The position numbers and the translations under genes are program-made. 64,000 nt of DNA from Leptodontidium sp. MPI-SDFR-AT-0119 (taxonomy: Eukaryota; Ascomycota; Leotiomycetes; Helotiales; Leptodontidiaceae). Below the pieces are notes generated by a model that was given only the letters and a program-made list of their open reading frames with translations, made no database searches and had not been told where the DNA came from. This document shows, piece after piece, positions 1-64,000 of the stretch (position 1 is its first letter; each line of letters begins with the position of its first letter). The stretch lies in the NCBI GenBank assembly GCA_020726505.1, contig JAHLEZ010000004.1, positions 2,728,001-2,792,000 on the forward strand. The letters are read 5' to 3'.

Positions 1-546
1 TGGGAAGGAAGTAGATTACAGTCGCTTGGACAAGACGAGAGAGAGGAGAGAGAAAGTAATACAAGAACAATGGCTTCGGCCTCAACCACATCTGAAAGTA
101 CTGCTCAGCTGAATCGTTCCTCTTGAGCAAGCCGTATTAGCAGGCTAATTTCTCAGTTTGAAGAACCCGTTGAGAGTTCTTACACGGTCGTTCTAAACCG
201 CATTTAGAAGTTAAGGAAGTGATAAACAAGCAATAAATAAGAAGGGGGATAAGACCCGGAAATGCATAAACAACATCATTTAGTATTTTTTTCTCTTTCA
301 AATAAAGGCCACAGTGATTCTTTTTGATTACACTAAATGTAGGCAAGTAAGTGAGTGCTCTATGTATACCAAAGGTACAATCAAAGGCAGGGGTCCAGGT
401 GGGTGGGACGCACCTGTCGAAGAAAACGCGAAACCACTTTCCACGCGCTCCCCGTCGCGTCCTTCTTTGACCCAACCGCACCCATCCATCCATCTCCACC
501 TCCACACACCACGACCTACACCAGAGCCTCAACACCACAACCTCGA

Positions 547-639
547 ATGATCTTTGACAACAGACAAGCAGGCAGTTGAGATTCACTTCCATTCAACCAA
601 TTCATGCCAGATCAATCCAATACCAATTCATCCACTTGA
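547..639 (+). promoter_or_regulatory. Two short upstream ORFs in the CAF-1 leader
   Basis: Two small ATG-initiated ORFs precede the CAF-1 large-subunit start at 686: one from 547 to 579 (10 codons plus stop) and one from 604 to 639 (11 codons plus stop). If the transcript starts upstream of them they could reduce translation of the main ORF. The transcription start is not visible, so their presence in the mRNA is an inference. Confidence 0.3.
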
Positions 640-685
640 ATCACGAACGGGCTTTGTCGCCTACAAATTAACGACCGCGTTGCCC

Positions 686-2891
686 ATGATGTCCATCGAA
701 GAGGGTTCACCGCGCCCTCGCTCTCTTAAGAGAGACCATGCGAGTTTCGAAGAGCCGGAATCAACAACCCAGGACCTCGAAAAAGCTTTCGTTGTACCAG
801 CAGATTTCGTAGAGAAGGAGAAGGGTGCTGAAGAAGACAACGCCCCCGCTGAATCACTACCAACACCTCCAGTCAGTATCGGTACAGGCACAAGCACAAC
901 AAGCACAACAAGCACAATCACCAAACGAGACACCAGTCCTACTCGAAGCACGACAGGTTCACTAACAGACGCTGGCACGACCACGCCTTCGAGAGACCAG
1001 TCTCCGAATCCAACTTCGAATAGTGCAGGCGATCAACCAACTATATCTATATCTACAGGCACATCCGACCTCCCTCCCCCTCCTCCTCCATCAGCCTTCG
1101 CTGCGATGAGTGCGGCTGGCTCTGCTCCTCCCCCGCCGCCACCGAAGAAGGTCAAGCTTAGTTTCCAGGAGAAGGAGATGAAGCGGATTAATAAGGAGAT
1201 TAAGGAGAGGGAGAAGGCTGAGGAGAAGGCGCGGAGGGATAAGGAGAAGCAGGTGCTTGCGGATGAGAAGGCGAGGAAGGATGTTGAGAAGGCCGAGGAG
1301 AAGGCACGTAAGGATGCTGAGAAGCAAGCACTTGCGGATGAGAAGGCGAGGAAAGATGTTGAGAAGGAAGCTGAGCGGAAGAGGAAAGAGGCTGAAAAGG
1401 CTGCCAAGGAAGAAAAGCGCAAGAAGAAGGAAGAGGAGAAGTTGAGGGCCGAGGAGGAAAAGAAGAAGAAGGAGAAGGCCCAGATGAAGTTGGGCAATTT
1501 CTTTACCATTCCTACGACGGCCCGTCCGAGAGGGTCGAGTGTAGATTCGAAGGGTAGGACATCGATGAGTCCGGCTCCACCGTCATCCAATGTCAGTGCC
1601 GCGGTTGCCAGCCCAATGAAGACGCCCAACAAGCCAGAGAAGTCAGCCTACGAGAAGATGTTCCCGGATTTCTACATTCAACAAGGTGTTACGGTAGCAC
1701 CCATCAACCGATTCGAACGAGACGAGGAGGCTGTTGGAGCAATCGAGAGTCTACTTGATAGCTACTTACTCGGCAACAGAAGCCCAGGCCGGCAACGCAC
1801 TTTCGATGCACCTTCTCTCTTTCACACCTCGTCCGCCCACAATGTACCCCGCGGCAAACAATATGTACCTGTAAGAGAGATCATGTCCGATTTCTATTCT
1901 GGCAATTCTGCAAAACCTATCGACCTCACCACCGACTCCCAAAACTCCCAAATCAAGAGGTCCGGCAGTTCATTAAAGGGAATCCCCATGAAGATCTTGC
2001 ACTTTCAAGAAGATGTTCGACCACCATATCGAGGTACCTATACCAGCCAACCTGTCAACGGTATGTCAAAATTGGCCAGGAATCCATTGAGGAGAGACCT
2101 TCCAAACACCGATTACGATTATGACAGTGAGGCAGAATGGGTTCAAGATGATGAGGATGCAGAGGATCTGAAGAGTGAAGGAGATGAGGAAGAGGAGCTT
2201 GGCGATGATGAAGATATGGATGATTTCCTCGATGACGAGAATGACGAGACTGCAAATTCTAGGAGACTGGTCTTACAGGGTGATCTGGAGCCAGTGTCCA
2301 CTGGACTTTGCTGGGAGGATAGGAAGAGAAGAAATTCGAATGTCAAGATGATTGCGTATCGAATGGAAGTCATTCTTGGTATGTTGATCTTTGCATCTTT
2401 GACTAGGCTCCACTAACTTTTCAGATCCATCTATCAAATCCATTGATCCTTTCTCAACAGCATACTGGGACCCTCCACCATCAACCAGAACTTCCATGGA
2501 GCCACCTCGTATCCCTCTCAACACAATGAAATCTACATCCGCCAACATCAACAGCCTCTTCACACCCAAGTCATCCTCCACCACCGATTTCGTGAAGTCT
2601 CCATCCATTCTCAACCCACCAACCCTCACCTCATATATCTCATCACAACAAACCGCCAAACCTGCAAGCAAAGACACGAAACCCAAGAAGACCATCTCAC
2701 CAGACGATATGCCTGCCTTCAAAGCTGCTATCCAAGGCTCTGATCTCAGTAAAGTCGGTCTGATTGAGGTTTTGAAGAAGAAATTCCCCGGCCGACCTGC
2801 AGCTGCTATCAAGGGTACCCTGGAGACTGTTGCGAAGAGGGTTGGTGTTAAGGAGGTTGATAAGCGCTGGGTCTTGATTGATTTGCAGTGA
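686..2891 (+). CDS. rlf2: Chromatin assembly factor 1 large subunit (p150/Cac1/Rlf2-like)
   Basis: Two exons, 686-2378 and 2425-2891, joined by a 46-nt intron (GTATGT donor, CTAAC branch, TCAG acceptor); the frame is kept and gives 719 aa. CAF-1 deposits H3-H4 on newly replicated DNA through PCNA. Domain order fits the family: a disordered S/T/P-rich N-terminus, a highly charged K/E/R coiled coil (about residues 155-265), a canonical PCNA-interacting box QMKLGNFF at 266-273, the conserved RPPY segment, a long acidic stretch split from the rest by the intron, and a C-terminal winged-helix-like segment. I start at 686 (ATG ATG pair) because the upstream open frame has no ATG. A second ATG at 689 is equally possible. 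The next gene converges on it about 1 kb downstream. Confidence 0.9.
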
Positions 2892-3945
2892 ACGAAAATC
2901 AGGTCTGAAAAAACGCATTGGGAAGAGGAGAGGTACATAGGTTTTGTTGTTTGTTTTGTGCCATGGAGGGAGGGGTGGGTGGATACTTGGCGTTCTTTCC
3001 CTTGTGGAGTTCTCTCGCTGTTTTTTGTCTGGCGTTTGGGTGGTGTTGTGGCCTGCGATGAGATGAGATGAGATGAGATAAAAATTTGCTGGGTGGTTGG
3101 TGTTGTTTTGCTTCTTTTGCTACTGGCATGGAGAGCACACTGACTGTGGGTGGAAAGACAAGCAGTGTAAAATGAGAGAGGGGGTGGCGGGGGGGGAAGT
3201 GGAGAGGAATGATGGACGAGGAACAAAAATGTATGATAATGCTGTGCTTGCTTGTGTCTAGCGACAGACATCATTGCTTACTTGCATGTAGATATCTAGC
3301 TTAGAATTGGAATGGGATTGAGTGAGAGCGAGAATGAGAATTGAGATTTTTATGGTAGAGTTTTACATGGAGTTTTTGTTGGTGTAGGTGTAATTAATTA
3401 ATGTGAGGGTGTGATATCTATCCATCGCTTAGCTTGATCTTTTTGTTGATGGTGATTTTAAATACTCATACTCATAGCTATCTGTTTGTTTGGTTGGTTG
3501 GTTGTTTGTTTGTCTGTTGAATGGTGATTGTGACGGTGCTTGTGGCTTGGTGTTGTTAGCTGGGGGAGAGTATTGTATGGTTAGAAGAAAGGAGTGGGAG
3601 GGAGGACGGTTTAATTTATTAATGTCTGTCTACTTGCGACTCGTCTAAGAAAAACGAATTTTTGTAGAGGGGAAGATGGAATGGTAGACCGCAGACTGGT
3701 ATTGATGTGATCATGAGTCAAGCCCAGCGTTATTTAGTTTACTGCGATGATGTGTTTGAGAATGGTACGTTATAGTGGGAAGATCATTGAATGAACGAAC
3801 GCCCTGCCTTGCCATCATGCCGTAATGAGAAGAACGAAAATGAGTGCGTAAGGCATCTAAATCTGTGAATAGCCAGCTAGCTGAAATAATAGAAGATCCT
3901 GAGAAGAAGATGGTGAGGGAACGAAAGGAAACCCCACTCTGTCGC
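2892..3945. other. Intergenic, convergent 3' ends, low complexity
   Basis: This 1-kb stretch lies between the 3' ends of the CAF-1 and AAA+ genes. It is G/T-rich on the plus strand and contains a short GATGA-type tandem repeat near 3057-3079 and TTTG/GGTT runs. I see no coding region that I can support. Confidence 0.5.
3057..3079 (+). repeat. GATGA-type microsatellite
   Basis: Tandem GATGA/GAGAT units in the CAF-1 3' region. Confidence 0.7.
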
Positions 3946-6097
3946 CTAAGAAGCCATTTCCACCCCAGAATGCTTCTCAACGTCAAGCACCGTCTTCAAA
4001 TGCTCAAATCTCAACTTCACTCCCTGGTGACAAGCCAACAGCTGTCCAGTCTTCAACACATTCTTAATCTGCCGTCCATTAATCTCCACCTCAGCCAACC
4101 CCTCAACCTCCCCCTCAGAAATCTCATGCTCAATCCCCCTCTCAAGGAAGTTCTTCCACACCTGCATCCGACTATCCTTATCCAGTCCCGGATACTCCAT
4201 ACTGATATGAATCCTACTCTGGAACGCCGGATCCATATTCTTAACCCTATTCGTAGTCAAGAAGAGGATCCCCTCGTAATACTCCAACGTACGCAGGAAG
4301 ATCGAGACGATCTTATTCCGCTCCAAATCGTGCGCTGACCGCGCCTCGAGGAAGACGTCGCATTCGTCTAATAGCAGCACGGCATTCCATTTCGCTACCA
4401 TCTCCAGGATTGTCGTGAGACTAGCCTCGACTTCTGAACTCTTGATCCCTAAATCCCCTGCCGACATCATGTACAGCGGGACTTGCATGTTCTCTGCTAC
4501 CGACTCGGCGGTTAGTGTCTTGCCTATCCCAGGACCGCCTGAGAGGAGCATGATTATCCCGCGCCCCTTTCCTGAGATCACGTCGTCGAATTTGGCGGAG
4601 TGCAGGACTTGTGAGGATGCGAATGCGAGGATGAGTTCTTTTTGGGAGGGGGGGGAGGACGAGTGAGCTGAAGGCTTGCGTGTTGAATTTGATGGGGAGG
4701 ATGGAGTCTACGAAGAAGGAGAGCCAGCGTTTGGTTTTGAGTGTGTATCCTTTTAGGAGGGAACTGCATTGGATTAGTTGCTCGTCGGTGAGGGGGGTGC
4801 GTTTGATGTCGATTGGGTTGGTGTTGGCGAGGGTGGTGGGGGTGGGTGTGTCGGTGTCGGTTTCGGAATCGGGGTACTCGTAGTCTGAGTCTGAGTCTGA
4901 GTCGTTGGTAGTGTCTTCGATGATGGCTTTGGATTTGATCTTGAGAGGGGAGAGATGCTTGAGGCTGTTGGGATTGAATTTGCCGTAGGCGAATGTATCA
5001 CTGTATTGGGTGTTAGTTTTATATGGCTGGAGGAAAGGGGAGGGGAGGGACACTTACATGATGACTCGGCTATCGACTGTGACTTTGATATCATTACCGC
5101 ACATATCTTTGCCAATAGCGAATGCCTTGTATGCTTGGTAGTGATAGCCATGATAATGCTCGAATAGCTTTCCACGCTTCAGGAGTTGGGCTCTGATCTT
5201 CTTCTGCTCAGGGTGAAAACTGAGTGGGAAGGCATCGAGTGAGGCAATTGATCTGGTTCCACCGAAAGCCAAGATGATGTGCTGGTTACTGGCATACCCG
5301 AACTTATCACCATCCCAATCTACCTTCTGCGTATTGACACCGTAGCAAGGACCGTACTTCGGATGCTCGTAGTAACTGCCGTTGTTGAACTTGCTCCCGC
5401 AGTGGCGACCCCATTCTTCACTGTACAGGGTGGTTCCTGGTTGGAAGATTGTCCAGAGGTGCTCGAAGGTGATGACTTTGTTCTTGATGTAGTCTGCCTT
5501 TGCGGCGATGGTGTCTTTAAGCTCTGCTTCTAGGACTGTGTAAAGTAGTTGGACGTGTTGCTTGGTTTCGCCTTCCTCTTCCTCTTCGAGGGCCGTGGTG
5601 AGTTGAGTCCAGCGGTGAACGAAGGGGTTAAATGGTGCTTGGAAGATGAGACGGTTGAGGTTTGGTGTGACGCCTGTGAAGTTAGTATATACAAACATAA
5701 ATCAGACCTGGGGATACAGAAATGACATACCAGGATAATCTTTCAGAACTTTGGTGAGGACTTGCTTCAGAAGAGGAGATTGTACGACGATGCTATCAAT
5801 CTCCAACTTCTTGCGAGAATCAAAACTCTTCTTGTTCCGGACCAGAATGGCATAGCGAGCTGTGACCTCGTTCTCTGCTGCTTCGTCGAGATCTTCGGGG
5901 TATTTGTCGGTCCATGACGCCCTGCCTCGCTCGTCTTCCTTTTGATAGAGATTCTTGAGATCGCATTTCATCCCAAGCTTGGGAACGACTTCTTTGGGAG
6001 CTGTTTCTCCATTGGTGCCGTTAGATACGTCTCTAGCTGCGTCTGTTTGAGTAATTGCTATCTCGACGGCGGAGTTCTGCTCAAGTGTTGGAGCCAT
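3946..6097 (-). CDS. AAA+ ATPase of the fungal DUF7025-type family, one frameshift
   Basis: Exons on the minus strand: 6097-5731, 5673-5058 and 5000-3946, with 57-nt introns (GTATGT and GTAAGT donors, CTAAC branch sites) that keep frame. The long N-terminal part is the one usually found before the AAA module in filamentous-fungal ATPases of unknown substrate. An acidic D/S/T-rich linker follows, then the AAA+ core: Walker A GGPGIGKT, Walker B LLLDECDVF, then TTNRVKNMD and an arginine near SRIHIS. The frame breaks at a run of eight C (minus strand; 4648-4655). Before it the frame reads the family motif up to LVLPP; after it the family sequence resumes in another frame (QKELILAF). Seven C would give a continuous 678-aa protein. 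This is either an assembly error or a recent null allele. The role is unknown. Confidence 0.8.
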
Positions 6098-6888
6098 TGT
6101 GATTGTTGTGGAAGGGAATAGAGATTTGATGAAGGAAGGATTGGGACGAGAAGTGTGGAAAGACTTGGGACGAGGAGTGAAGAAATGAAGATCCCTAACG
6201 TTAAATATCAAAAGATCCAATTCACCTTGAGGTTTAGGCTTCAGCCAACAAGGCTAGCTCCTCTGGTCACCGACTGACTCACCGAGTTGCTCTCGCCAAA
6301 TCAGCGGTCTCTATCGATTCTGTGCCTCAGATTCACTTGATCAGGAAGGCTGCCACCAATGTTTACTCGAATCAAGAGCATCGCCACATGTAGGGAGCCA
6401 GTATAGGGCGCGAGGTATCATGCTAGTAGGCTGCCGAATCCTTTGATTTTGGTGCCAGCCTCAAATACCGACGTCTGCCTCGTTGGTTCCCCACATTTAC
6501 ATGAATCAAGCGGAGGCTTCAGTCTCGGATTCAAGGTCTGGGAAACATTTACGTGAAGATTGTATGGGATCTTTGGGCTTCTGAATAGTAAGGTAGTGTG
6601 AAGTCTGCGCTTAATGCTGACAATATGTGAGAAGTGACAAGCGAGAAGTGAAGTGCTGGTGTTTTGTTTGAGTTGGGCTCGGTTCGGAGTGAAGGGACAC
6701 ACTCGGCAAAGTGCTACCCGAAGGAGTTTAGATGCGTCACGTGCATAAATTCCACGCTAGCCCCTTTAGATCCCTCGTCGCGCTCTTACCGTGTTGCGCC
6801 ACCAAACACCCCTCCACTTCACCTCTTTGTCGCGAACTCACGCTTCATCCAAGGCATCACGATACTTCGCGACAGCGACGATGACAAC
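6098..6888. promoter_or_regulatory. Divergent promoter region, AAA+ ATPase and checkpoint mediator
   Basis: The two flanking genes are transcribed away from this 791-bp interval, so it must carry both promoters. Small ORFs here are not supported by any family similarity. I cannot point to a specific regulatory site. Confidence 0.4.
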
Positions 6889-9800
6889 ATGCCACACAAA
6901 AGTGTCAAGGCAGCGGAGAAGGCGGCCATCGAAGGGGAAGTAGACGAGTGGGATACCCAGCAGTGTCAGGCTCTGCGGGACGAATTGTTGCCTGTATGAT
7001 CCTGCAGACGCCCGCCAGTTGAGTTTACTGGGTTCAAGGATCCCACACACTAACCTCCTTCCAGAGCAGCCCAAACCGCGCCTCAGACCAAGTCGCGTCG
7101 ACCAGTAATCAGGTCGCGATACCTTCATCTCCTCAGCGACCGATTGTTGGAGACAGACATCTCGAACAACCCCGAGAGCCAGAGGTCAACGTTGAAATTG
7201 AAGCTGGGGCGGATGCATTTGTCAACCTACGCGTGGAGGAGGATGGAAATGGCCATCCCGACAAACTCGAGGAACCTGCGATCGTCCGTGGCGAATTGAC
7301 TGCCCAATCTGCCAATGTTCCAGACTCTCCACGACCCTCAGTTCAATACAAACGCGACAGCCGCGGCAGACTTAGGGCATTCAGGGCCACGGGAGAAGAA
7401 TATCTGCCCTCGGATTTCAGCAAGAAGTATCAAGAGTTAGCCAAAGTTCAAACCACCATGGACAACCTCACTCAAAGATCCTCCATGTCAGCGACCCAGG
7501 AGAACCCTCCTTACCTCTATGAGCAATTCAACATCCAGGAGACTGTCCGCGACGATTGTCCTTCCACTGCGACGCCAGACGATGACGATAGCGAAGACCA
7601 AGACCCACCAGCAGTTCTCCACGATCCTAAACATGCCTCGGCGTCAACTGCCTACACATACCAGGAGAATGACACCGGTCATATCCACTTGGGCTTTGAT
7701 ATCGAGCCGATCGAAGAGGAAGATCATATGGAGCAATCGCAAGACGCATCATATGCCATGCCTGCTGTTCAAAGTTATGGCTCTTTTGAGCCTAAAACTC
7801 CGGCGCCGCCAGTCAATCCTTTTAAGCAAAAGGGTAGCGTCATGAAGGGCTTCGAACTATTTGGTGCAACTCAACCATCTTCAGTGGGTCGTCATATGGC
7901 GAGCCCTACCTCTTCTCGGCCATCTCCCGACGTATACAACAACTTCAGTTCGCCCCCAAAGCGCCAAACGTTGATGCTCTCTTCCCCCCTTGTTAGAGGG
8001 CCAGAGCCAGTCCTCGAATCCGAGGCTAACGATGTTACTCCCTTGCAGTCGTCGGTACGGAATATGCTTGCCCGGTCACAATCAGGCAATTCCAGAGCCA
8101 CGCAATCTTTTGATATGGGACCCAAGAATACTTGGGCCAATCCAGAACCACGTCCTTACGTCTCTATGAAAGAGAGTCAAGAGAAGCGGAGGCAAACAAC
8201 GGAACCTGACTCTGATTCATCGGGCGATGACTCTGATATTGAAGCTACACCGAGGAATCGAAATCGAAAGATGGAGCGAGAGCTGCAGATCCAGAAGGAA
8301 ATAGCTACTGTTGAACTACGAAAAAGGGCATCAACGAATCCGCGCTCCTCAGCGCCAGCATCCAGCACTGCTGCCGTAGATATTGAGGTTCCGTCCACAG
8401 GTCGACGTCGTAGTTTTCAAGAAGATTATATTGCTCAGTGCACGGGTCACGATGCTCGGGACACACAGGACGACGTCATCGCCGACTCCCAAGCTGCAAG
8501 ATCTGACGCTCTGGAGAATAAAACGGCTGATGGCCAGCTTCACTCTTCAAGACCTGGTTCCTCGAGGCCAGAATTGGAGGAAGCGGCTGAAGCATCGCCA
8601 TCACAGCCGAGAAGGGGAGAAATGGAACAAGAGATGGATGCACACGCCACTCCAAACACCAATTCGTCAGCTCCCGAGCCGGAGCTGGATTCGGAACCCA
8701 GCCTTCCATTACAGGAAATGTCATCTAATCGAAGTAACCTGCGTACTCCGAGCAGCAAACTTCAATCAGACGCTGCTATAGACACCGTTCCCGAGACATC
8801 ACCACCCGAGGATCGTCTTCGGCCAATGGCTGAAATAGCCGCAATATCCTTTGGGGTAAGCGAAGAGCTACCCGACAATTTCCCAGGCTTCACACAAGAC
8901 CTTGAATTTGATAATGCTATGCAAATCAGATCTTCGCCCAAGCCGCCCCCCAGGATGCGAAGTTTGGGGAGAACCCCGAAGTCCTCATCTGTGACTTCGT
9001 CGGGAATTGCAAGCCCTATGGTTAACACAACGATGTCTAGTGTGACGTCTTCAGCCCTCTCAAGCCCGCCAAATTCTGCAGTTTTAGAAGAAGTCGAGGT
9101 TGAAGTGAGCCTTGAGGTGACTGAGGAGCCTTTCCGACCAAGGCAAGAGCCCGTGGAAGAGCCAAAAGAGAAAGAAGACACAGTCCAAGGAAATGCCGTG
9201 CCAAAGGATACAGGCAAGGAGGGTGAAGCGGATCATCATATCACGTTGCCACTGGAAACTCCGGCTGTCAATGTTGAGGCTGGAGCAGAACTCGAATCAG
9301 AGCCTACTTCAAATAACCCCCCTGCGGCGGTTGAGGGACAGCCCGGCGACTCACAGGAGGAGACTGCTGATAATACCCCTGCTCCCTCTGTGCCAAAGCA
9401 GAAGCCCACCAAGCAACCCCCGGCAAAGCGTGATTTGAAAACATATGGCAGGCTTAAAGGTCCTGCACCGGATACTGCTGCCACAGCAAGTCCACGGCAA
9501 TCTTCTCGGGTTGCGAACAAGACACCAGCACCAAATTCATTTTCTACGCCTCAATCAACCCGTCGTTCTAAGCCCACTGCATCCGAGCCAAACACGGCAA
9601 CAAGACCCGCAGTTTCAAAGAAGACAGTTTCAAAGCAGCAGACCTCGCAACCACCTGTGATTCCTGACCCACCTTCAAATACATCCGCTGTGAACAAACG
9701 GAGTAGCAAGCGAAAGTCGGGTGTAACTCTCGTCCAGGATGATTTAGTGCCGACTAGATCGTCAAAGCGACAATCAATAGCGAAGGACTCGAGTCCTGAT

Positions 9801-10667
9801 CCTCATGCCTTGTCGTCTCCCGCAGTAGCGGGAAGGTCCCCGAAAGTAGCAACGGGTCTCTTCAAAGACATGACCTTTGCAGTCAGCTTCGTTGGCCATG
9901 AACGGGAAAAGGATGAAGTCACAAAGGCGATATTTGATCAGGGAGGGCGGATTCTTCCAGATGGCTTCGACGGCTTGTTTGAGCCTGCAAAGGGCGACGA
10001 GGAGATGTCCCTTTCGCCTTCAGCCAAATCTGTCGGCTTCGTCGCTTTGATTGCAGATGAACACTCCCGGAAAGCAAAGTACATGCAAGCACTTGCTTTA
10101 GGACTTCCTTGCATCTCGGGCCACTGGATCACAGCTTGCGTGGCAAAGAACGCCATTGTCGATTGGTCGCCCTATCTGCTCTGCGCTGGGCAGTCTTCTA
10201 TCCTTGGCAATGCGCATAAAAGCCGAGTCCTTCAGCCATATCCAGCGGGCGACGCCAAGTTTGAAGACACTTTCGCGAATCGAGACAAATTACTCGAGGG
10301 GAAGTCAATTTTACTTGTCACTGGAAAGGGAAAAGTACAAGAGAAACGCAAAGCGTATACGTTCCTAGCTCATGCTTTAGGACCTGCACGCATCAGTCAG
10401 GTCGCTGATTACCAAGACGCACGGAAGAAACTCTCGCAAGAGCAAGATCAGGAGTGGGATTTGTTGTACGTTGACAATCATGAGAAGGCAGCATCTGAAG
10501 CGGTATTTGGCACGCCAACGGCGGTCTCGAGCAGTGCGTCTCGGAAACGCAAGAGGGGTCCAACAGCTGCTGTAGCTGACGACTCTCCTGCGCCAAAGAA
10601 GATCAGAATCATCTCTGATGAAACGATGATTCAGAGCTTGATCCTCGGCCAGCTGCTTGATGATTGA
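6889..10667 (+). CDS. crb2: DNA-damage checkpoint mediator, Crb2/Rad9/53BP1-like
   Basis: Two exons, 6889-6993 and 7065-10667, with an intron ending in CACTAACCTCCTTCCAG; phase 0, 1235 aa. The protein is a very long S/T/P-rich disordered chain with many SQ/TQ sites, as expected for a Tel1/Mec1 (ATM/ATR) substrate, followed by a C-terminal BRCT pair from about residue 966 to 1190 (AVSFVGHEREKDEV, HWITACVAKN, KSILLVTGKGK). An FELFGATQPSS segment and a basic nuclear region before the BRCTs also fit the filamentous-fungal Rad9/Crb2 family. In the family the protein binds damaged chromatin and activates the effector kinase. I did not recognise a Tudor domain by eye. The region upstream of 6889 stays open, but the ATG at 6889 leads directly into the spliced frame. 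Confidence 0.8.
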
Positions 10668-11794
10668 GTGCGTTGTATGATGGATGGTGAATGTACATTA
10701 TTTGGGAGGCGGGGATCATAGAGACGGAAAAGCATCACAATATGGTATGGATGCATGGAACGGCGCAATTAAGGTGCATAATTTTGGGATGCATATCTAT
10801 CTATGGATGGGGGAGTATTTCCTAATTATAATGGCTGGTGTTTGGAATCGGAGGTCTACGATCATTCCCCACGGAGCTGGTGGAGGTTTGTTTTTGCTTT
10901 ATGATACCATGTGTGATCAACGTGGTGGTTGCTATGGAGCTGGTGGACAAGAAATAAGGAACTGTACATATGTGGGATTTTGGCAGATGGAATTGATTGC
11001 GTTCATCACTCCTGACTGTACCTGCTCTGCTCGCTAACCATGTGTACGTTTGTTTCTATACGTCAACCCGAGGTAAGAAGGAGTGAATCAGCTTCGCATG
11101 TATGTAGGTATGTAAGTGAGTGAGTGAGTGAAAGGTACTGAAGGCGCTGAGTATATAAATCGTCCCTCCCATGAACATAGCTCGCCAATAACTTCGCGCT
11201 CGAAACATACCTACCATATTGCTGGCTCGCCGCTTTGCCGATCTCCATCGTTGTTTCTAGGCTGGTGGGTGGAAGATTTTGCTTGGTGTTTCTTGAAAGA
11301 GGGAGGGGGATCTACGAAGTACTTGGTGGATCAGTGGTGGTGTGGTATTTCTCTGGGGTGTGGAGCACTGATTGATGGAAGGGAATGGTGGCGAGGATGA
11401 GGATGACAGTGACAGTGATGTTGGCAGTAGAGATGCCATGTGGAAATGATATTGATGGGACTTTGGAAGCGCACAAGGTCGACCAGAGATAGATTCAGAT
11501 AGTAATATTCTTGATTTTTGAATGGACGGGTTAAGGTTATAGGGAAAATAATTTTGACTGTCTTGAATTTGGCTGAAAATTTTCGCCGACGTACTTGGGG
11601 CACGGTGGGGTTTTACCCTGCAAACGAGGTCAAGACTCACCAAGTGCTTTAATTGAAGAATCCCCATTTGCATTGCACACGACCTTGTTCTTTATAATGA
11701 CAAATGTTTTCTTATTAACCGCTTGAATTTTAGACAGACAGAAAGTGTGGTAAGAGCGGATTGTGGGAAAGTGTTAAAATATCAATCATTCGTG
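10668..11794. other. Intergenic, no supported gene
   Basis: Convergent 3' region between the checkpoint mediator and the conserved hypothetical gene. It contains short simple repeats (GTGAGTGAGTGA near 11115-11131). The open frames inside have no recognisable content. Confidence 0.4.
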
Positions 11795-12622
11795 TCACAA
11801 CAAATCCTCCTTCTTGTCAACCCACACACTGTCCGCAATATCCACCTCATATTCCTCGTACTTAGCCTCCATTCCCAGGACTTTCGTTCCTACCCAGTGG
11901 CAAACTTTAAGCACCAACTTCGAAATCGTTACCACACTCCTCAATTCCCTATCCACCCATTTCTTCGGCGGATGTACAGGAGCAGGCACGTATCTCCAAG
12001 GCCGTGTATAAGGAATATACCCTTCATTCTCCAAGTAATCATTCCTCGAATAAATCACCCTCAATTGCACCCATAACAAAGATGCTACCAGCCACGCTCT
12101 TATTCGAGCCCCAATGAACGGCATCCAGCCCCAAAATGCATACATGGCACGAAGCCATAGCGGTGTGGAAGGCAGTTGGAAATACATTTCTGCGTCTTGA
12201 TTCACGCTGCACAGCTGTCGATAAAACCCATAAAACTCGTACGCTTCATTGGCGGCTTTCAACGAGAAAACCACAGCTTCCCCAGGGTCGGCGTTTGGAT
12301 TTCGCTCCCACTGGACTTGAAGGTCGATTTTGAGAGGCATCACGAATGTTGGTGGGTTTTGTCCATTTCCAGTCATGATGCCACTTCCAGGCGTGAAAAC
12401 AAAATTGTCGTAAATTATGAAATGACCTTCAACGGGCGCGAGGGTTTCGCACGCCGGAGCTGTCTCATGCCAATGTGCACGACATATCCAGGGGCTGTAG
12501 GGTGGCACTGTGATTTTGAGGCCATCGGTGGATATATCAGTGAAGTTGTAGACTACTGGATGAGGATGCGATAAGTTGAATATTGTTTGAGTGCCAGTTC
12601 TCGTCCGGTGAGAAGGAGTCAT
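11795..12622 (-). CDS. Conserved hypothetical protein, 275 aa
   Basis: Intronless ORF of 275 codons starting at ATG 12622. I do not recognise a named family. The N-terminal half looks like a small beta-rich domain (segment KITVPPYSPWICRAHWHE followed by EGHFIIYDN) that could be cupin-like. The second half has a hydrophobic, aromatic segment (about residues 155-190: LWLRAMYAFWGW, ARIRAWLVASLLWVQ) suggesting membrane association, and a charged C-terminus. The long frame, balanced composition and plausible fold argue for a real gene. Function unknown. Confidence 0.7.
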   Translation of the reverse strand: MTPSHRTRTGTQTIFNLSHPHPVVYNFTDISTDGLKITVPPYSPWICRAHWHETAPACETLAPVEGHFIIYDNFVFTPGSGIMTGNGQNPPTFVMPLKIDLQVQWERNPNADPGEAVVFSLKAANEAYEFYGFYRQLCSVNQDAEMYFQLPSTPLWLRAMYAFWGWMPFIGARIRAWLVASLLWVQLRVIYSRNDYLENEGYIPYTRPWRYVPAPVHPPKKWVDRELRSVVTISKLVLKVCHWVGTKVLGMEAKYEEYEVDIADSVWVDKKEDLL

Positions 12623-14927
12623 GGTGTCGATGTTAAAAAAAAAGTCTTGAAAGTATTATGATTTTGATGTGGGGGAAATTGAGGCGCATTGAGGATGCTA
12701 CCTTTGATCGTGATTCAAGGCGGCAGGTACATATTTACTTGTAACAGAGGTGGATGCCTAATTTTGAGATCAAGGGTCAGGTGCAGGCGGTCCTGGTAAG
12801 CGCTTGATATAAACCGCTCAGAGGTGCATGAAGAACAAGGGGAGCAAAATACTATTTAGGGTTTCTATCACTTGTGGTAATCGATATCCGGCGCTTCTTT
12901 TTCATATCCCTCAGGTGCTCACCTAACCAAACATTGCACATTGTACAAACGAAAGTGAAGCATTTTCTCAACATTACAAGGGTGTAGTCGCAACGTTGCA
13001 TCCCTCTCTCCCCTGTTCCTAGGCAGGGCTGTGCGCAGGTGAATGTATACTACCTGTCTTGGATTCCCTTTTTTATCATCGCTTTTCGTAGAATTCGAAT
13101 GATTGATTGAGTTTTAGTCAGCGAAGTTTGAAGGATTTGTTTACTACCTTGTCAAGGGTGGTGGTATAAATGCAGGTCTTTGCGCACCAGGACATGCCTC
13201 TGAGCATACAAACGGACGTCCGGATTCTCTCTGCATGGCTTGGAACAATGAGGGGTTCTGAGATCGGGAGAATTTTTTTATTTTTTATTTTTTTTAAGTG
13301 GATGAAAGGGTTCTGGCGTTTTGTTTTGGAAGCTTGAGAAGGAAGTGAGGAATTGAAAAGCTGTGAGGTAAAGGATTGTGTTTGAAAACAGCAAGAGAAG
13401 GTGGGGGGATGACGTACTGTGGGAGAGGTGGCAGTGAATGACAGCAATAGCTTCCTATCTCCCTGTGCTTGTGAAGAGAATGGAATTTTCCGCGTTTACA
13501 TTAGTTATACATATGGAGCGGCCGAGTACAAGTAGAGGATGGTCTACATTTTAGCAGTTGGGTTTAAATCGGTTGGAATCGGTGGCAAGCTAAGTCAGAT
13601 GATGTGAAGATCCCAGAATCTTTGCTGTTACGTTGGGGCTTGATATCTCGCAGAGTCGGCGGGTGTTATCTATCCCCTTAACTGCCATAAACACACTTTT
13701 TCAGGGGGTTACCTTGAACTACAGGGCCAGAGTGCGGGGCATAGCAACAACCAGCGTGCAAACTTTGGTGTTCTCGATTAAATTTAGGGTCTCGCTACAG
13801 GGGCTTACAGGCTACCGAAAAGCGTGTTTCTGGTGGCAGTTAAAGGGATAGGATGTTATTTATGTGTCAGGGACGGAGTCCATTTCTTTGTTGTATAACT
13901 TTTTGTTGTCAAGCATCGTTTCATTGTCGATTATTGGATCCCTTGGCTTCTCTCTCATTCATATTTCTGGTTAGATGGTGGTCTTCTCAGCACTGACATG
14001 GGCTCCTGGTGACGAATGTACGTGACTTGAAACTTGAAACATGGGAGACGAACGCAGCACTCACATGGCATAAGCTGCGTGTAGTAGCATATTGTTCATA
14101 CTAAACTAATAAATGTACGAGGAGTGCTCTATGTACTTACTGTTCTCGAGGTGGATGGAAGAATTAGGAAAAGAATGTTTGGTTGGTTGTTAAGCGAGAA
14201 AATAAGGGCCATATTCTCGGTGAGCAAAGCAATTCGACATATAATACTTAGTCACTACATAGATCTGTATCAGAATGCTCATACGTTTCAATTTTGGAAT
14301 ACGAATGGCTGGTTGACAGGTACTCCAAGGGCAAGGTTTGATTTAGGTACGGAAGGGAATGGGGTAGAAGCGGCAGGAGGGTGAAAAGTGAATTAATTAT
14401 TCCTTATATCGTCATTTGTGCTGGCCACCTACAAGATCAGCTTGCGCTGCATCCGGAATTAAAGCAAGTTGTTCAAACTCAAGTTTTCGGAAACTTCACA
14501 GAGTCTACAAAGAGACCATTTCAAAGCAGGACGATGGATTAGCAACATTGTAAATAAAACGCAAGAATATAGTCATAGTATGACTTGTGATGCATCTTGC
14601 ACGCTCGAGGGGTTTATACGTACAGTTCTCATGATTTTCTTTCTTTCTTGTTGCTCTCACTCCTTCGACTAGTGTCGAATTCTTTGGGTTGAGTAATTTG
14701 GTACAAATGCCCCTTCATTTCTTTGAAAGGGTACATGCTCATTGAAAATGAAGCTGGAGAACGAGGTGTCCGACTGCTATAATGACTTGCCGTTGTCGTT
14801 TCCAGACCTATAATTCCATAATTCCTCTTGGATAACATCTAGCAGCTTCACCACCAACTCAACAGGGTCTACAACGTTACATGTAAACATTTATTCCTAG
14901 AAAATGTCTTCGGTATGTCTCTGGATT
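12623..14927. other. 2.3-kb stretch with no recognisable gene
   Basis: Only short, unsupported open frames occur here. The sequence is moderately AT-rich, with an A/T run near 13273-13298. I see no tRNA, repeat family or transposon signature. Confidence 0.4.
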
Positions 14928-16234
14928 CTACAGATTCGCCAAAATCAAGTCAACTTCCTCATCTGCAGCCTCCAGAATATGCTCAGGCCGATATTGCGCT
15001 TTCCATCCGATTTTAGCACCATGTTCAGGAGTGAATGTGCACCTAAATTGGCATCAGCTGTTGCAGACCCAAACGAACGAAGAGCTAGGGCACTTACGAT
15101 CCACCCAACTGAACCACAACCATTTCTTTTGGGCATCCTATCCCGGCAGCCATTTTTTCTAGATAGGCATCCGTAGCCTTCTCAACAGTTGCATTTCCAA
15201 TGACCCCTCGCCTAGCAAGAGCTTCAGCCATAGCGGCATAAATGTCATCCCACGCAACACTGCCAGGTGAAGCAAGGAAGTATCCGCTTTTACCAGAACC
15301 GATGTCCTCTCCTGCAAGAATTCCGCGAAGAATTCGAATGTACAATGTCGAGTTGTCACTAATGTGACACACAGGCCAGGTCTGAGAACACTTAGTAGAA
15401 GTCGCATACAAAGCTTAGAGATGTAACGCTTACTGGTCGCTGCTTGTTCGGTGAGTAGACACCGCCTGCTGCCTTGGCAGCTTTGACAATCGCAACTGTT
15501 TGCTTGGAGATTGGGTTTCCGAATCCTTCGCTCTTGCCATCTAAGTACAAAAGGTCAACAAAAGATGGCGTTTCTGGAGATAATACATACAAACGATGCA
15601 CGGCGCAAAGATATAAGCCTTCACCCCCATCGCTTCAGCGAGCTCAATGATGGCATTGTTCGTTTCAACAGCCTACCTAATGTTAGCTAATCGTCGCATT
15701 TACCTCAAGTATATCCGCAAACCTCTTGCATATATCCAAATGGGTCTTTCTGCTCTTTTTGAACCTCATATAGATCCGGTCTCGTATCCAACAAAGGCCC
15801 ATCCGTTGGCGCACCAGCAAGACCAGAGAAGATCTTGGCGCCGGAAGTCTAGAAATTTTAGCACTACTCGAAACACACCTCACAACTCAGAATTCATGAC
15901 TCACATGTAGGAAATGCACATCTTTTCCAGTTGCCTTCCTAACTTCAGCAAGTGCATTGATGAACATCGCCTGCGAGTCCTTCTTCAACGCATCAATCAG
16001 GAAGAAGACGATGGTAATGCCGTTCTTGACGATTGCGTCATGCACTTCCGCTTGGTTATTGACTGCGAACTTGAGAGGCTCGGCACCGTATTTCTTGACT
16101 GCATCGGCTTGTGCATCGGTGCGAACAAGGGCGTAGAGTTTCTCATAAGAGTGCAAATTGGATCCCGGCAGACGGGCGAGCAAGTCGCCGCCGAGGTAAC
16201 CAGATGCACCAGTAATGAGAACGCGGTGAGCCAT
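14928..16234 (-). CDS. NAD(P)-binding epimerase/dehydratase-like oxidoreductase
   Basis: Six exons on the minus strand: 16234-15905, 15848-15723, 15672-15591, 15540-15434, 15381-15098 and 15042-14928. The introns are 50-56 nt and every junction keeps frame; the product is 347 aa. The N-terminus is a Rossmann fold with the glycine motif TGASGYLGG (residues 8-16). The body fits extended-SDR/NAD-dependent epimerase proteins: a YG-K-like motif across an exon junction (VYGKSEGFGNP) and a C-terminal ARRGVIGNATVEKA segment. The substrate cannot be inferred. The next genes on the same strand are an MFS transporter and a Zn(2)Cys(6) regulator, so it may act in the same small pathway. Confidence 0.75.
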
Positions 16235-17881
16235 CGTGAGATTTAGGTGTCCAAGGGGAGAAAATAAGAGATTTGGAGTGCTTGGCTATTGAGAAGCTGA
16301 TTTCTGGAAACATGTGCTTATATAGAAGCGCGAAGTTAGTCATATTACGAACCAGAGGAAGTTGATCTGCGAGCCGTTGAGCGGGGCCGGCTGTCCGTTC
16401 CCAGCCATTTATGTTCACCTTTGTGAAATGTCCTTTACGAAACAACACTAGTATTGAGCAACAAGTCGACTTTTTTTTCTTTGGATTTGTCATCTGCACA
16501 CATAATCAATTCAATTTATGTTATCGTCTTCATGAAAGATCGAAATCTGCCATACTGTCTCGTAAGAATTTCAAGGGAAGCCATGCATTGCGTCATGAGA
16601 AAGTTGGATGTACCCACGAAACAAATAAAATTTGAAAAGAAACGATGTCGAATAGCCAGGCATACAAGAAAGAATCTAGTGTAAGGAGAGAAGAGATTGG
16701 AATCATAGGCGAAATTTTACACAGTGAACTGCGGAAGATTGTGTCCGGCAGTTGGGGGGCGGGGTTATCAAGAGAGGGTATGATGGAATGATCATGAAGT
16801 GAGTGTTTGGTTGTCTGCCAGGAACTATAATTCGTGGATTGACAAATTCCATTAACTTTACTAAGAAAATATGCAAGGAGTATTGAAGCAATGAATAATG
16901 AGTTTCAAGATTTCTGGTTGTTCCGCGCTGCCATGGAATTCGAACCACCCATGATTCTTCCCCCGCCCACACCCGCTCTGTCACTAATACTAGAACCTTG
17001 AACCCAGATGACATAATCCGGCTCTATGGTTTAATTGAAGTAGGCACGGGAGATTACTACAACACAATCATGATGGCAAGGGGGCAACCACCCAAACACC
17101 TGCCACAACCCACGAAGCAATGAAGGCGCATCAAATAATGAGGCGCAACTAATAGAGAGCTAGCGAGTGACATGCAAATAATGCACCGAATCGGGCTTCT
17201 TACGTCTGGATAATAAGTTGCGGCTGCATCAGGCTGCGCAAACTGTAGTCATCGCTGGCCGTAGAAAGAGAGTAGTTGAGGCTGCGTCCACCGTTGTCCC
17301 AAGATCAGAAGAGGCTCCTCCATCTTCCACTTGTTGTGTCTGAAGAATCCACCAAACATTGTCCATCGATTATCACATCATTCTAGTCGCATTAGCTTCG
17401 CTAAGCTTCGTCTCGGTTAGCAGGGTAAGAAAGGGGCGGCTCGCGAGTCGGCTCGCAACCAGGCGATGTAATTTGTGGGAGCTTGGGTGCAAAAACACCG
17501 TTTGTGATGCGAGAGAAATCAGATGGGTGCTATCAGTTGATTGGGGAATGCCATATTCATGGACTGATGAGCGGAGAACTGTTTTTTTCTTCCAAATTTC
17601 CATGAGAGGCTTCGAGATATTGTATTGAACTGATAGAGAAACGTCCTTCGTATCGTTGGCTGATTCTATGTTGCCCTAACTTATAAGATTCGACAGCGAA
17701 GCTGCCCGCTCCTCCCTTGCTCATTTCCCTTGGCCGTTCTCAGGCTATTTTAAGTTTCTCATATCGGGTTCCCTATTCGTCTAAATGCACTTCTTCATGA
17801 CTTTGTACGTACAGCACAATACGTTTAATTCGCAATTCATCTCAAAGCAGTTGGACAACCATTTCTCCAGTGGTCCATCCT
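16235..17881. other. 1.6-kb intergenic region, no supported gene
   Basis: Promoter side of the oxidoreductase and 3' side of the MFS gene. I checked one tRNA-like B-box string near 16923-16934 (minus) and rejected it for lack of an A box and acceptor stem. Nothing else can be supported. Confidence 0.4.
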
Positions 17882-19688
17882 TCATCTATCCTCCTCTTTC
17901 CCCAAAGACTTCTCGACCCATATTTGCATTTCCAACCCTCGCTTGGCTATCAAGAGGACAATCAAACCTGCCAGTGTCACAAGAATTGCCACTGTCGACG
18001 GTCAAATTTCGTATCGCTCAAGATATGAAGGGTGACTTACAGATAGTGAAGGCCCATCCGACCCCAATCGCGTCGATAGCAGGAACTATAACTGCTGTGC
18101 TTCCTGCACCAAAAATGTATTGAATCACATATTTCCCACTGATGACCTCTGACCTTTTGTATGGCAAGACCTCTGAAAGACTGCGGTCAGCGGAAAATCT
18201 GGAAGAGAGACGGTGAAAGAGAAACAGAAGACTTTCTTACCAGCAGTATACGTGTTCAACCCGTTGAAACTCCCCATCAACCCCGCACCAGCTACGAAAC
18301 TCATGATCACTGGAACCACCATACCGCCCACCTCTTGCTTCAACGTCCACCCGAAGGTCAGAGATGCACCAGGGACCACCAGCAGCATAGCCACCAGCCC
18401 GCTATTTAATCGATCTTGGGGTAACCGCACACCTTTTCTTTTCAACATGTAGTTCCGAACCGTTCGGTCTGAGAATTGACCACCAACGATACTACCGAGG
18501 AGGAACCCCGCTCCGGGCGCAATGTAGAAGAGACCGCTGATTAGGGGTGTAGTGAGATGGAAGCGCGGGTTGATGATTTCGCGGATCGAAGATAGAAGTC
18601 CGTATTGTAGTGTAGAGAGGAGACCACATGCGATGTCCTGTTCATGCTGGGTAAGTTTACCAGTTGTGCGCTCTCCCCATTTCATTGGTGGAGAGAATAT
18701 GTAAGGACTTACTGCAAGTATGACATTTGGATAAACTAGTGGCCTTAGAAGTCTCATAGGATTGAACAGCGATCGAATATCCTCCATGGATAAAGAGCGA
18801 GGCTTTTCATCGCTACTCGACTGGTGTTTTGAAGTTTGACGAATGTCTGGAACGAAGAGCATGGACGCGATGAGTCCTGCGGCTATCATCCCAACTTGAA
18901 CCCAGTAGATAGCTCGCCAAGTTGTATATGTGACGATGACTCCGCCGATGATAGGACCTGTTTTCCTTGTCAATACGATGCTGCTATGCTATGAAGGTTT
19001 GAAAAAAAAAACAAATCTCGAAGCTCACTTACCAATGGCAGGTCCACTGACCGTTGCTGCCAGAAAACAACCAACAGCACGCCCTCTTAGGATCTGCTAA
19101 TGTTAGCAAGAGGATTTACATGCCCCCTAACTACTGGTATTCGAAGTCCCGGCCTGAGTTGAGAACTTGACGACTTACAGGTTCAAAAATATCGGCTAGA
19201 ATAGTTTGACCAACGACCATGAAGAGAGTTCCCTCCAAAGCCGACAGCGTTCTCATACCCACAAAGACTCCCAAGTTCGGGGCCAAAGCAGTCCCGATCG
19301 AACATCCCAAAAATATCACCAGGGCCACATTGTAAGCTTTCCGCCTCCCAAACACTTCAACCAATGGACCGGTTATAAATGATGAAAATCCCATTGCGAG
19401 GAGGAAACCTGCATTGGTGATATTAAGAGTTGACACTGAAGTGTTGAACTCTGCACCGATTTCGGGTGTTGCTGGGAGGAGAGAGGTTGTTGAATATGTT
19501 GCGACCAAAGCCATCCATGATACGGTGGCCAGTACCAGGTACTTCCGCCATGTTGGAAGAGAGCAGTGCGGTGTTGGTATATGCGGCTGCGTGGGAATTG
19601 TTTGTTCGAGGTCGAAAACAGATGTGCCTGGAGTCGAGAATGCCGAGACGGTCAGCGAAGCCGAAGTGGCTGGATTCTGTGAAGCCAT
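17882..19688 (-). CDS. MFS transporter, DHA1-type drug/proton antiporter
   Basis: Six exons: 19688-19179, 19093-19033, 18957-18713, 18637-18241, 18172-18041 and 17991-17882; the product is 484 aa. One intron (18638-18712) is a multiple of three and leaves the frame open, but it has a GTAAGT donor and an AACAG acceptor, and the family sequence is continuous only when it is removed. The chain has about 12 hydrophobic segments, a hydrophilic N-terminus of about 50 residues, the MFS loop-2 signature [12 protein letters not shown], and the DHA1-like motif SGPAIGPIIGG created by splicing exons 2 and 3. Members export drugs or small metabolites across the plasma membrane. It sits directly downstream of a Zn(2)Cys(6) regulator on the same strand. 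Confidence 0.85.
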
Positions 19689-20115
19689 AGCGTAGGAGAC
19701 AGCGACGAGATTGGAAACATATGAGCGGTTGGAAAGTTAGATACGAGAAGCGGCAGGCAAGGTTCTTTTAAGCAGCAACGATGAAAATTTGAAGAGTCAC
19801 ATATTTCGTCGATGTGGATGCTGGAATTTCATATTCGGCGTCGTGGAATTTTCCCGAATCCACTTTGCACACTGTCCACAACCACTCCTCCATCGGTTTT
19901 CGGGGTGGGACAAACCTATTTTTGAAGGTTTGAATGCCACAAAATTAGCCCACCTTGTACATTACGGACGACTGTGTATATAGATCTCCGTAGGTGCTTA
20001 ACATTATCACTTGCATTATCGAAGATTCGAACGTGGATACAACCCGACGAACGAATTTCCGATCCTCGAAATTTTCCATTGTGCTCTGTACTCGCCGTGA
20101 ATTTCAAAGGGGATT

Positions 20116-22414
20116 CTACTCTGTCCACTGAGGAGTGTTCCAGAAGTAAAGTGCGCTGCTTGCATCTCCTGACATTTCAGATGGATTCAAAAGACCGAGG
20201 TCGAAGTCTGACTGTGCAAGGAAATTTTGCATCGTGGGTTCCAAGAACGCCATCTCGGTCGTAAACCCCCCTGGAGCGTTTCTCATAGACGCATTCATGC
20301 CGCTACCAAATGCTGTTGAGATGTCTCCATTCTCTGCGGTTAAGGAAAGCGCAGAATCTACAACTCCAGCTCCACTGGCATCCCCGCTGCTATGATCGGG
20401 ATTTCGCCGAGCCTTGTAAATCTCGAAGCTCCGCTTGACTTCTTCCAAATTCTTTGAAAACTCGGCCGCTGTCAAATTGCCGTCGCCACTCATGCATCGA
20501 AGGATTTGGGCGGCAGTTTCAAAGGCTTCCATGTCGCTCGTCGCGCTTTCGGTGGCGATCAAACTCGACATGAGCAGAACCATCGCCGAAGAGAATAAAT
20601 ACTGGACGTTGAAATAGCCGAATATGGGTAAAGAGCCGCTCGTCCATTGATGGATTATCAATGAATGGGAGTGCTTGGCAGCATGGATACAAGCTTCTGC
20701 TAGTGTCAAAGCTGCTTGGGACACTCCGTCTTTGCTCCCTTGTCTATCGGGAACATGATTGCTCATTTGGGTAAGAACCCGGAGAAGCATGGGACGAGTC
20801 GTAAGGATGACGATCTGAAACATCAGCAAGTCTCAATGCTTCTAGGAATAATCAAAGACCTACTTGGTTGAACGAAAGATGCAAAGACACGATATATTTG
20901 GGATTTATCAGACCAGATTCCTCAGAATTCAACCTCAAATGCTCTGGAAGCGTTTCCACCCACGCTTTGAGTGACTTCAACAGCTGTTGGACTCGTTGGA
21001 GAAAGGTTTCTTTGTACTTCTTTCTGCTGTAAGTCTTGGTGATGACTTCCCCAGCGATTCGCGCCAAGTTGACACTTGCAGTTGCGTAGTCAGTATCTGG
21101 GAATTGCTCATCATGAAGCTCCTTGGGAGAGATCGTGGTTGGCATGTCAAGATGGACATCCTCGTCCAGAATTGAGTTTGGGATCCCCATCTTTGATCCC
21201 CACATTCGATCAAAGATATAAATCGTCCACCAAATTCGCACTCGGTGTTCACGCTCGACGGGATCAACAACTTGAGATGCGCCGATATTATGGTTCATTC
21301 CAATGACAAGTGCGTGCCGCATTGCACTGCCGATTAACAAAAACGCATGATGCCGTCGGTTCAGGGAGTACGAAAACAATGACTTCAGCTAATGTTAGCG
21401 TGTTTCAGGATAGTAAAATAGCGGAACCTTACAAGTAGTAGAAGATTCTCTATGTGCGTGATAGTGGGCCGCTCTGGAAGGATTTGAATGAGAGCAAGCG
21501 ATTTTGCGTAGTAATTCACACCCGGGACTTGTCCAGTTGATGAGTTTGACCTTATGGAGTAGACTTCTCCAAGGGCAAACAGTGTGAAGAACTTGCACTT
21601 GTTTACTGGAGCGTCGAAGTTTCGAGTTTCGTATGTATCTTTCAGAGCTTCAAAAGTTGATTTGCGACACATCATGTGGTAAACTCTGCCTGCTTGATGG
21701 AAAGCAACTTTTAAAAGCAGAGTTGCGTGCGTGAAACTCGGCCACGGAACATCCACGGTACTTAATTCCGATAGTGCTGCCTCTGACATATATTCTGTTC
21801 GAGAAATATGTGCAGCTACCGTATTGCCAGTGAGGAAACGCCGCAAGCGAGTCGCAAATGCTGTACAAGCCGCCTCGCCGACATAAATTGGGGGCGCAAT
21901 GGGGTCGTATCTTTGAAACCAAGCTTGGTCGCCAATTATGGGGTTCCGCCGAGACTGGTCCGGATCTGTGTGGTCTCTCCTAGAGGTATGTTCAATCTCT
22001 GGAGGAGCATCACGTGCCGGCGAGGGAGGTCGGTCTCTCAGCCGCTCATTCTCAGCTAACAGTTGATCAATATAACTATCACGGTAGAGTTAGTCCTAAG
22101 TCAGTGATATCAAGAGCCTGGGCCTCAATTCTGGCCAAATTTTACCTTTGGCTGACGGTAATCTTTCTATCACGTGCCTGATATTGACAATCGTTGCCGA
22201 AACCAGCTTGCGCGCATTTGGCACATGGACGCTCTCCCGAGCATTTAATCTTTTGAGCGTGGCATCTTTGACAACTATCTGAATAGTCAGCACTGACAAT
22301 CTTTCATCAGATCTTGAACTGCACTTACGCCACCTTTTTCCGAGGTCGTTTGGCAGCCGGCGGCGATGATGGATCTTCGCTGGGGCTAGAGAGCGGTCGT
22401 TTGTCGGCCATCAT
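20116..22414 (-). CDS. Zn(2)Cys(6) transcription factor with fungal-specific TF domain
   Basis: Five exons: 22414-22329, 22274-22146, 22075-21433, 21388-20864 and 20814-20116; 693 aa. The zinc cluster lies at C30, C33, C40, C46, C49 and C58 (CQRCHAQKIKC then CAKC), preceded by a basic stretch KRPRKK. The first intron must end at the ATAG acceptor (exon 2 begins at 22274); other acceptors lose the frame. A linker/dimerisation helix follows (YIDQLLAENERLRD). The middle holds the fungal TF regulatory domain (CRKSTFEALKDTYE, GEVYSIRS, MRHALVIGMNHN, RVRIWWTIYIFDRMWGSKMG). The C-terminus is acidic and low in structure. Its neighbours suggest control of the adjacent MFS and oxidoreductase genes, an inference from position only. 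Confidence 0.85.
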
Positions 22415-23589
22415 TAGGAGGAACGGTGAGATCGTTTCAAAGGCCGAGTATAAGGGAATGAAAGTTCTGTGGTGAGGGGTTTGTGAGATTCAACGGTCGT
22501 GGATCTTCATTGCCGGCGAGATTTCATTTGACCGGTTCTCGCTTCCACTTTTCTTAGTCGTCCCGGCATGTGTCCCCGAATTGTTTTGTCAAAGCTCCAC
22601 TTTCTTAGCAGCATCCGATATCGGTCCTAAACAGGGGGAAACTCATAAAAGTTCCGTTGTATTTCCATGAAGGAAAAAAGGAAGGGTAGATATGTTGAGT
22701 TGTGTAAATGATCAACTACGAAAATTATCCCACGTCTTGGCTCGCTACCCCTTTGTCGCTTATCACATGGCCACAAAACATCCCTCATTTGTTTTGGATG
22801 CCCGAAGCCACTTGGGGCCAACACAGTTTAGCCCTTCACCCCAAAATCAAAACTAAAAATCAAAAGGCTGCCTGGCTACTATTTCACTGGTTCTAAATAT
22901 CCTCGAACGGTTTACAATTTTGAGTATACCTTCTATGCCTCACGCTTGGTATCCCTGAAAGGGAAACGAACACCTCTTGAAGATTCCTCCCACTCGTCAT
23001 AATATTATTTAGCACAGGAGTGAGTAGCTTTTGAGCCTATCAATGGGACAGAGTACTCGGATATTTCGGGGGCAAAAGTTATATTTGAGAAAAAGTTGAG
23101 ACGATGGAGATGTCGAATCGCAGAAACAAAATCAAAGGGACCGTGTGATGAGACAGGACTGGTTCACAAGCTTACTGCAGAGTTTAAGATTTGCTGATGA
23201 CAGTCAAGTAAAATAACAGTGCGACTGCTTTTCCTTCGTTGCGTCGACATCAGCTGGCAATGGTGGTGCTTTTTGGCGAGAAGTGCTCCTTCCCTGGCGA
23301 CTTGTGAACCACACCGACAAGTTTATCTCCTTTCTTTGTTCCCGCAAAACAATTCCTGTTTCCATCACTTTGGCCACAATTCTTCTAGATCTGGCACAGC
23401 CTAGAAATGCCTCTTCCGATTTCTCAACAATCCATTCTCCTCACTATTCCAAAGCACAAACTATGGAGACCAGCGATCATGATGAGTATCGCTTCGCACC
23501 TATACATGCGATTGGGACCGGCCTGGGGGAACCTCTAAATCTCTGTATTTATTTGCATCTTGATCAACATTATCGGAATTGGCTCGTCA
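22415..23589. other. Intergenic; possible stop-interrupted N-terminal extension
   Basis: Promoter region between the divergent Zn(2)Cys(6) gene and the charged orphan gene. From ATG 23479 the frame of the orphan gene is open except for one TAA at 23536-23538, and it would encode a hydrophobic segment (ISVFICILINIIGIG) just before the orphan's first usable ATG. No intron that removes the stop is evident. Confidence 0.35.
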
Positions 23590-24528
23590 ATGGAGTGGCG
23601 TGATGAGCAATTCAACAATTGGCTCATTCAGCACTTCCAGAGGCTCCGGGAACACCTGTACAAGATGACGGAGAAGTATGAGGATGCTAAAAACGACATA
23701 GCAGAAGTTGAGTGGGTCTGCAAGGCCATGGAACTCGAGAGTCTTCTTTCATATCCACACGAGCATACAACGAGCTGCGCGAAGAACTGTCCGCTGAGGC
23801 ATTGCGATATTTTCATAGTCTTTGGAGAGGACCGAACAGGATTTGTCCCACCAAGATTCAAGGCGAATAGGCAGGCTGGCAAGGAAATCGATAGCTCAAG
23901 TGTGGCTGAGTACACAGGCCCGTACACCGAAACCGATACAACTGATGCAGAGGATGCTGGTCCAGAGGATAAACGCGAGACCTCGATTCCCGGGGAGAAT
24001 CAGAGCAAGCAAAATTCTGGTACTCAGCCCTTCGAGAAATCACATGAGAGACAAGAAGAAGGCCCCGGTCAAGGAAATGGTGACATGAACAAGCCGAAGT
24101 CGACTGAGATCAACTCCGACAATCGTTCTGAGACAGATAGAAAGGAAGATAATCAACGGCCAAATGTAAGCATGGAGAATGAAAGACCGGACAACGAAAG
24201 AAGAAGTGCTGAGGCAAAATTGAATCGTGTGATTGACCAGATGTGGCAAGAAGAAACTGAAGAAGAGGAGCGTCTGAAAAGTATCGAAGCCGACGAAAAC
24301 AACAAAGGCAAATCAGCAGTCACGAAATCTGAAACACAGCATTCAGTCGCTGCTAGGGCGGAACATTCCCCTGAATTGAAAGATGAAGTGGACCGTGGAA
24401 AATCTGTGGCTGCGGAATCTCGAGAGAACGTAGGAGATGCTCATACAGCAGAGCTTGAAAAGGCTCCCAGTTCACCAAAAGTCAAAGGTCCGACCCCACA
24501 GAAGAAGAAAGCAAAGAAAAAGTGGTGA
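23590..24528 (+). CDS. Charged low-complexity orphan protein, 312 aa
   Basis: Single-exon frame from ATG 23590 to the stop at 24528. The first 90 residues are helical and could fold (EQFNNWLIQHFQRLREHLYK, then a cysteine-containing segment CAKNCPLRHC). The rest is rich in E, K, D, S, N and Q, without a known domain, and ends in a lysine-rich tail (KKKAKKKW) that could be a nuclear or nucleolar signal. I do not recognise the family and it may be lineage-specific. The same frame continues upstream with a hydrophobic stretch behind one stop codon, so the true N-terminus is uncertain. Confidence 0.5.
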   Translation: MEWRDEQFNNWLIQHFQRLREHLYKMTEKYEDAKNDIAEVEWVCKAMELESLLSYPHEHTTSCAKNCPLRHCDIFIVFGEDRTGFVPPRFKANRQAGKEIDSSSVAEYTGPYTETDTTDAEDAGPEDKRETSIPGENQSKQNSGTQPFEKSHERQEEGPGQGNGDMNKPKSTEINSDNRSETDRKEDNQRPNVSMENERPDNERRSAEAKLNRVIDQMWQEETEEEERLKSIEADENNKGKSAVTKSETQHSVAARAEHSPELKDEVDRGKSVAAESRENVGDAHTAELEKAPSSPKVKGPTPQKKKAKKKW

Positions 24529-24843
24529 TGCGTAAGAGAATGCGCACATGTAGGGTGAGACTGTGTCCTCGATTCATTTGCTTCGGAGGTGTAATGGAGA
24601 TACTGGGTTTGGAGGGCGACTGCGTAAGTTGAGAGTATAATATGGGATCATGCCAGACACATCATTCAATTGTATAGATAGCCTTCATCCAAACTCTACA
24701 TTGATATGCATACAAACAGTAGAAGGGAGATAAATAGATATACTTCGAGGAATAGAAATCCCATTCTTGCCATGTTCAAACCCTTGAAAGCGAGATTACC
24801 CTTGCCATAGTGGACAAATCTTTCTTTAGTCCAGCCTGTATCT

Positions 24844-26058
24844 CTAAGATGAACGCTTCTTCTTGAGTTCTTCACCCATATCTGCTTCATCATCCAGCCA
24901 TTTCAACCCAACACATGTAGCCCCCGGACCAACAAGCAAAACAGCAGCCAAAACTTTCAATACGACGACTGTCAACCCCCCCTCGTTCCCTCCACTAGCC
25001 CCCATGCTCCTTCGATATTTCGCCGCCGCGGGAACCAATACCGTCGTGAAGCCAACGAACAAGTCCCATTGTAGAAAATGGAGTGCGCCGACTCCCATTG
25101 AATGCACTTCAGCATGTGACAACGGTAGCTTGAAGATGGCCCCTGGATGGAGTGTTTGAATTGCTGATGCGCTGAACATGGTTGGGAACAGAACAATAGA
25201 GAATATGATGGTGAGAGCTGCAGCATGAGTAGCGAAAGAGCAGAAGATCGCGAAAGCATAAGTACGGCGAAGGGCTGAGAGCAAGTCTGCATTATTTGGA
25301 GATGGCTTTCGTGGAGTGGTTTTGGTGTCCTCGGAAGATGAAAACATGGTTTGGAAAGTCCATTGCAACAGGCCGGTGAAGATTGGGAACACATTCCAGA
25401 CTGCGACGGCGACTTGTTGGGTTTCCGGTGACATGATAGCTCGTGGACCTGTAGATGGTATTGCCATACCGATGACAAGCAGGATGTAGCCGAAAATAAC
25501 AGTCAAAGGAATGAATTTGATAGATTTGGCATTTGCTTTGCTGCTGGTGAACGAAGTCGATGTCCCATTTGCGGCGAGTGTCAAAAGCACGAACCATGGA
25601 CCTGAGGTAGCAACAGCTGTGGCCTGGAAGACATATAGCCATAGGGTTGGACTATCTTCACCAACTCCCTAGCTATCATGAATGATGGACTTCGCTTACC
25701 TGAGCTTCCAGCTGTAACTACGATTCGATTTGTACGAGTCGACATACATTGTGACAATGACAGCGATGTGCTGCCCAGCGAAGTACAATGAGAAAAGACT
25801 TGTCGTGGGGTGAGAACCATCAACAGCTTGCCAGAAGAAGACGATCAACATATCAAGAAGATAATCCAGAGGCCAGTAGATGCCGGTGAGACTTGTTTTC
25901 AGAGGCAGTTGGCCACCTGGCAAGGTTCCCGTGACATGCAGAGATCTAAAGAGGATCGAGAGCGCGCCATTAAGGGCTGATCGAATCCACGTTCCATAGA
26001 AGCCGATCAACCCCAATGTATATAGGGTCCATTTCATGGACGATGGAACTTCAGTCAT
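24844..26058 (-). CDS. Multi-pass membrane protein of unknown function, 388 aa
   Basis: Two exons, 26058-25700 and 25651-24844, with a 48-nt intron (GTAAGC donor, GATAG acceptor); frame kept. The protein has about eight or more hydrophobic segments (for example LYTLGLIGFYGTWIRSAL, SIKFIPLTVIFGYILLVIGM, GGLTVVVLKVLAAVLLVGPG) and a short basic C-terminus ending in KKKRSS, possibly a dilysine-like ER signal, though the spacing is not canonical. I recall similar uncharacterised membrane proteins in filamentous fungi, sometimes next to secondary-metabolite genes, but cannot assign a reaction. It is not adjacent to any core biosynthetic gene here. Confidence 0.7.
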
Positions 26059-26864
26059 GATTACAGAGTGAGGTACTGACTCTGGGTAGTTGCCGTGCCA
26101 GCAATGCAGTGAAATGATAGAAGAATGGATCTCTGTAATAATTAGAAACTTAGTTTGCTAAAGCTGGGATACTTATCAACCTCATCAACCCTGGCAACTG
26201 TGTAAGACACAGTCATCCTTTTCAGTCAGATTCGGAAAGACATACGCATTCGGATAACTGGCCGTGCTGAGCCACAGCTAACTCATCAAACTGAAAAAAT
26301 TCGTGTTCGTTACCCAATCGCAGGGCTTAGAGGGGAAATCTGATCCCAGCTTTTTAAATGATTGTTAATCACATTTGGAAGAACGAGCGAAGTCAAGTTA
26401 GGACACCATCTCACAGGATGACCTACGCCATCAACCTCACCATGAAGCTCTAACTCTTACAGTGACTGAGAAGAAAGAGTGATATTCTCTACATTACTTG
26501 GGTACAAAGTTTTCAATTGCAGCAAAGAAGAATCCGGAATTGTTTTCCTCGGCGCGCCATCGCTTAGCCTCGCTTCCCCATGATATTTACCCCGCCCCCG
26601 TTTAAGTAAATAAATATAGCATAATTGAAACAACAAACGGTTGACTCCAAAGCCGATTGTATCATATGGCAGCTGATCGATTTTATTACGCAGAACATGA
26701 AAATAAGCAAGCTATTCAAAAATATCTAATTAGACAATCAGAAACACGACCACAACCCCAACGCACCAGAACAGGACATTTCTAGCCCCACCAAGTCAAC
26801 AAATGCCACAACCCCCACCCCGGAAATCCTCCGACACCGGATTCTCTTGGCTATCAGTAGTTCT
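26059..26864. other. Intergenic, no supported gene
   Basis: AT-rich region between the membrane-protein start and the WSC gene stop. No coding, RNA or repeat feature can be supported. Confidence 0.4.
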
Positions 26865-28366
26865 CTAAGTAGTGCGTTGATATGTGCTGAGGCGGTTACC
26901 AGCCCCGCAGTACTCGTAAATGTTACCTGGGCAAGTAAAGGAACACTCGGTGTTATTGACAGCCACAGATCCAGCGGAGAAAGAGTTTCCGCAGTAGCCT
27001 TAATTCTTGATTAGTGTCGCTTCCAGAAAAAAGAATACGAAAGTCGATGTAGCTCACATTCACGTCCATACTCAACACCAAAGAGTGCGAAATTCCCACT
27101 CGCACAGAAAGTCTGGCAGACCTCCAACGTCATTCCATCACTTGCTGTTGCTGAACCAGCTAGGGCTCTGGCCACTATTCCCTCAGTCTGACATCCAAAG
27201 TATGAGTATGGTCCGACTGTAGGCTTGATTGCTGGTCCTGTGCCGGTGGGAGCTGGGGAAGATGCTGTGATGGTTGCAATGGCATTGTTGAAGTTGTAGA
27301 CATTGAGACGGTTGCCGCCCTGTTAGTCGAACAGTTAGCAACTTTTATTGAGAAAGGTATCAGTAGAAAAACAGATGTCATCTGGGAATTTCAAGCACGG
27401 TTATTCTCTCTAGGGCTTACCCCGCAATATTCAGAAAGGTTACCGGCGCAGAGCATGTTGCAGCCTGAGAGTCCATCTGGAGTGGTTGGTGCAATCGTGC
27501 CACCATTTGCAAAGGAGTTACCGCACCCTGTGCCAAATAAATCAGAATCCCGAATATGAACTGTTCAGGGATTTGAAGGGGTACATACAACACTGCTGAG
27601 AATACTCTACACCAGCCAGTAAGTATCCCCCATTTTGGCACGCAGCAGTGCAAAGATCAACTGTCATGACACCAGGTCCACCAGTGGTAGGAACACCGTT
27701 CGGCAGAAGGCGACCATTCACACCTTCAGTATAGCATCCCACAACCTTCCAGTTGCCAGCTCCTGGGTTAGTCTGTGGACCAGTAACTCCGCTCCAGAAC
27801 ATGCTGAGTCTGTTCACACCCCCGCAAGGTTCTGTTTGGTTTCCAGTACATGGCATGTTGCAGTCCGAGGGAGTTGAAGAAACAGCTGCGCCGGGTGAAA
27901 TGGTGCTTCCGCAAACTTTGGATGGTCAGCATTGCCACTCAATGGACTTCGCTAATACGAAATTGAATGGAGAAAGGCGGTGAGTAAGGATAACTCACAG
28001 CATTGAGAGCTATATTGTGTTCCTGCATAGATGAAGCCTCGATCGTTACAGAAGTTGATGCACGATTCGTCGGTCATGGCAGTGGTGTTGGTGTAGCTAG
28101 CTCCATTCAAGGTTCTTCCCACTTCGCTATTCCACGAAAAGGATTTAGTGACAACTTTCATTGAAATTTGGGGAGGTTCGCCAGAGGCTTACGTGTAACA
28201 TCCTTGATATCTCCAGGAGCCAGGAAGCGTAGTTGGGATATCGAGGGCGAGAATTGGTACGAACTGTTTTCGTCAGCAGATTCCAGCCAATAGAATAGGA
28301 AAGTAAAGGTACTGGGGATAGCAGTACAAGCGCTGCAAGGAAAGCTTTAAATCGTGCAGAAACCAT
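26865..28366 (-). CDS. Secreted protein with three WSC domains
   Basis: Seven exons: 28366-28313, 28263-28193, 28126-27999, 27915-27589, 27527-27421, 27319-27058 and 26998-26865. All six introns are 49-90 nt and frame-consistent; the product is 342 aa. Exon 1 encodes a signal peptide (KAFLAALVLLSP). Three cysteine-rich WSC domains follow at about residues 33-125, 140-232 and 250-338, each with the pattern GCYTEG...C...C...G..YAG.QY...C.CG...C...C.GN....CGG.NRL. There is no C-terminal transmembrane helix, so this is probably a soluble wall- or glucan-binding protein rather than a Wsc stress sensor. WSC domains bind polysaccharide; no enzymatic domain is present. Confidence 0.88.
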
Positions 28367-29832
28367 GGCGAAATGTCTTTTTCCGTTGGTAGGTTAGAGA
28401 AAGTGTTTGGATTGGAAATGCCAGTGATGATGTTGATGTAGATGATAAGCAATTGGAGGTGCGTTTGAGCACTAGTTATATCTTCGATTCCTGAGTATAG
28501 GATCGCAAGAAATGTTGGAATATTTTCGTGTGGCTGATTTTGAGGAGCTGTTGAGGATTGTTTGGCGAAACAATTTGGAAGTATTGGCTGTACAGCCAAG
28601 GGCGGCGTAGAGTACGACATGAGGGAGGCAAAATGTGAATGATTTTATCCACCAGGGGTAAAGCCCCAGACTGATGCCTTGGAGAGTGGGTTTGAGTTTA
28701 CGGTTTTGCCTTACATCCACTCGAAGAGTTTCGAAATTGATTGACATTTGATAATCATCCTGTCAATCTTTTATAGATTCTGTTCCAATATCATTCTAAA
28801 AAGTATGGAGAATCGTTGCAGGTGAGAAGCTCGCCCTCTTTGCGATGCACCGCAACGTTTTCCCTGCGTTCCCCAGAGTCGCATATCTGGGTTGCAGTGT
28901 AACCCCATATGCAGGTCATCGCAATACCCCCCACTAAATATTCTTGGAAGGGGTACTGCACAATATATCGATTCGTCGACTGTCAGTGAACTTTTTGTTT
29001 ACTTACTTTGCTCGGCGCAAAGATGGCGGGAATGAGATACTGTGTGACTAGGGAACGATACAGAAGTACTTCAGTAGCGCTGATTAACTTGGGGTGACGT
29101 TACTTCCGTCGATGATGCATACGATTTGTGGGTATTTTGACCAGCTGGAACTTGTGCTGGGAGGGGTACTCGGATTCCTGCAGTAGCAGTCCATATTCTG
29201 ACCAAAGAAAGGACTTGAGAGAGAAAATATTTTCTCGACCCTTTTCTGATCTGGTGATTGAGAACCGATTGTAGAACCTTGATTCTGCAAGATGTAATGG
29301 GCTCTGCAGGCTGAGAATAGAGAAATTCTCTTCCATGGCTCACTCAACGACCAGAACTTTTGTATTCATTACCAGTAAATTTCAGCTAAGGCAAGACACA
29401 GAAGCAATATGCAAACTGCCAACATCCATAAATTATGACTGGGGACCCTGCATTGCAAGTGGTATGATGAGAAGCGTACGCGAGACTGTTGCTGAGGGAG
29501 TGATCGGCAATTGAGAAGGATTCTGTGACTAGCACAAAGTGACACCGGGGGCTAAGACAAGACAACATCATCAAAGCTTGGATGAAAAGTGACCCACCAT
29601 CAATTTGGGCTCGTAAATGTCCGTACTAGAACTTATCGTTACTTTTTCTTGTTCAGCAGGGAGAAGTGACAAGGGGCTGGGCTTCAACAAGCTGAAAGAA
29701 TACATTTGCGACCATGCCGCTACCATCGTGTATCCTTAGAATTTGATATCTGAGGAGGCCAAAGGTGGAAATTGGGTAGTAATAGTTCTCAAATTTGAAG
29801 CTGATACCAAGTTCGTCCGATCGCAGATGGCG
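28367..29832. other. Intergenic, no supported gene
   Basis: Promoter of the WSC gene, then about 1.2 kb in which three overlapping minus-strand frames near 29071-29347 are open but mutually exclusive and carry no recognisable sequence. I do not call a gene. Confidence 0.35.
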
Positions 29833-30327
29833 TCAGGGCGGAAACTCTGCAAAGAAATCCAGCCAGCTCACTGTGACTTCGTCACCTGACGACATATCTC
29901 GAATCGCATGAAGTGTTCCGCTTTTCAGGTTCTCGTTCCAGCTGTAGTGAACGTTCGGGATACAGTCATGATTCGTGAGACTGATTATTACGTAGACGAC
30001 GTCAAGTCGATACTCTGGACATTCACCTGACGACAGGGCATTGCATTGGCTTGAGCGATGCCGATGAAGTCTCCTGCTAAACTACCGTACCTGCTCTTGA
30101 AATCATTGTGTAGGGAGATGAAAATCAACAGGTGTGTGTCTTTAAGAGCCAGGACTTTGATGAGTATTTTGCTTTCGAGCAGGCTCAATTCGAGTGCGTA
30201 TTTGCACTGGCGTCACATTTTGGATCGGAAAAGCGTTGTGAAACCGGAACATCGGCTTTTCGTGGACGATTTGGGGTCCTTGTGAGATATTGGTAAGCGC
30301 TATGAGTCTCCTTCCTTTACCTCGAAT
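29833..30327 (-). pseudogene. Remnant of a SET-domain (SMYD-like) methyltransferase gene
   Basis: Three stretches in different frames on the minus strand match successive parts of a fungal SET-domain protein. From 30327: GKGRRLIALTNISQGPQIV and EKPMFRF, the SET N-terminus. From about 30188: ESKILIKVLAL and FISLHNDF, the middle helices. From about 29995 to 29833: SLTNHDCIPNVHYSWNENL and RDMSSGDEVTVSW, the NHxC cofactor motif and the GDE motif. At least two frame changes separate them, and no pair of splice sites that I tried repairs them. No intact start or post-SET cysteines are seen. A related, much better preserved SET gene lies 1 kb upstream on the same strand, so this may be an old tandem copy. 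Confidence 0.65.
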
Positions 30328-31078
30328 GTTTTGAATCCCTTACAGTACATTGGGAGACACCATATCTTCGAAATTTGAGCCCCCCTTTCGATGAGTGTCA
30401 ACATTCCAAAGTAAATATCGTGTAGCTGCCAGGCCCTGCCTTATAACAACGGACACAAATAAAGTTGATAGAGACTGCCTCTTAGGCTGAAGTTAAGTTT
30501 TTCAAAGGCAGATAATTTCCTTGCCAAGTCCAATGGGCGCGAGTTTCGGAAAGAATACTGCCAAAGGAAGTTAGAAACTCTGATATGCTCTCACTGTTTG
30601 GAGTAGATTCCCAGCCCTGCCATGACATTTTCCATGACCATCGCCAATGCGATACAGCTAAATGGGGATTGGAAACTGACGCAAAGATTCTAGCCAAGAT
30701 TAACCCCTAGACTTAGTCTTTGAATACGTTAAACACCGGCTTGGAGCAATCACTAGAGGATCTGGTGTTACCATGGTTCGCGCCATACTTCTTTATGGCA
30801 TGATCAGACACCAACTGTGGCCTTTCATGCTATCGTGAGATTTCTAGTCAGATGTTAGTCTTCATTATGTCAAAATTCACAGTTTGGAAAATATACCAAC
30901 TATCTCTGGGCTGGGACAGAGGTCGAAATAAGCGAGCGTGGGGCTGAAGTCAACAAACATTACTTGTAGGGAAACCCTCATCGCAAAAAAGCAAGGGTGT
31001 GCAGGCGTCTCTATAGTAAGAATAATCTGCAATCGACTCTTTCCCGCACTTGGACTCTCAAAACCCAACAATCCCTTT

Positions 31079-32012
31079 TTACTCCCAAGTCCAGAGCCAA
31101 TCCTCAAAATCCTCCAATCCCAGATTCATTGGCACCATATCCACCGCCGTCTCCTTAAAGTCTGTGGATCCATACCCCATGTGTAATTTCAGATTATCCC
31201 TCACACTCTTGTAACTTTCCACATAGGGGTTTTGCTCTCCTTCGCACACAAACCCTGGCCCGGTAAGCTCTCTCCGTAAATACACTAGCTCTGGCGAGAT
31301 CACTCTGACTGGCAGCAACTTGGGACGCAGTGAAGTACACCCATGCCAAGGAAGTGCCAGCGCAGTTATTATACACCTCCAACGACATTTCCTTCATTTC
31401 GCGTAAATCCTCAAGACATGCCTCGTGCTGACTTTCGACTCGCTGAATGATCTGAGCTTGGACGAATTTGATCCTGTCCCGTTGGTTATCACTTTGAGCT
31501 CTTCTCTCAAGTGATGAGGTGCATAGCAGACAACTGCGTTGGAAGCCCTTATGTCCTCTTGTATGGTCGCCATAATTGATTGTGATTTCATCACCCGCCC
31601 TGATGTCTCCAACTGCGTAAAGGTTGCCTCGTCTTTGGTTTTCGACCCCACTGTAGTGAGCATTCGGTACGCAGCTGTGATTGATAAAGGAGAACGTGGG
31701 GAATATGGCATCGATTTGTGGACTGATGCCCAGGAAATTTGTTCTGACGATACCGACCAAGGCGGGTTCTTGTTCGACGATGTTGTGGAGAGAACGAACT
31801 TGTTGCTGCTGCTCGGAGGACAGGGCTTGAAGTCTTCGCAGTATACTCACTTCCAGGACGACCAATTTGTCGATATTGGGGAGCGTAAAGAACGGGGTCT
31901 CGTTTGCGATTCGCTTTCCTTGAGGGATGTCGATCAGAACGAAGAGTCCCAATCCTCGCCTTGGGACTGTTCGGACTTCGAAGGTCGTCGAGGTCAGTTG
32001 GTTTGAAGACAT
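31079..32012 (-). CDS. SET-domain protein-lysine methyltransferase-like, one frameshift
   Basis: Intronless, starting at ATG 32012. SET features are clear: GLGLFVLIDIPQGKRI near the N-terminus, the NHSC motif (FSFINHSCVPNAHYS), GDEITINYG, and a post-SET cysteine cluster (CLLCTSS). The family's helical C-terminus begins in this frame (SQSDLARASVFTERAYRARV) and then jumps to another frame (VCEGEQNPY...) at a TTT run on the minus strand (31250-31252). Removing one T gives a continuous 310-aa protein ending at 31079; as written, the first frame ends at 31194. This is either a sequencing error or a recent mutation. Proteins of this type methylate lysines on unknown substrates. Confidence 0.75.
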
Positions 32013-34619
32013 TGCTCCCTGTTTTGCTCCCGCTCATCCTTGGCGCCTGGCATCCTTCATCCCATCGAGCCGTGTCGTAGGGGCCATGATTTTTATCATA
32101 GGTGTTGAATACTCTCAAGAGAATAGAAAGGTTGAGAGTTCGTCCGTCAAGGATTTCTTTGCGCCGACAGGTAGAAGCATCGACATCAAGGATGACCTTA
32201 TCCTCCACATAAAATTACTTGCATTGATTTCTCCCGGGGTTCTTGATAGATCAGGTGAATATTGAAGAACACAAACGACAAAGAATTCTGTCGAATTCTT
32301 AGAAAAGATTCACTCTATTGGAATAGAATTGCAAAAACTAGAGGTGAACTCGCCTGCTTAATGAAGTAGGAATTGGTTTGTTGGTTACTCCGAGCATGAG
32401 ATATCTTAATCCATAGTTTCTCTAATAAAACTATCCAATGAACAACCTCTCTCAACTGAGCCTTTGTAGGGGGCGAGGCTTCGCTTGGGTGAAAAATAGA
32501 ACTTTGTTGCAACGAGACCTTTCAGAGCCACCGCAAATCAGTCTTCCATAGGTGAAATCTTCCCGGTACACCAATGAAAGGCTATTTCGCGGTTGGTTTA
32601 ATCATATTCCCTCAATTTTCTCCCGGGCGCGGTGTGGCGGTTAACTCGCATGATGTATTGAGTGACAAGATGGGCCATTAGAGACAATGCATCGATCAGT
32701 TGCTTACCCCTACCTGTATCCTTTTTCAATACCATTCAGCAAATACCCTGCTTGGAATACTATTATCCTCCTAAAAACAATTCACTTCCGTCGCAGACGA
32801 AGCTTGAAGAGCTCAGGTGTCTGATTTGGCCACAGGACTTGTTTCATGTTGATTTCTACCTTGCTTAACCTTTCCGAAATCTGGGACTTGTCCGGACGGA
32901 GACAGTAATCCAACGGAAAGAGCAAAGAAGGCGGCAGATCAGACGAGTTTGAACCATTGCAAGCGGAAACATTGTCCAGCCTACAGGTTGAGGAAGGCTC
33001 GGTATCACCACAGAGATGTACAAGACTTATGCGCAAACCCTACTATCTGTTCTAGGCACAAGGGCGGCTTGAAATTTAAATAGAATATCGTATCAGTCTA
33101 CAAAGTTCAACGGCTCGTGTTGGCGTTTAGAAATTAGGTGAACCATAGAGACATCAATAGATATATATTTAGTGGAAAGACTAATTTTCATTTTTCAGTA
33201 CTAGGCTTCAAACGAGGTTAGGGACGATGGAAATCATTAAACTAGTATGAATCGTCGCCAGGCGCTTAATCGCTGTCATTCCGATTCTCCACTATCATAG
33301 AAAGTTGCCACTCTATTATTCCCATCCCTCGCTCCCTGGCAACTGGTCTTCCAGCAGGATTAGAGAAAATGACTAAAGGTACCTTTGCGTCAGATACGCT
33401 GAGCGACTAAGAAGATAACGCTGGCGGCTGTGCACTCAACACTTGAAGGACAGAAATGTCACTGTCAGTCATGATTTCCACTTCTTCGTGTGATAGACAA
33501 GGACAGAGCATTTAGGAACGTGCAATACTTTATAAGTCTCAGAAATACGTATGTCCTAGAATGATCAGGTGAATCAGAAATATAATACAAATATGAGAGT
33601 GAAGTGGAGGATGTGAATGAGATCAAACTTCTCCAAGATCAGCTTTCAATTCGAAAGCCCAGCCACAACTCACCTTCGGATATATAAGGGACTCGTTTGC
33701 GTACAAACAGTCCTAAAAGACATTGAGAAAGGACAGGTGCGAAGTGCCGCACCGGGCTTGGAAACCCGAAGGGAAGGACAATCAAGTTCTTGCTTTGGCA
33801 AAACTAGGTTTGTGGTATCGTCAAACGCTAGTTACATTTCACTTGATTGGACCCTGCCACTCCGGAAGCAGACGCATCCTCCCCCAAGGGGGAAGGAAAA
33901 AGTAAATACGGGCGGTAGTTACTGACATGCCTTGAATCACTGCCAGAAGTACACACAATGCCTACTATTATCAACCCTCTAATCACCATCATCCTGCCCT
34001 ATTTCCCGTTCATATCATCCAGTCAACGAATGATCATTCCGACTATGACAACAACAATCCCCCATTCCAATAAGTCTGAGATGTGATGTGATATGCCATT
34101 GATCCCGTCTCTGTTCACCGATACAGAAAGGTGGATATGTGTGGAAAGAGCATGATTGCCTCAACACACAAAATAGCGATAGCTCTAAGCTCTGTCATCC
34201 CCACCCGCCCAATGACTTGGTTTGAAGTGTAAGGATATTTCGTTGCTGTTGGTTGCAAGTGGACCGGCGTTTGCCCTTTATACCTCCCCTACTCCACTGT
34301 GGTCACGACGCGAGGCAGAGAGGCTGTTACTCACACTTAGTGAATTCAAAGTGAATAAACGAAGGAGGGTAGACAGAGAAGATGAAGCGGAAGCTGAAAA
34401 TCCACGACTTTTCTTTTCATTGGTCGGTCTGTCTGTCTGTCTATGGGCCATCTAAGTAAACCAGATCATCTCCACATCCATGCAAGACCCCAGTCCCGCC
34501 ATCCCTCCAACCACCCATCCCAAACGCCAATCATGGAAGCAGCTCATGTGAATGTAATTCATGCAAAGTCATCATCGTCCATAGTTCATATCCCCCGTAT
34601 CAGCATATCGTAAAATCGC
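32013..34619. other. 2.6-kb region with no recognisable gene
   Basis: AT-rich stretch with short unsupported frames and a (GTCT)n microsatellite near 34425-34442. No RNA gene or mobile element can be supported. Confidence 0.4.
34425..34442 (+). repeat. (GTCT)n microsatellite
   Basis: Four tandem GTCT units downstream of the p47 gene. Confidence 0.7.
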
Positions 34620-35995
34620 TCATGTCCACTTCTGAACAGCAGTTCCACCACGCTTAAATTCGGCCATCTCGCCGAGGATAAGGGACTTGTCGGTGTGGTC
34701 CTTGTTAGGGAATGTCGTAGCTAGAACCCAGGCTCTGTCGCTGCTACCTGGAGCAGCTTGGTTGATGAAGGTGTAGACATCACCGATTGTGCTGGTTGTA
34801 TTGAATCGAGCGGGGAGTCTTGTACCGTTTGCGAGTTGGACGCGGAGAGCAAGAGTTGGCTGTGAAGGATCGATGACAGGCTCGACAGGGGCGGTGGATT
34901 GCGTGCTAGAGCTTGCCTGGGAGGTGGAAGCGGGAGCAGCAGCCGAGGAGGGTGCACCGGGAGTAGGGCTACCTAGTCTGTTACCACTTCCACCAAAAGG
35001 CTTATATACTTTTGGAAGAGGTTTATAGGCCTCGTCGTGCTTGACAAGCTGGACATCCACTGGCTGGTCGGGACGAACGCCCATGAGATGGAGAGGGGCG
35101 CGGCCTTGACGGATCATTTGGAGATCGTGAGCATGTTGGGGATCGTCGAAACGGCGGAGAGGTCCATCTTCAACACTGAATCCATCCTCCCAAAGATGTA
35201 GAACTCGGGTTTGGACTGGGCCCGGGTCGGCCTCTGCGGTACCAGCATGAGGATCTGGGATAACTTGGGATGGGGTATCGTCGCCACCAAGGGTTTGACC
35301 ACTTCCACGGAATCGAGTTGGCGGGGCAGACGATGAAGGTTCTCCTCCTCCTGGTCTGGAAGCATTTCTAAGTAACGTTAGTTGTGTCCTACAAATCCAA
35401 AGAGGTATACAAACGCTCTAGCTTTCTTGAGAATATCATTCACGACCTTTCGAGGATCATTCCGGTTCGAAGATGGATCCTGAACAGCCAACCCCGACTT
35501 CTCGCCACCAGCAAACAGATCTCTTGGTTCTTCCTCCGGATCAAAGTCTTCATCATCAGAATCATCATCGTCGTGGGCATGGCCGTGACCAGCATGAGCT
35601 CCTGATGGACCTTGGTTTAATGAACCCAATGTAGCGATTCCACCCTTCTTCTTTGGCGCAGCAGAGCCTGAGCTGGAACCGACTGCAGGGATAGATTGTG
35701 GTGCAGGTCTGCCGTCCAGAGTTCGGGGGCCTGTGTATGGTTCTTCGGGAGCCTCGTTCTCTTCATCATCCTGAGCTCCAGCTGTTCCCTCCTCCAACGC
35801 AGTAAAATACTCCGCAGCAGCTCCAGACAGATCCCATCGGTTCGCAGCGAGGTACTGTCGTGCCTAGAGATATCTTTGTTAGTTTGGAAGAGAGAGTCTG
35901 CCAGTATTGAAGCTTCAACGTACATCTGATGGCGAGGCGCCGGTGAGGTCCACAAACTGAGTAATGAGCTCGTCGTGGTTCTCGTTGTCTGCCAT
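34620..35995 (-). CDS. shp1: p47/Shp1-type Cdc48 cofactor (UBA-SEP-UBX)
   Basis: Three exons: 35995-35924, 35863-35415 and 35367-34620; 422 aa. The second donor is the weaker GTTTGT, but the junction restores the frame and the family sequence. Domain order is diagnostic: an N-terminal UBA (LITQFVDLTGASPSDVRQA...YLAANRWDLSGAA, about residues 8-45), an acidic H/D/E-rich linker, a SEP domain (LHLWEDGFSVEDGPLRRFDD...), and a C-terminal UBX domain (LALRVQLANGTRLPARFNTT...). The protein recruits the Cdc48/p97 ATPase to ubiquitylated or membrane substrates and to PP1 regulation. It is divergent from the Mim1 gene, with only 361 bp between the start codons. Confidence 0.93.
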
Positions 35996-36356
35996 GATTG
36001 CGGTAGTGTTGTAAAATTGAAGTGGAAGAATCCTGCAACAGTAGGAGTTGTATTTGAAAGGGGAAATAGTCTGGCAGACTGTGAATCTTTTGTTTGCTTT
36101 GGATGTTGACAAACCGCGTTCCAAAGAGAAGAAGAGGCGAGGCGGGACGAGGCAGCCTTTTGGCTCGTCACCCCGCCGGCTGAATTGGAGCCACCAAGAG
36201 CTCTCCTTAGCTTTCCCGACGAGGAGGCGGCATTTACCGTCAACATCAAAAGCTTCAATTCCAACTCTCCACGCCCCAACATCAACACAGCATTCGCATC
36301 CTATTTCCTACTGATATCGACTGGTCTGCACTCTAACAGGCAATCTAAAGCCCGCC

Positions 36357-36928
36357 ATGTCTTCAGATATCAACCCTTTGACAGAGTCATCAATGACCAT
36401 TCCATCCGATTCCGAGCAGTATTCCGGCAACGATGACCTCTCTCCTTCTCCGCCCTCCTCTTCCAGCTCTCCGCCGATGATTCTATACTCTCCTCCTACA
36501 TTATGGGGCTTAGTGCGAGGTGCTGCGATCAATCTGCTTCTGCCGTTCATCAATGGGCTTATGTTGGGATTTGGGGAACTGTTTGCTCATGAGGCTGCAT
36601 TTAGGTTGGGATGGGGAGGCACAAAGGTATGGGCTTTATATTTTGTGTTGTATGCGGTGTTATGTACTGCCGAGGGACTATTGGACTCTTCTGGAACTCT
36701 GCTGTGCTGCTAGAAGTCGTGCTCTTGCACCGTGGTAGATGGTTCTTCAAGTGGCACATATTCCGTTCATATGATCAGTTCCTTGGCATCTCACTGACAT
36801 CCTGTTTCTAGGTTTTCCCAGGTGGACGATCAAAGCATTCAGTAGGACCAGGAATTGAGATAAGAGATGATCCACTGGAGAGGAAGCGGAGGGAAGGCAA
36901 CTTGGATGATTTGACAAGTTTGGAGTGA
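36357..36928 (+). CDS. mim1: Mitochondrial outer-membrane import factor Mim1/Tom13
   Basis: Two exons, 36357-36626 and 36812-36928, with a 185-nt intron that is long for this window; phase 0; 128 aa. The N-terminus is S/P-rich and disordered. The core holds the single hydrophobic segment (LWGLVRGAAINLLLPFINGL) that spans the outer membrane, followed by ELFAHEAAFRLGWGGTKV, which reads through the splice junction into VFPGGR. The charged C-terminus follows. The family forms the MIM complex, which inserts helical proteins into the mitochondrial outer membrane and helps TOM assembly. It shares a short divergent promoter with p47/Shp1. Confidence 0.9.
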
Positions 36929-37398
36929 GGCTACAATTGCATGCACATACAAGGGCGTTTGGGAGTTTTATCATAGGTGTTTTTGGGTCCAAAATGGAAT
37001 CAAAATGGAGCTCAGTTATGTCGGACGGTTGACATCAGAAAATACATACGTGATGGACTTTGGGGGCACATGGAGTTGGCATATTCAAGGAGATGCTACA
37101 CGTGCGGAGCTGTTGACTTTCACCAATGCAAAAATTCCACCCATGAAGCCACGCATGCATATATACATACATCTAAGTCTGCAGTCTCACCATAATAGCA
37201 TTAAACAACTCACTACATGACCCGAATACCTGATCTTTATTCAGAACTTTGACAATTGTCCATGACTTGTCCCCAATGGCCAATGGTAATGCACGCTAGT
37301 ACAGTTTATGCAAGGATACACGACTGCAGCCTCACATCCGAGATCTGGATCTAAAATATTTTGCGCCTCGCCCGATCAACACCACCGCACAACATACC

Positions 37399-39061
37399 AT
37401 GATTCCCAGCAGAGGCCTCCGCTGGTCCAGCCAGACCATTGGAATTGGCAGACGGCGTATACAGCCCGTAACATCCAGACAAGTATATCCCTCTCTCCTC
37501 TCACAGACAACCAATTGCTAACCATTCAGTTCTCTTCTACACCAGCACAACACAGAGCCCATGGACTCCTTTCCAAAAACCGCGCTTCTCTCTCATGGAC
37601 ATCATATACCGCCCTTCGATTCTCACAGACGAACACTTTAATACGAAATGCCGCCGGCATACGATTCGCATCCACAACCCCCCTTCCAGCACCAACAATC
37701 GCATCAAATGCCTCCTCAACCACCGAAGCTGCAAGCTCAGCAGCAGCTGCAGCGACACCCCCAGAATTCGCAGCAGAAGTCTCGACGAATTTCAGTTCCT
37801 CCCTGAACAACGCCACGGATTTCACATCCGAGTCCCTCTACAACATCCCCGAGCATATCGGGTACCTCCACCAAATGGGTTTGGACTACGGATGGGGCCC
37901 AACATCCGTGATGCAGTATATCCTCGAGCACGTCCACGTCTACGCCGGCACGCCATGGTGGGTATCGATATCACTCACAGCGATTGCTGTACGCGTCCTC
38001 ATGTTTAAGCCGTATATCGACGCAGCGGAAAACGCGGCGAGGATGCAGACCATCATGCCCATCACTAAACCCCTAACGACGAAAATGCAAGAGGCGAACA
38101 GAGCGGGTGATCATACCCAGGTGATGCAGCTCAGGCAAGAGATTCAAATGATCAATAGACGGGCGGGTATCAAGTTGTGGAAGAGCGCTGTGCCATTAAT
38201 GCAGGTCTTTGTTGGGTACGGAACTTTCGTCCTTCTGAGAGCTATGTCGAATATTCCCGTACCTGGGTTGGAAACGGGAGGGTTTCTGTGGTTATACAAT
38301 CTCTCCATCCCGGATCCGTATTTGATCTTACCCATTGCTACGTCTGCGGTCTTGCATTGGGTGTTACGAGTAAGCCGCTTTCCTCCCATTCCAATATATC
38401 ACCCATCTAAACATCACCCAAATCCACCCCATATCATTCCATCCCACCCACCCAAACAAGCTCCCAAACTCCACAAACTAACACCCAGCCCCAGAAAGGA
38501 GGCGACACAGGAGCAATGAACCTCTCCCCCGAAATGACCAAAGCCATGATCTGGGGCCTCCCCGCCGTCTCCGCCCTCTTCACATGGTGGCTCCCAGCCG
38601 CCGTCCAAATCTCCTTCTTCGTCTCCGGCGTCCTCTCCCTAATCCAATCCACCCTCTTCCGCTCTTCTGGATTCAGGACCTACTTCAACATGACCCCCCT
38701 ACCCGCGCGCAAGGACCCCAACGCACCCAAACCCTCGCCCTACCGCGGCGATCTCAAGATAGCAGCGAACCCCGTACTCTCCCGGAGTGAACTAAACAGC
38801 CGCTTCCAGAGCGCGGACGTTGAAGAGAAAAAGAGAGGGATCATCGGAGGCGTGGCGAGTGAGATTAAAGGGACTTTCAAAGGTGTTATTTCAAAGGGGA
38901 GGGAGAAGTACGATGCTAGTGCCGAGACGAATAAAGCCAAGGCGAATGCTATGGAGAGTAGAGCGTATGAGTTGAAGAGGCAGAAGGAGATTGAGGTTGA
39001 GAGGAAGGCTGAGGAGAAGAGGATTAGGGATGAGAGGAGGGCGAGGTATAGTAGGAAGTAG
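37399..39061 (+). CDS. oxa1: Mitochondrial inner-membrane insertase Oxa1
   Basis: Three exons: 37399-37482, 37530-38369, and 38489 or 38495 to 39061. Both last acceptors (CCCAG and CCCCAG) keep the frame, so the protein is about 497-499 aa. The N-terminus is a basic, S/R-rich mitochondrial presequence; the first intron lies between TSRQ and FSSTPAQ. The Oxa1/YidC core is clear: IPEHIGYLHQMGLDYGWGP, PWWVSISLTAIAVRVLMF, QMINRRAGIKLWKSAVPLMQ, IPDPYLILPIATSAVLHW, and a last membrane pair ending in SSGFRTYFNM. The C-terminal tail is long, helical and K/R/E-rich, the mitoribosome-binding element. Oxa1 inserts mitochondrially encoded and imported proteins into the inner membrane. Confidence 0.93.
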
Positions 39062-39919
39062 GGCTGGAGATAGAGCTGTTTTTCTTTTTGGGTGGTTGGG
39101 GTGAGATGAGATGAGGTGGATGGATCTATGTCTAAAGGGGAGGGCTAGATGAGTACCTAAGCGTGGTGTATATTAGAGAGAAGAGCAGGGGCAGGTTCTG
39201 TTTGTATAACAGCCAGGTTCTTGTAGAATACTGTACAATTGCATTGCATCGGGAAAGGAAGAAAAGAAGAAAGAAAGAAAAGGAAAACTTCACACATGTA
39301 CCTACCTACCTACTTTTCTAAGCAGTTTCTTACACATAAACACAACTCTCTAAACCAAAACCATACACATCAAGTAGATATCTTAATATCTCAAAAGTCC
39401 TCAATCTCACACAGGACATTCATTCAAACAACAACCATTTACCTACCTAGGTACGTAACTCACCACCCACCCCAGACTTTCCTCATCCCGAATCCCTAAA
39501 ACCCTCACCATCCCAAACCAGCAACTCTTCAATGTCAATGTCACAACATTCAAACTACCCTTTACACACAAAAATTTAAAGAACATCCTTTTTTCATTTC
39601 TATTTCGCTCGCTATGCATAAATGCTTTATACCACCCTTCCCTCGCCTTGCTTTGCTTTGCCTATGTAAATACAGACCACATCCACTTCCAGAAGTGATA
39701 GTCACGTGTATGCATGCATGCATTTACAATCAATCAATCCTCTCTTTCCATACCTATCCACCTTGAAAAAGGCCAAATGCCACCTATCCATCAGAAAGTA
39801 GAAATAAAAGAAAGAAAAAAAGGTAAAAACACCTGGACCCCACCCCCTGTCGCAATGTCCTCAAATCAGAAAAAATCACCAATTGACACCCGGGTATCAT
39901 CCTCCCATTCACGACGAAT
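39062..39919. other. Convergent 3' region, simple repeats
   Basis: Between the Oxa1 and DUF1996 stop codons. Contains CTAC repeats near 39299-39315 and a short GCAT repeat near 39711-39723. No gene supported. Confidence 0.45.
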
Positions 39920-41987
39920 CTAGAAATGTCCACCTCTCCGATGAACATGTAGATGTCTCTTCTTCTTCTCCGCCCCATTCCCATAAACACCACCCGTCTG
40001 GGTCGGAAGCGCAGTACCCTCATCAGTAACAGTAACCAGATCCAGGACCCATACGAGCGCATCGACAGTCACGCCTCCAGCACCAGAGTGCGTACGGTAC
40101 TCAGTTGAGAACACGACGCCGTCTTCGGTTGCGGTAGCAGGGACGCTGGGGGCCGATGTAGTCAGGAGAGTCGTAGCTTGAGCTGGCGATGGGCTTGGAG
40201 TAGGTGTTGGAGTAGGATCAGCGACTTCAAGAGCTGCGAATCCGGCTTCGGAGGTGGATGATACTTTGGCGGCGAAGATTCCTCCTGGGACGTATGTCTC
40301 TGTGCTGGCGAGACTGACGCCGGGTGTGTAGGATAGGGTGGGAGCGACGACAGTTCCTGTGGTTCCGCCGTTGTTGGTGGGCATCGCGCCGCCTGCTGTG
40401 GCGCCTGCTGCGTATCCTGGTCCGTTGGCGATCATGGGGTTTCCGGGGATGGCGGGTAGGGCTGAAAGGACTTCTTCGTTGGCGATGGCCTTGGGGAGGT
40501 CGAGTTCGCAGGAGGAGAAGTCGGAGACGGATTGGATGTCGAAGAGTGGGCAGTCTTCGATCTTGCCGGATAGGTTGGTGCAGGTGTTGACGGCAGATTG
40601 GAGGAATGCTTCGTCCCAACCCATCATGAAGTCACCGTGGTAGCCGTAGCCTGGGATGTATTAAGAAAAGATTCAAATTTGAGTTCGTTGGGGGAGGAGA
40701 GGACTTACCAGTAGGATCACCGTTAGAGATGATGAATTGTCCACTCTTTCCCTTGAAAGCATTGGTAGCCCAAATAGTCTCATAGAACAAACTTGGAAGA
40801 CGCTCAGGGAAACCAGAAGGGCAGTCTCCAGTCATGACCTGACTCGGGTAGGCAACGTGAGACTTCTTATCCTTGGAGGTACGATCCTTTCCATTCCAGC
40901 ACGAAGGGAACATGAGCTCGAAACGGACACCATCAGCGCAGTTGGCATCAAGGTAGGCCTTGTCTGGGAGGAAGTGGCGGTAGAGAGAACCCTCGGGGGT
41001 CTTGGCATAGTTGAGGCAGTTGAATCCGAGAGCGGCTTGACGGAGGAATGGTTGCTCTGCATATTCGCCGAACCAGAGGGATTTCTCGACATCGGGGACG
41101 GGGTAGGTGAAGTTGCGTTGGTTGGTGTCGCCTGCGATCATCTCGAAACCAGCGGGGAAGGCGGAAAGGGATGTGTTGCCGGCATTGGGGTAGAGGAGGT
41201 AGTATCTGGGAGGGGTTAGTGATTGTTTGGAGTAGATGAAAGAATTTGAGATCTGGACGAAGGGTCGCGATGCAGATAAGACGTTATCTCCAATGGAGAT
41301 ATGATAGGGGAGTAAACAAACAACGTCAAAGCCACCACAAGAAATATGAATTCGAAAATTGAAGATATGAAGGACAAGAAGCGGGCAGTGCAAGAGGAGG
41401 TTTTTGAAAGCGTAAGAAAGGACATGCTGGGGGTTAAGGGTGACGCAGGAGTGAAAGTAAACAAACAAGACATAAATGTGACTTACGCAAGCATACCGCC
41501 AACCTGATCAACCAAGGTATACTCTCCATCATCACCTCGGAAGTACAGAGCTGGGTGCCAATAGACAGACTTGTCCTGAGAGACCTCACAACTGGTACAG
41601 TCAGAAGCAATGAGTTCTTCGTAACCAGCGGATATGCCAAAGCCTAGATTGAGGATGTCAGCCAGAGTCAAGATCGATGCGTCATGACGTGCCAATAGCA
41701 TTCGAGTCCGTTGAACAATGAGCAGTCGCAGGGGAGTCAGGGAAGTCAGGGGATGTGAACAGACGTCCGCTTGAGGATTAAAGAGGAATGCCGAACAGGG
41801 GAAACTCACTACCAGAGCCATGAATGGCATGAACATGCTCAGCAATAGAACCATTAGTGACCAGAGGATCAATCCGAGCAATACCACTTCGAGAACGACA
41901 TGGCATGCGCCAGAAAGCATCAACTTGGACCGTAAGAACAGTGAGGAAGGTGGCCTTCAAGACCAAAGCGGTGTTGGAAACGCGCAT
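39920..41987 (-). CDS. Secreted DUF1996-domain protein
   Basis: Four exons: 41987-41813, 41643-41487, 41205-40709 and 40650-39920; 519 aa. Introns 1 and 2 are unusually long here (169 and 281 nt). The N-terminus is a signal peptide (ALVLKATFLTVLTVQVDAF). The DUF1996 start is typical: FWRMPCRSRSGIARIDPLV...HVHAIHGSGFG, with the last glycine made by splicing. Other conserved parts are PALYFRGDD, YYLLYPNAGNTSL, FPSCWNGKD, AYPSQ and DFMMGWDE. The C-terminus is A/T/P/S-rich and probably O-glycosylated, ending in a basic H/R tail. The family is common in fungal secretomes; its function is unknown. Confidence 0.88.
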
Positions 41988-44900
41988 AGTGAAGGAAGGA
42001 AGAGCAATTGAATGTATGTCTCAACGACAGAATATGGGGTGAATGAATTGAAGGGGGTCGATCTACCGTGGAGATCGAGAGAGTGTGTGGTTGAGTGACC
42101 AACGACAAATCTTTGAAGAGTTTGGTTGTTGTGTTGTGATGGTGAGGAGAATTCGAGAGGTCGTCGGCGCGAAAGGTGTGTTTTTATATGGCTCGCTAGC
42201 GACGACGAGGCTACAAGAACAGTAATCCAGATCCGATGAGTTCACCTTTTCGAATTTCGCGATATTGCAGCCTTATCAGAGGAACAACCTGATTCGAACA
42301 ATGACGTCGACTTAATCTTCAGGAGATTGCTGATAGTCTTTTTTCTTCCAAACAAGTAGTCGTCCGAATTCCCGCTTCCGTAATTCTTGCCAAGACCAGA
42401 TGGTGTATGCAGATTCCAAATTCCCGATTGTGGTCGCAAAGTAATCCAAGTTCAGATCCAGTTCAGATTCCAGTTCCAGTATTGTTTCAATTTTCTTTTC
42501 CTTTGATTGATTGCTTGCTTCTTTTCCGTCCAGAAATAGGTAATGCGAAGTCGTTTCAGCTCAGCGACGCTCCAGTATCCGGAATCCAGATGTACAGTAT
42601 CAAATGTACAGTCTCCAGATGTCGTTTTAGTTTGTCCAAACCAAATCAAACCCAATCAATTCCCCTTTCCAAATGCAAATGGTGCGCTACCACAAACCCA
42701 ATCTAAGGAATGAATGAATGTATGAGAGCTGTCGTGTGCCAGGCCACGAACAAGTTGATCAATGCTGTCTGTTCCCTCTTTCGTTCTGTCAAGTCAAAAG
42801 AGCGTATGTAGTTGTGAAGTCGAAGTCGAAGTCGATGCAGAAAGGAATGTGAATGCGCATAGATATCGAACACAGGACAGGACAGACAGGACTCAAAAGG
42901 AATGAATGAATGTGTGGGGTTGGGTTGAGCGACGGTGAGGTGGGAAGAGGAGGAGAGAGAGAGGAAGGAGAGGAAAGGAAGGAGAAGAAGGCAAGAAAGG
43001 TAAAGTCCACGATCAACCTACATCAACCCACATCCATCCATCCATCCACCCACCACCAGAGATGAGATGGGGCGAAAGCGGTCCTGCTCCTGGAACTGTA
43101 CCTGCCAAGCCCATCAATCCTTCCGTGGCCGTGTCATGCCTGCCAGCATGAATCATGACGGGATATACTGCGCAGCGCTGAGATGTACTGTACTGTACTG
43201 TACCGCGGATGCAAGATTAGATGCACGCCCTGAATATCCCATCCCATCGCAGGGGCAAAGCCATGGCATGATCCTACCTGTTTGTCAGTCGGTTGGTCTG
43301 CATCCTGATCACCCAGGAATAGGAACGGTGGTTGTGCCTACCAATCAGAGGGATGAGACGGCGACGGCTGATCATAGGGGCTCGGCTAAGAGGACTTGGG
43401 CTGGGGGCTGGGGATTTAGATGCATGGCATGCGTTCGTTTGCCCGTTCGTTCGTTCGTCATCCAGGGGCAAAGGGGGAGGGATAACGTGTTTCTGTTCCT
43501 GAATCACGATGGAGGCATCCTTTCCTGACTGGGTAATCTTTCTCTCCGAAGAATCTGACGAGAGATGTCTTACAGCCGGAATGCAAGCTGGTAGGACAGA
43601 GTTAATGTCGTATGTAAGCGCTTCATTCCCTTCTTTCTTCCCTGGTCTTGTCTTTTCTTATCCTGTCCTGGCCTATCTTCAGATCCAACCTAGCATTCCA
43701 CTCCATCCATTCTCTGTTTGCTAGCCATCATCCACCCAATCATCCATGTGCAGTGCACTGCACAACACCCAGTGCACATCACGCACTGGCAAGGCAAGGA
43801 CAGGGCCGTCCACGGCATCACAGGGTACGAAGTAAAAGCGTCAACCTGAAACGCACCACGCCAAGGGCAAGACGTCAACCCAACGAATAACGGCCCGAGA
43901 CGGTGTGCACCCCAACCCCCCACTTACTACTTGAAGAATAGCGGTGATGGAGTTATGCATGGGAAGCCAGGGGATACTTCGAGTTTGGGTTTTGGGTTTG
44001 GGTTCAGGGGGTGGATAAGTAGTGGATAAGACGTGCACAACGTTATCTCATCTCATCTGAAGGGTGAAGTGTGGAGTGAAGGGGAAAGGGGAAGCGAGAG
44101 ATGGGAAACAGCAGAAACAGCCTCATGGTTTCATGGGATGGAGGATGAAGTGGCGGATAACAGGATAAGCAAGCGATTGGAAGATACTTCTTTGATTTAG
44201 TTTGCAGCTCACCGGGTTCTGTTTACTTGTCAAGTCTTGGGAAAGAAGAAGATGGGGATGGAGAAGTCAATTGCCATCGCCTTGTCTTTTGTGTTACCAA
44301 TATTTGTAAATATATCTTCAAGATTACTATCTTGGCTTCATCTATTATTCCTATTCATCTTTCCTTCTGCTTACACTTCCATTTTTATTTCTACTCTATC
44401 CGTACTTACTTAAGAGTCAAACCAAAAATACAAAGTAAAATATCCGCTCACGTCAACACATGCTATTCCGAGGTTCGTTCGTTTTCCATTCCATTTTCAC
44501 GACTTTCGATTCAGGCTGTTTGTACCCACCTGTAACACGAGTGGCTATGCGAATGGTTATGCGAAATAAGCATGCATCGTCAAACGCTCTCTGTCTGATC
44601 TCCCTCCAATTTCATCCAGCCCGTTCGTTTGTTCTTGAACATCAAACGTGACACTCGACTCGCACCTTCCCGTCTCTTCTCTTCTCTTCTGAGCCAACAC
44701 ACATCGTGAATTCAATTCGGTCTTTAAAATTGCTCAAAATATTTCATACATACATAATCGTCGTCATCATGCATCTCACAATCCCCTCTGTCTCTCTTTG
44801 AAACAAAACATCCTCCCTTCCGTCTAATGTGGATCCCATTCCAACCCGCCGGAGATTCGGTGGATCATCCAAGATCTCCAGCCAAGCTTTTTCATTACCG

Positions 44901-47296
44901 TACCTAAGGAAGATCGGATGGGGATTTTGATTTGATTTGATTTGATTTGGTGACGAGGCCTTTTGGTTCTTTCATATTAGGATTAGGATGTGCGGATTTC
45001 AACATTGGCGGAGCGTCATGATGCGCGGGATTTGCATACGAAGTAAATGAGCAGTTTAGTATCACGCGATCGGAGTTGAGTAGGTTCGAGGATGTGATGA
45101 GGTGAGTTGAGAAGGAGATATTAGCCTGAATTGATAGATGGGTATACATAGGTGCGTGAGTAATGCATTTCTATTTCTATTTCTGTCGTGGACTTCGTTT
45201 GTTCTTGGTGGTTGTCCACATAGGCAGTACGAAAAACTACTAAAGCCAGTCAATCGCTTCTTTGAAGGCCGAGTCAGTAAATTTACTGAGTACTCGAACA
45301 GACTCAAAATTTAGTGCCAAGGTTACGACACTCAACCCCAGAATTACGTGTCTTGCCTTCACTGCTCCGCATTCCCCAACTTCTCTCACTTCCTGCCTGT
45401 TGCCAGTCTTCAGACTTCTGTTCCATCCTCTGCTCTATCATCCGTAACCAAAATAGGTTTCTTTTCATATCCAAACTACTGCCATATCCCTCACCGTTAT
45501 CAAAGTCCCACCACCACCATCCCTCGATCAGAAATTCAGGAATCAAAATACTATTCACCTCCTCCCCCCACACTACCCATGCGTTTCCCTAAGAAATTCC
45601 TTTGGCACTTCGACATTCGAGAAACGATTCTCTTCTCTTTCAGGACATTTTCCCTTTCTACTCTCCATTCTCCATGGTGGTATCCAAAATGCAAAAATCC
45701 ACTTAACCATGAATCAGGCATCCCCAGTCTATTCACAAAGCAAGCCGGCTCTTAGTATCTCATCAATAGATACCCCTCCTCATTCAACATGCTTCAGTCA
45801 AGAGCATATCATCTCCTGTGCCCTAGACAGTTCCGTGGGATCTCCGGCCTGGACCTGCCGCCCGTCTTCCAAACCCACCATCTTCTTCTATTATTTCAAC
45901 CATGCAAGTCTATCTTCCTCCAAAAGCTCCAAGTAATCTTCGAACGAACCTTCCAAGTTCCCAAGATCAACACCTCCGACATTCGTCGTTCTACTCACGC
46001 GCGACAATAATATTCTGTCATTTATCTGAGTACTGTCATAATCCTCCCATCTCAAACACTTCAAATTTCAAAGAACCAGCATACACCTTCAAGGAATGGC
46101 GAAATCATCATGTCCCAAGGCTGCTCGAGCACATCATCTCTCTGTCATCACGCATTCCCTACAAAATGCATAATCTAATTCCTTCTACACTTATTTCAAC
46201 CCTGAGTGATACGAGCAGAACTGTGCAACAATTCTGCAATAATTCAGTCTTCAATTTCCTTCCTGGAAAGCCCATCTATTGTTGCAAGTAACTTTTACTT
46301 GATGTACCAGCCTATTTCCATCCCAGAGTACCTCGAGACTCGAATGAATGAGTATTGATAATGCTACTCTCCGTAAGATTCACCCATGCTTTGGTAAATT
46401 AGTACAGTCTCCCTTACCCAGTGCACATAGCCTCGCGCCTCTCTGCAAATACGCATATCTGGCTATTAAATAATCTACTACTGCATTTCTTTTCCTACCG
46501 AAAGGTACAATCTCATCACATCTCCTATATAAGTAAAGCACCACTCACAGCATACAGCGAAAAGCAAGCTGTCATCATCTGATTCTCGAAGGGTCTGGCA
46601 GAAGGAGGAGGGGGGACTTTCAGACCTTCATTTTGAGATCGTTCAAATCCCTGACACTGCCATGCAACATTGAGCAAGTAAATGGCATATTTGAAAGCTA
46701 CACACATGAATATTTCATCATAGTATAGTATGGGCTCGGTTGTCCGCTAGTAAACAAACAATTGTTACCAGCCTTTGCTGCCTTTCCATGTGAAGCTTTC
46801 TATCATGCCCTGAATCAGGGTAGAAGGTCAAGAAAGAAACCCAAACTCTAGTTTCCAGCAGGTGCTCCAAGGTAGCTGTCTCTATACATAACAAGAGAAA
46901 ATCTTTGACTTGTTGAAGCTGAATATGGCCGGCTGTCTAGCAGGGTCAAGTCAGCGAACAGGATGCTGGGCACTGTAGAATACTTGTTGGCCCAATCAGT
47001 TCCCCAAACACTACCCAAATCCCAAAACGAGAGATGATTGGAGTTATAGCGAGGATTTCCGTAAGAGAAGGCAATTGTTGCCACGTCCAGGTGAAAGTAT
47101 GAAGGAGAGTAGAGTACTTAGGTAAGACGGGAAAACCGATGTCCGAGACCGGCTCAGCAACTATGCTTCCGCTTCTCCGGCTAGCTCTGGCAATTCGAAT
47201 CCTCATCTACTACCTCCACAGCATCGAACAAAATACTTGAACTTGAACCTTGGAGAAACGAAATATTGAGAACGCTACCTGGGCCGGAAATTCTTA
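41988..47296. other. 5.3-kb stretch without a recognisable gene
   Basis: Many short frames occur, but none has family sequence, a plausible spliced extension or balanced composition. Simple repeats are frequent: CATC/CCAT repeats near 43028-43052, CGTT near 43444-43458, TTTGA near 44926-44950. Long CT-rich tracts near 44650-44830 and 45350-45700 look like extended leader or promoter sequence. I cannot exclude a non-coding RNA gene. Confidence 0.4.
44926..44950 (+). repeat. (TTTGA)n microsatellite
   Basis: Tandem TTTGA units in the gene-poor 42-47 kb stretch. Confidence 0.7.
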
Positions 47297-48760
47297 ATGG
47301 CGAGTAAGAGTATACTTCCAGACCGATCCGACTTCACAACACACGACACCATAGCCGAACTATGGGCACATCTCAGTCTACCGAAAAATGCACTCTCGAC
47401 CCTATCTCTTCCTAATTCAGATGAACACTCACTTTCCGGTCTCCCATCATCCTTCAAAATATGCCATCTGGCTCAAAGTTCCATCGCGCTCTCAGCACTC
47501 ACAGCCTCACTCTTCCACTCCCTACGGAACAACTCCCAAATACCCAAAGTAACAGTACCACTACTCCACGCATGTCTAGAATTCAATTCCGAGAAGCTGT
47601 ATACACTTGATGGCGAGAAAGCCAATTTTGAAGGGGGCCTTGGTCTGATTGGCCCTGTCCAAAAGACTGCTGATGGATATGTCCGGATACACGACGGGTT
47701 TCCGCACCATGTTGCTGGTGCTCTCCAGATCCTTGGGTTACCTTTGACAGCAACAAGAGAAGAAATCAATTCTGCTCTCCTCAAAAAGAAATCAATCGAT
47801 CTCGAAACAGCAGCCATGAATTCGAATTGCGTGATAGCAGCTCTCCGATCATACGAAAAGTGGGATGCCCTCCCACAAGCACAATTCATCCCCGATATCC
47901 CAATCCAACTCACCAAACTCAGTCCAGGAGTTCCTGTCCCACCACCTCAGATATCGGGCGGAGTAGATCGCTGTCTGCGTGGCATCCGGGTCTTGGAATT
48001 AAGTCGAGTGATCGCAGCTCCCGTAGCAGGACGAACACTCGCCGCTCACGGCGCGGATGTACTCTGGATCACATCACCCAACCTCCCAGACATCCCAGCC
48101 GTCGACCGAGACCTAGCTCGTGGGAAACGCACCATACAGCTAGATCTCACAACCGAGCAAGGAAAATCCAAGTTAATCGAGCTTGTCAAAAGCGCGGATG
48201 TGTTTATTCAAGGATACAGACCCGGAAGTCTTGCCCCGAGAGGCTTCTCTCCTTCTGAACTCGTCAAGATGAATCCAAATATCGTGTATGCGAACATGTC
48301 TGCGTACGGTAATCAGGGACCTTGGGGGAGAAAGAGAGGATTCGACTCCATTGTCCAGACGGGATCGGGTATGAATATCTCAGAGGCGGAGCATTTCGGT
48401 GGAGGGGAGCCGGCTCGACCGATGCCTTGTCAAGCTCTAGATCATGCGTCGGGATATCTTCTTGCAACTGGGATTTGTGCTGCGTTGTACAAGAGGGCCA
48501 TAGAAGGCGGGAGCTATGAGGTCGATGTGTCGCTGGCAGGAACGATGAAGTATTTGAGATCACTTGGACAGTTTCCAGGGAAGACTGGATTTGATTGCCG
48601 AGTTCCGGATGAGTGGGAGATAGAAGCGCATCTGGAGACCAGAATGAGTGGGTTTGGCGAGTTGAAAGCTTTGAAGCATTCTGCGGCTGTGGAAGGTTAC
48701 ATGCCTGGATGGGACTTCATGCCAAAACCACTTGGAAGTGATGAACCGGAGTGGTTGTAG
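47297..48760 (+). CDS. Class III CoA-transferase (CaiB/BaiF family)
   Basis: Intronless, 487 aa. The N-terminal 200 residues are a fungal extension (DTIAELWAHLSLP..., then a segment ending in PDIPIQLTKLSPGVPVPPP). The CaiB/BaiF core follows: GIRVLELSRVIAAPVAGRTLAAHGADVLWI, the DLARGKRTIQLDL segment, ADVFIQGYRPGSL, NPNIVYANMSAYG, and the catalytic region GPWGRKRGFDSIVQTGSG with the presumed nucleophilic aspartate at D350. Members move CoA between carboxylic acids. The substrate is unknown. It stands alone, with no neighbouring beta-oxidation gene. Confidence 0.88.
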   Translation: MASKSILPDRSDFTTHDTIAELWAHLSLPKNALSTLSLPNSDEHSLSGLPSSFKICHLAQSSIALSALTASLFHSLRNNSQIPKVTVPLLHACLEFNSEKLYTLDGEKANFEGGLGLIGPVQKTADGYVRIHDGFPHHVAGALQILGLPLTATREEINSALLKKKSIDLETAAMNSNCVIAALRSYEKWDALPQAQFIPDIPIQLTKLSPGVPVPPPQISGGVDRCLRGIRVLELSRVIAAPVAGRTLAAHGADVLWITSPNLPDIPAVDRDLARGKRTIQLDLTTEQGKSKLIELVKSADVFIQGYRPGSLAPRGFSPSELVKMNPNIVYANMSAYGNQGPWGRKRGFDSIVQTGSGMNISEAEHFGGGEPARPMPCQALDHASGYLLATGICAALYKRAIEGGSYEVDVSLAGTMKYLRSLGQFPGKTGFDCRVPDEWEIEAHLETRMSGFGELKALKHSAAVEGYMPGWDFMPKPLGSDEPEWL

Positions 48761-50401
48761 AGTGTATAACCGTGGAAACCCAGAAGCATGGAAAACCCCC
48801 AAGTTCGAGAGGAACCAATTCTCCTCTCAATCCATTGATCACTTCATGTACAATAGCCAATTTGATGTGCCCCATCTCAGAAGTTCAGAAAGTGTGAAAG
48901 GATGGTTTATGTGGTGGTTCAGTCAGTGACCCGAACCTCCCGAGTCCTCTTCAAAACACACGCAACACTTGGCATCAGCTAAGAAACCATCTTTTTGGTT
49001 TTTTTTAATTGGCCTTAATTTGGGCTCAGAGGCGAGCAAGTCGAATCATCTTGGGTGTTTGCTCGCGGTCTTGCAAGATTGCCGAATGCCCTTTTACGTC
49101 ATCTAATTTCCACACCTGTATGAGCTCTATGAGCTCTACTATCGTCAAATTTTTTATAGTTAGGATTGATCATTATGAGAAGAGCCAATCAAAAGGCTGG
49201 GTGTCGTTAGTGCTAGAAGTCCATAGCTACGGGATGCCGAATCAGGAAGTCCTTACAGTACAGTTAAGCTTAAGTAAACACAGCCGCGTTCCTCGCCTCA
49301 ATTTGACAGATTCTCGGCTTTGCCCATGAGATTCAAGACCAATATCAAGCAATCCGAATCCATGGCTTTTTCATGACAGACATTTCTCCTAGGCAACCCT
49401 ATGCATCTGACAACGAAAATCCAGACTACTACCACTGACTGACTCCTGCCATGCCTAATCTGGTCTTGTCTCTCGGAAACTCTAGGATTCGATTTGTGGT
49501 ACTCTTCTAGTTTGAATTTCGGGGCAGCCGAACGGCTGAAGCCTTCCTTTTTGTAACAGCATTCTGCGAGATGGCGCGCTTCCCCACGCTTCTAGCTTCA
49601 GACTCTAATTTTGTATTTGACGTGAAGCTACTGCAGATCTGTCAAACCCTCTCAGCTGGTAACTCGGGTCCAGGCAGAGACATCTTCATGATGTGAACAA
49701 ATGGTAAATCCTCATCATACACTACGGTCTTGAGTGGAAGACTTCTGGAAGACAGCATCCGGACCCACAGAGTTTTGGGAACGACTTGCCATGGAAGCAC
49801 TGCATCTGCTACCCTCAAACGAGAGGCTGATCACATTGATGGAGAGGACATGCATGAGCTTTCCAAAGCCGCTCAATTTCCGAAGTTAGGGACGATGGTG
49901 GAATTACATCCCTACTCGAGTCCGCGTCAAAGTACGTCAACCAATTTGGCATGTTATTCCACGCTCTATGCTCCTTTCATGACTGTTTGATTGTATCAAA
50001 ATGACCTGAACAGGAGCTTCGCAGTTTTTTCCTGTGGCGAGGATGCCACTGAAGCTATCAATCGGTGAGTTGGTTGAGCTACATAGCCGTTCAAATGCTA
50101 GGAGGTCAGTCTTCTCAGCAAAGACCCCAAAGATCGAATAGGAAATCGTTCGTAGGCAGTTTTGAATCCTACACTGGCTCTCAGCCTCCCCTAGTCCTAC
50201 ACTAATTCTCCAATTCCTTGTAGTAACCTACTTCAATGGTACTAGCACGGGTTACCAAAACGGGCGTTCCTGCAGGGGCGATCTTCAAGAGCTCCAGCCG
50301 GGGAGCTTAAGCGAGAAGTATTTATTTACCTATCGCGCTCGATGTTAACTTTTGTTTTCTCTCTATATTTTATTTCTTCCTTTCCTCCTTCCGTTCACAA
50401 A
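48761..50401. other. Intergenic, no supported gene
   Basis: 1.6 kb between the CoA-transferase stop and the S41 peptidase start. Short frames only. The 60 bp before 50402 are CT-rich and likely leader of the S41 gene. Confidence 0.4.
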
Positions 50402-52936
50402 ATGCATTTCCAAATAGGTCTCGCCACAGCTTTGACTGCCGCAGGCGCTCTCGCAGTCCCTGTCTCAACCGACGCATCCAATAGCACCTCTCCATGCGGA
50501 ATCATCACCCAGCAAATCAATGAATTTTACAGCGATAAATCCAGTATGGCTCACTTTGATATCTCTGTGTCCCTGTGCTGATAATGTTCAGACGAGCCAA
50601 AGAACTTTCTCTTGAAGCCATCTCTTGCATACGCATGCCTTCAATCGTCTGGAATAGACAACCAACTTGCCGCAAGCTACGTCGTGGAATTGAAGAAATA
50701 TATCCAATTTCAATCTTCCATTGCTTACCTGAAGAGTATGGCTCTCTTATCCCACCCTGTTTCGCTGACGGTGCTAATTCACTCTTGCAGATCCCTCAGC
50801 AGACTACTTCTATCCCGCTGTTGACCTTCTTGGAGGCTTGGATGACATGGCGAGCAAAGCCGCAGCCGGCGAGTTTACCAGTCAGTACGAGTTTGACCTC
50901 GCATTGAACAAGCTGGTATACTCTGTCAAGGACGGGCATACATTTCTTTCCACTTGCACATCTGGCACGATCTCTTTTCAGAGAGGGCTTGAACCCCTTC
51001 CCTTTGTCTCTGTTACTGAGGACGGCACATCCGCCCCCAAAGTCTATTTGCTAGGTAACACGGAGATGAATCTACTTCCTACTTCTGTGCTGATCCACAA
51101 AAGATGATATCTACGCTGCATCAAACAATTTCTCGGTGTCAAGCGTCGAAACTATCAATGGCGACGACGTTGGTGCCGTTCTAGACACTTCTGCTGAGGA
51201 CTTAACATCCGATCCGGATGCGAACTATAACAGACTTATGTGGAATTATGCTTCAGGGCCGGTCTCAGGGTAAGTGTGGGGAAACTAGAAGGATGTAGTC
51301 AAGTGCTGACCAATTTTCAGATCTTTCAATGGATTGTTCTCGATTCTCAGTACCTACCAATACCCAGGCGATTTCACGAACATCACCTTTTCTAACGGCA
51401 CAACACTTTCGGTTGAGAACATAGAATTCATCCCGACAGGGACCTGGGACCTTACGATTGTTGATGGGAATTCATTCACGCAGTACTTTTGTGTTGCTCC
51501 AGCAAATCCAAGTCCCACCACGTCCTCCGCATCGCCAACGTCAACTTCTAGCCCAACTTTTGGTACAACAGCACCCACACTCAGAGGTTACCCATTTCTA
51601 CCTGTTGTCAAGGACCCCAACAATCAAGTTGCCGGATACTATCTGAACAACACTGGACACGAAGACACAGCCATCCTTCGCATTGGTACCTTTGCCAATG
51701 AGACGGCAAACCAGGGAGACATTGACCCCACTGAATCATTCGTTAACACCACAAGAGACTTCCTTACCGCAGTTCGAGCCGACAACAAGACGAAGCTGAT
51801 TATCGATGTGAGCGGCAATGGTGGTGGAAACACGATTCTTCCCAATGAAGTTGTAAGTCTACAATCATTCTTACGACTTTCCGCGACTGACGTACACCAG
51901 TTTCGACGAATCTTCCCCAATATCGAACCGTATGGGCTGGCACGTCTGCGTGGTAACCCGGCTGCAGAGATATACGGAGAAGCCTTTGCTGCCGTCCCAG
52001 ACGAAGCTCTCGTAGTCACTTTGAGTGACAACGACACCGTCCAGAACATTAAAGCTAGGGTATTCACCTCGCCCTGGAGCTATCGAAGTTGGGTGACTGA
52101 GGATTTACAAAATTACACCGGATGGTCCAGTGGCGATAATCCATATTACCCCCCAGTAGAGAACAATGGGGACAATTTTACCGCCAGCGGTAGAATCCCC
52201 ACAAACAGTACGCTCTACACTGAAACTACAGGTGGTCTGGTTCTTTACGGAACTCCCGCAGAGCCAGCAACAGAGCCGCAGCTGTTCACTCCAGAAAATG
52301 TCATCGTGCTGACTGATGGCATCTGCGCCTCCGCATGCTCCATCTTGACCGAATTCCTCACTCGCGAAGCAAACGTCAAGACAATCGTGGTAGGCGGTCG
52401 CCCACAAGAGGGTCCTATGCACCATCGGCGGTACCAAGGGAGCTCAAGCCTACACCTTCAACAACTTTGCAACCCAGACAGCCTATCTAAATAGCCCTGT
52501 CGTTGGCCCCTACATTTCAGATGACCTCGCAGCCAAAGCTAACGCCACTCTCCCCGGACTTGTCAACCTACCTCTCGGCTCTCCCCACAGTCTCGCCAAC
52601 TATGGTATAAACTTGCGGGACAACATTCCACCAGGAGACGATGCTGGCATCCCACTGTAATTCGTCTTCGAGCCTGCAAGCTGCCGCATCTACTACACTC
52701 CCTAGACTGTCATCAACCCTTTGACGCTTTGGTTATAGGTTCATGATATTGCTTGGAACGGAGGGAAGTGTAACTATGGGAGCATCGACAGCGATGTATC
52801 GACTAACGGGTCTGGCGTGAACGTTCCAAGTGGTAACAATAGCACCGCTCCACCGACGGGCAGTGGCGTGGCTGAAATGGGTGTCAACATGGGTTTCGTC
52901 TTTGCTGCTCTTTCTGCGGCTTTGGTCGTCATGTGA
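50402..52936 (+). pseudogene. Decayed secreted S41-family peptidase gene
   Basis: Six exons can still be joined in frame: 50402-50543, 50592-50735, 50791-51054, 51104-51269, 51321-51852 and 51901 onward. They encode a signal peptide (GLATALTAAGALAVPVS), an N-terminal domain with PSADYFYPAVDLLGGLDD and YSVKDGHTFLS, and the S41 core with KLIIDVSGNGGG and, near the catalytic serine, LTDGICASACSILTEF. After GRPQEGPM (about 52421) the frame is lost and resumes in another one (IGGTKGAQAYTF). In that frame TAA at 52658, TAG at 52703 and TAG at 52736 interrupt otherwise clean family sequence. It ends in an S/G/N-rich tail with a hydrophobic end (FVFAALSAALVVM), like a GPI signal. Secreted S41 peptidases of this kind also occur in fungal dikaritin clusters. 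Confidence 0.82.
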
Positions 52937-53559
52937 ACTTGAAGCTTGGTTATGTAGGATAAGGGGAAGATGTGATAACAATTACGGAGAGACTGTACAT
53001 TTTGTCTCGTTCAATTCTTGTCAACGAATAATAATAACATAATTCTGTATTTTGTTACCACCGCAAGCTAGTGAGCCCCTTTCCTTCTCGCCAAATCTCA
53101 CTTGCGGCATTGTTGCAGATTTTTGTGCATGCTCTCCACTTATTCTGATACCGCAGATCTGGTACATTCACTAAGATCCAGAACACGAAATTAATTAATT
53201 TTTCGGCATGATTTTCTATTGCTGAATCAAGTGTAATATACCTCGAATGGTAGGAGTACTCTAGGATGGAAATAAACTGATATATCAAATAAAGCTTGCC
53301 TAGAATATCAAAAGAACTTTCAAGGTAAGAAATTAAAGACACGGTTCTGGCCTTGCTCGTATTATTAAGGTCAAATAAACATGTGCTAATTGATTCTGAA
53401 CCCCACCTGCCAGAAGGAGCCAAGGCTGCTACCCTGCGACTATCATGAGACAAGCAGATCACGGCAATTTTGAGCTTCCCTGTACTATAAATTTTCAATT
53501 CCAGTGTCAACTTCTTCCACAACTCGGGTACGCTTCAAGCGCTTCAATCGAAGCCAATT

Positions 53560-55402
53560 TTATACTTCATACTCATCAAATTCCACAGCATTACTAGAAG
53601 ACCTCGGTTCAAAAGGCTCCTTTACCCATGTGGCGAGATACGTAGCTACTAAAGCTAACACCCCTCCAAGACGAAGAACCCATACCGAATCAAAAGCTGA
53701 CCCTTGAACCTTTTCCTTGCCTGTTAGATCGAGAGCGAGAGACACAATTCCAACTCCAAAACACATGAAGATTTGGGGTAGACAGACAAAGAAATTATGA
53801 ATGCCATAGACGATCCCCAGTTGGCTCGAGCTGCTCGACACCTTATCATGATCCCTGGAATCAAATTCATCTCCTGTCTCATTATCACTGCCACCACTAT
53901 CTCCCCTGGGTTTCTCACACAGCCGTGACATCTTAGACGACTCGACACCAAGCAGAGCATATGGTATCCATGCTGAGGCAGCGCCACTGAACCCCACAAC
54001 GCTGAAGAGGGCCACTGAGCCAATGGAGGAGGAAATCAGGAATGTGCTCAGCATCGCAATGCTCAATAAGCCAAGTGACCCCTTCCAAAGACCGCAAATG
54101 CTAACGGCCTTGGTACTTGATACCAGTTTCGGCAGTAGAACTCCCATGCACAAGGCAACAATGCTGTAGCTAAGCAGAGTAGCGGAGCCTATATCAAAAT
54201 CGAAACGACTTGCAGGGGTCTCAGGGATTGCCGCTCGTAGCTCTGATTTGCCTAGTACTATTAACAGAGATTCTGGAGATTGTAGCACTAGTTCAACACC
54301 CACGGAGATTGTTCACATAGCTGTTATCAAGTAAGCGTTCTTTACTCCACAGTTCCAGAAGGGAGGGAGCTACTCACGTTTTGACATAGAACAAGAACGG
54401 AAACCAACTACCCCATGCAAAAAAACTGTACGAGGCAAACATTTCGTATCTGGCTGGACCTGCAGAGAAGCAATTTGCCATTGACCCACAGACTCGCTGG
54501 TCTGAACTCTTTTCTGGCACGGGCTTGGTCTTGTGTCGTGAGACAACTGATAATAGAAGTCGTTGTCAACAGAAAAGCTGCCAATAGGCTCATAGTCTTG
54601 AATGCTGATTGACCAGAATTGTATCGGTCATTCATACAGGCGGAGAGATTCCCCAATACGGCAGCCAGGTTGCTATACGAGCCAGCCCAGGCACTAGCTC
54701 GTATATGCTCAGTTGGATCACACTGATCAGAAATAAGAGCACGTAACCCTACTTGAACAGCCTGAGCAGAAGTCCAAAATAAATAGGCGGCACAGACGCT
54801 CAGCACCACTACTACTGAGCGGTCAGCAGTATCTGATATAGATCCAGTCAGGAAAATCGCAACCCCATCCGCCCATGCTATTATCAACATTGAAGCCACC
54901 ATGAACATAGCCCCAATAATGATGAAAGGCTTCCGCCTTCCCCAGGATGTTGTAATCTGGTCGCTCCATGTCCCGAAGTATGGCTGGAAAGCCGCACCAG
55001 CTATCGGTCCCATCAATATCGTGATTACAATTTCGGTTTGGCTGAAATGGAGATCCTGGAAATGGGTCTGTTACGATCAACATATGCATCCCACTACGAT
55101 GGCAACAAAGCTGGTGATTGGGGTTGCTCTTACTACTCCGTGGCTGATCATCGTGGTAAAAATGAACTGTAAACTAAACCATACGTCAGTAGGTGAATTC
55201 TACTTCAAAATTATGATATCTTACCCTGCAAACCTGCCGTGGTGCGGAAATGAGGCGAGGGCCGTGGTTGATCAGGAATCAGGGTCTCCATCTGCACACT
55301 CTCACAATCCAATGTTTGATGCATTCCGATATTCGTTCTTGATTGGCATTCGTATTCATCGAAATGGCCCTGAGAATGCAATAGAATTTCTTCTTTAAGC
55401 AT
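53560..55402 (-). pseudogene. Decayed GPH/sucrose-type sugar transporter gene
   Basis: Minus strand, four exon blocks: 55402-55225, 55166-55134, 55067-54378 and 54320-53560. Membrane segments and signature fit fungal SUT-like GPH carriers: QTEIVITILMGPIAGAAFQP, FGTWSDQITTSWGRRKPFI, IRASAWAGSYSNLAAVLGN, SQIRNVCLVQFF, AWGSWFPFLFYVKT and WIPYALLGVE. Three single-base insertions break it: GGG before the first donor (near 55224-55226), T7 on the minus strand (54419-54425), and AA near 54312. Removing one base at each gives a continuous frame of about 552 aa. Such carriers move disaccharides with protons. Loss by mutation is likely, though all three changes sit in homopolymers and should be confirmed. 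Confidence 0.72.
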
Positions 55403-55844
55403 GAAAGTTTGTATTGTTGTCAGGCATTGTTCTGCTGCCTCCCAAGAAGCGATATGCTAATAAAAACTCCCAGATTTGAAGAGCTGATGATTGTTTTTTT
55501 ATTCTCCAGAGACGTAATGCATTGCTAAAAACCGATTCATCTTGTAATTGAATTACTATCATCAAGTGAGGTGAGATGTTTCAGATTTCGTAGCTGCGGC
55601 GGCACAGTCCGATTGAATAGAACCAGTAAGCGATGACTGTACCAGAAATTTATTACCAGTAAGGGGTGGGGCCATGTTGACGCAGAACGAGGTAATATGG
55701 TAAATGAGCGTCATTCCTCATTTCTTTTTTCCCCTCAAATTAGGTACAATCATGTCACGTATGCCGAAATAAATTGGCACCAGAGCTTATATCCAGGATA
55801 TAACGTGGATACTCGGATTCAAAATGGCCATTACTGTCCAATGA

Positions 55845-55858
55845 CCCCCCCCCCCCCC
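55845..55858 (+). repeat. C14 homopolymer upstream of the precursor gene
   Basis: Fourteen consecutive C, about 175 bp before the start codon of the repeat-peptide precursor. Confidence 0.9.
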
Positions 55859-55935
55859 ACATGCAACCTTATCTTGGACAGAGTCATACGCATAGTAAGC
55901 CGTAGGATCTCGATGCTGTTCAAGTGAGTTTTCTG

Positions 55936-55943
55936 ATATATAA
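55936..55943 (+). promoter_or_regulatory. TATA-like element of the precursor gene
   Basis: TATATAAT lies about 90 bp before the precursor start codon, a usual distance for a strongly expressed fungal gene with a short leader. Assigned from sequence and position only. Confidence 0.35.
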
Positions 55944-56031
55944 TACTAAACACAAAGGAAGCTGTTGTGTGTATCTTCTCCATTCAAGAAAATCTCCTCC
56001 ATCCAACGATTCCAACCAAGAAAACTTCGAG

Positions 56032-56457
56032 ATGCGATTCTCCTCCACTCTTTTTGTGAGCTTTCTTGCTGCGACAAATCTTGCGGTAGCAGCGCCACTT
56101 CCACTTACCCCCGATGCAATGGGAGTAGCTGCTCGTGCCCCAGAGCCGGAACCCGCCAACTTGGTGGATATTGCAGCTCGCGCTCTCGTGGGCTCGGAGG
56201 GTCAAGCAGAGGTGGACAAGAGGGAGCCCCAGCGAGATGCCACGATGTACAAGAGGCAACGAAATGCTACGATGTACAAGAGGCAACGCAATGCCACCAT
56301 GTACAAGAAGGACGAGTCAAGCGCTGCTGCTCCTGCTCCCGAGGACTCGGAGGGCCAAGCCGAGGTGGAGAAGAGGGAGCCCCAGCGAGATGCCACGATG
56401 TACAAGAAGGACGAGTCAAGCATTGCAGCTAGAGCCCCTGAGCCCAAAGACAACTAG
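56032..56457 (+). CDS. Secreted repeat-peptide precursor, candidate RiPP or Kex2-processed peptide
   Basis: 141 aa, single coding exon. Residues 1-20 are a signal peptide (MRFSSTLFVSFLAATNLAVA). After an A/E/P-rich pro-region come four related units, each ending in a dibasic site: EPQRDATMYKR (65-75), QRNATMYKR (76-84), QRNATMYKK (85-93) and EPQRDATMYKK (116-126). KR pairs at 63-64 and 114-115 precede the first and fourth units. A kexin would therefore release short peptides ending in NATMY or DATMY. This is the layout of alpha-pheromone, KEP and dikaritin RiPP precursors. There is no tryptophan- or cysteine-containing core as in most filamentous-fungal alpha-pheromones. The start at 56032 is the ATG that begins the signal peptide; the frame upstream is open but not signal-like. 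Nearby HxxHC proteins, peptidases and a bANK regulator support a RiPP reading. The product is unknown. Confidence 0.75.
   Translation: MRFSSTLFVSFLAATNLAVAAPLPLTPDAMGVAARAPEPEPANLVDIAARALVGSEGQAEVDKREPQRDATMYKRQRNATMYKRQRNATMYKKDESSAAAPAPEDSEGQAEVEKREPQRDATMYKKDESSIAARAPEPKDN
56194..56409 (+). repeat. Internal direct repeats of the precursor gene
   Basis: A unit of about 60 bp starting TCGGAGGG at 56194 recurs at 56347 with a few substitutions. A smaller unit ending ATGTACAAG occurs four times in total (codons for residues 65-75, 76-84, 85-93 and 116-126). The pattern suggests unit duplication and contraction, as in other repeat-peptide precursors. Confidence 0.85.
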
Positions 56458-56480
56458 ACACCGAAGCTCGTCTGCCGCAG

Positions 56481-56539
56481 GTACGGTTTATAGCCCAAAC
56501 CCAGTTCAATCAAGCTAACACTACTTTTTCTCTCCGTAG
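56481..56539 (+). other. Probable intron in the precursor 3' UTR
   Basis: CAG|GTACGG donor, GCTAAC branch site, CT-rich tract and CGTAG acceptor, 59 nt, beginning 23 nt after the stop codon. All parts match the introns of neighbouring genes. It does not change the protein. Confidence 0.5.
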
Positions 56540-56602
56540 TGCATATTGTTGGAATCGAAAATTCACGAGTGCTAGGCAGCCTAGGCTATTGATGGGTCAT
56601 TG

Positions 56603-56604
<2 letters not shown>

Positions 56605-56634
<30 letters not shown>
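56605..56634 (+). repeat. G30 homopolymer downstream of the precursor gene
   Basis: Thirty consecutive G, about 150 bp after the precursor stop. It is by far the longest homopolymer in the window. It may fold as G-quadruplex DNA or RNA, and its exact length is likely unreliable. Confidence 0.9.
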
Positions 56635-56635
<1 letters not shown>

Positions 56636-57523
56636 GCTTGGTCAAGGCAGAAGGAGAATCTTGTTTATGGAGGGTATGCTTGTTAGTGGGGGAAGGATCA
56701 CTCATTTGGTTGTTATCACAAGTATATATATGTTGAGGTTACAGAAAGCTTAGTCTGGACTTCAAAGTATACTGCTTTGAATGTCAATGAAGTTTAGTAT
56801 TCAGCATATGATCTGTCCAAGAGCTTCAAGTGGTGTGAACTTTGTGATCTTTGATTTCTGCCATCCCAACGTTGTTAAGCCATCATGGAACAACATAAAA
56901 TTGCAGAGGCTCTTTGCTACAGCATTTTTGTCTGCTCTACCACTACGTTGTCTCCTCCTATTGACTGAAACGAACATAATCGCAGTTAGCAGCCTATGAG
57001 AATAGAGTGTAGCGTCGTTCTGTCACAAACGGCTGTTCGATGCGAATTTTGGGGCCAGCAAAGTCGAACTCTCACCTTTATGTGGTGCAAGCTGAAATCT
57101 TCTATTGCAACTAGTTTTAATTAGAGATAGCCGGCAAGAGTCGCATTCGTGCATCGGGTCCAACACTACAATTACAGCGAATGATACGCAGTCGATGGGA
57201 GTCATAAGAGAGCGAGAATGGGAGGGAGGAGCAGGTCAATCCAAGGGAGTTTCGTGGCCTCTCCGACCGGCGAAGATTGGTAGGCTCGAGCCTCACTCGA
57301 TACTGCAACAGCAAGCTTTTCTATCAACTTGACAATCGTGTCACCACCTCGATAAAAAACCAATGCCAATTTTGGTAGCTCACTTTGGACTTACACACAG
57401 GTCATTGGGCAAGAACGCAGATTTTGTGATTTGCTTGTCTTGAAAACCGCCCTCATCAACGTCCAACTGGAATCATCATCTCCAGCTACTGTATACTCCC
57501 AACTTCCAATTATTCGCCCACGT

Positions 57524-58264
57524 TTATTCAAATCCGCTTCTGATATGACAACCAGCAAACCCGACATGAACTTTGATCGGCATTGTTCTGAAGTCAGGTC
57601 CCCTTTCTGACATTTTGACCAAAAAATCCGAGCAATGCATCGTGTGCTCTTCATCAACAACAATTGAGTCCAAATAGTTCCGTCCCTCCATAAACGCCTT
57701 GAATTGTTTCCGCCACAGGAAGCTGCAATGAATTATATGGTCTCTCTCATTCGTGTAGTACACCGGTGTTCGTCCCAATGCGGTGATGTCCAAGAGTTCG
57801 GTATGGTTCGCGTCGGCGTATCCGAACCAAGACCCATCCGACTGATATTCCTTGATTGCAGACTCATCGATACACTGTCCGGGTATCCAATGGTTACTCA
57901 ATATATCATATTCACAGCCCCGGGCTTCCGCTTCCTCCACCGATCTTCCGCAATTGACAAAGTTTGCTCCTGGGATGATGGAACTGTTGCCTTCAGACTG
58001 CCCGGAAAAGTACGACGTAGAGTTGGAGATCGGCAACAGAAGCAAATAGAATGCCCAAAACAAGGAGGTGAAGATGAAGACCAGACTATGAGATCCAATA
58101 GACTGCGAAAAGTGACGTTGTTGTTCCAACCATCCTCCTCTACGCCACAATTCAAGACCACGCATCCCTGCTTGAGCTTTCACAGCCTCGTTCTCCTCCA
58201 AGAAGGGCTCCGACTCGCTGTTAGACGACATGAAGGCTTTTTCGATTGGTAAGTCGGTAGTCAT
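57524..58264 (-). CDS. HxxHC-motif single-pass membrane protein (UstYa-like)
   Basis: Intronless, 246 aa, starting at ATG 58264. A cytosolic N-terminus of about 58 residues precedes one transmembrane segment (LVFIFTSLFWAFYLLLLPI, about 61-79). The lumenal domain has cysteines at 105, 117 and 131 (C-x11-C-x13-C) with WIP at 126-128, then two HxxHC motifs, HIIHC at 176-180 and HTMHC at 207-211, and a VGFAGC segment at 234-239. Twin HxxHC motifs are the hallmark of UstYa (DUF3328) proteins, which catalyse oxidative cyclisation in dikaritin RiPP pathways. The rest resembles a large related fungal family whose chemistry is less clear, so I call it UstYa-like with reservation. It is divergent from the bANK regulator. 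Confidence 0.75.
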   Translation of the reverse strand: MTTDLPIEKAFMSSNSESEPFLEENEAVKAQAGMRGLELWRRGGWLEQQRHFSQSIGSHSLVFIFTSLFWAFYLLLLPISNSTSYFSGQSEGNSSIIPGANFVNCGRSVEEAEARGCEYDILSNHWIPGQCIDESAIKEYQSDGSWFGYADANHTELLDITALGRTPVYYTNERDHIIHCSFLWRKQFKAFMEGRNYLDSIVVDEEHTMHCSDFLVKMSERGPDFRTMPIKVHVGFAGCHIRSGFE

Positions 58265-59209
58265 TCAGACTTCAGTCATTCGTGAGTCGTGACTGCTGTT
58301 CTCTGGGGTCCTGAGAGTGTATTTAGAGGGAATTCACTAGCTCTGACTCTATATAAAAGGATACAGACTCGCTGTGTGACATATTTCCACAACTTCGAAT
58401 CCAAATTGTGTCACTCTATCTACGACTGACTAAAAAAACAGTAGAACTTCTCATTCGGTAATCAGATTACGCTGTCCGCCTGTAATACATGTCATAGAAT
58501 AGCATGAGGCATTAGGTACAGTAATACGATGCTTTGGGGGCCGACCAGTGGACCAATTGAAAGATAGAAAAGCCTGTTAGGTTGCATTGCCGCGGCATTT
58601 ACGCCCCTCCCTTTCGGCCTAACGCTGTCCACTTTTGTTGGTTTTGATAGATGGCAAAAGAAGAGATAAGGGATATTCCGCTGCGGAGAATTGGCCCTTC
58701 GTGGCCCCAAACATGTACATACATGTACACTATTGCAAAAGAGGCAGGCGTTGCAGTAGAGTACCACTGTTGTACATGTCAAGGCTCATCCTGCAGGGCC
58801 AAGAAGACTGGGCGGGAGCTTGACCATTGGTGGATGCGGCGTACCACTGCGGCGGAATCCAATCATCATCGCTTTACAGTGTTAAGCGACCATCAACTGC
58901 CTACAAAGGCACCTCGGTATCTACATTCATACTTCAGGATTGGCTTCCAAAATTGAGTGTCTGCATCAAACCTCCTCACTGGCCAATAGGGGAAGATATT
59001 CTTATCCGGCCGGGAGAACTTCTAAATAAGCGAAATGCCCCATTGCGAAATGCCAGTGAAATGCTACCTGCCTTCGTACAAATCTGCAATACTCCAATAC
59101 TTGTGCAGCTCAAGCCTTCCGTGCGCCACTCGTCCCGTCCCGTCCGCCTCCCACCCTCTTTCGCGGAGGTCATTCGTGATCTATCACGTCTCTTACTATT
59201 CGAAATACC
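58265..59209. promoter_or_regulatory. Divergent promoter, HxxHC protein and bANK regulator
   Basis: 945 bp between two start codons transcribed outwards. A TATA-like string (TATATAAA on the plus strand, 58350-58357) lies about 87 bp before the minus-strand start. The open frame 58827-59297 overlaps the bANK start in another frame and is not supported. Confidence 0.4.
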
Positions 59210-60159
59210 ATGGAGAGGGACCACTCAATTCTGGAAGACAGCTGTGACCGCGGGGGTATGGAGGCCAAAGAACGCAAACGAGTGCAAAATCGGATAGCTC
59301 AGCGCAATTATCGTAAGTGAAATCCACCCTCATCTCCGAAACATCAAGTCATTCTTCCAGGCCGCAATCAAAAAGAACGCCTTCGGGCACTGGAAAAAGC
59401 TGTCAACCACCTTGCGAAAGTACCACCGGTCACCCTGGCGAGCAACAAGAGTGTTCCTGTCGGGATGGTCCCTTCTCCATGCGATCAAATTTGGAATGAC
59501 GCTGGAGAACAGCGTGGCTCGGATTTGAATTGCGTCCAAAATAACGTAGTTGATGACGTTAGTAGAACCCCCCCCCCCCGGGTCCCCCCATCTTTTTAGT
59601 CGTTCAGATTTTCATCTGGCGAAAAGAGTTGTGCACAGGCCAGATTCTGGTGACCATGCAGTCCGAATTGGATACCAATCTCTTTACCGAGTCAAAACCA
59701 ACTCTAATATTTCAACAGAATCTTGGATTAGATTGGGAAGAGGGGAGTCTGGAACCAGAAACGGTATTCAAGCCGGTGCGGCCAGCGTTGCATCGAGCAG
59801 TGTTGGCAGGGAACGAGCCTGTTTGTAGGATGTTGTTGGATAAGGGAGCTTACGTTGGAAAGCAAGACACCAATGGACAGACTCCGCTACACTTGGCGGT
59901 AGACACTGGCAGGGAGGAGATCCTCAAGCTGTTCTTAGATGGAGGAAATCAAAATGCCAGAGATTGTATGGGCCGGACAGCATTGTTCAATGCCATAGCA
60001 AGTGAGAACAAGAGGGTTTTAAGATTGCTACTGGATGCAGAGATCGATATTGATTGCAAGGACGCTCTAGGGGAGACTGCCCTTCATGTAGCAGTGGAAA
60101 CTGGGGTCGATTGGATAATTCGTCTGCTTCTGGAATATGGTGCAGATGTAGATGCATGA
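59210..60159 (+). CDS. bANK-type transcription factor (bZIP basic region plus ankyrin repeats)
   Basis: Three exons: 59210-59312, 59361-59545 and 59608-60159; 279 aa. An alternative second donor at 59558 also keeps frame. The N-terminal basic region is KERKRVQNRIAQRNYR, spliced to RNQKERLRALEKAV, with the family's N..(A/Q)..R spacing but no clear long leucine zipper after it. The C-terminal half has four ankyrin repeats (LHRAVLAGNEPVCRMLLDKGA; TPLHLAVDTGREEILKLFLDGG; TALFNAIASENKRVLRLLLDAE; TALHVAVETGVDWIIRLLLEYGADV). This basic-plus-ankyrin plan is that of ToxE, the regulator of the HC-toxin cluster of Cochliobolus, and of other bANK proteins in metabolite clusters. A C12 tract lies in the second intron. 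It is probably a pathway regulator for the surrounding genes, by position. Confidence 0.8.
59568..59579 (+). repeat. C12 homopolymer inside a bANK intron
   Basis: Twelve consecutive C within the second intron, between donor and acceptor. If it were exonic the bZIP frame would stop at once, which supports the intron call. Confidence 0.85.
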
Positions 60160-60560
60160 GCAAGAAAGCTCATCATAAAAAATTAAAACAAAATTCAAAC
60201 GTCAAAAAGCAAAATCGCCTGGAGCACCTTCTATCGCGCTCCTCCGTCATCTGGTAACGGTGCAAGGGACATCAGGACTTGCAGCCACATACACATACTC
60301 CATGCAAAGTATTTGCAATGTCCTTAATGTTGCAACATTAATTGGCCCTCACTTACACAAGTGAGATGAGACAGAACAGATGAGATGACGTCAAAAGATA
60401 ATCATGCATCAACGAACACAGGTAGCTCAAATTTGCTAACTATACCGCTGTACAGTTGTACTAGCAAAATGAGACCCCCTAGACATATCTTGTAGAACAT
60501 AAAAGACTAAGTGTTGAAGCATTTCAGGCCGAAGACGCAAGTAGGTCAGGCAAGGCATTT

Positions 60561-62963
60561 TCAGAACAACCCTAATTCCTGATAGAAAGCTTCCGGATTT
60601 GGCTCTCGACCCAAGTAGTCTTCAAGCATCTTCATCTCATCTTTGCTACCGCCATTTTCTAGCACCATACGTCGGTATCGACGACCCTCTGTAGCGTCCA
60701 TTGGATTGGATTGAAAGAATGAGCGAAAAATGTCTGATGAGTACATTTGCGAGCTATGCAAAGGTGCAAACATTAGAGCGGTTTGGTCTTTGTCTGAGGG
60801 GTGTGAGAAGGGGTTAAATAGAATAATTACCAAAGATATCCATATATCCCTGCATCGTAGTCCCCAAGTAGTTGCCCAAATGTCACTTCATGGTGCCCCC
60901 ACTCGTCACCGTCACCTTGTGAATCAGGCCCGTCTATCGGCATGATGTTGCTTCGAAGTGTATTCCAAATTTTCGAAGTATTCAAATTCGCCGCCGCCTC
61001 GGGGGATTCGAGTTGATGGACAGTCATGTCAAAGATAGCGGCATGCAGCGTGACCAGAGTGAAGATAGCGCTATTAACGTTCTTGGTTCGAAGCAAATTC
61101 GCTATTATATCATCCGTGATCTTCTCTGGTAAGTGCGCAAATTCTGAGTTGTTCTCAGCTTGACCTTCCTTCCATACCTGGAAGTACTCTGGCGAGAGTG
61201 TAGAATAATGCTGGCTGAGTGATTTCAAAGGCTCTGGTGACCAACACCAATTCTCGAGCAACTGGCTAGGCGCTTCACAGAAATCCACGACACACATGGT
61301 ACCATGATACCTCGCATATCTTGTTCTGCCCACGAGATCATGAATGCCGTGGCCCAGCTCATGGAATAGCACCACAACTTCGTCATGTTTGAGTAGGCTA
61401 GGTTTTTTGGTAGTTGGCTTGGAGAAATTGCACACTAAGGCTGTCGCCGGATAACTCCGCTGGCCCTCGGCGTCAATGAAGCCCTGGAGTTGTTAGTGTT
61501 TGTCATCAGCTTGGTATTCAACACGTACCGGCCGCAGATTGAAATTGGCAGCTTGTCCAAATTTATCTTGCCTAGGATGAAGATCAAGGTAAAGATAGCC
61601 AAGAAATTCTTCATCACTGCCTGTGTTCCAAGCAGAGAACATCTGAACATCCGGATGCCAAATAATATCGTTCCCGTTTCCAGTTTCCGCTAGCTTGTCT
61701 CGATCCTTGCCATCGATGGCAATGAATTCCATACCAAACAGCTTTTCAAACATCTCAAGCATATGCTTAATGGTGGTATTCAAGGGGAAATATTCTGCGA
61801 CATTCTGTACGTCAAATGAGAATTCCTTCTGCAACATGAGTCTCTGGTAGAATTTGTCGTCCCACATGTAATAGTGTCCATCAAATGGCTCTCCTCGGCA
61901 CTCCATATCGATCCTCTTAATCTCCTTCAATTTCTCAACTTCATTGAGACCTCTGGCTTTTAGCTTTGATTTCAGGTCCGCTAGGAAGGAATTGATAGTT
62001 TCGGGAGACTTGATCATTTTCTCTTCCAATCGAAAAGCCGCATGATTTTGATATCCGAGTAAACGAGCAGCTTCGTCACGAAGAACTAAGGCTTCTTTGA
62101 GGAGAGGCACGTTCTGCGTAACCTTGTTGGCGTTGGCAATCAAAAGCTGCCTTCTGGTGTCGCCATTTGTGGCGTGTTGAAGAACTGTAGAGACCTCAGG
62201 GAACTTAAAGGTCACTCGAATCTGGCCGGACTGTTCAGCTTCACCATGCTCAAATCCTGAGAGATCGTCTTTTGGAACACCTTCTAACTCCTTTTCAGAA
62301 AACCAGACCCCTCCCTTCTCACTAGTTAAATTCTTGCGGAATTCGATAGTGATCTGCCCAAGTCGCCTTTGGATCTCCTTGAAGCGGTCTCTCTCGCTGC
62401 CCATAGGCAGCCCCAGCCCATTTCGAATATAGCTCTATTGTACTATTAGCATGTATATTTCGTATTGTCTATGAATCAACGGTGGTGAGTCGAGAATAAA
62501 GGATTTGAGCTTTTGGTGCAGGGTAAATGAGATCATGGGACAAAATATGACATACCCTCTCCTCCTTCTCCAGAAAATGGCGAGATTGTGGATCAAGTTT
62601 TGCATTCTTCGCTAGCACTGCTTTGACGAGTTTGAAGATATCTTCTCTCATTGTTGTCTCAATGGAAAAGTCCTTGACGAGACCCTCAGCGCGTCTAGAT
62701 GCTGCGCGAAGCTCGCCATCTGCTGAGACGTGTTGGTAAAACTCCAAAACATGAGCTTCCTTCTGCCTGTTATTCTCGTCCTGGGCGAGTGGGAGGAGAG
62801 TATTTGCAAATGTTGCAGTGGAGGGGTGGACTTCTCCGACAACGGAGGCCTGAACTTTGCGAGATTGTTCGATCAATCGTTTGGCATCATCTAGAATAGA
62901 GCGAGGATCCGTCGTAAAAACCGGAGGCGCCTGGGGAGGCTTTTTCGGCGTGCTAGCTACCAT
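60561..62963 (-). CDS. M3-family metallo-oligopeptidase (thimet oligopeptidase/saccharolysin-like)
   Basis: Four exons: 62963-62556, 62434-61529, 61483-60831 and 60753-60561; 719 aa; all junctions keep frame. The zinc site is HELGH at 479-483 with the third ligand near E508 (DFCEAPSQLLENW), the standard M3 arrangement. Family segments include FRKNLTSE, LVCNFSKP, ARYHGT and YLGREPNPEAF at the C-terminus. No signal peptide or obvious mitochondrial presequence is seen, so it is probably cytosolic, where M3A enzymes cut short peptides. It is convergent with the bANK gene and divergent from a second HxxHC protein. Role in the candidate peptide cluster is possible but could equally be housekeeping. 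Confidence 0.88.
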
Positions 62964-63525
62964 GTCGCGAAACTGAAGACTCAACACAGATTGGGGATCT
63001 TTTCGCAGATTTTCGCTTCAAAGAATTTGCGTAGAAAGTTTTTGCGCTGTCAGGAATGCGCCGATAGCAATGTGCAAGACGGTGACCTTCGGCCTGAAAT
63101 GCCTCCATCCCCTGTCGCTGGGTAGCATCGCCTTATCGGCACGGGTTTACATATTGCTTCCCAGCCGCTTACGGGAACTAGGGTCACCAGAGGCACGGAT
63201 TTTAGCTGCTGCGTAAGTCGTTCAAAATAATCCCACTGTATTACGTGGTGCGTGTACTCCATACAAATCGAGTTCTGTGCATCCGCTCAAGACCAGTCAT
63301 AGTTCCGCTTACTTCAGAGGAATGGGGAAGAAAATTCATGACAACTAACTGGGTACGCTTCGTTGCTCTCCATATCTTACGTTACTTAAACCACTTTGAT
63401 TTTCAAAATACTACCTAATGTCTTCATGAAAAAGTACTTCAAACTCAAAGCTGCTCCCCCATCTTGATTCTTAGTTATTGGATTCTGCATCAGTATATGA
63501 TATTCAAGGTTATTGATTATACATC

Positions 63526-64000
63526 ATGATACCAGAAGTTGGGGGGTCGTCGCAGCCCACCTTCTTTCATCAACGCAACAAGAAAAACGCAATAATCTTT
63601 GTCATTTTTATGCTCGCCAACCTTTTCACATTTCTTGCCATCGTCCTCGCAAAGTGGTCTTTACACAACAACTTCAAATCCGTCACAGCGTCTGCAGGGA
63701 GTGTTCGCTCTCGGATATTTCACGATCCACTCCATGGTCCGTACATTACCTGCCCTGAGGACCCGGTACTGGCACGCCAGGAGAATTGCCACTTTGATCT
63801 CCTGGCAAATGGTTGGATCCCTTCGCCATGCTTTGATTCTGTACTGTATCACGATTTTATGGATGGCCGAGATTACGGTTTCTTTGAGGATATCCAGGGC
63901 AAGAGGCGAGTGGATCAAGAAGTCATTATGGAAGGCGACACATCCACATATCCAGAGGGGCTGTTCGTAACGTTTCATGAACACTTCGAGCATTGCCGCT
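63526..64000 (+). CDS. Second HxxHC membrane protein, cut by the window edge
   Basis: Frame open from ATG 63526 to the last base, 158 residues. One transmembrane segment (AIIFVIFMLANLFTFLAIVLA, about 22-42) precedes a lumenal domain with cysteines at 76, 88 and 102. The spacing C-x11-C-x13-C is the same as in the HxxHC protein at 57.5 kb, with the shared WIP before the third cysteine. The HxxHC motif HFEHC at 153-157 is followed by the edge, so a second motif cannot be checked. It is divergent from the M3 peptidase (562 bp between starts). A later ATG at 63610 lies inside the membrane segment, so 63526 is preferred. Probably UstYa-like, with the same reservation as the first copy. Confidence 0.75.
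   Translation, partial: MIPEVGGSSQPTFFHQRNKKNAIIFVIFMLANLFTFLAIVLAKWSLHNNFKSVTASAGSVRSRIFHDPLHGPYITCPEDPVLARQENCHFDLLANGWIPSPCFDSVLYHDFMDGRDYGFFEDIQGKRRVDQEVIMEGDTSTYPEGLFVTFHEHFEHCR

Follow-up and report, generated by a model that had tools for sequence, protein, structure and literature searches.

Gene content of the locus

The window analysed here, a 64,000-nucleotide stretch of the Leptodontidium sp. MPI-SDFR-AT-0119 genome, carries at its right end a repeat precursor gene, two genes for HxxHC membrane proteins, a putative regulator and an M3 oligopeptidase gene, with an S41 peptidase gene and a transporter gene to their left (Table 1). An earlier note on this DNA had read these genes as a RiPP-type cluster related to the dikaritin clusters, perhaps partly eroded, and had advised extending the contig rightwards. 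The extension added a third HxxHC gene and a UstYa gene, which lies less than 11 kb from the precursor and whose exons fit the UstYa family and are stop-free. The haem dehydratase gene beyond it was considered as a recurring cluster component and rejected: the genome has just two such loci, and 34 kb separate the second (C12:406 kb) from its closest UstYa gene.

Table 1. Features of the locus (positions above 64,000 continue the window numbering and lie outside the window)
Feature	Position	Strand	Evidence or remarks
S41 (CPAF-like) peptidase gene, decayed	50402..52936	+	PF03572 E 5.4e-08 on open piece 51310-52494
MFS transporter, termed SUT-like here (MFS_2/PUCC matches)	53560..55070	-	PF13347 E 2.1e-10, PF07690 E 8.8e-10
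Repeat precursor, predicted Kex2-type, 141 aa	56032..56457	+	ORF, repeat units, dibasic sites
First repeat block	56224..56310	+	EP-QRDATMY-KR, QRNATMY-KR, QRNATMY-KK
Second repeat block	56377..56409	+	EP-QRDATMY-KK
HxxHC-1, predicted single-TM membrane protein	57524..58264	-	C-x11-C-x13-C; HIIHC and HTMHC 31 residues apart; no Pfam match
bZIP-like N-terminal part of regulator	59210..59599 (exons 59210-59312, 59361-59599)	+	bZIP_1 17.0 bits
Ankyrin-repeat part, probably same regulator	59566..60159	+	PF12796 E 2.5e-32, 111.7 bits
M3 (thimet/saccharolysin-type) oligopeptidase	60561..62963	-	PF01432 over positions 1-395 and 395-456; HELGH intact
HxxHC-2	63526..64000, running on to 64185 beyond the window	+	Two HxxHC motifs, C-x11-C-x13-C
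HxxHC-3	64951-65631	-	Relative of HxxHC-1 and HxxHC-2
UstYa gene	66159-67283	+	PF11807, E 1.4e-26 for last exon
Haem dehydratase	about 69496-70575	-	

The repeat precursor

The gene at 56032-56457 answers to the earlier description of a secreted repeat precursor with dibasic cut sites. Its product has a hydrophobic N-terminus, as expected of a KEP signal peptide (judged by a hydrophobicity rule only, not SignalP), and four similar tandem units, QR[DN]ATMY, separated by dibasic sites: QRDATMY-KR (56230), QRNATMY-KR (56257), QRNATMY-KK (56284) and QRDATMY-KK (56383). An EP spacer stands ahead of two of the four. The N-terminal leader and repeated core of dikaritin precursors are likewise present. 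Between the core units, four of the five changes are synonymous, against an expected fraction of 0.206 (P 0.008), which suggests that the peptide is conserved. The gene has one copy genome-wide and is an orphan: 1090 word-sharing candidates yielded no relative at E ≤ 10. Three non-precursors were picked up by the repeat scan as well, namely frames of coiled-coil or low-complexity type at window positions 551-2413 and 1182-1442 and a poly-Arg sequence (L037).

This precursor resembles other KEPs, alpha-pheromone precursors included, in its N-terminal hydrophobic signal, its tandem units between KR or KK and its X-Pro spacer. It could therefore be asked whether the product is a linear, unmodified secreted signal peptide with alpha-pheromone-like Kex2/Kex1/Ste13 processing, the HxxHC and UstYa proteins acting on something else; we regard this as unlikely. 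In its favour, the pheromone motif W-C-x-x-P-G-Q-P-C was found nowhere in the genome and no other pheromone gene was located, the query being a single narrow pattern. The occurrence of EP-bearing and EP-less units after a basic site also fits Ste13 trimming; in the available portion of PMC6339444, a Ste13-type EP signature is described for alpha-pheromones and pheromone-like linear peptides and is absent from ustiloxin-type precursors. However, the unit sequence is not pheromone-like, and it contains no cysteine, whereas one pheromone subgroup carries a conserved pair of them (PMC6339444, same portion). Furthermore, the precursor has a DUF3328 gene nearby, and according to the excerpted text of PMC7329392 mating-factor and pheromone genes almost never adjoin DUF3328 genes, with three exceptions.

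HxxHC membrane proteins

In both HxxHC-1 and HxxHC-2, a single hydrophobic segment lies at the N-terminus and the two HxxHC motifs are set 31 residues apart; the proteins do share the same cysteine spacing (C-x11-C-x13-C), as had been claimed. A pair of HxxHC motifs following a single TM helix (assigned by hydropathy only) is a UstYa-like arrangement. HxxHC-1 has 44 relatives besides itself, and the named ones belong to the Leotio-, Sordario-, Euro-, Dothideo- and Lecanoromycetes. Among the 56 family rows, C-x11-C-x13-C is present in 55, the HxxHC motif residues are retained in 52-56 and both motifs occur in 51, with a spacing of 30-32 residues in all 51.

The UstYa identity that the earlier note implied for the two proteins is not upheld by Pfam. 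No family matched HxxHC-1 or HxxHC-2 at E ≤ 1 (nor HxxHC-2 at E ≤ 5), and the PF11807 cut-off of 25 bits was reached neither by HxxHC-3 (7.7 bits) nor by other family members (≤ 17.9 bits). Comparison of the HxxHC and UstYa profiles gave a weak match (probability 11-35%, P 0.0004-0.003), with scores of 29.6 and 34.5 versus ≤ 18.7 in 10 shuffled controls. The C-x11-C-x13-C pattern upstream of the motifs occurs in 55/56 HxxHC rows versus 0/16 UstYa rows (some of the latter being partial), the motif spacing is nearly fixed in HxxHC proteins, unlike UstYa, and inspection by eye shows, in the UstYa rows, the sequence contexts HC-L-x-x-[LI]-R and R-Q-x-[LI]-M-C, which none of the HxxHC proteins has. 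At the level of sequence, the three HxxHC proteins are thus a sister-like family to UstYa and not UstYa members by Pfam. No solved structure matched the HxxHC profile in sequence at E ≤ 1. A tree of the family was set aside because HxxHC-2, HxxHC-3 and several others fall on very long branches, which makes its deep order unusable.

Peptidases, transporter and regulator

The S41 peptidase gene is decayed, as proposed previously, because its open frame shifts near 52420 (two overlapping frames) and a three-frame readout places three stops in the coding frame within 52650-52760. S41 paralogues are present elsewhere in the genome; S41 was rejected as a recurring cluster component, since none of the other relatives listed is within 15 kb of an HxxHC or UstYa locus. 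For the transporter, whose mapped span excludes further 5' exons, comparison by eye with its counterpart in a second cluster (E 5.5e-15, 27% identity; see below) indicates one frame break near 54420. As this break is in a homopolymer, it may be an assembly error rather than decay; the earlier claim of a decayed transporter holds for the broken frame and is uncertain as to decay. The suggestion of a partly eroded cluster is accordingly clear for S41 only. With S41 dead and the transporter frame broken, the cluster may lack full activity.

Of the claimed bZIP-ankyrin regulator, the ankyrin stretch has a Pfam match and the bZIP-like stretch is below Pfam's cut-off of 27.6 bits. The two parts are in different frames across a run of 12 C at 59568-59579; they are likely one gene. 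The M3 oligopeptidase is confirmed by its domain match and HELGH motif. Its membership of the cluster is uncertain: UstYa genes are found no more than 10 kb from two of the nine M3 loci (P 0.004), and from one of eight once the focal locus is removed (P 0.08). The transporter or peptidase of a dikaritin cluster may have counterparts here in a frame-broken MFS gene, a decayed S41 gene and an open M3 gene.

HxxHC loci across the genome and a second cluster

The HxxHC family occupies eight loci in this genome. A UstYa gene lies no more than 10 kb away at four of the eight (P 1.4e-6, given a chance of about 0.012 for each locus), and a SUT-like MFS gene is near at four (P 4.4e-9, about 0.003 for each locus); with the focal locus removed, the values are 3/7 (P 6e-5) and 3/7 (P 8e-7). 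These probabilities assume a uniform model, and biosynthetic genes cluster anyway. A weak match at C1:6457045 (E 0.0015) was excluded before the loci were counted, and its inclusion would turn the counts into 4/9. UstYa, SUT-like MFS or both adjoin HxxHC genes at five of the eight loci; the copies on C14, C3 and C1 are near neither.

One of these loci, on contig C26, is a cluster of four HxxHC genes, a SUT-like MFS gene and its own repeat precursor, without UstYa. This precursor has eight identical TKVKVD units, which contain no tyrosine or other aromatic residue and differ only synonymously, although units were picked by exact peptide, so that degraded units (none visible in the precursor) were uncountable. 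EP-spaced and EP-less units occur in both precursors. The recurrence of the arrangement with an unrelated core is a further argument against a linear pheromone-like product.

The genome thus holds two independent precursor-HxxHC-MFS clusters. This, together with the neighbours at five of eight loci, goes against a chance neighbourhood, in which an orphan repeat protein happens to lie beside unrelated membrane proteins. Such an explanation, already disfavoured, seems to us highly improbable. What speaks for it is the orphan status of the precursor and that, in the stretches scanned, no repeat precursor was detected at six of the eight HxxHC loci. The earlier note had held that HxxHC and M3 genes occurring without the precursor in most relatives would count against a cluster; within this one genome, the six loci at which the stretches scanned showed no precursor weigh against the cluster reading, as do the copies on C14, C3 and C1 away from both UstYa and the MFS, with precursors at the focal locus and C26.

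Tyrosinase, methyltransferase and P450 genes

The window contains no tyrosinase, as stated previously: the only PF00264 match on the focal contig (C34:1864431) is 0.9 Mb away, and the tyrosinase of dikaritin clusters is missing from this locus. No methyltransferase was noticed by eye in the long ORFs at 52-120 kb (continued numbering), nor any P450 among those in the 56-kb rightward extension, some ORFs in each case being Pfam-scanned. Elsewhere, four loci (C45:1.55 Mb, C4:1.64 Mb, C56:0.74 Mb and C12:1.32 Mb) carry a PF00264 match no more than 5 kb from UstYa. The last is an HxxHC locus with a short tyrosinase match alongside, so the family as a whole is not tyrosinase-free.

These data bear on whether the locus is a classical dikaritin cluster of the ustiloxin/phomopsin type that no longer functions, having lost its tyrosinase, its S41 peptidase and its transporter. 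The decayed S41 gene, the broken transporter frame, the distance to the nearest tyrosinase on the contig and the tyrosinase-UstYa pairs elsewhere would all fit such erosion. Against it, the reading frame is open in the precursor, in M3 and in all three HxxHC genes, the UstYa exons lack stops and changes in the core units are mostly synonymous. The HxxHC loci on C26, C31 and C23 are likewise without tyrosinase matches, so the absence looks like type rather than loss. Moreover, the four genes listed for the asperipin-2a cluster in the available text of PMC6514808 include no tyrosinase. We consider erosion of this kind quite improbable.

Proposed pathway and relation to known systems

The QR[DN]ATMY cluster probably makes a ribosomal peptide, predicted to be released by Kex2-type cleavage and modified by four putative copper oxidases, one of UstYa type and three of the divergent HxxHC type. 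Our best reading is a RiPP cluster that operates in the manner of a dikaritin cluster lacking tyrosinase and that includes a second, divergent family of likely copper oxidases. The earlier inference of a dikaritin-related RiPP cluster thus gains support from HxxHC-3 and UstYa to the right and from HxxHC-UstYa co-location elsewhere in the genome. In the predicted pathway, the precursor would enter the secretory pathway, Kex2 would cleave after KR/KK, a Kex1-type carboxypeptidase would trim off the dibasic ends, and the EP spacer would be taken away by a peptidase of the Ste13 type, such that EP-bearing and EP-less units yield the same 7-mer. The HxxHC domains, presumably luminal and anchored by one TM helix, may bind copper by analogy with the DUF3328 enzyme CctR, for which copper, a dimer and lumen topology are described (PMC12435403, in excerpt). 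They would then oxidise the peptide, for the Tyr-containing QRxATMY probably at or to the Tyr ring, with no tyrosinase step, as in the asperipin-2a pathway. The MFS protein would export the processed peptide and the bZIP-ankyrin protein would act as cluster regulator. As for the M3 oligopeptidase, it may be a bystander or may stand in for the dead S41 in peptide trimming.

Several reports, each cited here from part of its text, are consistent with this scheme. Two HXXHC motifs serve as a family-level marker of copper enzymes (PMC12871659), and DUF3328 genes are enriched next to Kex2 repeat precursors, in whose cores Tyr is enriched (PMC7329392). A five-part definition of the dikaritin RiPP cluster is quoted in PMC12048977, DUF3328 being class-defining in the 2021 definition; the PF11807 gene at this locus supplies that protein. 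The focal cluster shares with the dikaritins (ustiloxin, phomopsin and asperipin-2a) a Kex2-site repeat precursor, a core Tyr, UstYa (DUF3328) and a probable regulator, as well as a transporter gene, here with a broken frame, and S41, here a remnant. It differs from them in its three HxxHC proteins outside PF11807, its M3 peptidase, its Ste13-type EP spacer, its core and the lack of a nearby tyrosinase or of a methyltransferase noticed by eye. The EP spacer counts against a dikaritin-like pathway. The HxxHC proteins, for their part, resemble the UstYa/DUF3328 copper enzymes CctR, ApnU and AprY in having one TM helix followed by an apparently luminal HxxHC(x)nHxxHC domain.

A broader proposal, which we put forward tentatively and hold to be somewhat short of an even chance, is that the C-x11-C-x13-C/HxxHC proteins are a second copper peptide oxidase family, sister to UstYa, that defines its own fungal RiPP class. 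Such a class would combine pheromone-like Kex2 and Ste13 processing with a SUT-like exporter of its own and with cores in which tyrosine is dispensable (TKVKVD on C26), and would be invisible to DUF3328-based rules. If the HxxHC proteins do act in the pathway as proposed, a new kind of enzyme would be added to the known fungal peptide clusters, and a widely distributed set of fungal membrane proteins labelled "hypothetical" would serve to mark ribosomal peptide clusters, including ones such as that on C26 that have no DUF3328 gene. The joint occurrence of a pheromone-like processing signature and oxidase genes would bear on the evolution of modified peptides from linear mating-factor-like ones, an idea raised in the excerpted text of PMC7329392. 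In the C26 cluster, where the eight TKVKVD units offer no aromatic residue, the oxidative chemistry would fall on Lys, Val, Thr or Asp side chains.

Gene content of the focal cluster

Judged by sequence, the focal locus is a RiPP-type cluster, as the earlier note had proposed, and its novelty appears to be in the enzyme set rather than in the principle. The window spans C34:2728001-2792000 in a genome of 77 Mb (69 contigs), and the analysis was extended 56 kb rightwards beyond it. The earlier note had proposed looking in this direction for further HxxHC or UstYa (DUF3328, PF11807) genes, and both kinds are present there: a third HxxHC membrane protein (HxxHC-3) and a UstYa gene with HDLHC and HIDHC motifs. 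The S41 peptidase gene is decayed, as had been claimed. For the transporter, of the kind that we call SUT-like MFS, decay had been claimed as well; one frame break was seen, but by eye it sits in a homopolymer.

Positions of features in the focal cluster (window numbering, continued past 64000) and in the second cluster (contig C26)
Feature	Position	Strand	Remarks
S41 peptidase	50402-52936	+	decayed
SUT-like MFS	55070-53560	-	one frame break
Repeat precursor	56032-56457	+	
HxxHC-1	58264-57524	-	
bZIP-like + ankyrin regulator	59210-60159	+	two parts in different frames, across 12-C run
M3 oligopeptidase	62963-60561	-	HELGH present
HxxHC-2	63526-64185	+	runs past window end
HxxHC-3	65631-64951	-	beyond window
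UstYa	66159-67283	+	several exons (splicing by eye)
Haem dehydratase	about 70575-69496	-	right of UstYa
C26 repeat precursor	C26:97096-97549	-	signal on separate exon (splicing by eye)
C26 SUT-like MFS	C26:98.3-99.9 kb		adjoins C26 precursor
C26 HxxHC genes (four)	C26:100.6-111.7 kb		

The precursor is 141 aa in length, with a hydrophobic N-terminus (by a hydrophobicity rule rather than SignalP), and its units run in the order EP-QRDATMY-KR, QRNATMY-KR, QRNATMY-KK, spacer, EP-QRDATMY-KK. Comparison of the four units shows 5 changes in the core, 4 of them synonymous (expected fraction 0.206, P 0.008). The genome holds one copy of the gene, and no relative was found at E ≤ 10 among 1090 candidates from the protein collection. 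Homopolymers surround the precursor and the regulator, namely 14 C (55845-55858), 30 G (56605-56634) and 12 C (59568-59579), and these are possible assembly length errors.

The haem-containing, aldoxime-dehydratase-like gene (L009:9496 to L010:575; PF13816, E 6.1e-101) lies 2.2 kb beyond the UstYa gene, and the genome has just one other locus of this kind. Farther right are MFS and SDR genes (Pfam) and WSC-like, bZIP-like and F-box-like genes (by eye), with no evident link to the cluster.

The HxxHC family and its relationship to UstYa

A search of the protein collection matched HxxHC-1 to 44 relatives other than itself (39-76% identity; 61% to a Cudoniella acicularis protein), none of which carries a precomputed Pfam domain. 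A first alignment combined 6 rows from the source genome with 19 of the 45 proteins listed; a wider one held 44 of the 45 (the window's own protein being omitted) and 12 genome rows, 56 in all, after removal of one row of <150 aa and with two rows representing the same gene. In the wider alignment the motif residues are retained in 52-56 of 56 rows, and two complete HxxHC motifs occur in 51, always separated by 30-32 residues. The five exceptions are P0002 (a substitution), P0045, L029:830-1471 and L039 (short or exon-cut) and L034 (a motif-free frame). C-x11-C-x13-C is present in 55 of the 56 rows, whereas all 16 UstYa rows, a number of them partial, lack it.

The Pfam UstYa model gave at most 17.9 bits (cut-off 25) against 17 HxxHC-family sequences from 15 genes. 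Profile-profile comparison of the two families aligned the double motif (P 0.0004-0.003, probability 11-35%), with scores of 29.6 and 34.5 against ≤ 18.7 in ten column-shuffled controls. Because of these two results, we read the HxxHC family as a distant sister of UstYa and, by the UstYa family's own threshold, a non-member. Literature searches, mostly of open-access papers, found no prior description of this C-x11-C-x13-C/HxxHC family. One UstYa paralogue, on C45, shows 91% identity to a Rutstroemia protein over 78% of its length; together with the Cudoniella identity of HxxHC-1, this would fit a leotiomycete source.

HxxHC loci in the genome and a second cluster

A genome search with four protein queries (adjacent exon matches merged, one weak match excluded) placed the HxxHC family at 16 places in 8 loci, on C34 (the focal contig), C31, C26, C23, C12, C14, C3 and C1. 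UstYa gave 70 exon matches in 32 loci, and SUT-like MFS 8 loci. Four of the 8 HxxHC loci lie within 10 kb of UstYa (C34, C31, C23, C12; P 1.4e-6) and four within 10 kb of an SUT-like MFS gene (C34, C26, C23, C12; P 4.4e-9). With C34 excluded, the counts are 3/7 for each (P 6e-5 and 8e-7, respectively); raising the chance rate fivefold gives P 0.006 and 9e-5. All these P values assume loci spread uniformly over the genome and therefore overstate the surprise. The copies on C14, C3 and C1 are near neither gene. At C31:376-398 kb (L024-L026), five UstYa exon matches and three HxxHC genes lie within 22 kb, with a small Cys-rich, secreted-looking ORF (L025:5931-6341) and no repeat precursor detected.

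Repeated hexamers at dibasic sites were sought in 41 records (354 kb, overlaps counted) drawn from HxxHC neighbourhoods, some UstYa loci and the window with its right flank, which is not a random background. Two real repeat precursors were found, the focal one and one on C26; the other six HxxHC neighbourhoods gave none in unspliced frames over 20-40 kb per locus. The C26 precursor has eight TKVKVD units, five preceded by EP (by eye); all eight share one amino-acid sequence, and the nucleotide changes among them, eight in number, are synonymous. Its cluster (C26:97096-111731; L028, L029) also contains two Zn2Cys6 stretches and an acyltransferase-3 gene. Since this precursor adjoins HxxHC genes and no PF11807 match is closer than C26:545 kb, this cluster pairs a repeat precursor with HxxHC genes in the absence of UstYa, and the core of that precursor lacks tyrosine.

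Comparison with dikaritins

The focal cluster falls under the DUF3328-based definition of dikaritins through one UstYa gene, and it has their repeat precursor. It lacks their tyrosinase: the earlier note had seen none in the window, and the whole C34 HxxHC locus is likewise without a match, as are those on C31, C26 and C23. As for a methyltransferase, none stood out by eye among the long ORFs between 52 and 120 kb (continued numbering), some of which were scanned with Pfam. Four UstYa loci elsewhere in the genome have a tyrosinase match within 5 kb (C45:1554-1560 kb, C4:1635-1640 kb, C56:744-749 kb and C12:1320-1322 kb) and are candidate classic dikaritin clusters. The C12 HxxHC locus is among them, with a single, short tyrosinase match; the family is therefore not always tyrosinase-free.

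Proposed pathway

By analogy with known systems, the precursor would meet the HxxHC proteins in the secretory pathway. PMC12435403 describes the DUF3328 enzyme CctR as a membrane-bound dimer, dependent on copper and oxygen, and proposes an organelle-lumen location for its HxxHC domain; judged by sequence, the HxxHC proteins have a matching layout. Kex2 cleaves after KR or RR and less often after KK, and the dipeptides that Ste13 favours behind a Kex2 site are X-A or X-P (PMC6339444). Both precursors mix units with and without EP, which would be understandable if EP is removed and all units are left with like ends. According to that paper, the precursors of ascomycete toxic cyclic peptides included in its comparison lack the Ste13-type signature. 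The MFS protein would export the peptide.

An S41 peptidase is a component of classic clusters (PMC6514808), whereas that of the focal cluster is dead; the M3 enzyme may have taken over its trimming role. M3 also occurs near UstYa at C4:2.60 Mb, although the statistic without the focal locus is weak (P 0.08). At that site (C4:2600517-2608808), a possible further peptide cluster, the M3 peptidase match and a UstYa exon are 160 bp apart, and another UstYa follows after 6 kb.
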